Assembly (NCBI GenBank): GCA_001603075.1
Contig: LVBB01000123.1
Coordinates: forward strand, 1-40,641
Length of the DNA stretch: 40,641 bases
Source of the DNA: Phycisphaerales bacterium Planc_01
Lineage (GTDB): Bacteria > Planctomycetota > Phycisphaerae > Sedimentisphaerales > Anaerobacaceae
Reading direction: 5' to 3'
The notes under the pieces: generated by a model
Told to the model about the DNA's origin: nothing
Seen by the model: the letters and a program-made list of their open reading frames with translations, nothing else
Databases searched by the model: none
In this document: positions 1-40,641 of the stretch, one piece after another
Position numbering within the stretch: position 1 is the first letter of the stretch
How the letters are laid out: each line of letters starts with the position of its first letter
Made by a program: the position numbers and the translations under genes

Positions 1-26
1 GCTCTACAGTGAAGTGATGTATAGAC

Positions 27-70
27 GGCCGGCAAGGCCCCGATAATCGGGCCTTGCCGGCCGCTTCTTT
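27..70 (+). terminator. Strong hairpin, probable Rho-independent terminator
   Basis: A perfect 14-bp stem (27-40 with 49-62) closes an 8-nt loop (41-48) and is followed by GCTTCTTTT. It most likely ends a plus-strand gene lying left of the window. The rest of 1-315 holds no gene I can support; it contains a second hairpin (GGACGGGC at 200-207 with GCCCGTCC at 221-228) without a T-run and no convincing promoter. Confidence 0.75.
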
Positions 71-315
71 TGCGCTGCCGTCGGCGATGGTGCGGTCGCT
101 CGGCGGATTTGCCTCCGATAACCCCTCGTTGCTTCGCATTGAATCGGCGGTTCTGCGGTCCCGGAATGGGCATGGTCGGCAGGGGCGGGGCCTTGTTGTG
201 GACGGGCTGGCCGAAAAAGCGCCCGTCCGCTAAGGCCCGGCGCGTCGCTGGTCGATACATACGGCATGGGAAACGTCCATGAACCGGCAACGTTCTTGCT
301 TGAGGGAACCTGATC

Positions 316-3300
316 ATGCGTTGTGTGAACCGCTGTGCGAAAGTCAACGTCAAAGTGCTCGTCATTCTGATCGTGGTGATCGTGGGCCTGGGGGTCTCGC
401 TGGTGGTCGCCCGGCAGGTGCGAAGGAATATCCTTTCGAAGCGGGACTTAGAGGCGGGGACGGCCGCCTTCGAGCAGGGCGATGAAACCGCCGCGTACAA
501 GCACTTCCAGGAGTACCTCGGCCGCAACCCCGACGATGTGGAGATCCTCAAGAAATACGCGCAGTCTCGGCTGCTCGTGCGGCCGCTCGAGAGCCCACAC
601 GTCTTGCAGGCGATCGGCGCCTATCGCCGGGTGATCCAACTGGACCCGAGCGACGAGGAGTCTTACGAGAAGCTGGCGATGATCTACGCCTCGATCGGCA
701 ACGCCAGCGAACTGGCCTATATCGCCGGCCGCTGGCTGGAGCACGCCCCGGACAACGCCAAGGCCTCGCTGCGGCTGGCCGAGGCGATGGTCCGCATGGA
801 GGACGCCAAAGGGGCCCGTGAGGTTCTCGAACCGCTGATCGGGCGGCTGGAGAACGACCCGAAGGGCGCCGACGATTATGTGCAGGCCTGCGTGCAGATC
901 AGCGCGATCGAGGCGGCCAAAGAGGGCCCCGAGGCCCAGGCCAACGCACTGAACTGGCTCAACAAGGCCCTGGCCCGCTCGGCTACGAGCGTCCCGGCCC
1001 TGGTGGCCCGAGCGAGGCTCTATCGGCTCAGTCCGGCGGGCTCTGAGGCGGCGGCCATCGAGAAACGTACGCTGGCCCACCAGGACCTGCTGGCGGCCGA
1101 GCAGCAGGATAGCGATGACCCGCGGGTGCGCCTGAGTCTGGCGAGCGAATGGATGATGCTGGGCGAGTTCGACCGCGCCGACGCCGGGCTTAAGGCTGCC
1201 GACGGTATGCCCGAGGCGGCGATCCGCGAGCATTTCCTCTATCCGGACGACTGGATCCTCGCCCGGTCGCTGGTGGGCATCGAGCTGGCCATTCGCAAGG
1301 GCACGATCGACGAGGGGATGGAAAGGGTTCAGGAGGCCCTTGATTCGCTCGAACAGAAGGCGCATCGGTTCCGAATCCTCCCACTGGCGATCCGCCTGTA
1401 CGTTGCCTCCGGCGGCGAGCAAAGCGCGCCGCAGTCAGCGGCCAGTCTGGCCGAGTATGAAGAGCTGTTATACGCCCGCCCGGATGCGGCCTCGTACCGC
1501 GTGGAACTGGCGTATCTTCGGGCCCTGGTTGCCCGGGCCCAGGGGGACCTGTACGCCGTAATCAATGCCCTTCAACCTGTGGCAGGGGCGGGAACCTCCG
1601 ACGCCGAATTGTGGCGTCTTCTGGCCGAGGCCTTCGGCAGGACCGACCAGCCCCGGCGGGCGGCCGATGCGATCCGCCGGTATCTGCAGCTTCGGCCGGG
1701 CGACACCGCGATGCTGGTCCAATTGGCGAGGGAATACTACCGATTGCAGGACTGGGCCAGGGCGGTTGAGGTGGCCCGGGTCGTGGAAGAGCGTAATCCC
1801 GGCGACATCGGCATGAAGCTGCTGCGGCTGGAGGCTTCCGTCCAGACCGCCGTCCGACCGTCCGAGTCGGCGGACGTGCGGCGACTGCTGGAGATCGGCA
1901 AGGAACTGGCCGAACTGGGCCAGAACGCAGAGAACGCCAAACGGGCGGACATTCAAGTCCTGCAATCTGTCATCGGCCTGCACATTGCCCAGGCACAGGC
2001 CGAACCCGACGCCCGGGCCGGCAAGCTGGCCGAAGTGGAGAACGGACTCAAACAGGCGATGGAGCAGAGCGATCAGCCGCTGCGCATTGCGCTGCAACTG
2101 GTTCGATTCTACTCCCAAACTAGGCAAACAGCCCGCGCGATCGAGCAGGCCCGCGCGATCTGTGCCCAGCGTCCGCCAGTGGCGGAGCCCTGGGTACTGC
2201 TGGCCGGGCTCGAAGCGGACAACGGCGATGCGGCCGCGGCCATTCGCGCGCTTGAGGTGGCCGAAAAAACGGTCTCCGGCGAGCGGGCCAGGCGGTCCGT
2301 GGCGCTGCGGCGGGCCATGCTGGAACTGACGCAGGGCGATCGTGCCGCGGGGATCCGTCTTCTGAGCGAGTTGGCGGCGGGCGATCCGAAGGAGATTCGT
2401 GCCCGCGCGCTGCTGCTCGACACGCGTGAGGTGCGGCAGGACCGGGCGAAGGCCGAGGAACTGATCGGCGAATTGGAGCGGGCGGAAGGCCAGAGCGGTC
2501 TGACGTGGCGCTACTATCGAGCCTCGACGTGGCTGGCCGGCGAGCAGTGGCGTGCCCAGCAGCAGGGGATCGCCGATCTGCTGCAATACTGCATCGACGC
2601 CGACCCACAGTGGGCCGGCCCGGCGTTGTTGCTGGCGCAGTTGTACGAGAAGCTGGGCGACGTCAAGCGGGCCGAGGATGTCTGCCGGCAGGCGTTGGCC
2701 CGGAATCCGTCGGCAACAGCGATAGCGGACCGGCTGATGTTGCTGCTGGAGCGGCAGGATCGTGTGGCGGACGCCGAGGCCGTCCGGCGACAGGTCGAGG
2801 CCGATCCGAGTGTGGCCAGCGCCTGGAACATTCGATCGGCGCTTCGCACGGGGGATTACTCTCAGGCGATCGACGAACTTCGGCTGCGGATTTCCAACGA
2901 CGAACGCGACGTGGAATCTCGTATCCTGCTGGCGCGGCTGCTCTACTGGCAAACGAAAGATGCCGACCAGGCCCTGGCGTATCTGGACGAGGCCGAGCGG
3001 ATCGCGCCCCGTTCGCTCGTCGGGACGGGCGTGCGTGCGGCGATCCTCCGGGCGGAGGGGCAGGACGAGCAGGCCCAGAAGCTCCTCAATGAGTACGTCG
3101 TGGACAGAGATGATTTCACCGCCTATCTGCTGCGGGCGAACTACTACGCCGGCCAGGAGCAGTGGGACCTGGCGGAGGCGGACTACAAGAAGCTGACAAC
3201 CCTCGAAGGCAGTGAGGACAACAGGGCCACGGGATATGCTCTGCTGTGCGATTTCTACTCGCGACGGGACCGTGTCGCCGAGGCGGTGCAAGTGCTGGAA

Positions 3301-4893
3301 GAGGGCATTGCGGCGTATCCGAACAGTCTGACGCTGCGACGAATGTTGATGCAGACGCTGTTTCAGCGAGACGAAGGTCAGGACCGTGAAAAGGCCCTGA
3401 CGATGCTGTCGGCTCTGGAGAAGGAATATCCGGAGGACCCGGATCTCATCGGGATGCGCATCAGCGAGCTGCTGCGTGCGGGCGACCCGGCCTCGGTCGA
3501 GGCGGCGAAGGGCAAGCTGGAACAACTGGTGAGGTTGCAGCCGACGACGGTGAAGGCCCATCTGACGCTGATCGAAATGGCGATGCGTTCGGGGCAGTAT
3601 GCGGCGGCGCGCGACTACGCGATCCGGGCAGCCGGCGCCAATCCGCGGCATCCCGCGTTGCTGGCGGCCAGGAGTCGCGCGGAGTTGCTTCTGAAGAACA
3701 CGCCGATGGCGATCGAATTGGCGCGGCAGGCACTTGCGGCGGACCCGAATCATGCGTCGGCGCTTGGTGCGCTGATGGATGTTGGACTGGAGCAGCCGAA
3801 TGAGGCGGTTCTGAAAGAGGCGATCGGCTTGGCCCGCAGGATTCCCGACGCGGATCCCAACAAGGCAGAGGCTGTCAATGCGATCGTGTCGCGGGCCGTG
3901 GAGAGCCGGCATCCGATTCTGCTCGGCGAGGCCGAAACGCTGATCGAATCCGAGCTGGGCCGGGCGACATCGAACCGCGCGCCACTGCTGCTATCGCGTG
4001 CCCAGATCGCGGCCTCTCTGGGGACGGCGGCCAAGGCGATTCCGGAGTTGCTGGCCTACTGCCAGAGCGCCGAAGGGCGAGCGAACCTCGAGGCGATCGT
4101 GGTTCTTGTGGACCTCTACCGCATCAGCGGCGACCTCGATCAGGCGTATGCATGGATCGAACGAGCCGAGCAGATCGCCCCCAAGAGTCAGGCGGTGGTG
4201 CATGCGCGATTCCTGTGTATGGTGGTGCAGCAGCGATACGATGAACTGACGCAGACCAGTTCGGCGTACATCGAGTGCGCCGAACAGAACCCGACTCTGG
4301 TCATCCGGGCGGCATCGGTTCTGCGGGCCATGGATTCGGCGGCCCTGAAGAAGGAAGGCCTCAAGCTCTTCGAGCATGCCGTCGCCACCTGGCCGACGTT
4401 GTTGGATGCTCGGCTGGGCCTGGCTTCGGCTCTTTATCAGGCCGGAGAGATGGAGCGGGCCAAGCAGGTCTATCAGGAACTGCTGGAGCAGCATCCCAAG
4501 AACGCCCAGGTCCTCAACGATCTGGCGTGGATCCTTCAGGAACACGATCGCGACTATGCGGCCGCGCTGCAATTGGCCAACCGCGGCCTGGATACAGACC
4601 TCGATGACGCCCACCGGCGGCACCTCCTGGATACGCGAGGAACGATCCTCTCGAAGATGCCCGGCCGATTCCCCGATGCCCGGGCCGACTTCGAGGCTCT
4701 GGTGAGGCTGACGGCTCCCGGCACGCCGCAACGCGCCAAGGCCCAGCTCAATCTCGCACGAATCTGTGCCCGGCTCGGAGATGTGGACGAGGCCAGGAAG
4801 CATATCACGAGCGCACTGGAGATCGATCAGGCCAGGCCCGTCTTCACGCCCGAAGAGCGGACGGAGGCCAAGGGCCTTCTGGAGACGCGCTGA
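316..4893 (+). CDS. Giant membrane-anchored tetratricopeptide repeat protein
   Basis: This 1525-residue protein has one hydrophobic segment at about residues 11-32, right after a basic N-terminus, so it is probably anchored in the inner membrane with the rest outside the cytoplasm. Everything after it is helical repeat of TPR type, with recurring patterns such as 'A..YL...P.D' and 'LA.....G....A' running to the C-terminus; a late clear unit is VLNDLAWILQE near residue 1395. No catalytic domain is visible. The start at 316 is preceded by GAGGGA (302-307) at 8 nt. UDP-glucose dehydrogenase starts 42 bp downstream on the same strand. Large TPR proteins with one N-terminal anchor often accompany exopolysaccharide synthesis and export (PrsT- or BcsC-like scaffolds), so a scaffold role is the best inference. 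The exact partner is unknown. Confidence 0.85.
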   Translation: MRCVNRCAKVNVKVLVILIVVIVGLGVSLVVARQVRRNILSKRDLEAGTAAFEQGDETAAYKHFQEYLGRNPDDVEILKKYAQSRLLVRPLESPHVLQAIGAYRRVIQLDPSDEESYEKLAMIYASIGNASELAYIAGRWLEHAPDNAKASLRLAEAMVRMEDAKGAREVLEPLIGRLENDPKGADDYVQACVQISAIEAAKEGPEAQANALNWLNKALARSATSVPALVARARLYRLSPAGSEAAAIEKRTLAHQDLLAAEQQDSDDPRVRLSLASEWMMLGEFDRADAGLKAADGMPEAAIREHFLYPDDWILARSLVGIELAIRKGTIDEGMERVQEALDSLEQKAHRFRILPLAIRLYVASGGEQSAPQSAASLAEYEELLYARPDAASYRVELAYLRALVARAQGDLYAVINALQPVAGAGTSDAELWRLLAEAFGRTDQPRRAADAIRRYLQLRPGDTAMLVQLAREYYRLQDWARAVEVARVVEERNPGDIGMKLLRLEASVQTAVRPSESADVRRLLEIGKELAELGQNAENAKRADIQVLQSVIGLHIAQAQAEPDARAGKLAEVENGLKQAMEQSDQPLRIALQLVRFYSQTRQTARAIEQARAICAQRPPVAEPWVLLAGLEADNGDAAAAIRALEVAEKTVSGERARRSVALRRAMLELTQGDRAAGIRLLSELAAGDPKEIRARALLLDTREVRQDRAKAEELIGELERAEGQSGLTWRYYRASTWLAGEQWRAQQQGIADLLQYCIDADPQWAGPALLLAQLYEKLGDVKRAEDVCRQALARNPSATAIADRLMLLLERQDRVADAEAVRRQVEADPSVASAWNIRSALRTGDYSQAIDELRLRISNDERDVESRILLARLLYWQTKDADQALAYLDEAERIAPRSLVGTGVRAAILRAEGQDEQAQKLLNEYVVDRDDFTAYLLRANYYAGQEQWDLAEADYKKLTTLEGSEDNRATGYALLCDFYSRRDRVAEAVQVLEEGIAAYPNSLTLRRMLMQTLFQRDEGQDREKALTMLSALEKEYPEDPDLIGMRISELLRAGDPASVEAAKGKLEQLVRLQPTTVKAHLTLIEMAMRSGQYAAARDYAIRAAGANPRHPALLAARSRAELLLKNTPMAIELARQALAADPNHASALGALMDVGLEQPNEAVLKEAIGLARRIPDADPNKAEAVNAIVSRAVESRHPILLGEAETLIESELGRATSNRAPLLLSRAQIAASLGTAAKAIPELLAYCQSAEGRANLEAIVVLVDLYRISGDLDQAYAWIERAEQIAPKSQAVVHARFLCMVVQQRYDELTQTSSAYIECAEQNPTLVIRAASVLRAMDSAALKKEGLKLFEHAVATWPTLLDARLGLASALYQAGEMERAKQVYQELLEQHPKNAQVLNDLAWILQEHDRDYAAALQLANRGLDTDLDDAHRRHLLDTRGTILSKMPGRFPDARADFEALVRLTAPGTPQRAKAQLNLARICARLGDVDEARKHITSALEIDQARPVFTPEERTEAKGLLETR

Positions 4894-4935
4894 ACCGAGT
4901 TCTGTACCCTGTGACCAAGTTGGAGGTAGTTTCGG

Positions 4936-6243
4936 ATGCGAGTAGGGGTCGTTGGTGTAGGCTACGTTGGCTTGGTGACGGCGGCTTGTCTGGCCGATTC
5001 CGGCACGGACGTCATCTGTGTGGACAGCAATGAGGAGAAGATCCGGAATCTCCGCGACGGAGCGATCCCGATCTACGAGCCTGGGCTGACGGAGATCGTC
5101 AACCGAACGCGAACCACGGGCCGGCTGCGGTTCACGACCTCACTGAAGGAGGCGGTCGAGCAATCGTTGCTGCTGTTCATCGCCGTGGGAACGCCCAGCG
5201 GTGAGGACGGCTCGGCGGATCTGTCGGCCGTTTACAGCGTCGCCGAAGGCATCGCCGAGTGCATGGATGGATACCGCATTCTCGTCGGCAAGAGCACCGT
5301 TCCGGTCGGCACGCACGCCAAGGTCAGCGCGCTGGTGGCCGGCAAGACGCATCAGCCGTTCGACTACGTCAGCAATCCGGAGTTCTTGAAAGAGGGCTCG
5401 GCCATCGACGACTTCATGAAGCCCGAGCGGATCATCGTCGGCGCGACGGACCCCAAGGTGCGCGAGATCATGCGGCACCTGTACGCGCCGTTCATGCGTC
5501 GCAAGGAGCGGATCATCTTCATGGACCCGGCCAGCGCGGAACTGACCAAGTACGCGGCCAACTGCATGCTCGCGACGCGCATTTCCTTTATGAACGAACT
5601 GAGTGCGTTGTGCGAGGTCGTCGGCGCCGACATCGAGTTGGTCCGAGCCGGAATCGGCAGCGACACGCGGATCGGCAACGCCTTCCTGTTCGCCGGCGCC
5701 GGATTCGGCGGGAGCTGTTTCCCCAAGGACGTCCGCGCGCTGATTCATACGGGCGAACAGCACGGCACTCCCATGAGCATCATCAAGGCGGTCCGGCAGG
5801 TGAACGCACAGCAGCAGGATCGCTTCGCTCGACACGTGCTGAACTACTACGCCGGGAGAGAAGATCGGACCACCCTCGCGGTCTGGGGACTGGCCTTCAA
5901 GGCCCGAACCGACGACATCCGCGAATCGCCGGCGATCTTCTGTGTTCAGGAATTCCTCAAGGTCGGCATTCAGGTGCGCGCGCACGACCCCGAGGCGATG
6001 CCCGTCTCGCGGCAGGTCCTCGGCGAGTCCGTCGCGTTCTGTCAGGACCACTACGAAGCCCTGGACGGCGCGGATGGGCTGGTCGTTCTGACGGACTGGC
6101 AGCAGTTCCGGAATCCGGACTTCGAGTTCGTCGCCCGAAAGCTGTCGGGTCGGGTGATCTTCGACGGGCGCAACCTGTACGATCCAGGTTATGTCCGCTC
6201 GGCCGGCATTGAGTATCACTGCGTCGGCCGCCCGAACGCTTGA
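4936..6243 (+). CDS. ugd: UDP-glucose 6-dehydrogenase
   Basis: The 435-residue enzyme oxidises UDP-glucose twice with NAD+ to UDP-glucuronate, a precursor for acidic polysaccharides. The N-terminal Rossmann motif GVGYVGL is at residues 7-13. The catalytic cysteine lies in GFGGSCFPKD (Cys261, with Lys264), and the conserved lysine is in ELTKYAAN (Lys205). The GKSTVPVGT segment (119-126) and the C-terminal UDP-binding Rossmann domain, with AFKARTDDIRESPA, are complete, and the length is normal for the family. TGGAGGT sits just upstream of the ATG. The gene follows the giant TPR gene after 42 bp and is probably co-transcribed with it, which points to capsule or exopolysaccharide production. A GDP-mannose dehydrogenase is less likely. 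Confidence 0.95.
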   Translation: MRVGVVGVGYVGLVTAACLADSGTDVICVDSNEEKIRNLRDGAIPIYEPGLTEIVNRTRTTGRLRFTTSLKEAVEQSLLLFIAVGTPSGEDGSADLSAVYSVAEGIAECMDGYRILVGKSTVPVGTHAKVSALVAGKTHQPFDYVSNPEFLKEGSAIDDFMKPERIIVGATDPKVREIMRHLYAPFMRRKERIIFMDPASAELTKYAANCMLATRISFMNELSALCEVVGADIELVRAGIGSDTRIGNAFLFAGAGFGGSCFPKDVRALIHTGEQHGTPMSIIKAVRQVNAQQQDRFARHVLNYYAGREDRTTLAVWGLAFKARTDDIRESPAIFCVQEFLKVGIQVRAHDPEAMPVSRQVLGESVAFCQDHYEALDGADGLVVLTDWQQFRNPDFEFVARKLSGRVIFDGRNLYDPGYVRSAGIEYHCVGRPNA

Positions 6244-6283
6244 CCTCGGACGGAACCCATACACTTCTCCCGAGGCGGCGGGC

Positions 6284-7126
6284 TCAGGGCTTCTGGTAGA
6301 CGCGGACGTAGTCGATCTCGAAACGGGCGGGGAATTCGGTCGCTGAGGGATCGCCGCCGTTGGTGCCTCCGATGGCGAGGTTGAGCAGGATGTAGTGGGG
6401 CTCGTGGAAAGGGTTGGCCCCGTCCGGCGTGCGGTTGATCGTCTTGCTCAGCTCGATGGTGTTCAGCAATTCGTCATCGACGTAGAGCCTGATGTTGTCC
6501 TTGTCCCAGTCCATCCGCCAGACGTGGAATTTCGACGACCACTCGTCGGGATCACCGAAGTCGGTGATGGGCTTCTTCAGATCGTCCCAGATCGCCACCC
6601 ACCTGCGGTCGCTGGCCCAGCACGCGTTGGCCAACAGCATGCCCCGATAGTACTCCATGATGTCGATCTCGCCGCAGCCGGGCCAGGGACGCGCCGCGCC
6701 GAGCGTCCAGAAGGCGGGCCACAGACCGGCGCGCGTGTCGATCCGTCCGCGCATCTCGAAGCGGCCGAAGGTCCAGTTGTGCCGCCCGGCGGTCTTGAGG
6801 CAGGCGGACGTATACTCGGCGTGGGACCGACTGCGCCGCCAGTTGCTGCTCTCGGGGTCATAGTTCGGGTTGGGCAGCCGCTCGCGCCGGGCCTCAATGG
6901 TGAGCATGCCGTTCTCGCAGCGGGCGTTGTCCGGCTGATACCACTGCAGTTCCTCATTCCGCACGAAACCGTGCTCGTAGACCCAGTGGTTCGGATCGGG
7001 CCGACCGTCGCGATTGAACTCGTCCGCCCAGACGAGCTCGTAGCCGTCCGTCTCGTCGTCGGCGGACATGTGCATCGCAGGAACAGCCAATATCAGGATC
7101 GCGATTGCGCAGAACGTCGTCTTCAT
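6284..7126 (-). CDS. Secreted GH16 endo-beta-glucanase (laminarinase-like)
   Basis: A 280-residue protein with a signal peptide (about residues 1-20) and a single GH16 jelly-roll domain. The active site reads CGEIDIMEYYRG: Glu153 should be the nucleophile, Asp155 the helper and Glu158 the acid/base. The extra Met between the acids is the beta-bulge form typical of laminarinases and other beta-1,3-glucanases. The segment NEELQWYQ plus ENGMLTIEARRE and the C-terminal FEIDYVRVYQ are also family hallmarks. Substrate is inferred as a beta-1,3- or mixed-linkage glucan; agarase or carrageenase activity cannot be excluded. AAGGA precedes the ATG. It is the last gene of a minus-strand operon with GH127 (23 bp away) and the Tat protein, and is convergent with ugd. 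Confidence 0.9.
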   Translation of the reverse strand: MKTTFCAIAILILAVPAMHMSADDETDGYELVWADEFNRDGRPDPNHWVYEHGFVRNEELQWYQPDNARCENGMLTIEARRERLPNPNYDPESSNWRRSRSHAEYTSACLKTAGRHNWTFGRFEMRGRIDTRAGLWPAFWTLGAARPWPGCGEIDIMEYYRGMLLANACWASDRRWVAIWDDLKKPITDFGDPDEWSSKFHVWRMDWDKDNIRLYVDDELLNTIELSKTINRTPDGANPFHEPHYILLNLAIGGTNGGDPSATEFPARFEIDYVRVYQKP

Positions 7127-7149
7127 GCTTGTCCTTGTTTCGCAGCAGG

Positions 7150-8961
7150 TTAGAACGGGATTTCACAGTCGGCCAGCTCGTCTTCGACCGCGCCGTCGGC
7201 GTCAGGGTTGGGGACCAGAAAGTACGTCCATTCGGCTCCCGGATCAGCGTACTCCGTCAACGTGAATTGCTGCTCCGCCGGCCCGGCGGCATTGTAGTCC
7301 TCCGGTTTCCAGAATGACGCCTGACAGGTCAGTCCATCGGGACGAATCGTCTTGTCTGCGTCGCCCGTTCGCAGCGACGAGACGTCCAGACGCAGCAGTT
7401 TCATGGTCTCCGGGTCGAGGCCGTCCTGCTTCTGCGGGTTCAGACAGAACAGCAGGGGGCCTCGCATGACCGCCACGCGTCCTTCCTGGCTCTTTCGCCC
7501 TCGGATCGCCCGCCAGGGCATGGGCATGCGCAGCCGGACCACGTCGCCGGCCCGCCACGTGCGAACGAGGGGGAAGAACGCGCCGCCGGCGGCGGTCATC
7601 TCCGCGGCATCGCCGTTGACGGTGATGCGAGCCTCGTCGCACCAGCGCGGGATGCGCAAGAAGAGCGGGAAGCGGACGGGCTTTGAGGGTGTGAGGCGGA
7701 TCGTCACTTCGCCGGAATTGGGGTAGTCCGTTTCCTGGCGGATATCGACCGTCACGTTGTCGGCGAGTCTGGTCGTGGCGGCGGACTGTGCGTAGAGGTT
7801 GATCGCCAGGCCGTCGTCGCGTTGGTAGCAGATCATCTCCGGAAGTTCCGCGACGATACGCCGGTAATTGCAGGGGCAGCAATACGTATCGCCCTGGAAG
7901 TATTCGCGCTTGCCCTCGAACGGCGCATAGTAACGCAGGCGACGGCCGTTGGGGGACTGTGCCGCGAACAGGCCGTTGTAGATCGCTCGCTCGACGATGT
8001 CGCCGTAGAGCGGATCGCCGTTGTGACGCAGCAGGGCGTCGAGCCAGCGGATCAGATAGGCGGTCGCGCACGTCTCGCCCAGCTTGTAGAATCCCTGCTG
8101 GTTGCTGTGCCAGCATTCGTGATAGCCGCAGAGCCCCGGTGCCAGCAGGCCGTCCTTTCGTACGAGAAAGTCGAGCGTCGCCCGCGACTGGTTCAGCAGT
8201 CGGGCGTTGGGTTGGATTTCGTTCAGTCGCAGTTGCGCCAGGCAGTGCGCCATGTGGTAGTAGGCGTGCCCTTCGAGGTTACCCCAGCGGCCCTGAATCA
8301 GCGGCGTGTCCCACTCGGCCAGCTTGCGGTGTCGGACGGCGAAATCCAGATATCGTTCGTCGCCGCTGCGAACGGAAAGGGCGAGCATCGCCTCGACCAA
8401 TCCCGTCGTGGCCACGTAGGTTGAGATCCAACCTTCGGTTTTGCGGTCGGGGTCGTCGGACCAGCGCGTGATGATGTAATCGGCGAGTCTTTTGGCCGCG
8501 TCAAGCGATGGCTCCTCGTCGAAATAGGCGTGGTCGGCGGTCAGCCCCATGACCAGATAGCCCATCTCGTGGATGTCCCAGAGGTGCCACATTCGCATCT
8601 CCGGACGGCAGACGCCGATATAGCCATCGGCCTCCTGTGTGGCGATCGCCTCACGGACGACGTGTTGCTTGAGGGTGAGCACCTTTGGGTCTTTGCTGTA
8701 GGCGGCGAAGCGGACAAGGCTGTCGATGAACTTGCCCAGGCCGATGTAGCCGCCTTGGCTGTTCCTGCGTCGAAACGGTTCGAGGAAGTCCCGATCCGCG
8801 TCGATGACCAGCACGTTGTTGGCGATCGTGATGTCGATCCGCCGACCGATCTCGCCGCCGACGCTGACGTCGCCGATGTCAAGAGGCGCCATATGTGTCG
8901 CCCAAGCACACGATGCCCCTGCCAGAGCCAGACACAAGATGAGTGAATTCCGTTTCGTCAT
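7150..8961 (-). CDS. GH127 (DUF1680) beta-L-arabinofuranosidase-like hydrolase
   Basis: About 603 residues with an N-terminal secretion signal ending near ...CAWA-THM. The (alpha/alpha)6-barrel protein carries the GH127 zinc and cysteine site: ETC (Glu296, Cys298) and CCPC (Cys361, Cys362). These match by position the Glu/Cys/Cys/Cys zinc ligands and nucleophilic cysteine of Bifidobacterium HypBA1, while Glu282 in GYHECWH is a candidate acid/base. The family removes terminal beta-L-arabinofuranose, but many environmental members are untested. I chose the ATG at 8961 because AGGAG is 8 nt upstream; an in-frame ATG at 8967 is only 2 nt from it. The gene lies between the Tat/FucI-like gene (42 bp) and GH16 (23 bp), so a shared role in breaking down a complex glycan is likely. 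Confidence 0.9.
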   Translation of the reverse strand: MTKRNSLILCLALAGASCAWATHMAPLDIGDVSVGGEIGRRIDITIANNVLVIDADRDFLEPFRRRNSQGGYIGLGKFIDSLVRFAAYSKDPKVLTLKQHVVREAIATQEADGYIGVCRPEMRMWHLWDIHEMGYLVMGLTADHAYFDEEPSLDAAKRLADYIITRWSDDPDRKTEGWISTYVATTGLVEAMLALSVRSGDERYLDFAVRHRKLAEWDTPLIQGRWGNLEGHAYYHMAHCLAQLRLNEIQPNARLLNQSRATLDFLVRKDGLLAPGLCGYHECWHSNQQGFYKLGETCATAYLIRWLDALLRHNGDPLYGDIVERAIYNGLFAAQSPNGRRLRYYAPFEGKREYFQGDTYCCPCNYRRIVAELPEMICYQRDDGLAINLYAQSAATTRLADNVTVDIRQETDYPNSGEVTIRLTPSKPVRFPLFLRIPRWCDEARITVNGDAAEMTAAGGAFFPLVRTWRAGDVVRLRMPMPWRAIRGRKSQEGRVAVMRGPLLFCLNPQKQDGLDPETMKLLRLDVSSLRTGDADKTIRPDGLTCQASFWKPEDYNAAGPAEQQFTLTEYADPGAEWTYFLVPNPDADGAVEDELADCEIPF

Positions 8962-9003
8962 GGTCATATCTCCTGGATCGGCGACGGGGTGCGGCCGATG
9001 TCA

Positions 9004-10539
9004 CTATGTGGTGGACAAATCCGTCCAATCGATGCCGATCTTGCGTGCGGCGTAGCCCAGCTCTTTGAGATGGTCGCCGTAGGCCATCATCCAATGCGAG
9101 TCGCGGACCTCGCTGCACAGCTTCTTCCAGTCGCCCTGAATCTCGACGTCCTGCTGGGATCGGCAGACCTCGTAGAACGGGTTGCTCTTGACTGCGCCGG
9201 TGAAGCCGATCCATCGGCGGCTGCTGTACTCCGGGTCGACGAACGTCACCTGCCGGCCCACGGGAATCTCGACTTTCGGCGCGGCCCCATATTCCGATTC
9301 GTAGTGCGTCATGATCTTGACGGGTTCGTAATGGACGCCGTCGAGGCGGCGGGGGGCGCTGCAATGGGCCGCGGTCATGATCCCGTTGTGAGGGAAGGTC
9401 GAATTGTGCATGAAAACGGGCTTGCCCGAGATGTAGTGCAGCAGGATACCCGCCGGGATGATGACGAAGTCCGACTCGCAGAACGCGATCAGGCCCTCGT
9501 CGTTCAACAGACCCAGCGTCAGGCATGGCGTCGTCTTGGCGATGGGCAGGATCGTGCTCATGCAGCCGCGAATGGTGAAGGCCGGCGCCTCATGCTCGCG
9601 CATCAGGGCTTTGAACAAACCGTGAAGCAGGAAGGCGTTGGTCACGAACTCCTTGTCGGTCATCAGGGTCGTCTGGGGAATCGCCAGATACCTCTCGGCC
9701 ATGCGCTGCGCCGACCGAAGCAGGTCTTTGTCGTTCAAAGCCGCCTCGATCCGTCCGGAGACCTCGTCGTACGGGACGTCGATAATGTTGAGCCGGTATC
9801 GGTCTTGGGCCACCTGGGGCGCATCGGGGGCGTACTTGCCCCATGGGCCGCCCAACGCCACGATGCGGGCGCCGACGAAGTTCTTCAGTCCGTAAAGGGC
9901 CCGCAGCCGCCACAGCAGTTCGCCGCCATCGTCCACAACGACGTCATCGACGTGAACGGGGCCGTGATCGACAGAGGAGTTCTGGAGGAACTGCGCGCTG
10001 CCGGTCGCCAGGTACCGCGTGCTGAGCGCCTCGTACCAGTAGTATGAGGGCCCCGAACGGTGACGGACGAAGACCAGCGTGTCGCGGTCCTTTCGCTGTG
10101 CGAAGCAGGCCTTGAGAGTCTCGCCGGATCCCGTGGCGGGGTAGACGATTACGCAGTCGTAGTCGTTCTGATGAACTCGGGCGGTCTCTTCGGGCGAGCG
10201 AACCTTCACGACAGGGAGCATCTCCATCGGGAAACCGGCCTGCGTTGCCAGCGTCCGCAACTCCTCGGTGATTCGGGCGCATTCCTTCTCGGCCGCCTGG
10301 TCGTCCTGCACGCCGCCCCAGGACTTCCACGAGGTGGCCTCCCGTCTTTGTGCGACGCGGTACATCAGGACCGGCTGTACCCGCAAGGCCTTGCCCGTGA
10401 CCATCAGCGGCGACGCAGGGTCCCATGAGTCGCCGGCAGGTGTGGCCGCCGCAGCCGGACCGAAGCCAAGCATCCCACCGGCGACACTGGCAGCCGACAA
10501 CCCCACAAACTCACGACGATTCATTCGGTGTATGACCAT
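9004..10539 (-). CDS. Tat-exported protein with a FucI/AraA-like sugar isomerase fold
   Basis: About 511 residues. The N-terminus (MNRREFVGLSAAS) is a twin-arginine signal, with Arg8-Arg9 before Glu-Phe and a hydrophobic Ala/Gly stretch to about residue 32. The C-terminal half resembles the C-terminal domain of L-fucose / L-arabinose isomerases: LNDEGLIAFCESD (Glu348, Asp357) followed by a conserved AHC (His392) region, positions where those enzymes hold their metal ion. The N-terminal half (residues 50-240) looks like the alpha/beta domains of the same superfamily. Catalytic activity is not proven by these motifs. The start MVIHRM is preferred because AAAGG lies about 7 nt upstream; an ATG at 10554 has no ribosome site. 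It heads the GH127-GH16 operon. Export is odd, since known isomerases of this family are cytoplasmic. Confidence 0.75.
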   Translation of the reverse strand: MVIHRMNRREFVGLSAASVAGGMLGFGPAAAATPAGDSWDPASPLMVTGKALRVQPVLMYRVAQRREATSWKSWGGVQDDQAAEKECARITEELRTLATQAGFPMEMLPVVKVRSPEETARVHQNDYDCVIVYPATGSGETLKACFAQRKDRDTLVFVRHRSGPSYYWYEALSTRYLATGSAQFLQNSSVDHGPVHVDDVVVDDGGELLWRLRALYGLKNFVGARIVALGGPWGKYAPDAPQVAQDRYRLNIIDVPYDEVSGRIEAALNDKDLLRSAQRMAERYLAIPQTTLMTDKEFVTNAFLLHGLFKALMREHEAPAFTIRGCMSTILPIAKTTPCLTLGLLNDEGLIAFCESDFVIIPAGILLHYISGKPVFMHNSTFPHNGIMTAAHCSAPRRLDGVHYEPVKIMTHYESEYGAAPKVEIPVGRQVTFVDPEYSSRRWIGFTGAVKSNPFYEVCRSQQDVEIQGDWKKLCSEVRDSHWMMAYGDHLKELGYAARKIGIDWTDLSTT

Positions 10540-10647
10540 CGTCTTGCCTTTCATCGACAGACTGAGAAATCGGGTTATGCCGCCTGCCCGCTAATGTACT
10601 GTGGGGCAGGATCGCCCTCAAGCATTCTTTCCAGGCGGCTTTTGGAC

Positions 10648-10702
10648 TTGGAAAACGCGACGTGAAAGGGTATCATACAGGGATTGTCCGTCGGACATAC
10701 AA
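10648..10702. promoter_or_regulatory. Divergent promoters with a 13-bp palindromic operator candidate
   Basis: On the plus strand TTGGAA (10648-10653), a 17-nt spacer and TATCAT (10671-10676) form a sigma70-like promoter for the aminotransferase at 10739. On the minus strand TTGTAT (10702-10697), a 19-nt spacer and TATGAT (10677-10672) could drive the glycan operon. A perfect palindrome TGTCCG-T-CGGACA (10685-10697) covers the plus start region and lies inside the minus spacer. One regulator bound here could affect both directions. Assigned by eye only. Confidence 0.45.
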
Positions 10703-10738
10703 CAGGGTCGTAGATACCGTTTTTTGCACAGGTGAACG

Positions 10739-11848
10739 ATGAAGAAACTGGTGGCGGATCGGACAGGTCTGATCGATTCAAGCGGGATACGAAAGGTCTT
10801 CGCCCTGGCGGCCGAACTGAAAGACCCGATCAACTTCTCCATCGGCCAGCCCGATTTCGATGTGCCCGAGCCGCTGAAACGCGAGGCCATCAAGGCCATC
10901 GAGACGGGCATGAACCGGTACTCTCAGACGGCCGGTGACAAGGACCTCCAGGACAAGATCGCTGCCCAGATGGCCGCGGAGTTCGGCTGGGATAACCCCG
11001 GTGTGCTCGTCGCCAGCGGTGTCAGCGGGGGGCTGCTGCTGGCCTTCCTGGCCCTGATCGACCCGGGCGACGAAGTCATCGTCCCCGACCCATACTTCGT
11101 CATCTACAAACACGTGGTCAACCTGCTGGGCGGCAAGTGCGTCTTCGTCGATTCCTATCCCGACTTCGGCCTGCCGGTCGAGGGCATCGCCAGGGCCATC
11201 ACCGACAAGACGAAGATGATCATCCTCAACTCGCCCTGCAACCCGACGGGCATCGTCTACGGCGACGAACAGGTGCGCGCCCTCGCGAAGATCGCCGCCG
11301 AGAAGGACATTCTGGTCCTCACCGACGAGATTTACGAACAGTTCTGTTACGATGGCTCGTGCCCGAGTATCGCCAGATACCATGAGAAAGTGCTGCTGAT
11401 GCGCGGGTTCAGCAAGAGCTACGCGATGACGGGCTGGCGTCTGGCTTACGTGGCGGCACCGGCGTCGATGCGGCCGGTGATCGAGGAGATGATCAAGATC
11501 CAGCAGTACACGTTTGTCTGCGCCCCCAGTCCATTCCAGCGGGCGGCCATGGCGGCATTGGACTACGACGTGAGCGATCTCGTCGCCCAGTACGCCAGGA
11601 AACGCGATCTATTATATGAGGGTCTGGGTAAGACGTTCGAACTGGCCCGGCCGGGAGGGGCGTTCTACGCCTTCGTCAAGGCGCCCGGCGGCTCCAGCAC
11701 CGAATTCGTGAAGAAGGCCATCCAGAACAACGTTTTGGTCATCCCTGGTAACGTCTTCAGCGAGAAGGACACCCATTTTCGGATCAGCTTCGCGACGACC
11801 GACGAGAAGATCCGTCAGGGCGTGGATGTGCTGTGCAGTCTCGCATAG
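10739..11848 (+). CDS. PLP-dependent class I/II aminotransferase (AspC-like)
   Basis: A 369-residue fold-type I aminotransferase. The PLP lysine is Lys226 in GFSKSYAMTGWR; NSPCNPTG (Asn168) and LTDEIYE (Asp196) hold the cofactor, and FRISFATTDEKI near the end supplies the carboxylate-binding Arg. It should transfer an amino group between an amino acid and 2-oxoglutarate in the cytoplasm. Substrate (aspartate, aromatic, alanine or other) cannot be read from these motifs. The N-terminal FSIGQPDFDVPE is typical of the subgroup I-gamma enzymes often annotated aspartate aminotransferase. Only a weak AGGTGA precedes the ATG, and a plausible promoter lies about 60 bp upstream. The nfeD operon begins 84 bp downstream, apparently from its own promoter. 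Confidence 0.9.
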   Translation: MKKLVADRTGLIDSSGIRKVFALAAELKDPINFSIGQPDFDVPEPLKREAIKAIETGMNRYSQTAGDKDLQDKIAAQMAAEFGWDNPGVLVASGVSGGLLLAFLALIDPGDEVIVPDPYFVIYKHVVNLLGGKCVFVDSYPDFGLPVEGIARAITDKTKMIILNSPCNPTGIVYGDEQVRALAKIAAEKDILVLTDEIYEQFCYDGSCPSIARYHEKVLLMRGFSKSYAMTGWRLAYVAAPASMRPVIEEMIKIQQYTFVCAPSPFQRAAMAALDYDVSDLVAQYARKRDLLYEGLGKTFELARPGGAFYAFVKAPGGSSTEFVKKAIQNNVLVIPGNVFSEKDTHFRISFATTDEKIRQGVDVLCSLA

Positions 11849-11896
11849 ATCTGTGAGCCTGGCAGGGCGGCGGGGGGGCGATTCTGCGTCGGAATC

Positions 11897-11925
11897 TTGC
11901 CAGGGCAGTCCCCGGCCGGTACAAT
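11897..11925 (+). promoter_or_regulatory. Sigma70-like promoter for nfeD, leaderless arrangement
   Basis: TTGCCA (11897-11902, five of six consensus bases), 17 nt, TACAAT (11920-11925, five of six). The expected transcription start, 7-8 nt after the -10 box, falls at about 11932-11933, that is on the ATG of the nfeD gene at 11933. No Shine-Dalgarno sequence is present before that ATG, in contrast to most other genes here. Confidence 0.5.
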
Positions 11926-11932
11926 TGCCGCC

Positions 11933-13453
11933 ATGAGACAGAGACGTTCGATTGTCGTTGCCCTTATCGTCGGCATGCTGCTGGGGGTATCGGCGTTCAC
12001 GGCTGAGGCCGACAAGGCCCCACGCCCTGCGAAGGCGGCGGTGATCCCCTGCAAAGGGATGATCGACCAGGGCCTGCTCGATTCCATCGAGCGACGCAGC
12101 GAAACGGCGATGCAGGCGGGGGCCGATTATCTGATCTATGAGATCGAGACCTACGGCGGCCTGGTCGATGCGGCCGACAGCATCGCCAAGTACTTCATCC
12201 AGACGGTCGGCAGCCGTGCCCGCACCGTCGCCTACGTCCAGACCGAGGCGATCTCCGCCGGCGCGTTGATCAGCGTCTCGTGCAACGACGTCATCATGCG
12301 CCAGAATACGACGATTGGCGACTGCGCGCCGATCTCGATGGGGGGCAAGCTCGAAGGCGTCGAGCGAGAGAAGGCCGAGAGCTTCATCCGGGCCGCGTTC
12401 CAGCGGGCGGCTGAGGCCAATGGGTATCCCGAGGCGCTGCTGAAGGCGATGGTGACGATGCAGGTCGAGGTCTGGCGAATCAAAGACCTCGAAACAGGAC
12501 AATGGGGGTTCTACGAGCGCAGAGACCTGCCGAGCGATGCCGACCGATATGACGTTGATGGCGCCGAGCAGATCGTTGGAAGCGAGGAATTGCTGACGCT
12601 GACGGCTTCACAGGCCCTGGAGTACGGCGTGGCCCGTGCGGTGGTAGGGGGCTTGGACGAGGCACTGACGTTCCTGGAAGGGCGGGACGGCGTTCGATTC
12701 GCAGAGCCCCCGATGAGGCTTCAGACCACCTGGTCGGAGGAGATGGTGCGCTGGCTCAACTCGCCGGCGGTCATGGGCGTGCTGGTCATGCTGGCCCTGC
12801 TGGGCGTCTATCTCGAACTCAGCACACCCGGCGTGGGATTGCCCGGACTGGTCGCGGTCATTTGCTTCGCCGTCATCATCGGCAGCAAGTACCTCACCGG
12901 GCTGGCGAACTGGGTGGAGATCGTACTGTTCTTCGCCGGCGTCATTCTGCTTCTGGTCGAGCTGTTCGTATTGCCGGGCTTCGGCGTGGCGGGCATCTTC
13001 GGCATCCTGCTGGTCCTGGGCGGGCTGTTCGGCATGCTCGTCAAGAACGCGCCGGGCGAACTGCCGTGGCCTGAAGGTCCGGAAGACTGGACCGTCCTGA
13101 CCAACGGGGTGCTGGGGATGTTGTATGGATTCGTCGGATTCCTCGTTCTGGCATCGGTGCTGTCGCGTTATCTGCCGAAGTTGCGCTTCATGAGCGGCCT
13201 GATTCTGATGCCCACGCCAGCGATGGCGAATGGAGCTGCCGCGACGGCCTCGGTGGACAGTCCTCGATGCGGCGTCCGTGTGGGCGACGCCGGCACGGCT
13301 ATCTCCGATCTGCGGCCGGTCGGGAAGGCGAGGTTCGGCGACAGCATGGTCGATGTCGTCGCGACGGCGGAGTTCCTCGACCGCGGGACCGCGGTGGAGA
13401 TAATCGAGATCCACGGCAATCGCGTGGTTGTCAAAGGCCGTGATAGCGCGTAG
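11933..13453 (+). CDS. nfeD: Full-length NfeD membrane serine protease (ClpP-class)
   Basis: 506 residues: signal peptide (1-25), a periplasmic or extracellular ClpP/SppA-like protease domain (about 33-240), four to five membrane segments (about 265-410) and a C-terminal OB-fold NfeD domain ending in TAVEIIEIHGNRVVVKG. The protease core keeps AISAGAL, where Ser109 is the likely nucleophile; Lys147 in VEREKAESFI is the likely dyad partner by comparison with the archaeal 1510-N protease (Ser97/Lys138). Such NfeD proteins are encoded next to flotillin/stomatin-type genes and probably cleave or regulate membrane partners. Here a short NfeD and FloA follow. The ATG at 11933 begins a clean signal peptide; the in-frame TTG at 11897 is part of the -35 box and was rejected. 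Confidence 0.9.
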   Translation: MRQRRSIVVALIVGMLLGVSAFTAEADKAPRPAKAAVIPCKGMIDQGLLDSIERRSETAMQAGADYLIYEIETYGGLVDAADSIAKYFIQTVGSRARTVAYVQTEAISAGALISVSCNDVIMRQNTTIGDCAPISMGGKLEGVEREKAESFIRAAFQRAAEANGYPEALLKAMVTMQVEVWRIKDLETGQWGFYERRDLPSDADRYDVDGAEQIVGSEELLTLTASQALEYGVARAVVGGLDEALTFLEGRDGVRFAEPPMRLQTTWSEEMVRWLNSPAVMGVLVMLALLGVYLELSTPGVGLPGLVAVICFAVIIGSKYLTGLANWVEIVLFFAGVILLLVELFVLPGFGVAGIFGILLVLGGLFGMLVKNAPGELPWPEGPEDWTVLTNGVLGMLYGFVGFLVLASVLSRYLPKLRFMSGLILMPTPAMANGAAATASVDSPRCGVRVGDAGTAISDLRPVGKARFGDSMVDVVATAEFLDRGTAVEIIEIHGNRVVVKGRDSA

Positions 13454-13516
13454 GATGGTCGCGGATGTCTCGCTCCCGGTGACATCGGCGAAAGGGTCTT
13501 GAAGAGGGATAGACGC

Positions 13517-14011
13517 ATGGGTTGGTGGTTGTTGTTTGCGATCGTTCTTTACGTGGCCTGTGCGGCACTGATCGTAGCGGAGGTGTTCATCCCCAGCGGC
13601 GGGCTTCTGAGCATCTGTGCGCTGGCCTGCGTCGTCGGCGGAGTGGCTATTTTTTTCCGCTTCAGCAGCCTGGCCGGGTGGCTCGGCGTTCTGGTCGCCG
13701 CCGTGATGGTTCCCTTGCTGCTGATCGGCGCGTACAGACTGCTGCCGAAGACGCGGTTCGGCCAGCACGTGATCCTGGCCGGCCCGGTGCGGGAGCGGGG
13801 AGACGCCATACCGGACAGTCCCGAGCTGATCAAGCTCCTGGGGCAGATCGGGGAGGTGCTGACGCCGCTGCGTCCGGTGGGCATGTGCCGGTTTGACGGC
13901 CGCAGGATCGAGTGTGTCGCCGAGACCGGATACGTTCAGAAGGGGGCAACCGTCAAGGTGATTCGGGTCGAAGGAACGCAACTGACCGTTCGCGTAACCG
14001 AGGACGCTTAG
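13517..14011 (+). CDS. Short NfeD-like membrane protein
   Basis: 164 residues with two or three membrane segments in the first 80 residues (LLFAIVLYVACAALIVAEVF and following stretches) and a C-terminal OB-fold NfeD domain (about 112-163). That domain begins IGEVLTPLRPVGMCRFDG and ends GATVKVIRVEGTQLTVRV. It lacks the protease domain of the gene before it. Proteins of this type bind or assist flotillins in other bacteria, and floA starts 15 bp downstream. I start at the ATG at 13517, which has AGAGG about 9 nt upstream, not at the TTG at 13499. Together with the previous gene it provides a long and a short NfeD in one operon. Confidence 0.88.
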   Translation: MGWWLLFAIVLYVACAALIVAEVFIPSGGLLSICALACVVGGVAIFFRFSSLAGWLGVLVAAVMVPLLLIGAYRLLPKTRFGQHVILAGPVRERGDAIPDSPELIKLLGQIGEVLTPLRPVGMCRFDGRRIECVAETGYVQKGATVKVIRVEGTQLTVRVTEDA

Positions 14012-14026
14012 GGAAAGGATGGATCG

Positions 14027-15040
14027 ATGTCCGAGACAGGACGTGTATTGATGCAGCAGCCGCAAGGCATGGATCCCGTGCTCGTGGGAATCCTCATTGT
14101 GGTGGGTCTTGCGGCACTGGTTTTCGTGCTGATTCTGCTGAAGTTCGCCCGGCTGTGGCTCCAGGCGTATTTCTCGCGGGCCGATATCAAGCTCAGCGAG
14201 CTGATCGGCATGTGGCTGCGTAAGGTGGACGCCAGGGGCATCGTGCTCAGCAAGATCACGGCTATTCAGGCGGGTCTCGAACTGACCACGAAGGACCTCG
14301 AAAGCCACTATCTGGCAGGGGGGCGCGTGCCCAACGTGGTGCGGGCGCTGATTGCCGCCAACCGTGCCAACATCGATCTGACCCTCAAAACGGCGACCGC
14401 GATCGATCTGGCCGGCCGCGATATTCTCGATGCCATTCAGACGAGTGTGAACCCGAAGGTGATCGACTGCCCGGATCCGAAAAAGGGCAAGGAAACCATC
14501 GATGCCGTAGCCCAGGACGGCATCCAGCTCCGAGCCAAGGCCCGGGTGACGGTTCGGACGAATATCCAGAGGCTCGTCGGCGGCGCAACGGAAGAGACGA
14601 TTATCGCGCGTGTCGGCGAGGGCATCGTAACGACCATCGGCAGCGCCATCACTTACAAAAGCGTGCTGGAGAATCCCGACAAGATCTCCAAGGCGGTCCT
14701 GAGCAAAGGGCTCGATGCCGGCACGGCGTTCGAGATTCTCTCGATCGACATCGCGGACGTCGACGTCGGTGAGAACGTCGGGGCTCAGCTTCAGGCGGCG
14801 CAGGCGGAAGCCGACATGCGCCGGGCCAAGGCGGAGGCCGAGAAACGCCGGGCCATGGCCGTCGCCCGTGAGCAGGAAATGCGGGCGCTCGTCGTGGAGA
14901 ACGAATCGAAGGTCCCGCTGGCGATCGCCGAGGCCTTCCAGAAGGGCAACCTCGGGATTATGGACTACTACCGACTCAAGAACATCGGCGCCGACACGCA
15001 GATGCGCGAGTCGATCGCCAAGCCGAAGAAGAGCGAATAG
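14027..15040 (+). CDS. floA: Flotillin-like protein FloA
   Basis: 337 residues. A membrane segment (about 17-39) is followed by the SPFH-like domain of the UPF0365/FloA family, with the near-invariant stretch [14 protein letters not shown] and the downstream [16 protein letters not shown] and [12 protein letters not shown]. The C-terminal region (about 240-320) is rich in Ala/Glu/Arg heptads ([20 protein letters not shown]), a coiled coil for oligomers. FloA forms membrane microdomains that gather signalling and envelope proteins. The start at 14027 has AAAGGA upstream. The gene order nfeD - nfeD short - floA parallels the Bacillus yqeZ-yqfA arrangement, which makes the assignment secure. Confidence 0.95.
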
Positions 15041-15101
15041 AGTTCTCGCACGTGGACCGAGTGGTCTCTCGATCGCCGGCGCGCGTGGAAAGTGCGGCTG
15101 C

Positions 15102-15800
15102 ATGCAAAATTGGATGGTACAACTCCACTGGCTGGCTCAAGGTGACGGCGAGGAGTGGATGAATATCCTCTTCATCGTTGCGGTGGCCGTCTTCTGGGCG
15201 ATCAGCGGTCTGATCAAGGCGGCCGGAGCGAGAAAGAACGCACCGCAGAACCGACAAGAGGCCCCGCGCCGGCGCCAGCCGACATGGCAGGAGCGTCTCG
15301 CCCGCAAGGCCGAAGAGGTCATGCGGGCGGCCGAGAACCGCCCTGGCGCATCCCAGCAGCGAGGCGAATCCTCTCGTCAGGAGGAAGCTCCCGCTGCCGA
15401 CCGACCGAAGCCAGGGCGCGTCGTCATGCGTGCTCGGCGGGGCGGTGAACCCGTCCTCGTCTACGAGCAACACAAGGCGTCGCAGCCCCCCCAGCAAAGA
15501 CCACAACGCCCCGTTCGAGAGCATCGCCTGGGCCGGGCAGATGTGAGCCGGCGACACGTTCTACCCATCGGGTCCAGGAGTCACCTGGCCGAGCCGACCG
15601 ACGGTCTCGGTCCGGATACACCGCCAGCGCCTGTCCTCCCGACGGAATCACCGCCTGAGCCCATGGCCGAGCCGGTCTCTTCGGCCTACCTGATCGACTC
15701 CAGCGACGCAGACGCATTGAGACGGGCGATCCTGCACTATGAGATCCTCGGCAAGCCGCTGTCCTTGCGCGACCCATCCCAGCAGATCGCGGACTTCTGA
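15102..15800 (+). CDS. Unknown membrane-anchored Arg/Pro/Gln-rich protein in the floA operon
   Basis: 232 residues, family not recognised. One membrane segment (about 20-38, MNILFIVAVAVFWAISGLI) is followed by a long polar region rich in Arg, Pro, Gln and Glu that is probably disordered and cytoplasmic by the positive-inside rule. The last 40 residues look ordered again and end in RRAILHYEILGKPLSLRDP. This resembles a short 'R.AI...EILG.P..LR' tail that I associate with other planctomycete proteins, although I cannot check that here. The ATG at 15102 has GGAAAG upstream. The frame stays open back to 14715 inside floA, but that part is a shadow. Its place 61 bp after floA suggests a flotillin partner or client. 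Confidence 0.65.
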   Translation: MQNWMVQLHWLAQGDGEEWMNILFIVAVAVFWAISGLIKAAGARKNAPQNRQEAPRRRQPTWQERLARKAEEVMRAAENRPGASQQRGESSRQEEAPAADRPKPGRVVMRARRGGEPVLVYEQHKASQPPQQRPQRPVREHRLGRADVSRRHVLPIGSRSHLAEPTDGLGPDTPPAPVLPTESPPEPMAEPVSSAYLIDSSDADALRRAILHYEILGKPLSLRDPSQQIADF

Positions 15801-15833
15801 CGCTATTGCGCCAGGCGCCAACCGCCCTCCTTT

Positions 15834-16361
15834 CTATGGCCCTTTATCGGACCTTGGGCAGGCCCTTTGGGCGTACTCCACGAACGCGTCGGCGGGATGC
15901 GGAGAGACGACCAGCTTGCTGCCGTTCCGCAGTGTGATCAGCACGAGGTCTCTGCGGTTGGTTATGTAGCCACGGAATCGCCCGAGCCGACGGCTGTAAA
16001 ACGCTCCAAAGAACCCGAAAAAGCCGCCAGAGCCAAGCACACGAATCGCCAAGCCGAGGTGTCCAGGCTCGATCCGCTCGATGGCGGCGATCTCCTCGTG
16101 GCGAACATAGACGTTTGGACCCATGCGGTGGATGATGATCCCGACGGGATCGACCGTGAATCCCAGCGGCGCAAAAAGGATCGTAATCGAGAGAATCCCC
16201 GCCGGAACAAATGCCAGCGGGTTCAGCCAGGCAGGACCGGGCCCCGTACCAATTCGAAGCATGATGCCAACGACAAGAATCGCCGCGAGGATCACCACGG
16301 CGGTGATGATTCGCACAGGCGTCGACCATTGGGCCCCGAATCGCTGCGTTCCCCGGATCAC
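15834..16361 (-). CDS. Membrane protein with a bacterial PH-like domain
   Basis: About 175 residues. Two hydrophobic segments (near residues 15-35 and 45-65) are followed by a PH-like domain of the bPH/DUF2679-type found after membrane hairpins: GFTVDPVGIIIHRMGPN, IAAIERIEP, then YITNRRDLVLITL and the closing helix ADAFVEYAQRAC. Function is unknown; such domains may sense lipid or membrane state. I use the GTG at 16361 because GGAGA lies 6 nt upstream and a perfect TATAAT sits at 16427-16422, about 54 nt before it. The open frame runs back to 16544, which would put the start upstream of that promoter. It is convergent with the floA operon. Confidence 0.65.
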   Translation of the reverse strand: MIRGTQRFGAQWSTPVRIITAVVILAAILVVGIMLRIGTGPGPAWLNPLAFVPAGILSITILFAPLGFTVDPVGIIIHRMGPNVYVRHEEIAAIERIEPGHLGLAIRVLGSGGFFGFFGAFYSRRLGRFRGYITNRRDLVLITLRNGSKLVVSPHPADAFVEYAQRACPRSDKGP

Positions 16362-16390
16362 ATCGCATCTCCGAACGTTCTCTTGACTGC

Positions 16391-16427
16391 GGCCGCGAAA
16401 GCGGCCTGAACCGTCCGTCGCATTATA
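16391..16427 (-). promoter_or_regulatory. Promoter -10 box and leader hairpin
   Basis: Read on the minus strand, TATAAT (16427-16422) is a perfect -10 box, with only a weak -35 (TGGCCC) 17 nt before it. The leader then contains a 6-bp hairpin, GGCCGC-TTTC-GCGGCC (16406-16391), and reaches the GTG at 16361. The remaining sequence up to 16584 shows no gene. Confidence 0.45.
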
Positions 16428-16584
16428 CAGCGGAGGTTCCCCAGGGGCCAGAGGAGCGTGGCCGGCCGGCATGGAACGCGAGAACAAGACCAAATCCAAC
16501 GTCCTATAAGATATGTTATGTTTCATTCGCCCTGGGGCCGCCAAGGGCGTTGAAACCGGCCGTAGATGGCTTTCGAGGGGCTTC

Positions 16585-18186
16585 TCAGACGGCTGAGGCG
16601 GACGCGTGTGCAGCCGTCTGGCAGAGATTCTCCCACATCAGGCCTACCGTGTCAGCCAGGCCGAGATTCTGCAGGACGATCGATATGTTCGTGGCAGGAT
16701 CATGGTCCGAGGCGGCATGGGTGGCCAAGTGGTGCTGGAGGTTGATCATCGAGGAGGCGAACTTGATCCGGTGGCAATAGAGCAACGCCGTGCGGTAGTA
16801 CAGTTCGAGTGTCGCCGGGTCGAAGCACGCCGGCGGATCGATTCGCTCCAGGGCCTCCGCCTCCCGTCCGGCATCGAGCAGGCACAGTGCCAGCTTGGTT
16901 CGGGCGCGGCCGAAGGTCGGGTTGATCTGCAGAGCGGTGTCGAACGACTCGGCTGCCTGGGCGTGGCGGTTGGCGTGGAGCTGAAGCATGCCGAGCCGAT
17001 AGTGCAGATCGGGATTGTATGGGAAGTGGGCGATATGCTTGCGATGGGCCTGGAGGATGGCCTGTTCGAGTGTGAAACCGTCGTCGGGTGCCGGGATCAG
17101 GCTGGCCTCGAGGGCCGCCTTGAGCACCAGTTTGGCGGTCTCGGCGTAGAGAAACGCACTGTTGGGCTGGATGGCGGCGGCCAGAGACAGCGTATTGCGG
17201 GCCTCCTGGGCCTGCCCGTCGAGTTTCTGGGCCGCTGCCAGGCCGACGTAGGCCTCGACGATCTTGTCGTTGATTTCGACGGCGCGGTTGAACTGCTGGG
17301 CCGCCAACTGTTCGGCGTGCATCTTCAGGTAGTTGGTGCCGAGCTTGATCGTGGCTTCCAGGTAGTCCGGACAGAGCCGGATGGCGTGCTGATACTGGGC
17401 GATGGCATCCGTTGTGGCGCCCGTTGCCGCGAGCAGATCGGCCCGCAGGGCGACCAGGTCGGCCCGTTCGGGCTGGTCTGAAAGCAGCAGATCGACCGAA
17501 TCCAGGGCCTCCTGGAGATTCCCGTCCGCGACCATCTCGTCGATCGTATCATCACGGGCGGTGAAGTTGTCGGGGTGGATCAAGATGGCGGTATTGAAGG
17601 TGTCAATGGCTTTGGCGGGCTGTCCGGTAGCCAGATACAGATATCCCAGGATCACCAGAGTCGAGATGTCGTCCGGGTAGTGATGGCGCAGGGGCTCGTA
17701 CTGGGCGATAGCGTCGTCGAGACGCCCTTCTTTGAAGTAGATTGCCGCAAGCCGCTGCGCGGGCAACTGGAGGTACCCTTTGAATTTCAGGCAGTCCTGG
17801 TAGAACTCGATGGCCTGGGCCGGATGGCCGAGCCGTTCGTAGCAGTGCCCAAGGGCGTACAGGGCCAGGGTGTTGGTGGGTTGGCGGACGTAGATGGACT
17901 GGAGTTCCGCAACCGCCTCTTCGAGGCTGTTCGACCTCAGGGCCAGGCCGGCCGCCGCCATTCGGCCGAGGGTACAGGCCGGGTGTTCGAAGAGATACAG
18001 CCGCAATTGCTCCAGAGCTGCATCGTCTCTGCCGTCGCCGAGGAGGTCGATGATGTGGCCGAGGTGGCGTTCCTGCAAGGAAGGCGACTCGGCGTGACTC
18101 TGGCGGCGCTCGTCCAACCAGTGCCAGATCAAATCAGATGTGTCAACGGCAATCGCCCTGCCGAGTATCTCAAGCAATCCACTCAT
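16585..18186 (-). CDS. Cytoplasmic TPR protein
   Basis: 533 residues, no signal peptide and no membrane segment. From about residue 75 onward it is built of TPR units, for example NTLALYALGHCYERLGHPAQAIEFY-type repeats and ISTLVILGYLYLATGQPAKAIDTF-type repeats, up to about residue 480, with an N-terminal helical cap. No enzyme motif is present, so a scaffold or adaptor role is all that can be said. The ATG at 18186 is preceded by GGAG at 6 nt. It is separated by 223 bp from the PH-domain gene downstream, which has its own promoter, and by 263 bp from the receiver gene upstream. Confidence 0.8.
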   Translation of the reverse strand: MSGLLEILGRAIAVDTSDLIWHWLDERRQSHAESPSLQERHLGHIIDLLGDGRDDAALEQLRLYLFEHPACTLGRMAAAGLALRSNSLEEAVAELQSIYVRQPTNTLALYALGHCYERLGHPAQAIEFYQDCLKFKGYLQLPAQRLAAIYFKEGRLDDAIAQYEPLRHHYPDDISTLVILGYLYLATGQPAKAIDTFNTAILIHPDNFTARDDTIDEMVADGNLQEALDSVDLLLSDQPERADLVALRADLLAATGATTDAIAQYQHAIRLCPDYLEATIKLGTNYLKMHAEQLAAQQFNRAVEINDKIVEAYVGLAAAQKLDGQAQEARNTLSLAAAIQPNSAFLYAETAKLVLKAALEASLIPAPDDGFTLEQAILQAHRKHIAHFPYNPDLHYRLGMLQLHANRHAQAAESFDTALQINPTFGRARTKLALCLLDAGREAEALERIDPPACFDPATLELYYRTALLYCHRIKFASSMINLQHHLATHAASDHDPATNISIVLQNLGLADTVGLMWENLCQTAAHASASAV

Positions 18187-18360
18187 CCCTCACTCCACAA
18201 AATATCAGGGACGTCAAAAAGCGTTCTGACAGAGTATCGTCCAATTTCGGAGGGGGGTTAACCTGTGTTGACAAGGACGGCGGATTGTCACGCGCGGGGG
18301 GCGCTCCGGGATGGCGGTTGTGCACCCTGTAGCGGTTGTTGGGATTCGGAGGAGGCTGTT

Positions 18361-18441
18361 ATGAGACGCTTGCGGGCCGAAAGGGGCGTTTGCGGCCGAC
18401 GAAAGGCCCCTGCCGACCGTATCCGCTCGTTCGAGCGATAG
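18361..18441 (+). CDS. Possible 26-residue Arg-rich small protein
   Basis: A 27-codon frame starting ATG at 18361 has an almost ideal ribosome site, GGAGGAGG (18348-18355), 5 nt upstream, and ends 8 bp before the convergent end of the receiver gene. It contains nine arginines and one lysine. No family is recognisable. The same stretch holds a weak hairpin (AGGGGC 18382-18387 with GCCCCT 18406-18411) that may belong to the end of the receiver transcript, so the frame could be fortuitous. Confidence 0.2.
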   Translation: MRRLRAERGVCGRRKAPADRIRSFER

Positions 18442-18449
18442 CGCTGCGG

Positions 18450-18923
18450 CTACGTTGCCTGGGCCTGCCGCTCGACCTCACTGAGATAGGCCATGGTGCG
18501 CTGGAGCGTATCGCTGAGATGTTTCAGTTTGAGCATGGTCTTGACGCGCGTGAGCAGTTCGAGGCGATTGACGGGCTTGCTGACAAAATCGTCGGTACCG
18601 GAGTCGATGCCGCGCTCGATGTCCCTGAACTCGTTGAGGGCCGTCACCATGATCACAGGGATATCGCTTGTGGCCGGATCGCTCTTCAGCCGGCGGCAGA
18701 CCTCGAACCCGCTCATCTTCGGCATCATCACATCGAGCAGGACCAGATCGGGCTTGGTCCGGGCGACGACGTCCAGGGCCTCGAGCCCGTCGCAGGCAAC
18801 CACCGTCCTGCACTCGACGTCCTCCAGATAGGCCTGGATCAACTCGAGGTTCTGTGCGTTGTCATCCACGACGAGGATGACGGGCAACTTGTCCGGCTTG
18901 GAACGACGCTGCTGCTGGCTCAT
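18450..18923 (-). CDS. Stand-alone response regulator receiver protein
   Basis: 157 residues with one CheY-like receiver domain (about 14-135) and no output domain. The acidic pocket is Asp20-Asp21, the phospho-acceptor Asp64 in LVLLDVMMPKMSG, the switch Thr94 (MVTAL) and Lys116 in VSKPVNRLEL. The C-terminus is a short helix (LKHLSDTLQRTMAYLSEVERQ). Single-domain regulators act by binding a partner protein. The histidine kinase at 19475, encoded divergently 550 bp away and lacking a sensor domain, is the likely partner. GGGAG lies 8 nt before the ATG. Confidence 0.92.
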   Translation of the reverse strand: MSQQQRRSKPDKLPVILVVDDNAQNLELIQAYLEDVECRTVVACDGLEALDVVARTKPDLVLLDVMMPKMSGFEVCRRLKSDPATSDIPVIMVTALNEFRDIERGIDSGTDDFVSKPVNRLELLTRVKTMLKLKHLSDTLQRTMAYLSEVERQAQAT

Positions 18924-19049
18924 GGGTCGAGCTCCCGGTATAGATCATCGTGTCAGCCACGATGCGTCAGCCGACTCCATCGCGGATGCTGCCATTGTTT
19001 TGCCCTGATTGCGGCCGGATTTCAAGTGATTTCTTGGCCGCGTCCGTTC

Positions 19050-19316
19050 TCACGCAGCGGACCCGGAATGCTCCTCGATGAATCGACGCACCTCCGGGCG
19101 GATGTAGATGCTCTCGACGTCGAGCACCCTGGCCACGGCTTCGGCGCACAGAGCGGCCGACTCGCCCGATCCGGCTTGGGTATCGAGAAAGAAGACGTTC
19201 TGGCCCCGAACGGCGCACAGGCCCCCGCCGGCGCCGCCCAGCGGCTCGCTGCGAATCGTCACGCCGCCGGCGGTCAACAGGGCCAGCAGTTCGTCCAGAA
19301 TCCTCTGCTCGTCCAT
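19050..19316 (-). CDS. Small conserved-looking protein of unknown function
   Basis: 88 residues, no signal peptide. It starts with an amphipathic helix (MDEQRILDELLALLTAGGV), followed by IRSEPLGGAGGGLCAVRG, a beta strand NVFFLDTQA, and a closing helix with IYIRPEVRRFIEE. The pattern 'EPLGG.GGGLC..RG...F.DT' matches my memory of small uncharacterised proteins in Planctomycetes and Deltaproteobacteria, but no function is known to me. The ribosome site is poor. The gene lies between the receiver (126 bp downstream) and the divergent kinase, which suggests a link to that two-component system. Confidence 0.6.
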   Translation of the reverse strand: MDEQRILDELLALLTAGGVTIRSEPLGGAGGGLCAVRGQNVFFLDTQAGSGESAALCAEAVARVLDVESIYIRPEVRRFIEEHSGSAA

Positions 19317-19396
19317 GACGGCTGTCCCCGTGCATTCCCTTGCGGCACCCCGTCGCGTCGTTCACAAAAAAACCGCGCGGATGTAGACACAGGTGC

Positions 19397-19425
19397 TTGT
19401 AAGAGCCCGATTCTCAACAGATAAT
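19397..19425 (+). promoter_or_regulatory. Promoter of the kinase-CNNM operon
   Basis: TTGTAA (19397-19402), a 17-nt spacer and GATAAT (19420-19425, five of six consensus bases) form a sigma70-like promoter. The predicted RNA would start near 19432, giving a leader of about 43 nt to the TTG start codon at 19475. Confidence 0.5.
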
Positions 19426-19474
19426 ACTGTCTGTACGGATACGACGGATCGCATTCTACAGAAGGAGTCGCCTG

Positions 19475-20260
19475 TTGGCAAGTATCATCGACAAGCGCCT
19501 TGCCCTGCACCAGCGGCTGGCCAAGAAGGAGCAGGAATACACCGCGCTGAAATCGCAGAACGTGCAGCTTCAGGCCCTGGCCAACCTCGGCTCGGCGACC
19601 AGCATGATCGCCCACGAGATCAACAATCTCCTGACCCCGCTGGCCAACTACGCAGCCCTGGCGGCCAGGAACCCCCAGGACGCCGACCTTGTGGCCAAGG
19701 TGCTGGACAAGACCGTGCGCAACTGCGAGCGCGCCTCGAAGATCATGAGCAGCATGCTGACAATGGCCAACGGACGGCCCCAGGACAGGCACCGGGTGTC
19801 GGTCTTCGCCCTGGTGGAGGAGGTCTTCACCTGTCTGTGCCGCGATTTCAACAAGGACGGCATCGTTGTCCGGATGGATGTGCCGCAGACGCTGGAGATC
19901 GCCTGCGTGCCCGTACAGATCCAGCAGGTCATCATGAACCTCATCCTCAACGCGCGAGACGCGATGCTGCCGGGCGGCGGCCTGCTCAAGATCACGGCCG
20001 TTCAGAACGGTCCGACCGTTGAGATCACCGTGGCCGACACGGGCAAAGGCATCGCTCCGGAGAACATCGAGAGCATCTTCGAGCCGTTCTTCACAACCAA
20101 AGCCGCCCAGGAGGGCCCTGCCGCATATTCGGGCTCCGGAGTCGGTCTGGCGTTCTGCAAACGGGTCATCGACGCGCACGCGGGCACCATCTCCGTCGAA
20201 TCATATCCGGGCCAGGGCACTACGTTTCGCGTGCGCCTCCCGGACTCGCCGTCGCCATGA
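19475..20260 (+). CDS. Soluble sensor-less histidine kinase
   Basis: 261 residues. An N-terminal coiled coil (about 5-37) leads directly into the phospho-acceptor helix MIAHEINNLLTP (His47). The ATPase domain follows: N-box QQVIMNLILNARDAM, G1 ADTGKGIAPENI, F-box IFEPFFTTK and G2 GSGVGLAFCKRVI. There is no membrane segment, PAS or other input domain, so it must receive its signal from a partner protein. The start is TTG: AAGGAG (19462-19467) is exactly 7 nt upstream. The stop codon TGA overlaps the ATG of the next gene, a CNNM-type membrane protein, which implies translational coupling. Its phosphate acceptor is probably the receiver at 18450-18923. Confidence 0.92.
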   Translation: MASIIDKRLALHQRLAKKEQEYTALKSQNVQLQALANLGSATSMIAHEINNLLTPLANYAALAARNPQDADLVAKVLDKTVRNCERASKIMSSMLTMANGRPQDRHRVSVFALVEEVFTCLCRDFNKDGIVVRMDVPQTLEIACVPVQIQQVIMNLILNARDAMLPGGGLLKITAVQNGPTVEITVADTGKGIAPENIESIFEPFFTTKAAQEGPAAYSGSGVGLAFCKRVIDAHAGTISVESYPGQGTTFRVRLPDSPSP

Positions 20261-21528
20261 TCCCGATCGCTGCCGTCTTTGAGAACATCGGTCACGTCAC
20301 CGCGATGCTGCTTCTTCTGGCCGGCTCGGCCTTCTTCTCCGGCTCGGAAACGGCGTTGTTCAATCTCACCCGCCGTCAGCTCAACCAACTCAACGGTTCC
20401 CGGCTTCGCGTTCAGAAGCTCCTGGCCGCCCTTCTCAGGCGGCCGGGGCAATTGCTCAACTGCCTGTTGCTGGGCAACATCACGGTCAATGTCCTGTTCT
20501 TCGCGGTTTCCAGCGTCCTCGTGCTCCGCGTCAAGGCCGAATGGGGGCTGACGGCAGCGGCGGCATTCGCGTTCCTGACCTTCCTGGCGCTGGTGCTGCT
20601 GGGGGAAATCCTGCCCAAGTCGCTGGCCTATTCGAATTCCTGGCGATTCGCCCATGCCGCCGCCCTGCCGGCGTTTCTGTGCCTTCAGGTCTTCGGGCCC
20701 CTGGCTTTTCTCGCCCGTCTGCTGGTCGTCGAGCCGTCCCTCCGACTGCTGCTTGGCCATCGCCGTCTGCCCAAGGCGACGACGCTGGCGGAGTTCCGTT
20801 CGCTCATCGAATTCAGTCGGCAACGCGGATTGATCAGCGAGGACGAGAACCGGCTTCTGGCCGAAGTGGTGGAACTGGGCTTCTTGAAGGTCCGCCACGT
20901 GATGCAGCCTCGGGTGGACATGGTCGCCTGCGACGTCTCCGATCCACCGTTGCTGGTGAGAGAGCGGATGCGTCGGCACGGGCTGACCAAGGTGCCGGTC
21001 TACGTCAGGGACATCGATCGAGTCGTCGGCATGGTTCATCTTCGGCAACTGCTTCTGCGTCCGGACGCCTCGCTGGATCGGCTCGTGCAGCCGGTGCAGT
21101 TCGTTCCGGAACAGAAGACGGTCGAATCCCTGCTGGAGTTCTTTCGCAAGACGCAGACCGACGAGGCGATCGTCGTGGATGAGTATGGCGGCATTGCCGG
21201 CTCGGTGCGTCTGGAGGACATCGCCGAGGAGCTTTTCGGCGCGGCCGAACCCGGCGTCGGCAACGAATCTGTCGCGCAACTCGGGCCGTTCGAATACCGT
21301 CTGTCCGGCAATCTGCCCGTTCACGACTGGGCCGAGGCGTTCGGACTGGATCTCGATGAAACGAAAGCCGCAACGATCGGCGGGCTGATCACCACCCTTC
21401 TTGGCAGAGTCGCCAGGCCGGGCGATGTGACGCGACTGAAGAACCTTCAATTCACCGTCGAGCGGATCCGACGCCATCGCATCGAGACTGTGATTCTAAG
21501 ACTCGAACCGATTACGTACAGCAGGTGA
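20257..21528 (+). CDS. CNNM/CorC-type membrane protein with CBS pair (long form)
   Basis: 423 residues. The DUF21/CNNM membrane domain (about 1-190) has its signature FSGSETALFNLTRRQLNQL near residue 28. It is followed by a CBS pair (about 205-325; VMQPRVDMVACDV, KVPVYVRDIDRVVGMV, VVDEYGGIAGSVRLEDI) and a C-terminal CorC/HlyC domain (about 335-420; GNLPVHDWAEAFGLDL). Family members transport or sense Mg2+/Na+ and bind nucleotides in the CBS pair; older names include 'hemolysin'. The ATG overlaps the kinase stop by 4 bp, and a second CNNM gene starts 4 bp downstream of its own stop. Confidence 0.92.
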   Translation: MIPIAAVFENIGHVTAMLLLLAGSAFFSGSETALFNLTRRQLNQLNGSRLRVQKLLAALLRRPGQLLNCLLLGNITVNVLFFAVSSVLVLRVKAEWGLTAAAAFAFLTFLALVLLGEILPKSLAYSNSWRFAHAAALPAFLCLQVFGPLAFLARLLVVEPSLRLLLGHRRLPKATTLAEFRSLIEFSRQRGLISEDENRLLAEVVELGFLKVRHVMQPRVDMVACDVSDPPLLVRERMRRHGLTKVPVYVRDIDRVVGMVHLRQLLLRPDASLDRLVQPVQFVPEQKTVESLLEFFRKTQTDEAIVVDEYGGIAGSVRLEDIAEELFGAAEPGVGNESVAQLGPFEYRLSGNLPVHDWAEAFGLDLDETKAATIGGLITTLLGRVARPGDVTRLKNLQFTVERIRRHRIETVILRLEPITYSR

Positions 21529-21532
21529 GATC

Positions 21533-22528
21533 GTGATTGCCGGATTGGCTGCATTGACGGTATTGCTCTCGGCGGTGTTCTCCGGACTGGAGACGGGGAT
21601 GTACCGTGTCAGTCGACTGCGCGTCCGCCTCGGGGCCGAGAAGGGGCAGTGGCGTCAGATGGTCCTCAGTCGTCTCCTGCCCGACGGCGCAGGGCTGTTG
21701 TTGTCGCTGTTGGTTGCCAACAACCTGGCCAATTACGCCGCAACGAGCAGCGTGACGTATCTGCTGTTGGAGGCCGTGGAATCGGAGCACGTGGCCGAGT
21801 TGCTGGCCACGGCGGTCACTGCTCCCCTGCTGTTCGTTTTCGCCGAGTCTCTGCCGAAGAACGTGTTCCTGTGCCGCGCCGACGTCCTGATGGCGTTCTT
21901 CTCGCCGATGCTGCTGGTCACGCATCGCATTCTGACATGGTGCGGAATCGTGCCGCTGCTCAGGGGACTGGCATATCTCTTCGGCCGGGCGATCGGATCG
22001 TCGCTGCCGTCCAAGACGATGATCGCCTCCGCCCAGCGTCACCAGGTCCAGGCGATCCTGCGCGACACGCAGGAGGAAGGTCTGCTCAGTTCGGTCCAGA
22101 CGGACATCGTCGATCGGATCGTCAGCATCCCCGGCCTTCGGCTCAGCGGGGTGATGGTTCCTCTGGCTCAGGTCCACTCCGTTTCCATTCGGTCGGACCG
22201 GACGGTCCTGCTCGATGCACTGCGGAGACGTCCGCTGACGCGGCTGCCGGTCTGGAAGGATATGCCGACTCAGATTGTCGGGTATGTCGATGTATACGAC
22301 GTGCTGAGTGCGGATGAACCGTTCCGCGACCTGGAGCGATTCGTCCTTCCGCTGCGGAAGATGGACGGCGGCGCCCCCGTCATCGACGCCATCGATGCGA
22401 TGCGACGCGATCAGGTGAAGATCGTCCTGGTGACGCGGACGCGTCGAAACGGCCCGGAGGTCCCGGTGGGGATCGTCACGATGAAGGACCTCGTCGAGGA
22501 ATTGCTCGGCGAACTGGCCGAATGGTGA
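21533..22528 (+). CDS. CNNM-type membrane protein with CBS pair (short form)
   Basis: 331 residues. The CNNM membrane domain (about 1-175) begins with FSGLETGMYRVSRLRVRLGA and contains FAESLPKNVFLCRADVLM. A degenerate CBS pair follows (about 200-325; GVMVPLAQVHSVSI, LTRLPVWKDMPTQIVGYVDV, VGIVTMKDLVEELLG). Unlike its neighbour it stops directly after the CBS pair and has no CorC/HlyC domain. The start is GTG at 21533 with AGGTGAG upstream. The two CNNM genes probably form a heteromeric pair, as is common for tandem members in Planctomycetes; this is inference. Confidence 0.9.
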   Translation: MIAGLAALTVLLSAVFSGLETGMYRVSRLRVRLGAEKGQWRQMVLSRLLPDGAGLLLSLLVANNLANYAATSSVTYLLLEAVESEHVAELLATAVTAPLLFVFAESLPKNVFLCRADVLMAFFSPMLLVTHRILTWCGIVPLLRGLAYLFGRAIGSSLPSKTMIASAQRHQVQAILRDTQEEGLLSSVQTDIVDRIVSIPGLRLSGVMVPLAQVHSVSIRSDRTVLLDALRRRPLTRLPVWKDMPTQIVGYVDVYDVLSADEPFRDLERFVLPLRKMDGGAPVIDAIDAMRRDQVKIVLVTRTRRNGPEVPVGIVTMKDLVEELLGELAEW

Positions 22529-22566
22529 ATCGGCCCGCTCTCGGCGCCCGATGTGCCTTGCTCGGT

Positions 22567-23994
22567 TCAGTCCTTCCTGCGATACTCGTCCATGACGGCT
22601 TGAGCGATGGCATTGATTGCGTCGCGGCTGAGACTGTTGCGGTTGGAGAGGATCGAGAATAGATACGGCCCCCGGCCGGTCAGGCAGACGCCGGAGAACG
22701 ACCGCACCCCGCTGATGTAGCCGGTCTTGCCCAGGACGTCGGCCCGATAGGCCGAGTCCTTGAAATACCGCCCGATCGTACCGTCCTCGCCTCCAACGGC
22801 CAGAGACGTCCGGTAGAGTTCCCAGTTGCCGCCGGCGTAGACATCGAGCAAAACCGTGACGATAGCCTGCGCGCTGAGGCGATTGTCGCGACTCAGGCCG
22901 CTGCCGTCGTCGATGTGAAACTCCGTATGCGGGATCCCCAACCCCATCAGGTACTCACCGATCAACTCACGGCCCCGTTCCCAGCTTCCGTTCTTGTTGT
23001 CCGGGCTCTGGTGGGCGGCAATCGTCTTGAGCAACGCCTCGGAGGCCAGCCCGAGGCTGTCCTTGTTGGCGCGATGAAGGCAGTCGATCAGAGGGGTCGC
23101 ATATTCGGCCACGGGCACGAAGGGGCAGTTGCTGTCAAAGGCCTTCTCCACAAGGCGACCGCTGACGGGGATGCCGGCGCGGACCAGATGCTCGGCCAGG
23201 AGAAAACCGAAGAACCCCCCCGGCTGCTCGATGGCCACATCGAACGGACCCTCGCGGTCCCGGCACCGGCCGCGAAGGATGATGCGATTGGGTTGCCGCG
23301 TGCGATAGGCGCCGACGGCGCTGGGACCGTCGGAGACGGCCTGAATTTCGTTCGCGATCTCGATGAACGACGTGGCCGGCTCGACGCGAACGGCCACGCG
23401 CCCGCCCTGATTGCTGGTCGTCACCTGGATGCAATTGCCGCGATAGTTGACGCCGCACACCTCGCAGGCATACCATCGGTTCAAGTCGCTTTCGAGCCAG
23501 TTCGGGTGGACCCGCTGATCGTCAAAGACCGTCGTATCGACGACGACGTCTGCGACCGACTCGACGCCCATGGCCTGAAGGCTCTGGGCCACCTGCTCGA
23601 AGATCCAGCCATCCTTGCGACCGTACCGCGCATCGGTGACAGGATCTCCCAGAAGCGGGTCGCCGCTGCCGATGACGACCAGGGTGCTGCCGCACAGCCC
23701 GACTCGCGTCCGGTATTCGAAGAGCGGACCAAGATAACGCAGGGCCGCCGCCGTGGTGATGAGTTTCATGTTGGAGGCCGGGGTCATGGCCTTCGTCGGG
23801 TTGTGGCTGTATATGACGGCAGCGGAACCGGGCTCGACGATGTGGATCGCATAGTCGCCCGGTTTGGCCTTTCCCACGACTTTCTCGATGCGTCCGGCCA
23901 GATCCGCCGCAGCCGAACCGCTCAGCGCGATCGAGGCGACGAAGAGAAACAGGAGTTCTTTGATATGTGTTCCTATCCGGTTCCGATGCAGCAT
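22567..23994 (-). CDS. dacB: D-alanyl-D-alanine carboxypeptidase/endopeptidase, PBP4 (S13) type
   Basis: 475 residues with a signal peptide (about 1-30). The peptidase S13 motifs are present: Ser74-Asn-Met-Lys77 in TPASNMKLIT (nucleophile and base), the SxN region in DDGSGLSRDNRLSA, and KTG in VLGKTGYISGV near the C-terminus. The large insert between the first two motifs is typical of PBP4. It should cut the terminal D-Ala or peptide crosslinks of peptidoglycan in the periplasm. The ribosome site (GAGGA) is only 3 nt from the ATG, closer than usual, but no better start exists. It lies 78 bp downstream of the lipoprotein gene on the same strand. Its presence supports a peptidoglycan-containing envelope. 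Confidence 0.92.
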   Translation of the reverse strand: MLHRNRIGTHIKELLFLFVASIALSGSAAADLAGRIEKVVGKAKPGDYAIHIVEPGSAAVIYSHNPTKAMTPASNMKLITTAAALRYLGPLFEYRTRVGLCGSTLVVIGSGDPLLGDPVTDARYGRKDGWIFEQVAQSLQAMGVESVADVVVDTTVFDDQRVHPNWLESDLNRWYACEVCGVNYRGNCIQVTTSNQGGRVAVRVEPATSFIEIANEIQAVSDGPSAVGAYRTRQPNRIILRGRCRDREGPFDVAIEQPGGFFGFLLAEHLVRAGIPVSGRLVEKAFDSNCPFVPVAEYATPLIDCLHRANKDSLGLASEALLKTIAAHQSPDNKNGSWERGRELIGEYLMGLGIPHTEFHIDDGSGLSRDNRLSAQAIVTVLLDVYAGGNWELYRTSLAVGGEDGTIGRYFKDSAYRADVLGKTGYISGVRSFSGVCLTGRGPYLFSILSNRNSLSRDAINAIAQAVMDEYRRKD

Positions 23995-24072
23995 GATCCT
24001 CGTACCTGCAGTAGTATCAATCTGGTTCCGTACCCTGTCTGTGTGCGTCTTCTGCCGTGCGTCCGAGCGTTT

Positions 24073-25296
24073 CTACGGTAACGCCGAGGCAATCTCGGCA
24101 GTGCTCACCCCCAGCAGGGCCCGCGCAACCGGGTCGAGCTCGGCCTCGTCGCCCACCAGATGGAATGTCCGGTGCGTATGCACGATGCTCTGCCCGGGGG
24201 CCAAGGCTGCGGCGGGAGACGAAGTCTCCAATTCGTAGAACGGCCCCAGGGGCTTGGCGCCCGGCTCGGGCGGACCGTCGTTGTATGCATTGATGACGTC
24301 GCCGCTGTAGGGTTCGTCCTGAAGCTCCCACATCGAGTTGACGTAGTCCGACACACCCTGTGGCTTGTTGTACTGCACGATCGTCAGCACCTTCCCGCCG
24401 GCGTCATAACTTCCCGCCACGTCCGTCGCCCGCTGTGGAGAAAGCCCGATTTTGCTGCGGTATTGCCCGTCCCCGCTGAAGAACAGGACCCCGTCCTTCG
24501 CGACGAGCCGCGAGGCGGGCACCTTGCCGAAGTAGGCGTCGTTGACGACCGGCCCAAGTTCGCTTTCGTCGCCGACGTGGAACGGAATGACCACCGTCGT
24601 CCGAGGCGATGGGTTGAACATACCCAGGATCCAGATCGACAGCAGCCCCGTCTGCTTGTTCCATGGTTCGGTCCCGACGTTGGTCATCCGGTTGTCGGAC
24701 TCGAACGCGACCATCTTCACGGAAGGACCGACCGGAACGCCAAGGTGCGTCAAGGCCTGTTCGCGATCCAGCACGCGGACCTGGCGATCCACCTGGACGT
24801 TGAACGTGGTCCCGGAGTAGTTCGACAGCTTCATTGTCCTGCGCAGAACAGCCGAGTCCTGGGACTTCGAGACCAGCTCGAACGGCTCGGTATCCATGGG
24901 GGCCGGAGTCTGCCAGTGGTCCAGGTCGAAGGGAACGCCCTTCTCAAAGAAGATAGAAAACTGTCCGCCCTCCGGGCCGATCCAGAAGCGGTCCTCGCCT
25001 CCGAACGGGTTCATATGGGCCAGCGTCTCGCCGGAGGCGATCAGTTCTCGATTGATCCACCCGAAGCTGGTGCCGCCGGGGCCGGTGGCGGTGCTGGTCA
25101 TGACGCGGCCCTGCATCGCCGGTAGAACGGCCACCTGGCCGTTGCCCGAGCCGTCCTTCAAGACCACGACCTCCGTGTGTTTCTGCAGAAACGCTACGTC
25201 GCCGCCAAATGTCTGATCCTCGATGCCCGACTCCGTTGGGGCACAGCCCGCCAAGGCCACAGCCACCAGGAAGAACCCCATCATCCTTACGCCCAT
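24073..25296 (-). CDS. DUF6786-like lipoprotein
   Basis: 407 residues. The N-terminus MGVRMMGFFLVAVALAGC is a lipoprotein signal with the lipobox LAGC (Cys18). The mature part contains FLQKHTEVVVLKDGSG, AMQGRVMTSTATGPGG, SFGWINRELIASGE and GGEDRFWIGPEGGQFSIFF, which I recognise as the pattern of the DUF6786 family, apparently a beta-sandwich resembling aldose-epimerase-type folds. No activity is known to me. I start at 25296 since AAGGGAG precedes that ATG; the frame is open back to 25473, but that part has no signal and is not protein-like. It could share a transcript with the PBP4 gene downstream. Confidence 0.75.
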   Translation of the reverse strand: MGVRMMGFFLVAVALAGCAPTESGIEDQTFGGDVAFLQKHTEVVVLKDGSGNGQVAVLPAMQGRVMTSTATGPGGTSFGWINRELIASGETLAHMNPFGGEDRFWIGPEGGQFSIFFEKGVPFDLDHWQTPAPMDTEPFELVSKSQDSAVLRRTMKLSNYSGTTFNVQVDRQVRVLDREQALTHLGVPVGPSVKMVAFESDNRMTNVGTEPWNKQTGLLSIWILGMFNPSPRTTVVIPFHVGDESELGPVVNDAYFGKVPASRLVAKDGVLFFSGDGQYRSKIGLSPQRATDVAGSYDAGGKVLTIVQYNKPQGVSDYVNSMWELQDEPYSGDVINAYNDGPPEPGAKPLGPFYELETSSPAAALAPGQSIVHTHRTFHLVGDEAELDPVARALLGVSTAEIASALP

Positions 25297-25407
25297 TCTC
25301 AGTCTCCCTTCACTTGCCTGGTCTTCATGAGTCCACAGAGCTCCAAACGCAACCGGGGTCACGCCGAGCCTCTGTACAGTAGCTGATCCACGGCGTCCAG
25401 GCAAGCC

Positions 25408-25433
25408 TTCTTGGCAACGCCCGGCGCCAAGAA
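25408..25433. repeat. Inverted repeat between divergent genes
   Basis: TTCTTGGC (25408-25415) and GCCAAGAA (25426-25433) form a perfect 8-bp inverted repeat around a 10-nt centre. It lies in the 280-bp gap between the lipoprotein and beta-barrel genes, so it could be an operator or an RNA hairpin. No gene is visible in the gap; TACAAT at 25537-25542 is a possible -10 box for the plus-strand gene but has no good -35. Confidence 0.3.
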
Positions 25434-25576
25434 AGGGTGCGAAGAACCCCCGCGGGATGCCGTTGCCTCGCATCGGTTGAGTCAGGTGTTACCCAGGGCC
25501 GTCGAGATGCCTCTACGGGGTGAAGGCGAAATCTGCTACAATCGAGGGCGTAAATGCAATGAAGGAGGTCAGTGAA

Positions 25577-26317
25577 ATGGCATCGACAGAAGCCCCGTAC
25601 AGGACACAGGTGGTCCCAGGTGATAGTGCCGGGAGAAAGCCTCAAATACGGCCGAATCTCCGAACCGCAGCCGTGGCGACGGCCGTCGTCATGCTGTTCG
25701 GAATGGCGGCGTGCGTCTCTGCCGGCAACGGTCCGGGGATTGCGCTCAAGATGGGCGTGCAGACCTTTGAGAGCCCCGTGAGCCTGCGCGATACCACACG
25801 AACCCGCTACGAGTTGGAGATATCCAGCCAGCTCTTTGCGAACGAGCGTCTGGATTTCGCCCTGTCGGTCGGCGGCTCGTCGCTGGGCACCCACAGAGAC
25901 TACTACGCCGAGATCGTCGACGGCGCCCTGATCGAGGAGTCGTACAAGGACGTTCTATCGCTTCTCGACATCCGTCTGGCTGCCCGTCTGCACCCGTTTG
26001 GGCAGGACGGTCCGCTTCGACCCTATCTCGGGGCCGGCATCGGTTATTTCTGGTTCCTCGATTCCTGGAGCGACCAGTACTACGAGACTATCGAAGACCC
26101 GTATTACCCCGGATACTACATCACGTACGCCGACCGCCGCAAGGACACGGACACCATAGCCGACGGCTTTTTCCCGTTCGTCATGGCCGGCCTGAACGTC
26201 GCCGTGAGCGACAACGCCGAACTGTTGTTTGAGTTCCAGTACGACATCGACAAAAAGGACTCGGGCTTCGACTTCGGCGGCCCGATCTACATGTTCGGGG
26301 CACGCTTTCGCTTCTGA
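25577..26317 (+). CDS. Probable outer-membrane beta-barrel protein
   Basis: 246 residues. A polar N-terminus of about 28 residues precedes a hydrophobic signal (about 29-48, cleavage near CVSAG). The mature part is alternating beta strands rich in Tyr, Asp and Gly, such as RPYLGAGIGYFWFLDSW and AELLFEFQYDID, and ends in a strand terminating in Phe (MFGARFRF), as outer-membrane barrels do. This is the OmpW/OprF-like eight-strand pattern; function cannot be stated. A textbook Shine-Dalgarno AAGGAGGT (25562-25569) 7 nt before the ATG fixes the start, making the open frame from 25520 upstream unlikely to be translated. It suggests a diderm cell. Confidence 0.75.
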   Translation: MASTEAPYRTQVVPGDSAGRKPQIRPNLRTAAVATAVVMLFGMAACVSAGNGPGIALKMGVQTFESPVSLRDTTRTRYELEISSQLFANERLDFALSVGGSSLGTHRDYYAEIVDGALIEESYKDVLSLLDIRLAARLHPFGQDGPLRPYLGAGIGYFWFLDSWSDQYYETIEDPYYPGYYITYADRRKDTDTIADGFFPFVMAGLNVAVSDNAELLFEFQYDIDKKDSGFDFGGPIYMFGARFRF

Positions 26318-26332
26318 GCGAGTCCCGATACG

Positions 26333-26366
26333 AAAAGGGCCCAGCAACCGAGCGGAGGCTGGGCCC
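26333..26366 (-). terminator. Rho-independent terminator
   Basis: GGGCCCAGC (26337-26345) and GCTGGGCCC (26358-26366) form a 9-bp stem with a 12-nt loop. Read on the minus strand it is followed by TTTT (26336-26333), so it ends the transcript of the gene at 26391-27392. It may also serve the convergent plus-strand gene, though without a T-run on that side. Confidence 0.75.
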
Positions 26367-26390
26367 TCGATGCCGATCTTGTGCAGCGAA

Positions 26391-27392
26391 TCACTTCCCC
26401 GATGTCTCAGTGCGACGTTTGAACGTCGTCGCGCTGCCGGAGCCGGATTCACGGTAGCCACTGGCTGTGACGCCGTATTCGGTTACCTTGAAGCCGTCCT
26501 TGCCGATTTGGCTGTAGACGTGCTCGATCCTTTGAACGGTCCCATCGGGCCGGCGCATCTCGTGCCGGTTGACGACGCCGTCGTAGCTCTCCGTCCAGGT
26601 GCTCTTCCAGAAGCCGCCCATGTTGTCGGCGCCGACCTGCACGACCTCTTCGCCCGACGGGGCCAGCGTGATGATCCCGTAGTAATCGAATCGGCCCATC
26701 TTCGCCTCGACGAGCACGGCGTTCTTGTCGAGGGCCCATGTGTACTGTACGTTGATGTCGCCATCGACCTGTTCGTTGCGTCCGGCCCAGCGGCCGATCA
26801 TCGAGTCGTATCCATACTGTGCCAGCAGGTCGCTGAGCGTCATCCGATTTGTCCAGCCGGCGCTGGGAGCGGCAGCCTGCGGGGCCCCCGCCTTCTGGCG
26901 CTTGTAGGTGAGCGTCGCCCATGGCTGTGAGGCACGATAGCCGTTGGACTCGATCGGATACATCGTCGCCTTCAACGTATCGGCGTCGATGCGGCTGTGA
27001 ACGATCTCCGCCCTCTGGGTTTCGCCATCCGGCTGCTTTCGCTCCATCCGATAGACCGCCGTGCCGTATTCATCTCGCCAGACCCCGCTCCAGGCGGCCC
27101 CTTGGTTGTCCGCGCCGATCTGGAGGATCTCTTCGCGATAGGGAACGTACACGATCAGGCCGTGATAGGCCAGGTCGCCCATTTGGAAGCTCGATACGAT
27201 GGCGTGCCGGTCCAGCACCCACCGTTGCTCGAACGTGACCTCCTGGCCCTCGTCGGTCGTCGCGACCCATCGGCCAGCCAGCCAGTCATATCCACCCTGA
27301 GCGACCAGGTCACCGAGAGTGTCCTGCGCCGCCACGGGCCCGGCCAGAATCGCCGCCAGCCCCACAACCAACACGATGCTCTTCGCCTTCAT
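26391..27392 (-). CDS. Exported protein with two tandem copies of one domain
   Basis: 333 residues with a signal peptide (MKAKSIVLVVGLAAILAGPVAA). The mature part is an internal duplication of about 140 residues. Copy one starts LGDLVAQGGYDWLAGRW and contains LQIGADNQGAAWSGVW. Copy two starts LSDLLAQYGYDSMIGRW and contains VQVGADNMGGFWKSTW. Both end in TTFKRR / TLTYKR-type strands, with a linker rich in Ala and Pro between them. The pattern (GRW, repeated beta strands, a closing strand) suggests a lipocalin-like or DUF1579-like barrel, but I am not certain of the family. Start 27392 has AAGGGAG upstream; the frame extends to 27485 without a signal. It stands alone with its own terminator. Confidence 0.75.
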   Translation of the reverse strand: MKAKSIVLVVGLAAILAGPVAAQDTLGDLVAQGGYDWLAGRWVATTDEGQEVTFEQRWVLDRHAIVSSFQMGDLAYHGLIVYVPYREEILQIGADNQGAAWSGVWRDEYGTAVYRMERKQPDGETQRAEIVHSRIDADTLKATMYPIESNGYRASQPWATLTYKRQKAGAPQAAAPSAGWTNRMTLSDLLAQYGYDSMIGRWAGRNEQVDGDINVQYTWALDKNAVLVEAKMGRFDYYGIITLAPSGEEVVQVGADNMGGFWKSTWTESYDGVVNRHEMRRPDGTVQRIEHVYSQIGKDGFKVTEYGVTASGYRESGSGSATTFKRRTETSGK

Positions 27393-27554
27393 AGTGTTCT
27401 CCCTTGCCTGCATCCAGATCATTCGCTCACGGGCTCTTCTGAAAAGCCCATACCGGGAAACGACGTGTACCCACCAATATAACAACCCGCGAACGGTCTT
27501 GCCTTAGGGAGTCGGATTTTTTCTCGGGGAGGAACAGCGTCGTCGATGGCAGAC

Positions 27555-30500
27555 TCACCGGTCGCCCCCCGGCTGGATTTCGATGCCGAGTTCCTTGAGC
27601 CGGGGGCCTATCACGTACTCCACGTGCCCGTCGACGAATGCGATAACGGCCTGGTCAGACGCGAGCCGGCTGTAGGCTATGGGCTTGCCTCGCTCCGCCA
27701 GGTTGGCCGGATTGAGGCCCTTTCCTGTGTACTCGACGTTCTCGCGTACCCACACCCAAAGGCCCTCGTCACGCGCGAGATAAGGCTCAAGCATCTCCAA
27801 TGTATCGGGAAAAACGCCCTCGTTGTCGCTGGCGTACAGATGTGCGGCCAAGGCCACTTGCTTGAGATGGCTCATCACCGTCGCACGAGCTTGATTCTCG
27901 ACCTGTTCACGGACTGCTTGCGCCACTGCCGCCCGCAACTCCGGCGAGACGGCGGAGGTCGGGGCAGGCACGATAGACTGCTCGGCGATCCGGCCGTCGC
28001 GGATGACGACGCGCAGCGTGGCGCGGTTGTTGGTTTCGTCGGGTTCCGCAACCAGGTTGCCAGGGTCGAGGACGACGTGGACTTCGTTGGCGCCTTCGCG
28101 GAGGGCGAATTGCGAGGAGACTTCGTTCCAGGTCTGGCCCGGTTCGAGCGGTCCGGCGCCGTGCATCATCGGCGTGGCGATCTCGGGATCGCCTCGATAG
28201 AAGTGGACGGCGATCTTGGGGCAGGTGGCGACACCCCGGTTTCGGATCGAAACGATGGCCGCGAAGGTACCCAGGTCCGGATCGGCACGCAACTTGAAAT
28301 CCTCGATGGCGACGTCGCATCCGGTGACGGCGCTTCGCGCGATGTTCTTCGAATCGGCCAGCAGCTTCGACTGAGCGATCAGGCGTTTGAGTTCGTCGGG
28401 GGCGGGCGCCGCCAGCAGGATCACGTGCAGCCCGCGCGTCTCTTTGGACACTTCCACGGTCTGCCCCTGCCGAAGCGTCTGCTCGATCCGGTCCCACGGC
28501 ATGGGCAGCAGGTCCTCATAGCCGGCGGGAATGCGGTCCTCGCTATCGAGCGTGAAGACCAACACGAGGAGGTCGTGCGAGGTGCGATGGTGCGTCCCGT
28601 CGAAGATCTCGTCGTAGGCTTCCTTGGCGTGATAGCGTCCCGCCTTGTTCCAGGTCCAGTCCTGCGTCCGGGAGTTGATGGCGTCGAAGACGTTGAACCC
28701 GACCCGCGACGGACTCAGGATGAAGATGTCGGGCAGGGATTCGGCCGCCTTTGCAGGCATGAGTTCCTTGAACCGCTCGGGGCTGACGAAGTCGACGGTG
28801 GCATCGACATGGAGAACGTTCGTGCCCTTGCCTTCGGCCAGGAGGGTCTGGTCGTAGGCCAGCACGCGTGCGGGATTGTCGTTGGCCTTGACGCCTTTGC
28901 CGAGGTACTGCACGTGCTCGCGGTACCACGGCAGAAGCCGCGCGTCCATCTCCCATTCAAAGCCCGTTCGCTGCGCATAACGATCCCCATATATCAGCGC
29001 AAGCTCTTGCTCCATGCTCCGTTGCGCAGGGTCCGTCGCTCTGTCCGACTGCAAGTCGTCAAGGGTATCCGGAAATGTGTCTGCGTGGTCTTTGGCGTAG
29101 ATTATCAGGCTCCGACCGAGGGCGCGCAGGCGCCTGGCAGACCAACGAAGGACAGCCGGCGATGGCTCATCCGGCGCGATGCCGAGTTCCTCCAGGCGTT
29201 CGGGACTTTCAAAGGCCACAGACGTATCGAGGTGCAGCACGTTGGTGCCGCCGCCGCGTTCGTAGAGCGTCTTGTCGTAGGCCACCGGATCATCCGGCTC
29301 ATTACTCACCGTCATGCCCCGGCCCAGGTAGGCGACGTTCACCTGCACCCAGGAGGAGGACAGATCACCCGCTTGATCGATCTCGTCCTGCACCTCGGCC
29401 AGCGTTCCAGGCAACTTGTCATCGTGGTCGTTGGCGTAGATCAACAGCGTCCGCCCCAGTGCCGATAGTTGCGCACGGGAATGATCGCGATCCGGCCTCG
29501 CAGATTCATCACCGACGCGGGACGTGCCACCCTCGGCGACTATGGGCTCGACGGTCACGACGGTCTTGTGCGCCGCTCGCAGCGAGACGTTCTTGAACTG
29601 CGCCCACTCGTAGGGTCGGACCTGGTATTGGAACTCCCGGACCTGATCGGGCTTCAGACCGGGAAAACGTGTCGTCATCTGGTCCATGTTCCCCGAGGCG
29701 ACGGAGCCGCCGGGAGGCGCGTGGATCACGCCGTCTGCGTCGATGGCGATGATCCGCTCCGTTCTGTCTTTGAGCCATTCGGCGGTCGCGACGACATACG
29801 TCCCGGCCGAATCGGCGAACGCCTGAGACCACAGCACGCCGCTGCGTCCACCCGAATTCATCCGCTTGCCGTCGTGGCTCGATATGGTGCTCCAGGGTCC
29901 GGTGGCAAGACCGACGCGCAGCGCTGTCTGCTGCTGTCCGGCTTTCATGTTCGCCACCGCGGCGGTGCAATCGTCGAGACGCATTCCATCGATGGTCACA
30001 ACGTCGCACGACCCTTCCCAACTGTCGGCGCCTTCGATCGTATTCCATCGGATTTCCAGATCGTCGGGGCCTGCCACGCGCAGCATGAAGCCGTAGCGAT
30101 TGCTCGCCGGGACCACGTGCGACTTCGTCGCCTGCAATGGAGGCGCAAGCGGCGAGCCGTCCGGCTTCCAGCAAATACTCCTCTCGTTCGGCCAATTGCA
30201 CACGCCCAGGAGTTCAGCGGTAACGCCATTGGACAGTCGCGCAATGAACAGCGGCTTTTCCGCTTCCGTCTTTGCCCTGGCCATGGGCAGCAGCACGGCG
30301 GCGGCCAGTGCGATGGCCAGCAGGCCGGCGAGGCCCAACTTCGCGGTTCTCGGTTTCGGTTGTGTGATCATGTGTCTAATCCTCCCTTCTAACGCCTTTT
30401 TGGATTCCGCAATCCCGATTAGACGCAGGCCGAGCGCCGGCCTGTGGAAAGTCATCTCCGCCAGATCGATCAGGGTGGTGCCGTAGCTCTCGGCCTCCGC

Positions 30501-31382
30501 GTCGAGAGCCACGAGCACCGTTTCATCGACCGCCTGCTCGCGCAGCCGCCGCACGATGGCGTTGGCCAGCCAGAGCAAGGGGTGATAGAAATACACGACC
30601 AGCAGCAGCGTCTGGGCGAAATTGACCCACAGGTCCGCCCGGCGGACATGGGCCAGCTCGTGGACCAGGACCGTCCGCAGACGCTCGCCGTGGAGGCCTT
30701 CCGCCAACGATGTGGGCATGAGCACGACCGGACGGAACAGGCCGCACACCGCCGGCCCCGGCGCATCGTCCGACAGTCGCAATGCCGGGCAGGACCGAAG
30801 CCGCAATACCGCCGCGCACTGAGTCAGCACGTCCGCAAGCGCATCCGACGCCGGCGTGCTCCGGCGGATCAGCTTCCTGACGTACTGCACCCGCCGCAGC
30901 AGATAGACGGAAAGGGTCAGCACGCCCGCGAACCAGCCGAGGAAGACCCAGCCTCGCCAGGTGATCGCCGGCCGGACAGCCGCAGGAGCCGCCGGCGCAG
31001 GAACCACGTCGGCGTGCGAAACAACTACGGCGGGTGCCAAAACGACAACCGGCTCCCGGCGAACGGGCCGAACCTCAGCAATCGGCGCCGGCTGCTCCAC
31101 AACAGGCTCGGTCTGTTTCTGAGAAACCGTCTTGTGTTCGGGCCGGTAGTAGCCGATACTGGTCGGCAGCGACAGCGTCGGAGGCAGCAGGAGCTTGACG
31201 AACACCAGCATCCACATCGCATAGCGAACCACCGCGCGAACGCGCTGCCGCAGCAGCAGGTCCAGCGCCAGCAGCGCCGCGATCAGGACGCTCACCTGGA
31301 CGAAGACGCTCCAGGCGTGCGAACAGAACATCTGCCCGACGGCGTTGAGCATCTCGACTCCACTATCGATCACGCGATCCAT
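27555..31382 (-). CDS. M56 (BlaR1-like) metallopeptidase with CARDB and three pseudopilin-like modules
   Basis: 1275 residues. The membrane part (1-370) has about five segments (near 25-45, 52-70, 143-162, 258-275, 348-368) and the M56 zinc site HELAH (241-245) with REQAVDE (Glu287) downstream. The rest lies after the last membrane segment, probably outside. A beta-rich region covers about 380-615. Modules starting ALGRTLLIYANDHDDKLPGTL (near 641) and ALGRSLIIYAKDHADTFPDTL (near 754), and LKQVALAAHLYASDNEGVFPDTL (near 1172), resemble the core of DUF1559/H-X9-DG pseudopilins; only the last keeps FVDGHVEYV. A CARDB-like domain occupies about 1020-1128. There is no penicillin-binding domain. GGAGGT precedes the ATG at 31382. 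The upstream gene encodes a BlaI-type repressor, its likely cleavage target. Confidence 0.85.
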   Translation of the reverse strand: MDRVIDSGVEMLNAVGQMFCSHAWSVFVQVSVLIAALLALDLLLRQRVRAVVRYAMWMLVFVKLLLPPTLSLPTSIGYYRPEHKTVSQKQTEPVVEQPAPIAEVRPVRREPVVVLAPAVVVSHADVVPAPAAPAAVRPAITWRGWVFLGWFAGVLTLSVYLLRRVQYVRKLIRRSTPASDALADVLTQCAAVLRLRSCPALRLSDDAPGPAVCGLFRPVVLMPTSLAEGLHGERLRTVLVHELAHVRRADLWVNFAQTLLLVVYFYHPLLWLANAIVRRLREQAVDETVLVALDAEAESYGTTLIDLAEMTFHRPALGLRLIGIAESKKALEGRIRHMITQPKPRTAKLGLAGLLAIALAAAVLLPMARAKTEAEKPLFIARLSNGVTAELLGVCNWPNERSICWKPDGSPLAPPLQATKSHVVPASNRYGFMLRVAGPDDLEIRWNTIEGADSWEGSCDVVTIDGMRLDDCTAAVANMKAGQQQTALRVGLATGPWSTISSHDGKRMNSGGRSGVLWSQAFADSAGTYVVATAEWLKDRTERIIAIDADGVIHAPPGGSVASGNMDQMTTRFPGLKPDQVREFQYQVRPYEWAQFKNVSLRAAHKTVVTVEPIVAEGGTSRVGDESARPDRDHSRAQLSALGRTLLIYANDHDDKLPGTLAEVQDEIDQAGDLSSSWVQVNVAYLGRGMTVSNEPDDPVAYDKTLYERGGGTNVLHLDTSVAFESPERLEELGIAPDEPSPAVLRWSARRLRALGRSLIIYAKDHADTFPDTLDDLQSDRATDPAQRSMEQELALIYGDRYAQRTGFEWEMDARLLPWYREHVQYLGKGVKANDNPARVLAYDQTLLAEGKGTNVLHVDATVDFVSPERFKELMPAKAAESLPDIFILSPSRVGFNVFDAINSRTQDWTWNKAGRYHAKEAYDEIFDGTHHRTSHDLLVLVFTLDSEDRIPAGYEDLLPMPWDRIEQTLRQGQTVEVSKETRGLHVILLAAPAPDELKRLIAQSKLLADSKNIARSAVTGCDVAIEDFKLRADPDLGTFAAIVSIRNRGVATCPKIAVHFYRGDPEIATPMMHGAGPLEPGQTWNEVSSQFALREGANEVHVVLDPGNLVAEPDETNNRATLRVVIRDGRIAEQSIVPAPTSAVSPELRAAVAQAVREQVENQARATVMSHLKQVALAAHLYASDNEGVFPDTLEMLEPYLARDEGLWVWVRENVEYTGKGLNPANLAERGKPIAYSRLASDQAVIAFVDGHVEYVIGPRLKELGIEIQPGGDR

Positions 31383-31439
31383 ATTCGACCTCCGCAAACT
31401 AACAGAGCCACACGCTGCAAACGCGGCCCGTTCTTCGCA

Positions 31440-31524
31440 GGAACAATGGAATACTGGAATCGTGGGGTGTGGCGCTGGCGACTCCGTCTTCCAACGCTCC
31501 AATCTTCCATTATTCCATTCTTCC
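31440..31524. repeat. Inverted pair of 8-bp tandem repeats between blaI and the M56 gene
   Basis: The arms 31440-31459 and 31505-31524 are reverse complements at 18 of 20 positions, with a 45-nt centre. On the minus strand one side reads as five 8-bp units of the form TGGAANNN (TGGAAGAA, TGGAATAA, TGGAAGAT, TGGAGCGT, TGGAAGAC) and the other as three units ATTCCANN. The element lies in the 185-bp gap of the blaI-M56 transcript, where the RNA could fold into a long stem. Confidence 0.6.
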
Positions 31525-31567
31525 AGCACTCCCGAATCTGCCATCTCGAATCAGACAAGGATGGTCG

Positions 31568-31987
31568 TCATTCCTGTCCAGTTTCGACTTTGCGAACGAG
31601 TTGACGCAACTGCGCGGCCTCGTCCTTGGAGAGCCCCTCGTGCTCGATGAGGAACTGCATCATCGGGGTCAGCGCGCCGTCGAAGGCCCGCTGGAGCATC
31701 TTGCGGAACTCAGCCCGCTTGGCCTCGACGTCACTGAGGGCCGAGCGGAACAGTTGCAGGTTGCGAATCCGCTCGACGACGAGGTAGCCCTTCTCGGCCA
31801 TGCGATCCATGGTGGTCTTGACGGTGCTGTAGGCCCAGTCCTTGGTGTCGGCCAGCGCCTCCTGCACAGCGCCGGCGGTGCACGGCTCCTGCTCCCAGAC
31901 CACCTTCATGATGGTCCATTCGGCCTCGGTGAGTTCCTCCGGCGTCTTCGCCCGCCGGCCCTTCTGCTGCTTCGATGATTCCGCCAT
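31568..31987 (-). CDS. BlaI/MecI/CopY-family transcriptional repressor
   Basis: 139 residues. The winged-helix domain (about 16-90) has the family pattern LTEAEWTIMKVVWEQEPCTAGAV and STVKTTMDRMAEKGYLVVER; the C-terminal helices (about 95-135) should form the dimer. Such repressors are inactivated when a partner M56 protease cuts them. That partner is the next gene (185 bp downstream). AAGGAG precedes the ATG at 31987; the open frame up to 32050 covers the presumed operator. Because the partner has no beta-lactam sensor, the signal is probably not a beta-lactam. Confidence 0.92.
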   Translation of the reverse strand: MAESSKQQKGRRAKTPEELTEAEWTIMKVVWEQEPCTAGAVQEALADTKDWAYSTVKTTMDRMAEKGYLVVERIRNLQLFRSALSDVEAKRAEFRKMLQRAFDGALTPMMQFLIEHEGLSKDEAAQLRQLVRKVETGQE

Positions 31988-31999
31988 TTCGCTGCTCCT

Positions 32000-32028
32000 T
32001 ATTCGACACGGACCGATACTATTCGACA
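32000..32028 (-). promoter_or_regulatory. Candidate BlaI operator: two TGTCGAATA boxes
   Basis: Minus-strand TGTCGAATA occurs at 32028-32020 and at 32008-32000, a direct repeat with a 20-bp period just before the blaI ribosome site. The first box overlaps a possible -10 (TAGTAT) with TTGCGG 17 nt before it. An eight-of-nine copy (GGTCGAATA, 31390-31382) sits between the ribosome site and the ATG of the M56 gene. Confidence 0.45.
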
Positions 32029-32103
32029 GAAATAGAATCCGCAAGCACAAAAATGAAATTCTTCAAAGGTTTTTTTGCGGGGCATCCCCTGCTCTATTCA
32101 CAA

Positions 32104-32147
32104 GTCCTATCGGTCCAATAGGACCAATAAGACCGATAGGACCTATG
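32104..32147. repeat. Degenerate 9-bp repeat forming a 12-bp inverted repeat
   Basis: The units CCTATCGGT, CCAATAGGA, CCAATAAGA, CCGATAGGA and the partial CCTATG follow each other at a 9-bp period (32106-32147). The ends GTCCTATCGGTC (32104-32115) and GACCGATAGGAC (32131-32142) are perfect reverse complements around a 15-nt centre. The element lies between the blaI promoter and the 3' end of the isochorismatase gene. Directly after it GGCAGGCTC is repeated at 32155 and 32166. Confidence 0.6.
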
Positions 32148-32198
32148 CCCCCTCGGCAGGCTCGGGGCAGGCTCTGACGGGCACACTACGAACTGCGA

Positions 32199-32738
32199 CT
32201 ATTTGACCAGGCGGGCGATGGGCTTGAATTGGGGGTGCTCGGCGGTCTTGATCAGATCGAAGAGGACCATTTCGGCGCTGGCAATGGGAACGCCCTCGAA
32301 CGCCATACGCTCCAGGGCGATTCGCTTGTTCTCAGCGGTCCGGGACGAGACGGCGTCGGCGACGACGGTCAGATCGTAGTCCTCCCACATCAGGTCCATG
32401 GCTGTCTGGTAAATGCAGACGTGGGTCTCGATGCCGCAGAGCAGCACCTGCCTGCGTGCGAGCGCATCGAGCTGGATGTTGAACGGCTCGTGGCCGACAC
32501 AACTGAAACTGGCCTTGTCGATCGGCTCGATGCCGCTCAGCAATTCGGCGATCTCGGGCACGGTCGGCCCAAGGGCCTGTGGCGCCTGCTGGCACCAGAG
32601 AATGGGGATCTCCAGGATCTTGGCCGCCTGGATGAGGATGCGTGCGTTCTGGAAGAGGGTTTCTTTGTCGGCCATCAACTGGGCGAGCTTGCCCTGGATG
32701 TCGACGACGACGAGGCAGCACTGATCGATTTCGAGCAT
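32199..32738 (-). CDS. Isochorismatase-family cysteine hydrolase
   Basis: 179 residues of the isochorismatase-like alpha/beta fold. The catalytic triad is Asp13 (LVVVDIQGKL), Lys75 (PIDKASFSC) and Cys108 (GIETHVCIYQTA), with the usual cis-peptide region before the Cys. The short length and the ETHVC motif resemble the YcaC/YecD-like hydrolases of unknown substrate and not the siderophore enzyme EntB. Substrate cannot be given. GGAGAG precedes the ATG. It lies 59 bp downstream of the anti-sigma gene on the same strand, so it may be co-transcribed with the sigma factor. Confidence 0.9.
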   Translation of the reverse strand: MLEIDQCCLVVVDIQGKLAQLMADKETLFQNARILIQAAKILEIPILWCQQAPQALGPTVPEIAELLSGIEPIDKASFSCVGHEPFNIQLDALARRQVLLCGIETHVCIYQTAMDLMWEDYDLTVVADAVSSRTAENKRIALERMAFEGVPIASAEMVLFDLIKTAEHPQFKPIARLVK

Positions 32739-32797
32739 TCCGTTGCTCTCCGTTGCGGCGCGGCCGGAAGAAAGCGCTTCCGTGCGCTACTTGCCGG

Positions 32798-33808
32798 TCA
32801 CTGCGTGTTGAGGAGGACGATTGTCATGGTCGTCTGCACTCCGCCCTGCGGCGGGGCAGGAATCGCCTTGGTCGCCGGATCGTTCGAGGCCAGCCGCGGC
32901 CTGGGAATCTCGGGAGTGGCGATCATCATGGTCGTGTTGTTCTCGGGGGTCGAGAGGATATCCCCTCCAGGCATTGCCTGGGCAAAGCTATTCAGGACCA
33001 CTACGCCGCGGGCCACTTGCACGCTGGCTTCGGTGCTGTCCTGCTTGACGATCTGTGCGATCTGACGCACAGTCACCGGCTCGATAACAACCGGGTCTGC
33101 GAAGCGGTCCGTATCGACCACCAATGTCGCCGAGTCGAAATTCGTCCAGATCGTGCCGAGATCGGCCACGAGGCGGTCGAGCCCTTCCCGGCTGCATTCG
33201 ATCCGGTAGACTCTTCTATCGGCCAGGGTCTGCGTCTCGGCGAACCCTTTCAGGCCGTTGTCTTCAATGGCCGCCTTGATGAATGCGTCGGCCTGGGTCA
33301 GCGACGCCGTCCGCAGTTCCAGTCGTCCGGAGAACCCCTGTCCGGCCACGACGACAGGCGCTGGGGCTACGGATGGCGCGTTGGGAATCACCTGGATCGG
33401 ACGCGGCGCATCGGCCACGGGTCGGACCGATACGGCCGGCGAAACCGGCGCGACGATCTGATAAACGACCGCCCCGAGCCCCCCCATCAGGGCGATCATC
33501 GCAGCGGCCGCCAGGAATCGACGAATCTTCAGGTGCCGCGCCCCGGCTCGCGACACGGTCGGCGCCGCATGGCTGTCCAGCAGCGTCCGTCGTTCCAGGG
33601 ACCGCTTGACTTGTTCGAGCATATCGATCGGTGCCGGCTCGGCCGGCAAGGCGTTGACCAGATTCTTGCAGTTCTGAAGCTGCCGCAGACGCCGTGCCAC
33701 CTCTGCGTCGCGGGCCACCAGGCGCTGCACCTCCGTCTGCTGGCGGAGCGGCAGTTCGCCGTCAATGAAACTGCAGAGCAGCTCATCGATCTGTGGATTC
33801 GCCTTCAT
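32798..33808 (-). CDS. Membrane anti-sigma factor
   Basis: 336 residues. The N-terminal helical domain (about 1-60) starts IDELLCSFIDGELPLRQQTEV, the typical opening of anti-sigma domains, but without the full His-x3-Cys-x2-Cys zinc motif. One membrane segment (about 97-118, FLAAAAMIALMGGLGAVVYQIV) separates it from a Pro/Val-rich linker and an outer domain (about 165-300) of mixed alpha/beta type that I do not recognise. Its start overlaps the sigma stop codon by 4 bp (ATGA), so the pair is translationally coupled. It should hold the ECF sigma at the membrane until an envelope signal arrives. Confidence 0.85.
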   Translation of the reverse strand: MKANPQIDELLCSFIDGELPLRQQTEVQRLVARDAEVARRLRQLQNCKNLVNALPAEPAPIDMLEQVKRSLERRTLLDSHAAPTVSRAGARHLKIRRFLAAAAMIALMGGLGAVVYQIVAPVSPAVSVRPVADAPRPIQVIPNAPSVAPAPVVVAGQGFSGRLELRTASLTQADAFIKAAIEDNGLKGFAETQTLADRRVYRIECSREGLDRLVADLGTIWTNFDSATLVVDTDRFADPVVIEPVTVRQIAQIVKQDSTEASVQVARGVVVLNSFAQAMPGGDILSTPENNTTMMIATPEIPRPRLASNDPATKAIPAPPQGGVQTTMTIVLLNTQ

Positions 33809-34413
33809 TTCTGCATAGCCTCCAAAACCTCTCTCAGATGGCTCCTGGCACGGCTGAGCCGGCTCCGGACGGTCCCGAGCTCAATGTTCAGAACGTCCGC
33901 AATCTCGGCGTAGTTCATGCCTTCGATATCACGGAGCACCATCACCGCCCGCTGAGGCTCTTCGAGCTTCAACAGGGCTTGCTTTGCCAGATCACACAAC
34001 TCCCGACGCTGTGCCAGGACCGCCGGATCGGCGGCGCTTTCGTCGCTCAAGAAATCCTTGAGCCCCTGCCTTGCCTGACTGTCGGACTCGTCTTCCTCGG
34101 CATCGAGAGAACGAGTCGCCATCTTGGCGTTTCTCTGACAGTAGTTCAGCGTCAGGTTGACGGCAATGCGAAATACCCAGGTGTAAAAGCTACTCCTGCC
34201 TTTGAACTTGTCGATGCTCTCAATGACTTTGACAAACGTCTCCTGCGTAAGTTCCGCGGCATCGTCGGAGTTGCCGGAGATTTTCAGGATCACGTTGAAA
34301 ATGCGGCCCTGGTACTTGAGGATCAGCCGCTCCATGGCCTCCAGATCGCCGCGCTGCGACCGCTGGACCAGCACCGAGTCGTCGATGTTGATACTTGCTG
34401 CGCTCAAAGGCAC
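33805..34413 (-). CDS. ECF RNA polymerase sigma factor (RpoE-like)
   Basis: 202 residues. Region 2 contains LTQETFVKVIESIDKFKG and YTWVFRIAVNLTLNYCQR; region 4 contains PQRAVMVLRDIEGMNYAEIAD and the recognition helix GTVRSRLSRARSHL. There is no extra domain. I choose the GTG at 34413, since GAGAGG lies about 6 nt before it; the frame is open to 34464, where the residues look non-coding. The membrane anti-sigma gene overlaps its end by 4 bp. A sigma70-like promoter is at 34517-34489. Confidence 0.93.
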   Translation of the reverse strand: MPLSAASINIDDSVLVQRSQRGDLEAMERLILKYQGRIFNVILKISGNSDDAAELTQETFVKVIESIDKFKGRSSFYTWVFRIAVNLTLNYCQRNAKMATRSLDAEEDESDSQARQGLKDFLSDESAADPAVLAQRRELCDLAKQALLKLEEPQRAVMVLRDIEGMNYAEIADVLNIELGTVRSRLSRARSHLREVLEAMQK

Positions 34414-34488
34414 CGTTTTCCTCTCATTTGAAGGGTCTGGCGGGTCGGCGGCCCTGCCCCACACAATCCTACCGTCTAAGGGCCGGTC

Positions 34489-34517
34489 ATCATCGCAGAT
34501 CGTGCGTTTGGGGTCAA
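34489..34517 (-). promoter_or_regulatory. Promoter of the sigma / anti-sigma operon
   Basis: On the minus strand TTGACC (34517-34512), 17 nt, GATGAT (34494-34489) form a plausible promoter. RNA would start near 34482, about 70 nt before the GTG. The 342-bp gap 34414-34755 otherwise holds only the rplU terminator and no protein-coding gene; in particular no L27 gene. Confidence 0.45.
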
Positions 34518-34684
34518 TCGAATTCGACGGGAATCAAGCCGGGCGAAGCTGTCGGATGGGCCGCAGCATGCTGCATCGGACGAACGGAAGGAAGCATGAT
34601 GAGTGGTGTGTTTTCGGACGTTTGGCCGGCGACAAGCGATCCCGCCGATAACCGGCCCCATTTGCCGAACGGAAGAAGCAACGG

Positions 34685-34721
34685 AAAAGAAACGGCTCGA
34701 CCGCGTGATGCAGCCGAGCCG
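34685..34721 (-). terminator. Rho-independent terminator of rplU
   Basis: On the minus strand CGGCTCG (34721-34715) pairs with CGAGCCG (34699-34693) around a 15-nt loop, and TTTCTTTT (34692-34685) follows. It lies 35 bp after the rplU stop, so the rplU transcript seems to end there. Confidence 0.65.
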
Positions 34722-34755
34722 GCAGACTCGCTCAAGCGACGCTCGTCAGTGCGTC

Positions 34756-35085
34756 TCAGGCTTGGATCTTGTCGATCGTGACCTGAAGGTACTTCTGGCG
34801 ATGGCCGATGCGGCACTTGCTGTTCTTGCGTCGGCGGAAGTACGTGACGTAAAGCTTCTCGCCCTTGACCACAGCCTCCTCGGCGGCTCCGTCGAAGGAC
34901 GCGATGACCTTCGCCCCATCCACATAGGGGGTCCCGAGCCGGCTGTTGGCGCCGTCGCCGACGAACAGGACCTTGTCCAGCTCGATCTGCGTGGCTTTGG
35001 GATCGACGTCCACCAGCTCGATGTTCAGGCGATCGCCCTCGGCCACCTTGTGTTGTTTTCCGCCCTGCTCGATCACTGCGTACAT
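34756..35085 (-). CDS. rplU: Large ribosomal subunit protein bL21
   Basis: 109 residues, complete. The start MYAVIEQGGKQHKVAEGD and the C-terminal YFRRRKNSKCRIGHRQKYLQV are the classic L21 signatures (23S rRNA binding). TGGAG precedes the ATG. In most bacteria rpmA (bL27) and often obgE follow directly; here a terminator comes 35 bp after the stop and the next gene is an ECF sigma factor, so rplU is a single-gene unit. Confidence 0.97.
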   Translation of the reverse strand: MYAVIEQGGKQHKVAEGDRLNIELVDVDPKATQIELDKVLFVGDGANSRLGTPYVDGAKVIASFDGAAEEAVVKGEKLYVTYFRRRKNSKCRIGHRQKYLQVTIDKIQA

Positions 35086-35129
35086 TTCAATAGCTCCAGG
35101 TCAAGGACTGCAATCTTGGAAAAACCGAT

Positions 35130-35158
35130 ATAGTACGCCTCCGGGCCATTTTTGTAAA
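35130..35158 (-). promoter_or_regulatory. Promoter of rplU
   Basis: On the minus strand TTTACA (35158-35153), 17 nt, TACTAT (35135-35130). The RNA would start near 35123 and give a short leader of about 38 nt, too short for a large structured leader. Confidence 0.45.
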
Positions 35159-35238
35159 GACATTTCTGCGGGTTTTTCGTATTCTGTGGGCCACCGGTGG
35201 TGCCCGGACGTGAACGGATGCCTTTTCGGAGTGCCTTG

Positions 35239-36072
35239 ATGAAACTGGCCATGCTCAACGACAGGATCGTGCCTGTCGAATCGCTCGATCCGATCTACTT
35301 TGATCGGGGAATCTACTTCGGGGACGGGGTCTATGAGGTCCTGCGCAGCTATCACGGGCGGCTTTTCGCCCTGGATGACCACCTGGCCCGGTTCGCCCGC
35401 AGCCTGGCGGAGGTCCGCATCACAAGCGTGGATATCGACGAGGTTCGCCGCCGGGTCGAACGGGCGTTTGCCGCCAGCGGTCTGCCCGATGCCAAGATCT
35501 ACTTCCACGTGACCCGGGGCTCAGCCCCCCGAAATCACGTCTGGAACGCCGATCTGGAGCCGAATTTTTTCCTGACCGTCAGCGAAGTGCCCGACGATAC
35601 CCGGGACAAGGCCGAGGGGATCACCGTCTCGACCCACCCCGACTGGCGATGGAGGCGCTGCGACATCAAGTCGCTGAACCTGCTGGCCAACGTCCTGGCC
35701 CGTCAGGATGCGGCGGAAAAGGGCTGTGGAGAGGCGATTCTGGTCGATGAAGCGGGCTTGATCACCGAGGGCGCCGGATCGGGCTTCTTCGGCATCCTGG
35801 ACCGCAGCCTCTGGACTGCCCCCCTCTCAGCCAACATCCTGCCGTCCATCACGCGGAAATTCGTGCTCCAGGCGGCCCGGAACCTCGGGATGGAAGTCGT
35901 GGAGAAGTGCCTGACGCCACAACAGGCGGCCTCGGCCACCGAGCTATTCATCGTGGTGACCACCAAGGACATCGTCCCGGTGGTCAAGTTCGACGACGCG
36001 GTCATCGGCAACGGCAAACCCGGCCCCCAGACCGCCGCCCTGATCGCCGAATTTCGCAGGTTTACCGTCTGA
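35239..36072 (+). CDS. dat: D-amino acid aminotransferase (class IV)
   Basis: 277 residues, fold-type IV PLP enzyme. The PLP lysine is Lys144 in CDIKSLNLLANVLAR, with Glu177 in LITEGAGSGFF. The substrate-binding residues of Bacillus D-amino acid aminotransferase (Tyr31, Arg98, His100, Lys145) fall at almost the same numbers here: Tyr32 (FGDGVYEV), Arg98 and His100 in TRGSAPRNH. This separates it from branched-chain aminotransferase and aminodeoxychorismate lyase. It should interconvert D-alanine and D-glutamate for peptidoglycan. The ATG at 35239 has CGGAG 8 nt upstream; the frame is open from 35197 without support. It is divergent from rplU, and a bidirectional terminator follows. Confidence 0.92.
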   Translation: MKLAMLNDRIVPVESLDPIYFDRGIYFGDGVYEVLRSYHGRLFALDDHLARFARSLAEVRITSVDIDEVRRRVERAFAASGLPDAKIYFHVTRGSAPRNHVWNADLEPNFFLTVSEVPDDTRDKAEGITVSTHPDWRWRRCDIKSLNLLANVLARQDAAEKGCGEAILVDEAGLITEGAGSGFFGILDRSLWTAPLSANILPSITRKFVLQAARNLGMEVVEKCLTPQQAASATELFIVVTTKDIVPVVKFDDAVIGNGKPGPQTAALIAEFRRFTV

Positions 36073-36094
36073 GGGCTGCTCCCCGGGAAACAGC

Positions 36095-36125
36095 AAGGGG
36101 GCTGCACCACAGGCAGCCCCCTTTT
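36095..36125. terminator. Bidirectional Rho-independent terminator
   Basis: AAGGGGGCTGC (36095-36105) pairs with GCAGCCCCCTT (36113-36123) around a 7-nt loop and is followed by TT. It sits between the convergent ends of dat and the MFS gene and probably serves dat in particular. Confidence 0.8.
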
Positions 36126-36148
36126 CGTTCGAAGACCAATCAGCACGG

Positions 36149-37351
36149 TCAGATCAGCGGCACCGTCCCTTTGTAGAAAAGCACCAAGGCGATCACGCAG
36201 ACCAACATGATGACCGCCGGGACCATCCAGACCTTCTGCCACTGGAACTGATCGCCCACTTTGAACCTGTCCATCACAATACCCGCCAGTTGGGTGCCGC
36301 CGAACAAGGCCACGCCGCTCTGGGCCGTGAAGATCAGGGCCTGCATGGAGCCGCCCGCTCCTTCCGGCGCCACCGCCCCGGCGTACATCTGTCCGGCGAT
36401 GATAAAGAACACATAGGCCAATCCGTGAAAGGCCTGCGAAACGGCGATTACAAGCGGCGGACGGGGGATGATATAGATGACGAACAGGACCACCCAGGAA
36501 GCGGCTCCGGCCACCAACGTCCACCTGTACCCTCCTTTGCCCACCAGCCAACTGAGGACAAAGAGCGTGGCGGCCGCCTGCACAGCCTGAGCGATCGCCA
36601 TGGAGGCCGGCACGTTCTTGGCCGGGATGCGGTTGTCCTGCATGAACTGTGCGGTGCCGAGGAAGTAGAACTGCATCATTCCCGGCGCGACCATCGAAAT
36701 CAGAAGGAAGACCAGAAACGTCGGAATCTTCAGCATGCCCAGCGCCGAGCTTCCTGCCTCGCCGGCCGGCGGCGTGCTCGGCATGAAGCCGCCACAGATG
36801 ACCGCCATGGCCACCGACAAGACCGCGGCCAATATCAGGCAATCGCGGCCCTGTTCGCCGGTCTTGAAGATCCATCGCCAGCCGGTCAGGAAGTACCCGG
36901 CCACCGCCCAGGCAATCGGCGCCCACATGAAGATGTAGGCGGATTGGGCTGTATCCACGTTGTTCTTCGCCAGGTGATGGAACATCAGTGCGTTGACCAA
37001 AGGCAACGTCGCCGCATAGCACAGCGCGTAGAGCAGGATCACCGTGAACAGCGACTTGAAGTCTCTGCGATAGCTCGCAATGAACAGCAGCACCATGCCG
37101 GCGAGGTGGGCCACCGCCAGAATGTACTCGGCGTTGAAGTACTTGTCCGCCAGGTATCCGGCCAGCAACGGCATGAAGATGCACGCCAATGGCAGGGCCG
37201 AATAGACCCAGCCGGTCTGCTTGCCGCTGAACTTCAGCGGCCCCAGCAGCCGCGCCGCCAAGACAGGATACCACGCGCCCCAGACCGCGAACTCCAACGC
37301 CATCAACGCGCTGAGCTTCCAATACAGGGCTGAATCCATCCCGAAAGTCAT
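36149..37351 (-). CDS. MFS transporter, nucleoside:H+ symporter-like (NupG/XapB type)
   Basis: 400 residues with about twelve membrane helices. The N-terminal MALEFAVWGAWYPVL and the next segment FSGKQTGWVYSALPLACIFMPLLAGYLADKYF-like region (about 40-72) match the nucleoside/proton symporter branch of the MFS (PF03825 type); the C-terminal half has the similar VALFGGTQLAGIVMD. Substrate is uncertain: in Planctomycetes such carriers are found with sugar-catabolism genes, as here. AAGGAG precedes the ATG. It is the last gene of an operon with a sugar isomerase (38 bp) and a Gfo/Idh dehydrogenase. Confidence 0.85.
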   Translation of the reverse strand: MTFGMDSALYWKLSALMALEFAVWGAWYPVLAARLLGPLKFSGKQTGWVYSALPLACIFMPLLAGYLADKYFNAEYILAVAHLAGMVLLFIASYRRDFKSLFTVILLYALCYAATLPLVNALMFHHLAKNNVDTAQSAYIFMWAPIAWAVAGYFLTGWRWIFKTGEQGRDCLILAAVLSVAMAVICGGFMPSTPPAGEAGSSALGMLKIPTFLVFLLISMVAPGMMQFYFLGTAQFMQDNRIPAKNVPASMAIAQAVQAAATLFVLSWLVGKGGYRWTLVAGAASWVVLFVIYIIPRPPLVIAVSQAFHGLAYVFFIIAGQMYAGAVAPEGAGGSMQALIFTAQSGVALFGGTQLAGIVMDRFKVGDQFQWQKVWMVPAVIMLVCVIALVLFYKGTVPLI

Positions 37352-37389
37352 TTCATTCTCCTTGAATCGCCAGGCGACCGTGTGTCATG

Positions 37390-38205
37390 TCACTTCGCGG
37401 CAGCCAACCGCTGGACTGCCTTCTGGATATCCCCGAAACGATCGTCGCCCGCCTCTCGCTCGATGGCCAGTGCCCCATCGAAACCGACCTCTTCGAGCGC
37501 CGCCAGGAACTCGGCGATGCCGACCTGACCGTCGCCCCAAGGCACTTCGGCGCCCCACGTTCCCGGCTGGCTGGTGCGCAGCGCATCCTTGATGTGGATG
37601 TGCCGAATCCACGGCGCCAGCGTCCGGACCGCCTCGATGGGGTCGCCTTTGTCGTAGAGAATCATGTTGGCCGGATCGAAGTTGACGCCGACGGAGTTGT
37701 GGTCCAGTTCCTCCAGGAAGTGCCGCAACTCCTTGGCGGTCTCCTGGCCCGTCTCCAGCAGGAAGATCACACCGTTCTCCTCCGCCACATCGGCCAGAGC
37801 GCTGATGCGTTTGGTCACCTTCGCGGCGTGCTCCTTATTCGTCTCGTCAATGAAACCGGCGTGCATCGAGAGGTACTTGACGCCCAGTTCGGCTGTCACC
37901 TCGGCCGCCTGGATGAACAGATCGCGATCGCCCTGCCAGTATTCGTCGGGGACGACGCCGCCGGTGGCCTTGATCGTGTCCAGGGTCGAATAGTCCTCGT
38001 GCGCGAAATTCATCATGGTCGAGGTGATCGTCCAGTCCTGTGCGCGGACCGCGGCGAGGAACCGCTCGCGCCCGGCGCCGGTCGCGCCGGCCACCGCGAG
38101 GTGCACGTGCTGCAGACCCAACTCGTTCATCGCCTTGGCAACACCGGGAACGTCTGTCTGGAGCGACCAACTGCAAACGCCTACGGGCCAATTCCTGCAT
38201 TTCAT
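37390..38205 (-). CDS. Sugar phosphate isomerase/epimerase (xylose isomerase-like TIM barrel)
   Basis: 271 residues, a single TIM barrel of the AP_endonuc_2 family. Likely metal ligands are Glu151 (FLLETGQ), Asp177 (GVNFDPANM), His204 (RHIHIKD) and Glu249 (LAIEREAG), in the order typical of hydroxypyruvate isomerase, inosose dehydratase and tagatose epimerase relatives. There is no signal peptide, so it acts in the cytoplasm. The exact substrate cannot be read. AGGAG lies 6 nt before the ATG. It lies between the dehydrogenase (25 bp) and the MFS gene, so the three probably take up and oxidise or epimerise one sugar or cyclitol. Confidence 0.9.
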   Translation of the reverse strand: MKCRNWPVGVCSWSLQTDVPGVAKAMNELGLQHVHLAVAGATGAGRERFLAAVRAQDWTITSTMMNFAHEDYSTLDTIKATGGVVPDEYWQGDRDLFIQAAEVTAELGVKYLSMHAGFIDETNKEHAAKVTKRISALADVAEENGVIFLLETGQETAKELRHFLEELDHNSVGVNFDPANMILYDKGDPIEAVRTLAPWIRHIHIKDALRTSQPGTWGAEVPWGDGQVGIAEFLAALEEVGFDGALAIEREAGDDRFGDIQKAVQRLAAAK

Positions 38206-38230
38206 GTGCGTCTCCTATTCCTTCCCTCAA

Positions 38231-39250
38231 TTACCGAATTGTGACTCGCTCTCGCTTGCGGATCGATTCCCTCTCCGCCTCCACGATCTTCACCGAGTCC
38301 CGGGACTGCTCGAGTGTGATGATCGGCGGCACCGCCTGGCCCTGGATGCGCCGGGCGAAATGCTCGACCTGTCGGACATAACCGTCCTGAGATAAGACCT
38401 CGGGAGTGAAGGCCTCGCCTTGGGCCGGGCAGACCCGCAACGCCGGCTGCCGTGTCAGATCGTAGACGATCGTGGCCTTCTCCATGACCAAATTAAAGCT
38501 CATCTCGAAGCCGAAGCCGGGCATCATCCCCCAGCCGCCCTCAGCGGTGACGACCTGGTCGTCGCCGTAGATGTACTGCGTGACGATATGAATCAGCTGC
38601 CCCTTCGGACCGGCCGCCCCCTGGCTGCACACCGCCTTCGGCACGCCGAGGAGATACTGAACGAAATCGGTGTCGTGAATGTGCAGGTCCAGCGCGACGC
38701 CGCCGCTGCGCTTCTCGTCCGTGAACCAGTTGTCCAGGCTCCAGCCGGGAGGCGACCCCAGCCGCTGAAACATCGCCGCGACCACCTTGCCGTATTGGCC
38801 GCCGTCGACCAGTTCTTTGGCCTTGACATACTCGGGCCAGAATCGCAGGCAGTGGCCGATCTGAAGGACCTTTCCGCTCTTCTGCGCCGCCGCGATCATG
38901 CGCTCGCAGTCGCCCACGGTCAATGCCATCGGCTTCTCGCACAGCACGTTGACCCCATGTGACAGGGCTCGCTCGGAGAATTCGGCGTGAAGATAGGTGG
39001 GCAGGGTCAGCGAGATAGCATCCAGCCCCGCCTTCGAGATCATCTGGTCGAAATCGGCAAACAGCTCGATCCCGGTGAAATCGATGTCCCCGGCCGCCCC
39101 GTCGATATTGCCCACCGCCCTGTGCGTGTCCTCTTTGATGTTCGGATTCGCATCGCAGACCGCGACGACTTGGGCATCGTCTCGCGCGTCCCAGCAGCGA
39201 AAGTGCATTCGTCCCATGAATCCGAACCCAACGACTCCTACTCTCAGCAT
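38231..39250 (-). CDS. Gfo/Idh/MocA-family NAD(P)-dependent oxidoreductase
   Basis: 339 residues. The N-terminal Rossmann motif GVVGFGFMGRMH (5-16), the CDAN segment at about 32-35 and the signature CEKPMALT near residue 102 identify the family; the C-terminal alpha/beta domain contains GGVALDLHIHDTDFVQYLLG with the conserved Asp/His pair. Members oxidise sugars or cyclitols such as myo-inositol or 1,5-anhydro-sugars. GGGAGGT precedes the ATG at 39250. The frame is open upstream to 40591, antisense to the next gene, but this is a shadow. First gene of a three-gene operon with promoter at 39420-39391. Confidence 0.93.
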   Translation of the reverse strand: MLRVGVVGFGFMGRMHFRCWDARDDAQVVAVCDANPNIKEDTHRAVGNIDGAAGDIDFTGIELFADFDQMISKAGLDAISLTLPTYLHAEFSERALSHGVNVLCEKPMALTVGDCERMIAAAQKSGKVLQIGHCLRFWPEYVKAKELVDGGQYGKVVAAMFQRLGSPPGWSLDNWFTDEKRSGGVALDLHIHDTDFVQYLLGVPKAVCSQGAAGPKGQLIHIVTQYIYGDDQVVTAEGGWGMMPGFGFEMSFNLVMEKATIVYDLTRQPALRVCPAQGEAFTPEVLSQDGYVRQVEHFARRIQGQAVPPIITLEQSRDSVKIVEAERESIRKRERVTIR

Positions 39251-39390
39251 CGTAGCAAACCTCCCTATCGCGCGGGTCCCCCGCCGGTGGACCTTCGGTC
39301 GGACGGGGTGCGAAGTGATCTTTCTTGCCTTTGCCCAATCGCACATCTCATAGCGAGACGGTTCTCCAATATGCACTCTCAAGAAGGCGA

Positions 39391-39420
39391 ATTCTATCAG
39401 ACCGGCCCGATCCACGCCAA
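39391..39420 (-). promoter_or_regulatory. Extended -10 promoter of the Gfo/Idh operon
   Basis: On the minus strand TTGGCG (39420-39415), 18 nt and TAGAAT (39396-39391), preceded by TGA, form an extended -10 promoter. RNA would begin near 39384, about 134 nt before the ATG. The 312-bp gap 39251-39562 contains no gene; I saw no B12 riboswitch box and no clear plus-strand promoter. Confidence 0.45.
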
Positions 39421-39562
39421 GTGATTTCTCACAATCGCCCGACAAATCCAGGCCATTCGAAAGAGGATGGACATTGTCTGTGGGATCGCTATCATGCGTG
39501 GTACGCGGGCTTCCGGGTGGCGAAGCCGACGAACCGAGCCGATCCGGCGACAGGAGCGATCG

Positions 39563-40597
39563 ATGGCAAGCACGATGACACCGAAAGAGCGAATCTATGC
39601 GACCCTGCGAGGCGAACCGATCGACCGCCTGGCCGTGACGCCGATCTTCATGGCCTGGTCCGCCCACTTCATCGGACGCACCTATCGGGACTACTACCTC
39701 GACGCCGACGTGCTCGCCGCCTCGCAGCAGGCCGTGACAGGGACGTTCCATCTGGACCAGATCAGTGCGATCAGCGACCCCTGGCGCGAGGCGTCCGCCT
39801 ACGGCATGGAGTTTGAGTATCCGCCCGAAGGGGTCGGCAAGCCCAAGGGATCGCTGATTCGCGAGCCCGATGACGTTGCACGCGTCGCGTCGTTCGAGAT
39901 CGAGAAGGCCGAGCGTCCCAGGCAGCGCGTCGAGAGCGTCGCGAGGATGGCGGCGGCCGTCGGACAGACCCACAGCGTTCTCGGCTGGGTCGAGGGCCCC
40001 ATCGCCGAATATGCCGACTTGCGGGGCGTCGAGAACACCTTCATGGACCTGATCGACAAGCCCGAGATGTATCTCCAGACGGCCAAGGTCATCGTGGACA
40101 ACGCAATTCGCTTTGCGCGGGCCCAGATTGATGCCGGCGCCGACATGATCGGCGTCGGTGATGCGGTCGCCAGCCTTATCAATCCCGCGATGTACGAGCA
40201 GTTCGTGCTGCCGTTCGAAAGAACGTTGATCGACGCGATTCACGAGGCCGGTGCGACGGTCAAGCTGCACATCTGCGGCAACATCGCCAACAACATCGCG
40301 CCGATGGCCCGGACGGGCGCCGACATCATTGACGTCGATTGGATGGTCTCGCTGGGCGCGGCGCGCGAGGCCGTCGGTCCCGACGTCACGCTGGCGGGCA
40401 ATTTCGATCCCACCGCCGTGCTGTTGCAGGGTACGCCGCAGGACGTCGCCGAGGCGGCCCGACGGTGCATCACCTTCGCCGGCGCCAAGTTCATCCTGCA
40501 GCCTGGTTGTGAGGTTCCTCCCGGCACGCCCGAAGCCAACCTGCGCGCCTTCTGCCCCTGCGAGGGCTGCCTGATTGCCGACGATCTGCACCGCTGA
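39563..40597 (+). CDS. URO-D superfamily protein, MtaA-like methyltransferase type
   Basis: 344 residues of the uroporphyrinogen decarboxylase fold. It carries the zinc triad of MtaA/CmuA-like corrinoid methyltransferases, His236-x-Cys238 in KLHICGN and Cys316 in LQPGCEVPPGTP, while the typical HemE N-terminal Arg/Asp signature is missing. So a methyl transfer to or from a corrinoid or thiol is more likely than haem synthesis. The last residues contain three further cysteines in CPCEGC (331-336), an unusual tail. AGGAG (39552-39556) lies 6 nt before the ATG at 39563; the frame is open from 39467. It is divergent from the sugar operon. No corrinoid protein gene is visible in the window. Confidence 0.85.
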   Translation: MASTMTPKERIYATLRGEPIDRLAVTPIFMAWSAHFIGRTYRDYYLDADVLAASQQAVTGTFHLDQISAISDPWREASAYGMEFEYPPEGVGKPKGSLIREPDDVARVASFEIEKAERPRQRVESVARMAAAVGQTHSVLGWVEGPIAEYADLRGVENTFMDLIDKPEMYLQTAKVIVDNAIRFARAQIDAGADMIGVGDAVASLINPAMYEQFVLPFERTLIDAIHEAGATVKLHICGNIANNIAPMARTGADIIDVDWMVSLGAAREAVGPDVTLAGNFDPTAVLLQGTPQDVAEAARRCITFAGAKFILQPGCEVPPGTPEANLRAFCPCEGCLIADDLHR

Positions 40598-40641
40598 GAC
40601 TGTCCCAACGGACCGGTCATGGCCGGTACATGAGATGGGTC

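Follow-up and report, generated by a model that had tools for sequence, protein, structure and literature searches.

Beta-lactam sensing is what BlaR1 and MecR1 are known for. The window analysed here, i.e., the whole stretch of 40,641 nucleotides from Phycisphaerales bacterium Planc_01, encodes a protein with the membrane protease of these receptors and an exterior built in another way, which raises the questions of what such an exterior might recognise and whether the protease could still relay a signal to a repressor.

The receptor gene and its protease core

27555..31382, minus strand: M56 receptor, 1275 aa (ORF, Pfam, sequence)
30267..31382, minus strand: M56 core, residues 1-372 (Pfam PF05569 at 23-336; residues 150-307 aligned to BlaR1 8exs; hydropathy)
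30648..30662, minus strand: HELAH, residues 241-245 of the receptor (matches BlaR1 H201EXXH205)

The open reading frame occupies the coordinates given for it in an earlier note made from the sequence, with its ATG at 31382 and an alternative longer in-frame start at 31544 (ORF reading). The M56 family match (Pfam at E 1, PF05569; 1e-39) covers residues 23-336. Both gluzincin motifs, HEXXH and EXXXD, are present in the core together with the D and Y that support them, and the alignment places H241/E242/H245, D250, E282, D286 and Y300 over H201/E202/H205, D210, E242, D246 and Y261 of the solved BlaR1. The M56 protease with HELAH at 241-245 is thereby confirmed; a degenerate catalytic core was not found, and a dead protease is ruled out by the retained BlaR1 catalytic residues. 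Hydropathy peaks lie at residues 26-44, 48-66, 111-129, 144-162, 259-277 and 349-367, with none beyond 367; by analogy with the BlaR1 assignment, four of the six would be transmembrane helices.

No penicillin-binding family matched the receptor in Pfam at E 1, in agreement with the earlier note on its exterior; sub-cut-off matches in the same search were to M48 and TraG_N. The blaR1_generic model of NCBIfam scored 114 bits, below its cut-off of 400, and its match is limited to residues 28-341. An overlooked penicillin sensor was ruled out, as nothing of this kind matched in Pfam or NCBIfam.

The ectodomain and its repeated modules

29547..30260, minus strand: Mid domain, residues 375-612 (all-beta by prediction; present in other M56 tails too)
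29169..29483, minus strand: pilin-like module M1, residues 634-738 (repeat comparison, profile, predicted fold)
28752..29144, minus strand: pilin-like module M2, residues 747-877, carrying a ~30-aa insert (repeat comparison, profile, predicted fold)
28338..28745, minus strand: segment X, residues 880-1015 (stretches 47% identical in L093 and L094)
28017..28253, minus strand: CARDB domain, residues 1044-1122 (Pfam PF07705, 30.7 bits, cut-off 22.7)
27579..27905, minus strand: pilin-like module M3, residues 1160-1268, terminal cap class (sequence only)

The ectodomain thus runs in the order Mid beta domain, M1, M2, segment X, CARDB, M3. Pairwise identities of 39% for M1/M2 (2e-24), 30% for M1/M3 (2e-9) and 28% for M2/M3 (2e-8), obtained by blastp without composition correction and with E-values that are simple estimates for a four-sequence search, bear out the proposal of three copies of one module, and this module-to-module likeness rules out chance repeats. 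The CARDB domain was likewise found between copies two and three, as proposed, and its relatives occur in other M56 tails. Two parts were absent from the earlier description: residues 375-612, which form a domain of their own also present in other M56 tails, and segment X, of about 135 aa, which follows module two and precedes CARDB and has relatives in a 4038-aa M56 ORF (L093) and in L094, in which no M56 was seen.

CARDB and beta-sandwich domains often serve in adhesion. Additionally, the Mid model matched Ig-like sandwiches with a best Z of 7.0 over 70 residues, a middling value that may reflect a common arrangement only. The beta domain, CARDB and pilin-like heads could together bind a polysaccharide or a component of the sacculus, so that the protein would sense an envelope polymer; no carbohydrate-binding family matched in Pfam, however, and with the Ig-like match so equivocal we consider this reading unlikely.

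The third copy had been said to keep the H-X9-DG hallmark of pseudopilins. Its FVDGHVEYV segment is indeed present, but the hallmark itself is not: a histidine ten residues before the D occurs in 0 of 40 modules, while 35 modules retain the D and 12 the G after it, and the NCBIfam H-X9-DG model (TIGR04294) reached 12.4 bits, short of its cut-off of 19. These 40 modules come from 15 ORFs, with M56 seen in 12; a sixteenth ORF, L089, was left out for its short match.

Likeness of the modules to pilins

The comparison with pilin profiles that the earlier note had suggested gave a match: hhalign placed the module profile against prepilin bodies at 98.0% and E 2.3e-13, and 30 column shuffles reached at most 0.3%, although 10 of the 12 prepilins came from loci fetched with a module profile, a selection to which the shuffles are blind. 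With default realignment, the confident match is confined to 29 columns, the helix, and without realignment the path spans module positions 4-92. DUF1559 (PF07596) was found in the module-bearing L022 at 25.4 bits (cut-off 23.3), over the helix part only. Matches of the module profile to PDB chains, e.g., apolipoprotein A-IV (8e-4), also lie over the helix part and were judged to be chance.

In the predicted structure, M1 and M2 each consist of helices followed by four putative strands. Foldseek alone found no match to the PDB at E 0.001 for the tandem-module model, nor for the second predicted model. VIA-align, on the other hand, ranked the Thermus thermophilus type IV pilin PilA4 (6xxd) first for one predicted module (Z 7.2, with 3.5 A over 94 residues; Z of the next row, 3.1); this match came from re-aligning the 515 best Foldseek candidates, and a Z under 8 can reflect a common arrangement only. 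PilA4 shares 10% identity with the module and, unlike it, is a pilus subunit. Profile and VIA-align together suggest that the modules have the alpha1-C helix and, after it, a beta-sheet head, and predicted folds of M1 and M2 unrelated to each other or to pilins were not seen.

Like DUF1559 / H-X9-DG pseudopilins (PF07596, TIGR04294), the modules have the alpha1-C helix, a YANDxxxxxP turn and a C-terminal NVLFxDxHVEF strand pair. In contrast to them, they have no prepilin peptidase site, no alpha1-N and no H of H-X9-DG, and are shorter-bodied, arranged in tandem and carried on a membrane protease; no FTLxE-type segment precedes the modules and, as noted, hydropathy shows no late peak. By sequence, they are pilin-like heads devoid of the alpha1-N membrane helix.

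The BlaI-type repressor and its promoter

31568..31987, minus strand: BlaI-type repressor (Penicillinase_R, PF03965, 7.2e-30; MecI 1okr, E 8.6e-14)
32039..32044, minus strand: putative -35 (TTGCGG) of the BlaI-M56 promoter (read from sequence)
32021..32038, no strand: BlaI-type dyad ATTCTATTTCTGTCGAAT in the -35/-10 spacer (degenerate dyad search)
32016..32021, minus strand: putative -10 (TAGTAT), 17 nt from the -35 (read from sequence)

The repressor that the earlier note expected as partner is encoded by the adjacent gene. Its start is likely MAESSKQQKG because the ORF that begins with TTG at 32050 would run across the promoter. A BlaI homologue also lies upstream in those relatives whose fetched upstream stretch was inspected. 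In this repressor, F-L stands where BlaI has its cleavage pair, N101-F102 (PMC9834060).

The degenerate dyad ATTCKAYNNNNRTMGAAT, derived from this promoter's own site plus its relatives, is found at a single place in the 5.65-Mb genome, the BlaI-M56 promoter. The relatives retain the dyad at the corresponding place, as perfect palindromes in L055/L084 and L130. Of 88 non-redundant BlaI-type genes, 48 have ACANNTGT, a motif picked after inspecting the relatives' promoters, placed between TTGNNN and TANNNY (mean 0.3 and maximum 3 in 100 block shuffles). The window's own dyad is imperfect and lacks the ACANNTGT core, and its promoter is outside the 48. A search of the window with TACANNTGTA, which we take to be the BlaI/MecI/CopY consensus, was uninformative, as it gave three one-mismatch matches and 23 of 100 shuffles reach that number.

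Nine further genome sites are one mismatch from the dyad (10 vs 1 with the reversed pattern, a control unmatched in composition). All nine lie inside some ORF of at least 174 aa, and five sit in long frames whose GC3 is at least 0.77; the remaining four (L220, L224, L225, L227) may be intergenic. No target outside the operon was established, and a wider dyad regulon was not adopted. The BlaI-M56 intergenic DNA has one more partial copy in the genome (74%).

Selection and module number in relatives

Compared with L127, the modules show dN/dS of 0.22, 0.30 and 0.35 and the core 0.24 (simple estimates without error bars). The modules are under purifying selection, constrained like the core, and values of 0.22-0.35 against L127 and L083 rule out degenerate modules. 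The ectodomain exceeds the core in both length and variability, as might be expected of a surface-anchored adhesin that kept M56 as its membrane anchor and no longer signals by proteolysis. Such a function is highly improbable given the catalytic residues kept, the core dN/dS of 0.24-0.26 (again without error bars) and the retention of BlaI and dyad in relatives.

Relatives carry one to six modules, and in G036 one module pair is duplicated. Modules class by position, with a support of 0.98 for the conserved terminal cap class and 0.96 for the M2-type. The variable number, the duplication and the conserved terminal class are consistent with modules acting as stalk-like spacers that hold the cap or CARDB off the membrane, recognition taking place elsewhere. 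Conservation of M2-type modules by position, however, exceeds the needs of a pure spacer, and several relatives have a single module; this explanation is rather unlikely.

A putative signalling pathway

We consider the protein to be, with fair probability, a signalling antirepressor of the BlaR1/MecR1 type with a rebuilt ectodomain, its pilin-like heads serving as extracellular recognition beads, because the catalytic residues are kept, a BlaI gene lies upstream and the promoter dyad occurs once in the genome. BlaI would occupy its own promoter and keep the BlaI-M56 pair low. A ligand in the envelope or outside the cell, which is probably a protein or a polymer, would engage the pilin-like heads, most likely the conserved terminal cap module, and thereby move the last transmembrane helix and switch on the cytosolic protease. 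Cutting of BlaI would then raise the pair, perhaps together with read-through genes.

The BlaR1/MecR1-BlaI/MecI systems of S. aureus and B. licheniformis share with this locus the M56 core with HEXXH and EXXXD, a C-terminal part that follows the last hydropathy peak and is predicted to be external, the adjacent repressor gene and a dyad (putative operator) in the promoter spacer. The receptor differs from them in its lack of a penicillin-binding match and in the ~900 aa ectodomain of pilin-like modules, beta domain and CARDB; unlike in those systems, no resistance gene was found by Pfam among its six neighbours.

The genome contains 19 T2SSE-family and 14 secretin matches (12 of the latter outside the 1474-aa M56 ORF) and prepilins whose bodies match the modules. 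Pseudopilin-mimic heads might therefore engage the cell's own pilins, pseudopilus or cargo, the protease reporting the secretion state. Secretin-like domains occur in 7 of 102 M56 ORFs (local profile), five of which also carry modules; this co-occurrence is biased because four of the five double carriers had been retrieved by searching for modules, and the secretin profile itself was seeded with three of the seven, so no secretin-module association is claimed. A membrane sensor connected to pilins is found in PilS-PilR autoregulation of P. aeruginosa (PMC6058289), an analogy only: PilS is a histidine kinase, and pilin is its ligand rather than part of the sensor. By the title of a cited reference, PilS and PilA meet within the membrane, whereas the modules lack alpha1-N. 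Moreover, no pilus or T2SS component was found by Pfam among the six neighbours, and pilin-like heads alone are no proof of pilin sensing; many unrelated tails sit on other M56 proteins of these genomes. Such monitoring seems unlikely. About as unlikely, and speculative, is that a Planctomycetota lineage turned pilus and secretion parts (pilin heads, and secretin domains in sister proteins) into M56 ectodomains, so that BlaI proteolysis would read the state of pilus/T2SS or cargo via a domesticated fibre mimic.

The antirepressor reading with pilin-like recognition beads fits a broader pattern. The combination of M56 and module was seen in Planctomycetota only, and other M56 proteins of this phylum bear propellers, ankyrins, LRRs or secretin domains as tails (63 hand-picked tails, 59 from the best matches and four from this genome, with the 25 commonest families per half listed). 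No isochorismatase or sigma gene was found within the fetched 2.5 kb upstream of L084 and L086 (two of seven loci). Among BlaR1-like receptors, which seem to have radiated across the clade with exchanged ectodomains and parallel BlaI-M56 circuits, the pilin-like exterior would be one type of several. In the literature searched, from which most subscription journals are absent, no title or abstract opening described re-wired BlaI-M56 signalling or pilin-fold receptor beads. The tandem beads would be a new role for the pilin fold. The BlaI-M56 pair is present in many copies with exchanged ectodomains and seemingly differing operators; it would therefore be a general, re-wireable signalling chassis.

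The Receptor and Its Operon

The minus-strand ORF 27555-31382 encodes an M56 receptor of 1275 residues, preceded on the same strand by a gene for a BlaI-type repressor (Penicillinase_R, 7e-30). The features of the locus are as follows.

26391-27485 (-): protein whose two ~150-aa halves resemble each other, no Pfam match at E 1
27555-31382 (-): M56 receptor gene
31487-31525: degenerate TCTTCCAA array in the BlaI-M56 interval
31987 (-): likely start of the BlaI gene
32021-32038: dyad in the promoter spacer
32115-32143: short repeats upstream of BlaI, CCAATAGGA units
32199-34464: ECF sigma factor, anti-sigma-like and isochorismatase-like genes

Pfam matched the M56 peptidase at residues 23-336 (1e-39) and CARDB at residues 1044-1122 (3.7e-7), and its scan of the 1275-residue protein returned no penicillin-binding family, which agrees with the ectodomain having been described as free of such a domain. 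The solved structure of BlaR1, the penicillin-sensing M56 receptor, aligns to residues 150-307 (8exs; phmmer, E 4e-4). The protease was taken to be normal, and its H241, E242, H245, D250, E282, D286 and Y300 are indeed all identical to the residues named for BlaR1, the reference being an excerpt of the cryo-EM paper (PMC9834060). There are six hydropathy peaks (26-44, 48-66, 111-129, 144-162, 259-277 and 349-367) and none beyond the last; by analogy with BlaR1, 259-277 may be a re-entrant stretch and 111-129 a loop in the M56 core.

The upstream order of ECF sigma factor, anti-sigma-like, isochorismatase-like protein and BlaI is common to relatives' loci L127, L083, L085 and L130. L092 retains the last two up to the limit of its sequence, and L084 and L086 show no isochorismatase or sigma gene in the 2.5 kb fetched upstream. 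The protein encoded downstream recurs at 89% identity after the M56 gene of L083; no copy was found in the L127 locus.

Pilin-Like Modules

The three module copies recognized earlier were recovered at residues 634-738 (M1), 747-877 (M2) and 1160-1268 (M3), with a pairwise identity of 28-39%. Another M56 protein of the same genome, 2079 aa long, contains a fourth copy. Two further copies are in L023 and L022, neither of which matches M56; L022 has a DUF3352 match. L022 scores 25.4 bits against DUF1559 (cut-off 23.3) across 27 residues of the helix.

In a profile-profile comparison, the module profile (40 modules from 15 ORFs) matched 12 prepilin bodies, taken without alpha1-N, at 98.0% (E 2.3e-13), a result that is not selection-free, as 10 of the 12 prepilins came from loci brought in by a module profile; 30 column-shuffled pilin profiles scored at most 0.3%. 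The default realignment aligned 29 columns, corresponding to the helix, and without realignment the path covers module positions 4-92, up to the C-terminal strand pair. Prepilins of the genome carry the N-terminus FTLVELLVV followed by NLAGIGKAMLIYANDYDDELP, with HQGEGQNVLFLDSHVEF at the far end. In the predicted M1-M2 model (mean pLDDT 84.3, pTM 0.55), each module consists of a long helix accompanied by shorter ones and by four strands. Foldseek alone gave no match to this model at E 0.001. VIA-align over 515 Foldseek candidates ranked T. thermophilus PilA4 at the top (Z 7.2, 94 residues, 3.5 A), followed by a row at Z 3.1, with S. sanguinis ComGC at Z 2.2; this ranking is independent of the prepilin choice. 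From the sequences and the predicted fold, we read the modules as putative pilin bodies detached from the membrane helix. The planctomycete pseudopilin hallmark H-X9-DG, which the earlier note saw in the third copy, is not kept: H is missing in all 40 modules, while D is found in 35 and G in 12.

Relative to the window receptor, the core is 93% identical in L127 and 85% in L083, M1 89% and at most 57%, M2 87% and 70%, and M3 84% in both. CARDB and the segment preceding it (residues 880-1015) are missing from both relatives and the beta domain at 375-612 (Mid) from L083, with other segments and modules instead. The dN/dS values are 0.24 (core), 0.28 (Mid), 0.22 (M1), 0.30 (M2) and 0.35 (M3) versus L127, and 0.26 (core), 0.25 (M2) and 0.22 (M3) versus L083. 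Many of the 40 modules cluster by position in a FastTree tree: the last modules of this genome, G002, G005, G004, G036 and G029 fall into one clade together with a single penultimate module from G002 (support 0.98), M2-type modules fall into a separate one (0.96), and a module pair is duplicated in G036 (0.99, 0.97). Identity, dN/dS and the tree thus indicate that the modules are domains under constraint and that their terminal cap, M3, is conserved, although the ectodomain around them undergoes rapid rebuilding.

Operator-Like Promoter and Possible Signaling

The putative promoter before BlaI consists of TTGCGG, a 17-nt spacer holding most of ATTCTATTTCTGTCGAAT, and TAGTAT. A degenerate form of the dyad, derived from the window site and relatives, has a single occurrence in 5.65 Mb, at this promoter. 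Relatives carry the dyad at the equivalent position, and in L055 and L130 the palindrome is perfect. The motif ACANNTGT, picked after inspecting the relatives' dyads, lies between TTGNNN and TANNNY in 48 of 88 non-redundant BlaI-type genes of the fetched loci (block-shuffled control: mean 0.3, maximum 3); the promoter in the window lacks ACA in its left arm and falls outside the 48. Outer dyad bases vary among parallel BlaI-M56 operons (e.g., L055, L130, L058, L152, L159) around the common ACANNTGT core, which suggests insulated circuits, with each repressor perhaps reading a separate operator. No target beyond the operon was established in the genome, where five of nine further one-mismatch sites lie within long high-GC3 frames and the other four, in ambiguous settings, may be intergenic.

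The locus combines the receptor architecture and intact catalytic residues with an adjacent repressor, an operator-like promoter and modules under constraint. BlaI would repress its own promoter; a ligand touching the beads may send a signal across via the last transmembrane helix, and BlaI would be cleaved. The ligand could be the cell's own pilins or secretion cargo, as in the analogous PilS, said in an excerpt of one paper to bind PilA directly (PMC6058289); it may also be an envelope polymer, or a ligand of the cap only, the remainder serving as a stalk. Literature on M56/BlaI/Planctomycetes, DUF1559/pseudopilins, H-X9-DG and BlaR1 architectures described no such receptor, by title or abstract opening, among the matches listed.

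Distribution and Variety of M56 Tails

In a set of 61 genomes (own plus relatives), the whole protein has an M56-type match in 43 (E 1e-10) and the module is present in 30 (E 1e-6). Across the phylum the module occurs in 10 of 199 sampled genomes, own included; module ORFs of the other nine show no M56 within the visible stretch. Scanning genome_contigs for two module patterns yielded 14 loci, all by title Planctomycetota/Planctomycetes or (six) Phycisphaerae/Sedimentisphaerales. M56 is in the module ORF at 12 of them, in an adjoining ORF beside a masked stretch at L135 and absent at L137. Modules occur in 21 of 102 non-redundant M56 ORFs, a set enriched by module searches, in one to six copies (six in L082/L127). 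Pilin-like bodies are also added to other proteins (L033, L045, L034, L022, L203, L204, L207, L209), some with multiple hydrophobic stretches, one single-pass, and others, like L022, with a DUF3352 match.

We examined 63 hand-picked M56 tails in halves of 31 and 32. PD40 propellers were present in 7 and 9, CarboxypepD_reg in 7 and 8, AhpC/TSA in 4 and 3, and LRR_4 in 3 and 2, respectively; ankyrin was found in 9 tails of the second half and does not figure among the 25 commonest families listed for the first. A local profile detected secretin-like domains in seven M56 ORFs, of which Pfam backs L133 (also Secretin_N), L136 and L013, places L139 below its cut-off, and does not show the domain in L131, L146 and L161. 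Because the tails are so varied, the pilin-bead protein appears as one member of a BlaI-M56 radiation with exchanged ectodomains.

Some secretin-tailed M56 proteins also hold pilin-like modules. M56 matches with one in-frame stop occur in G001-G005, G007 and G029 (TGA) and in G036 (TAG). The one inspected, a tail-less frame (L012:4509-5432, minus strand), has 308 codons and terminates immediately ahead of the final transmembrane helix (LDLIGIA-stop).
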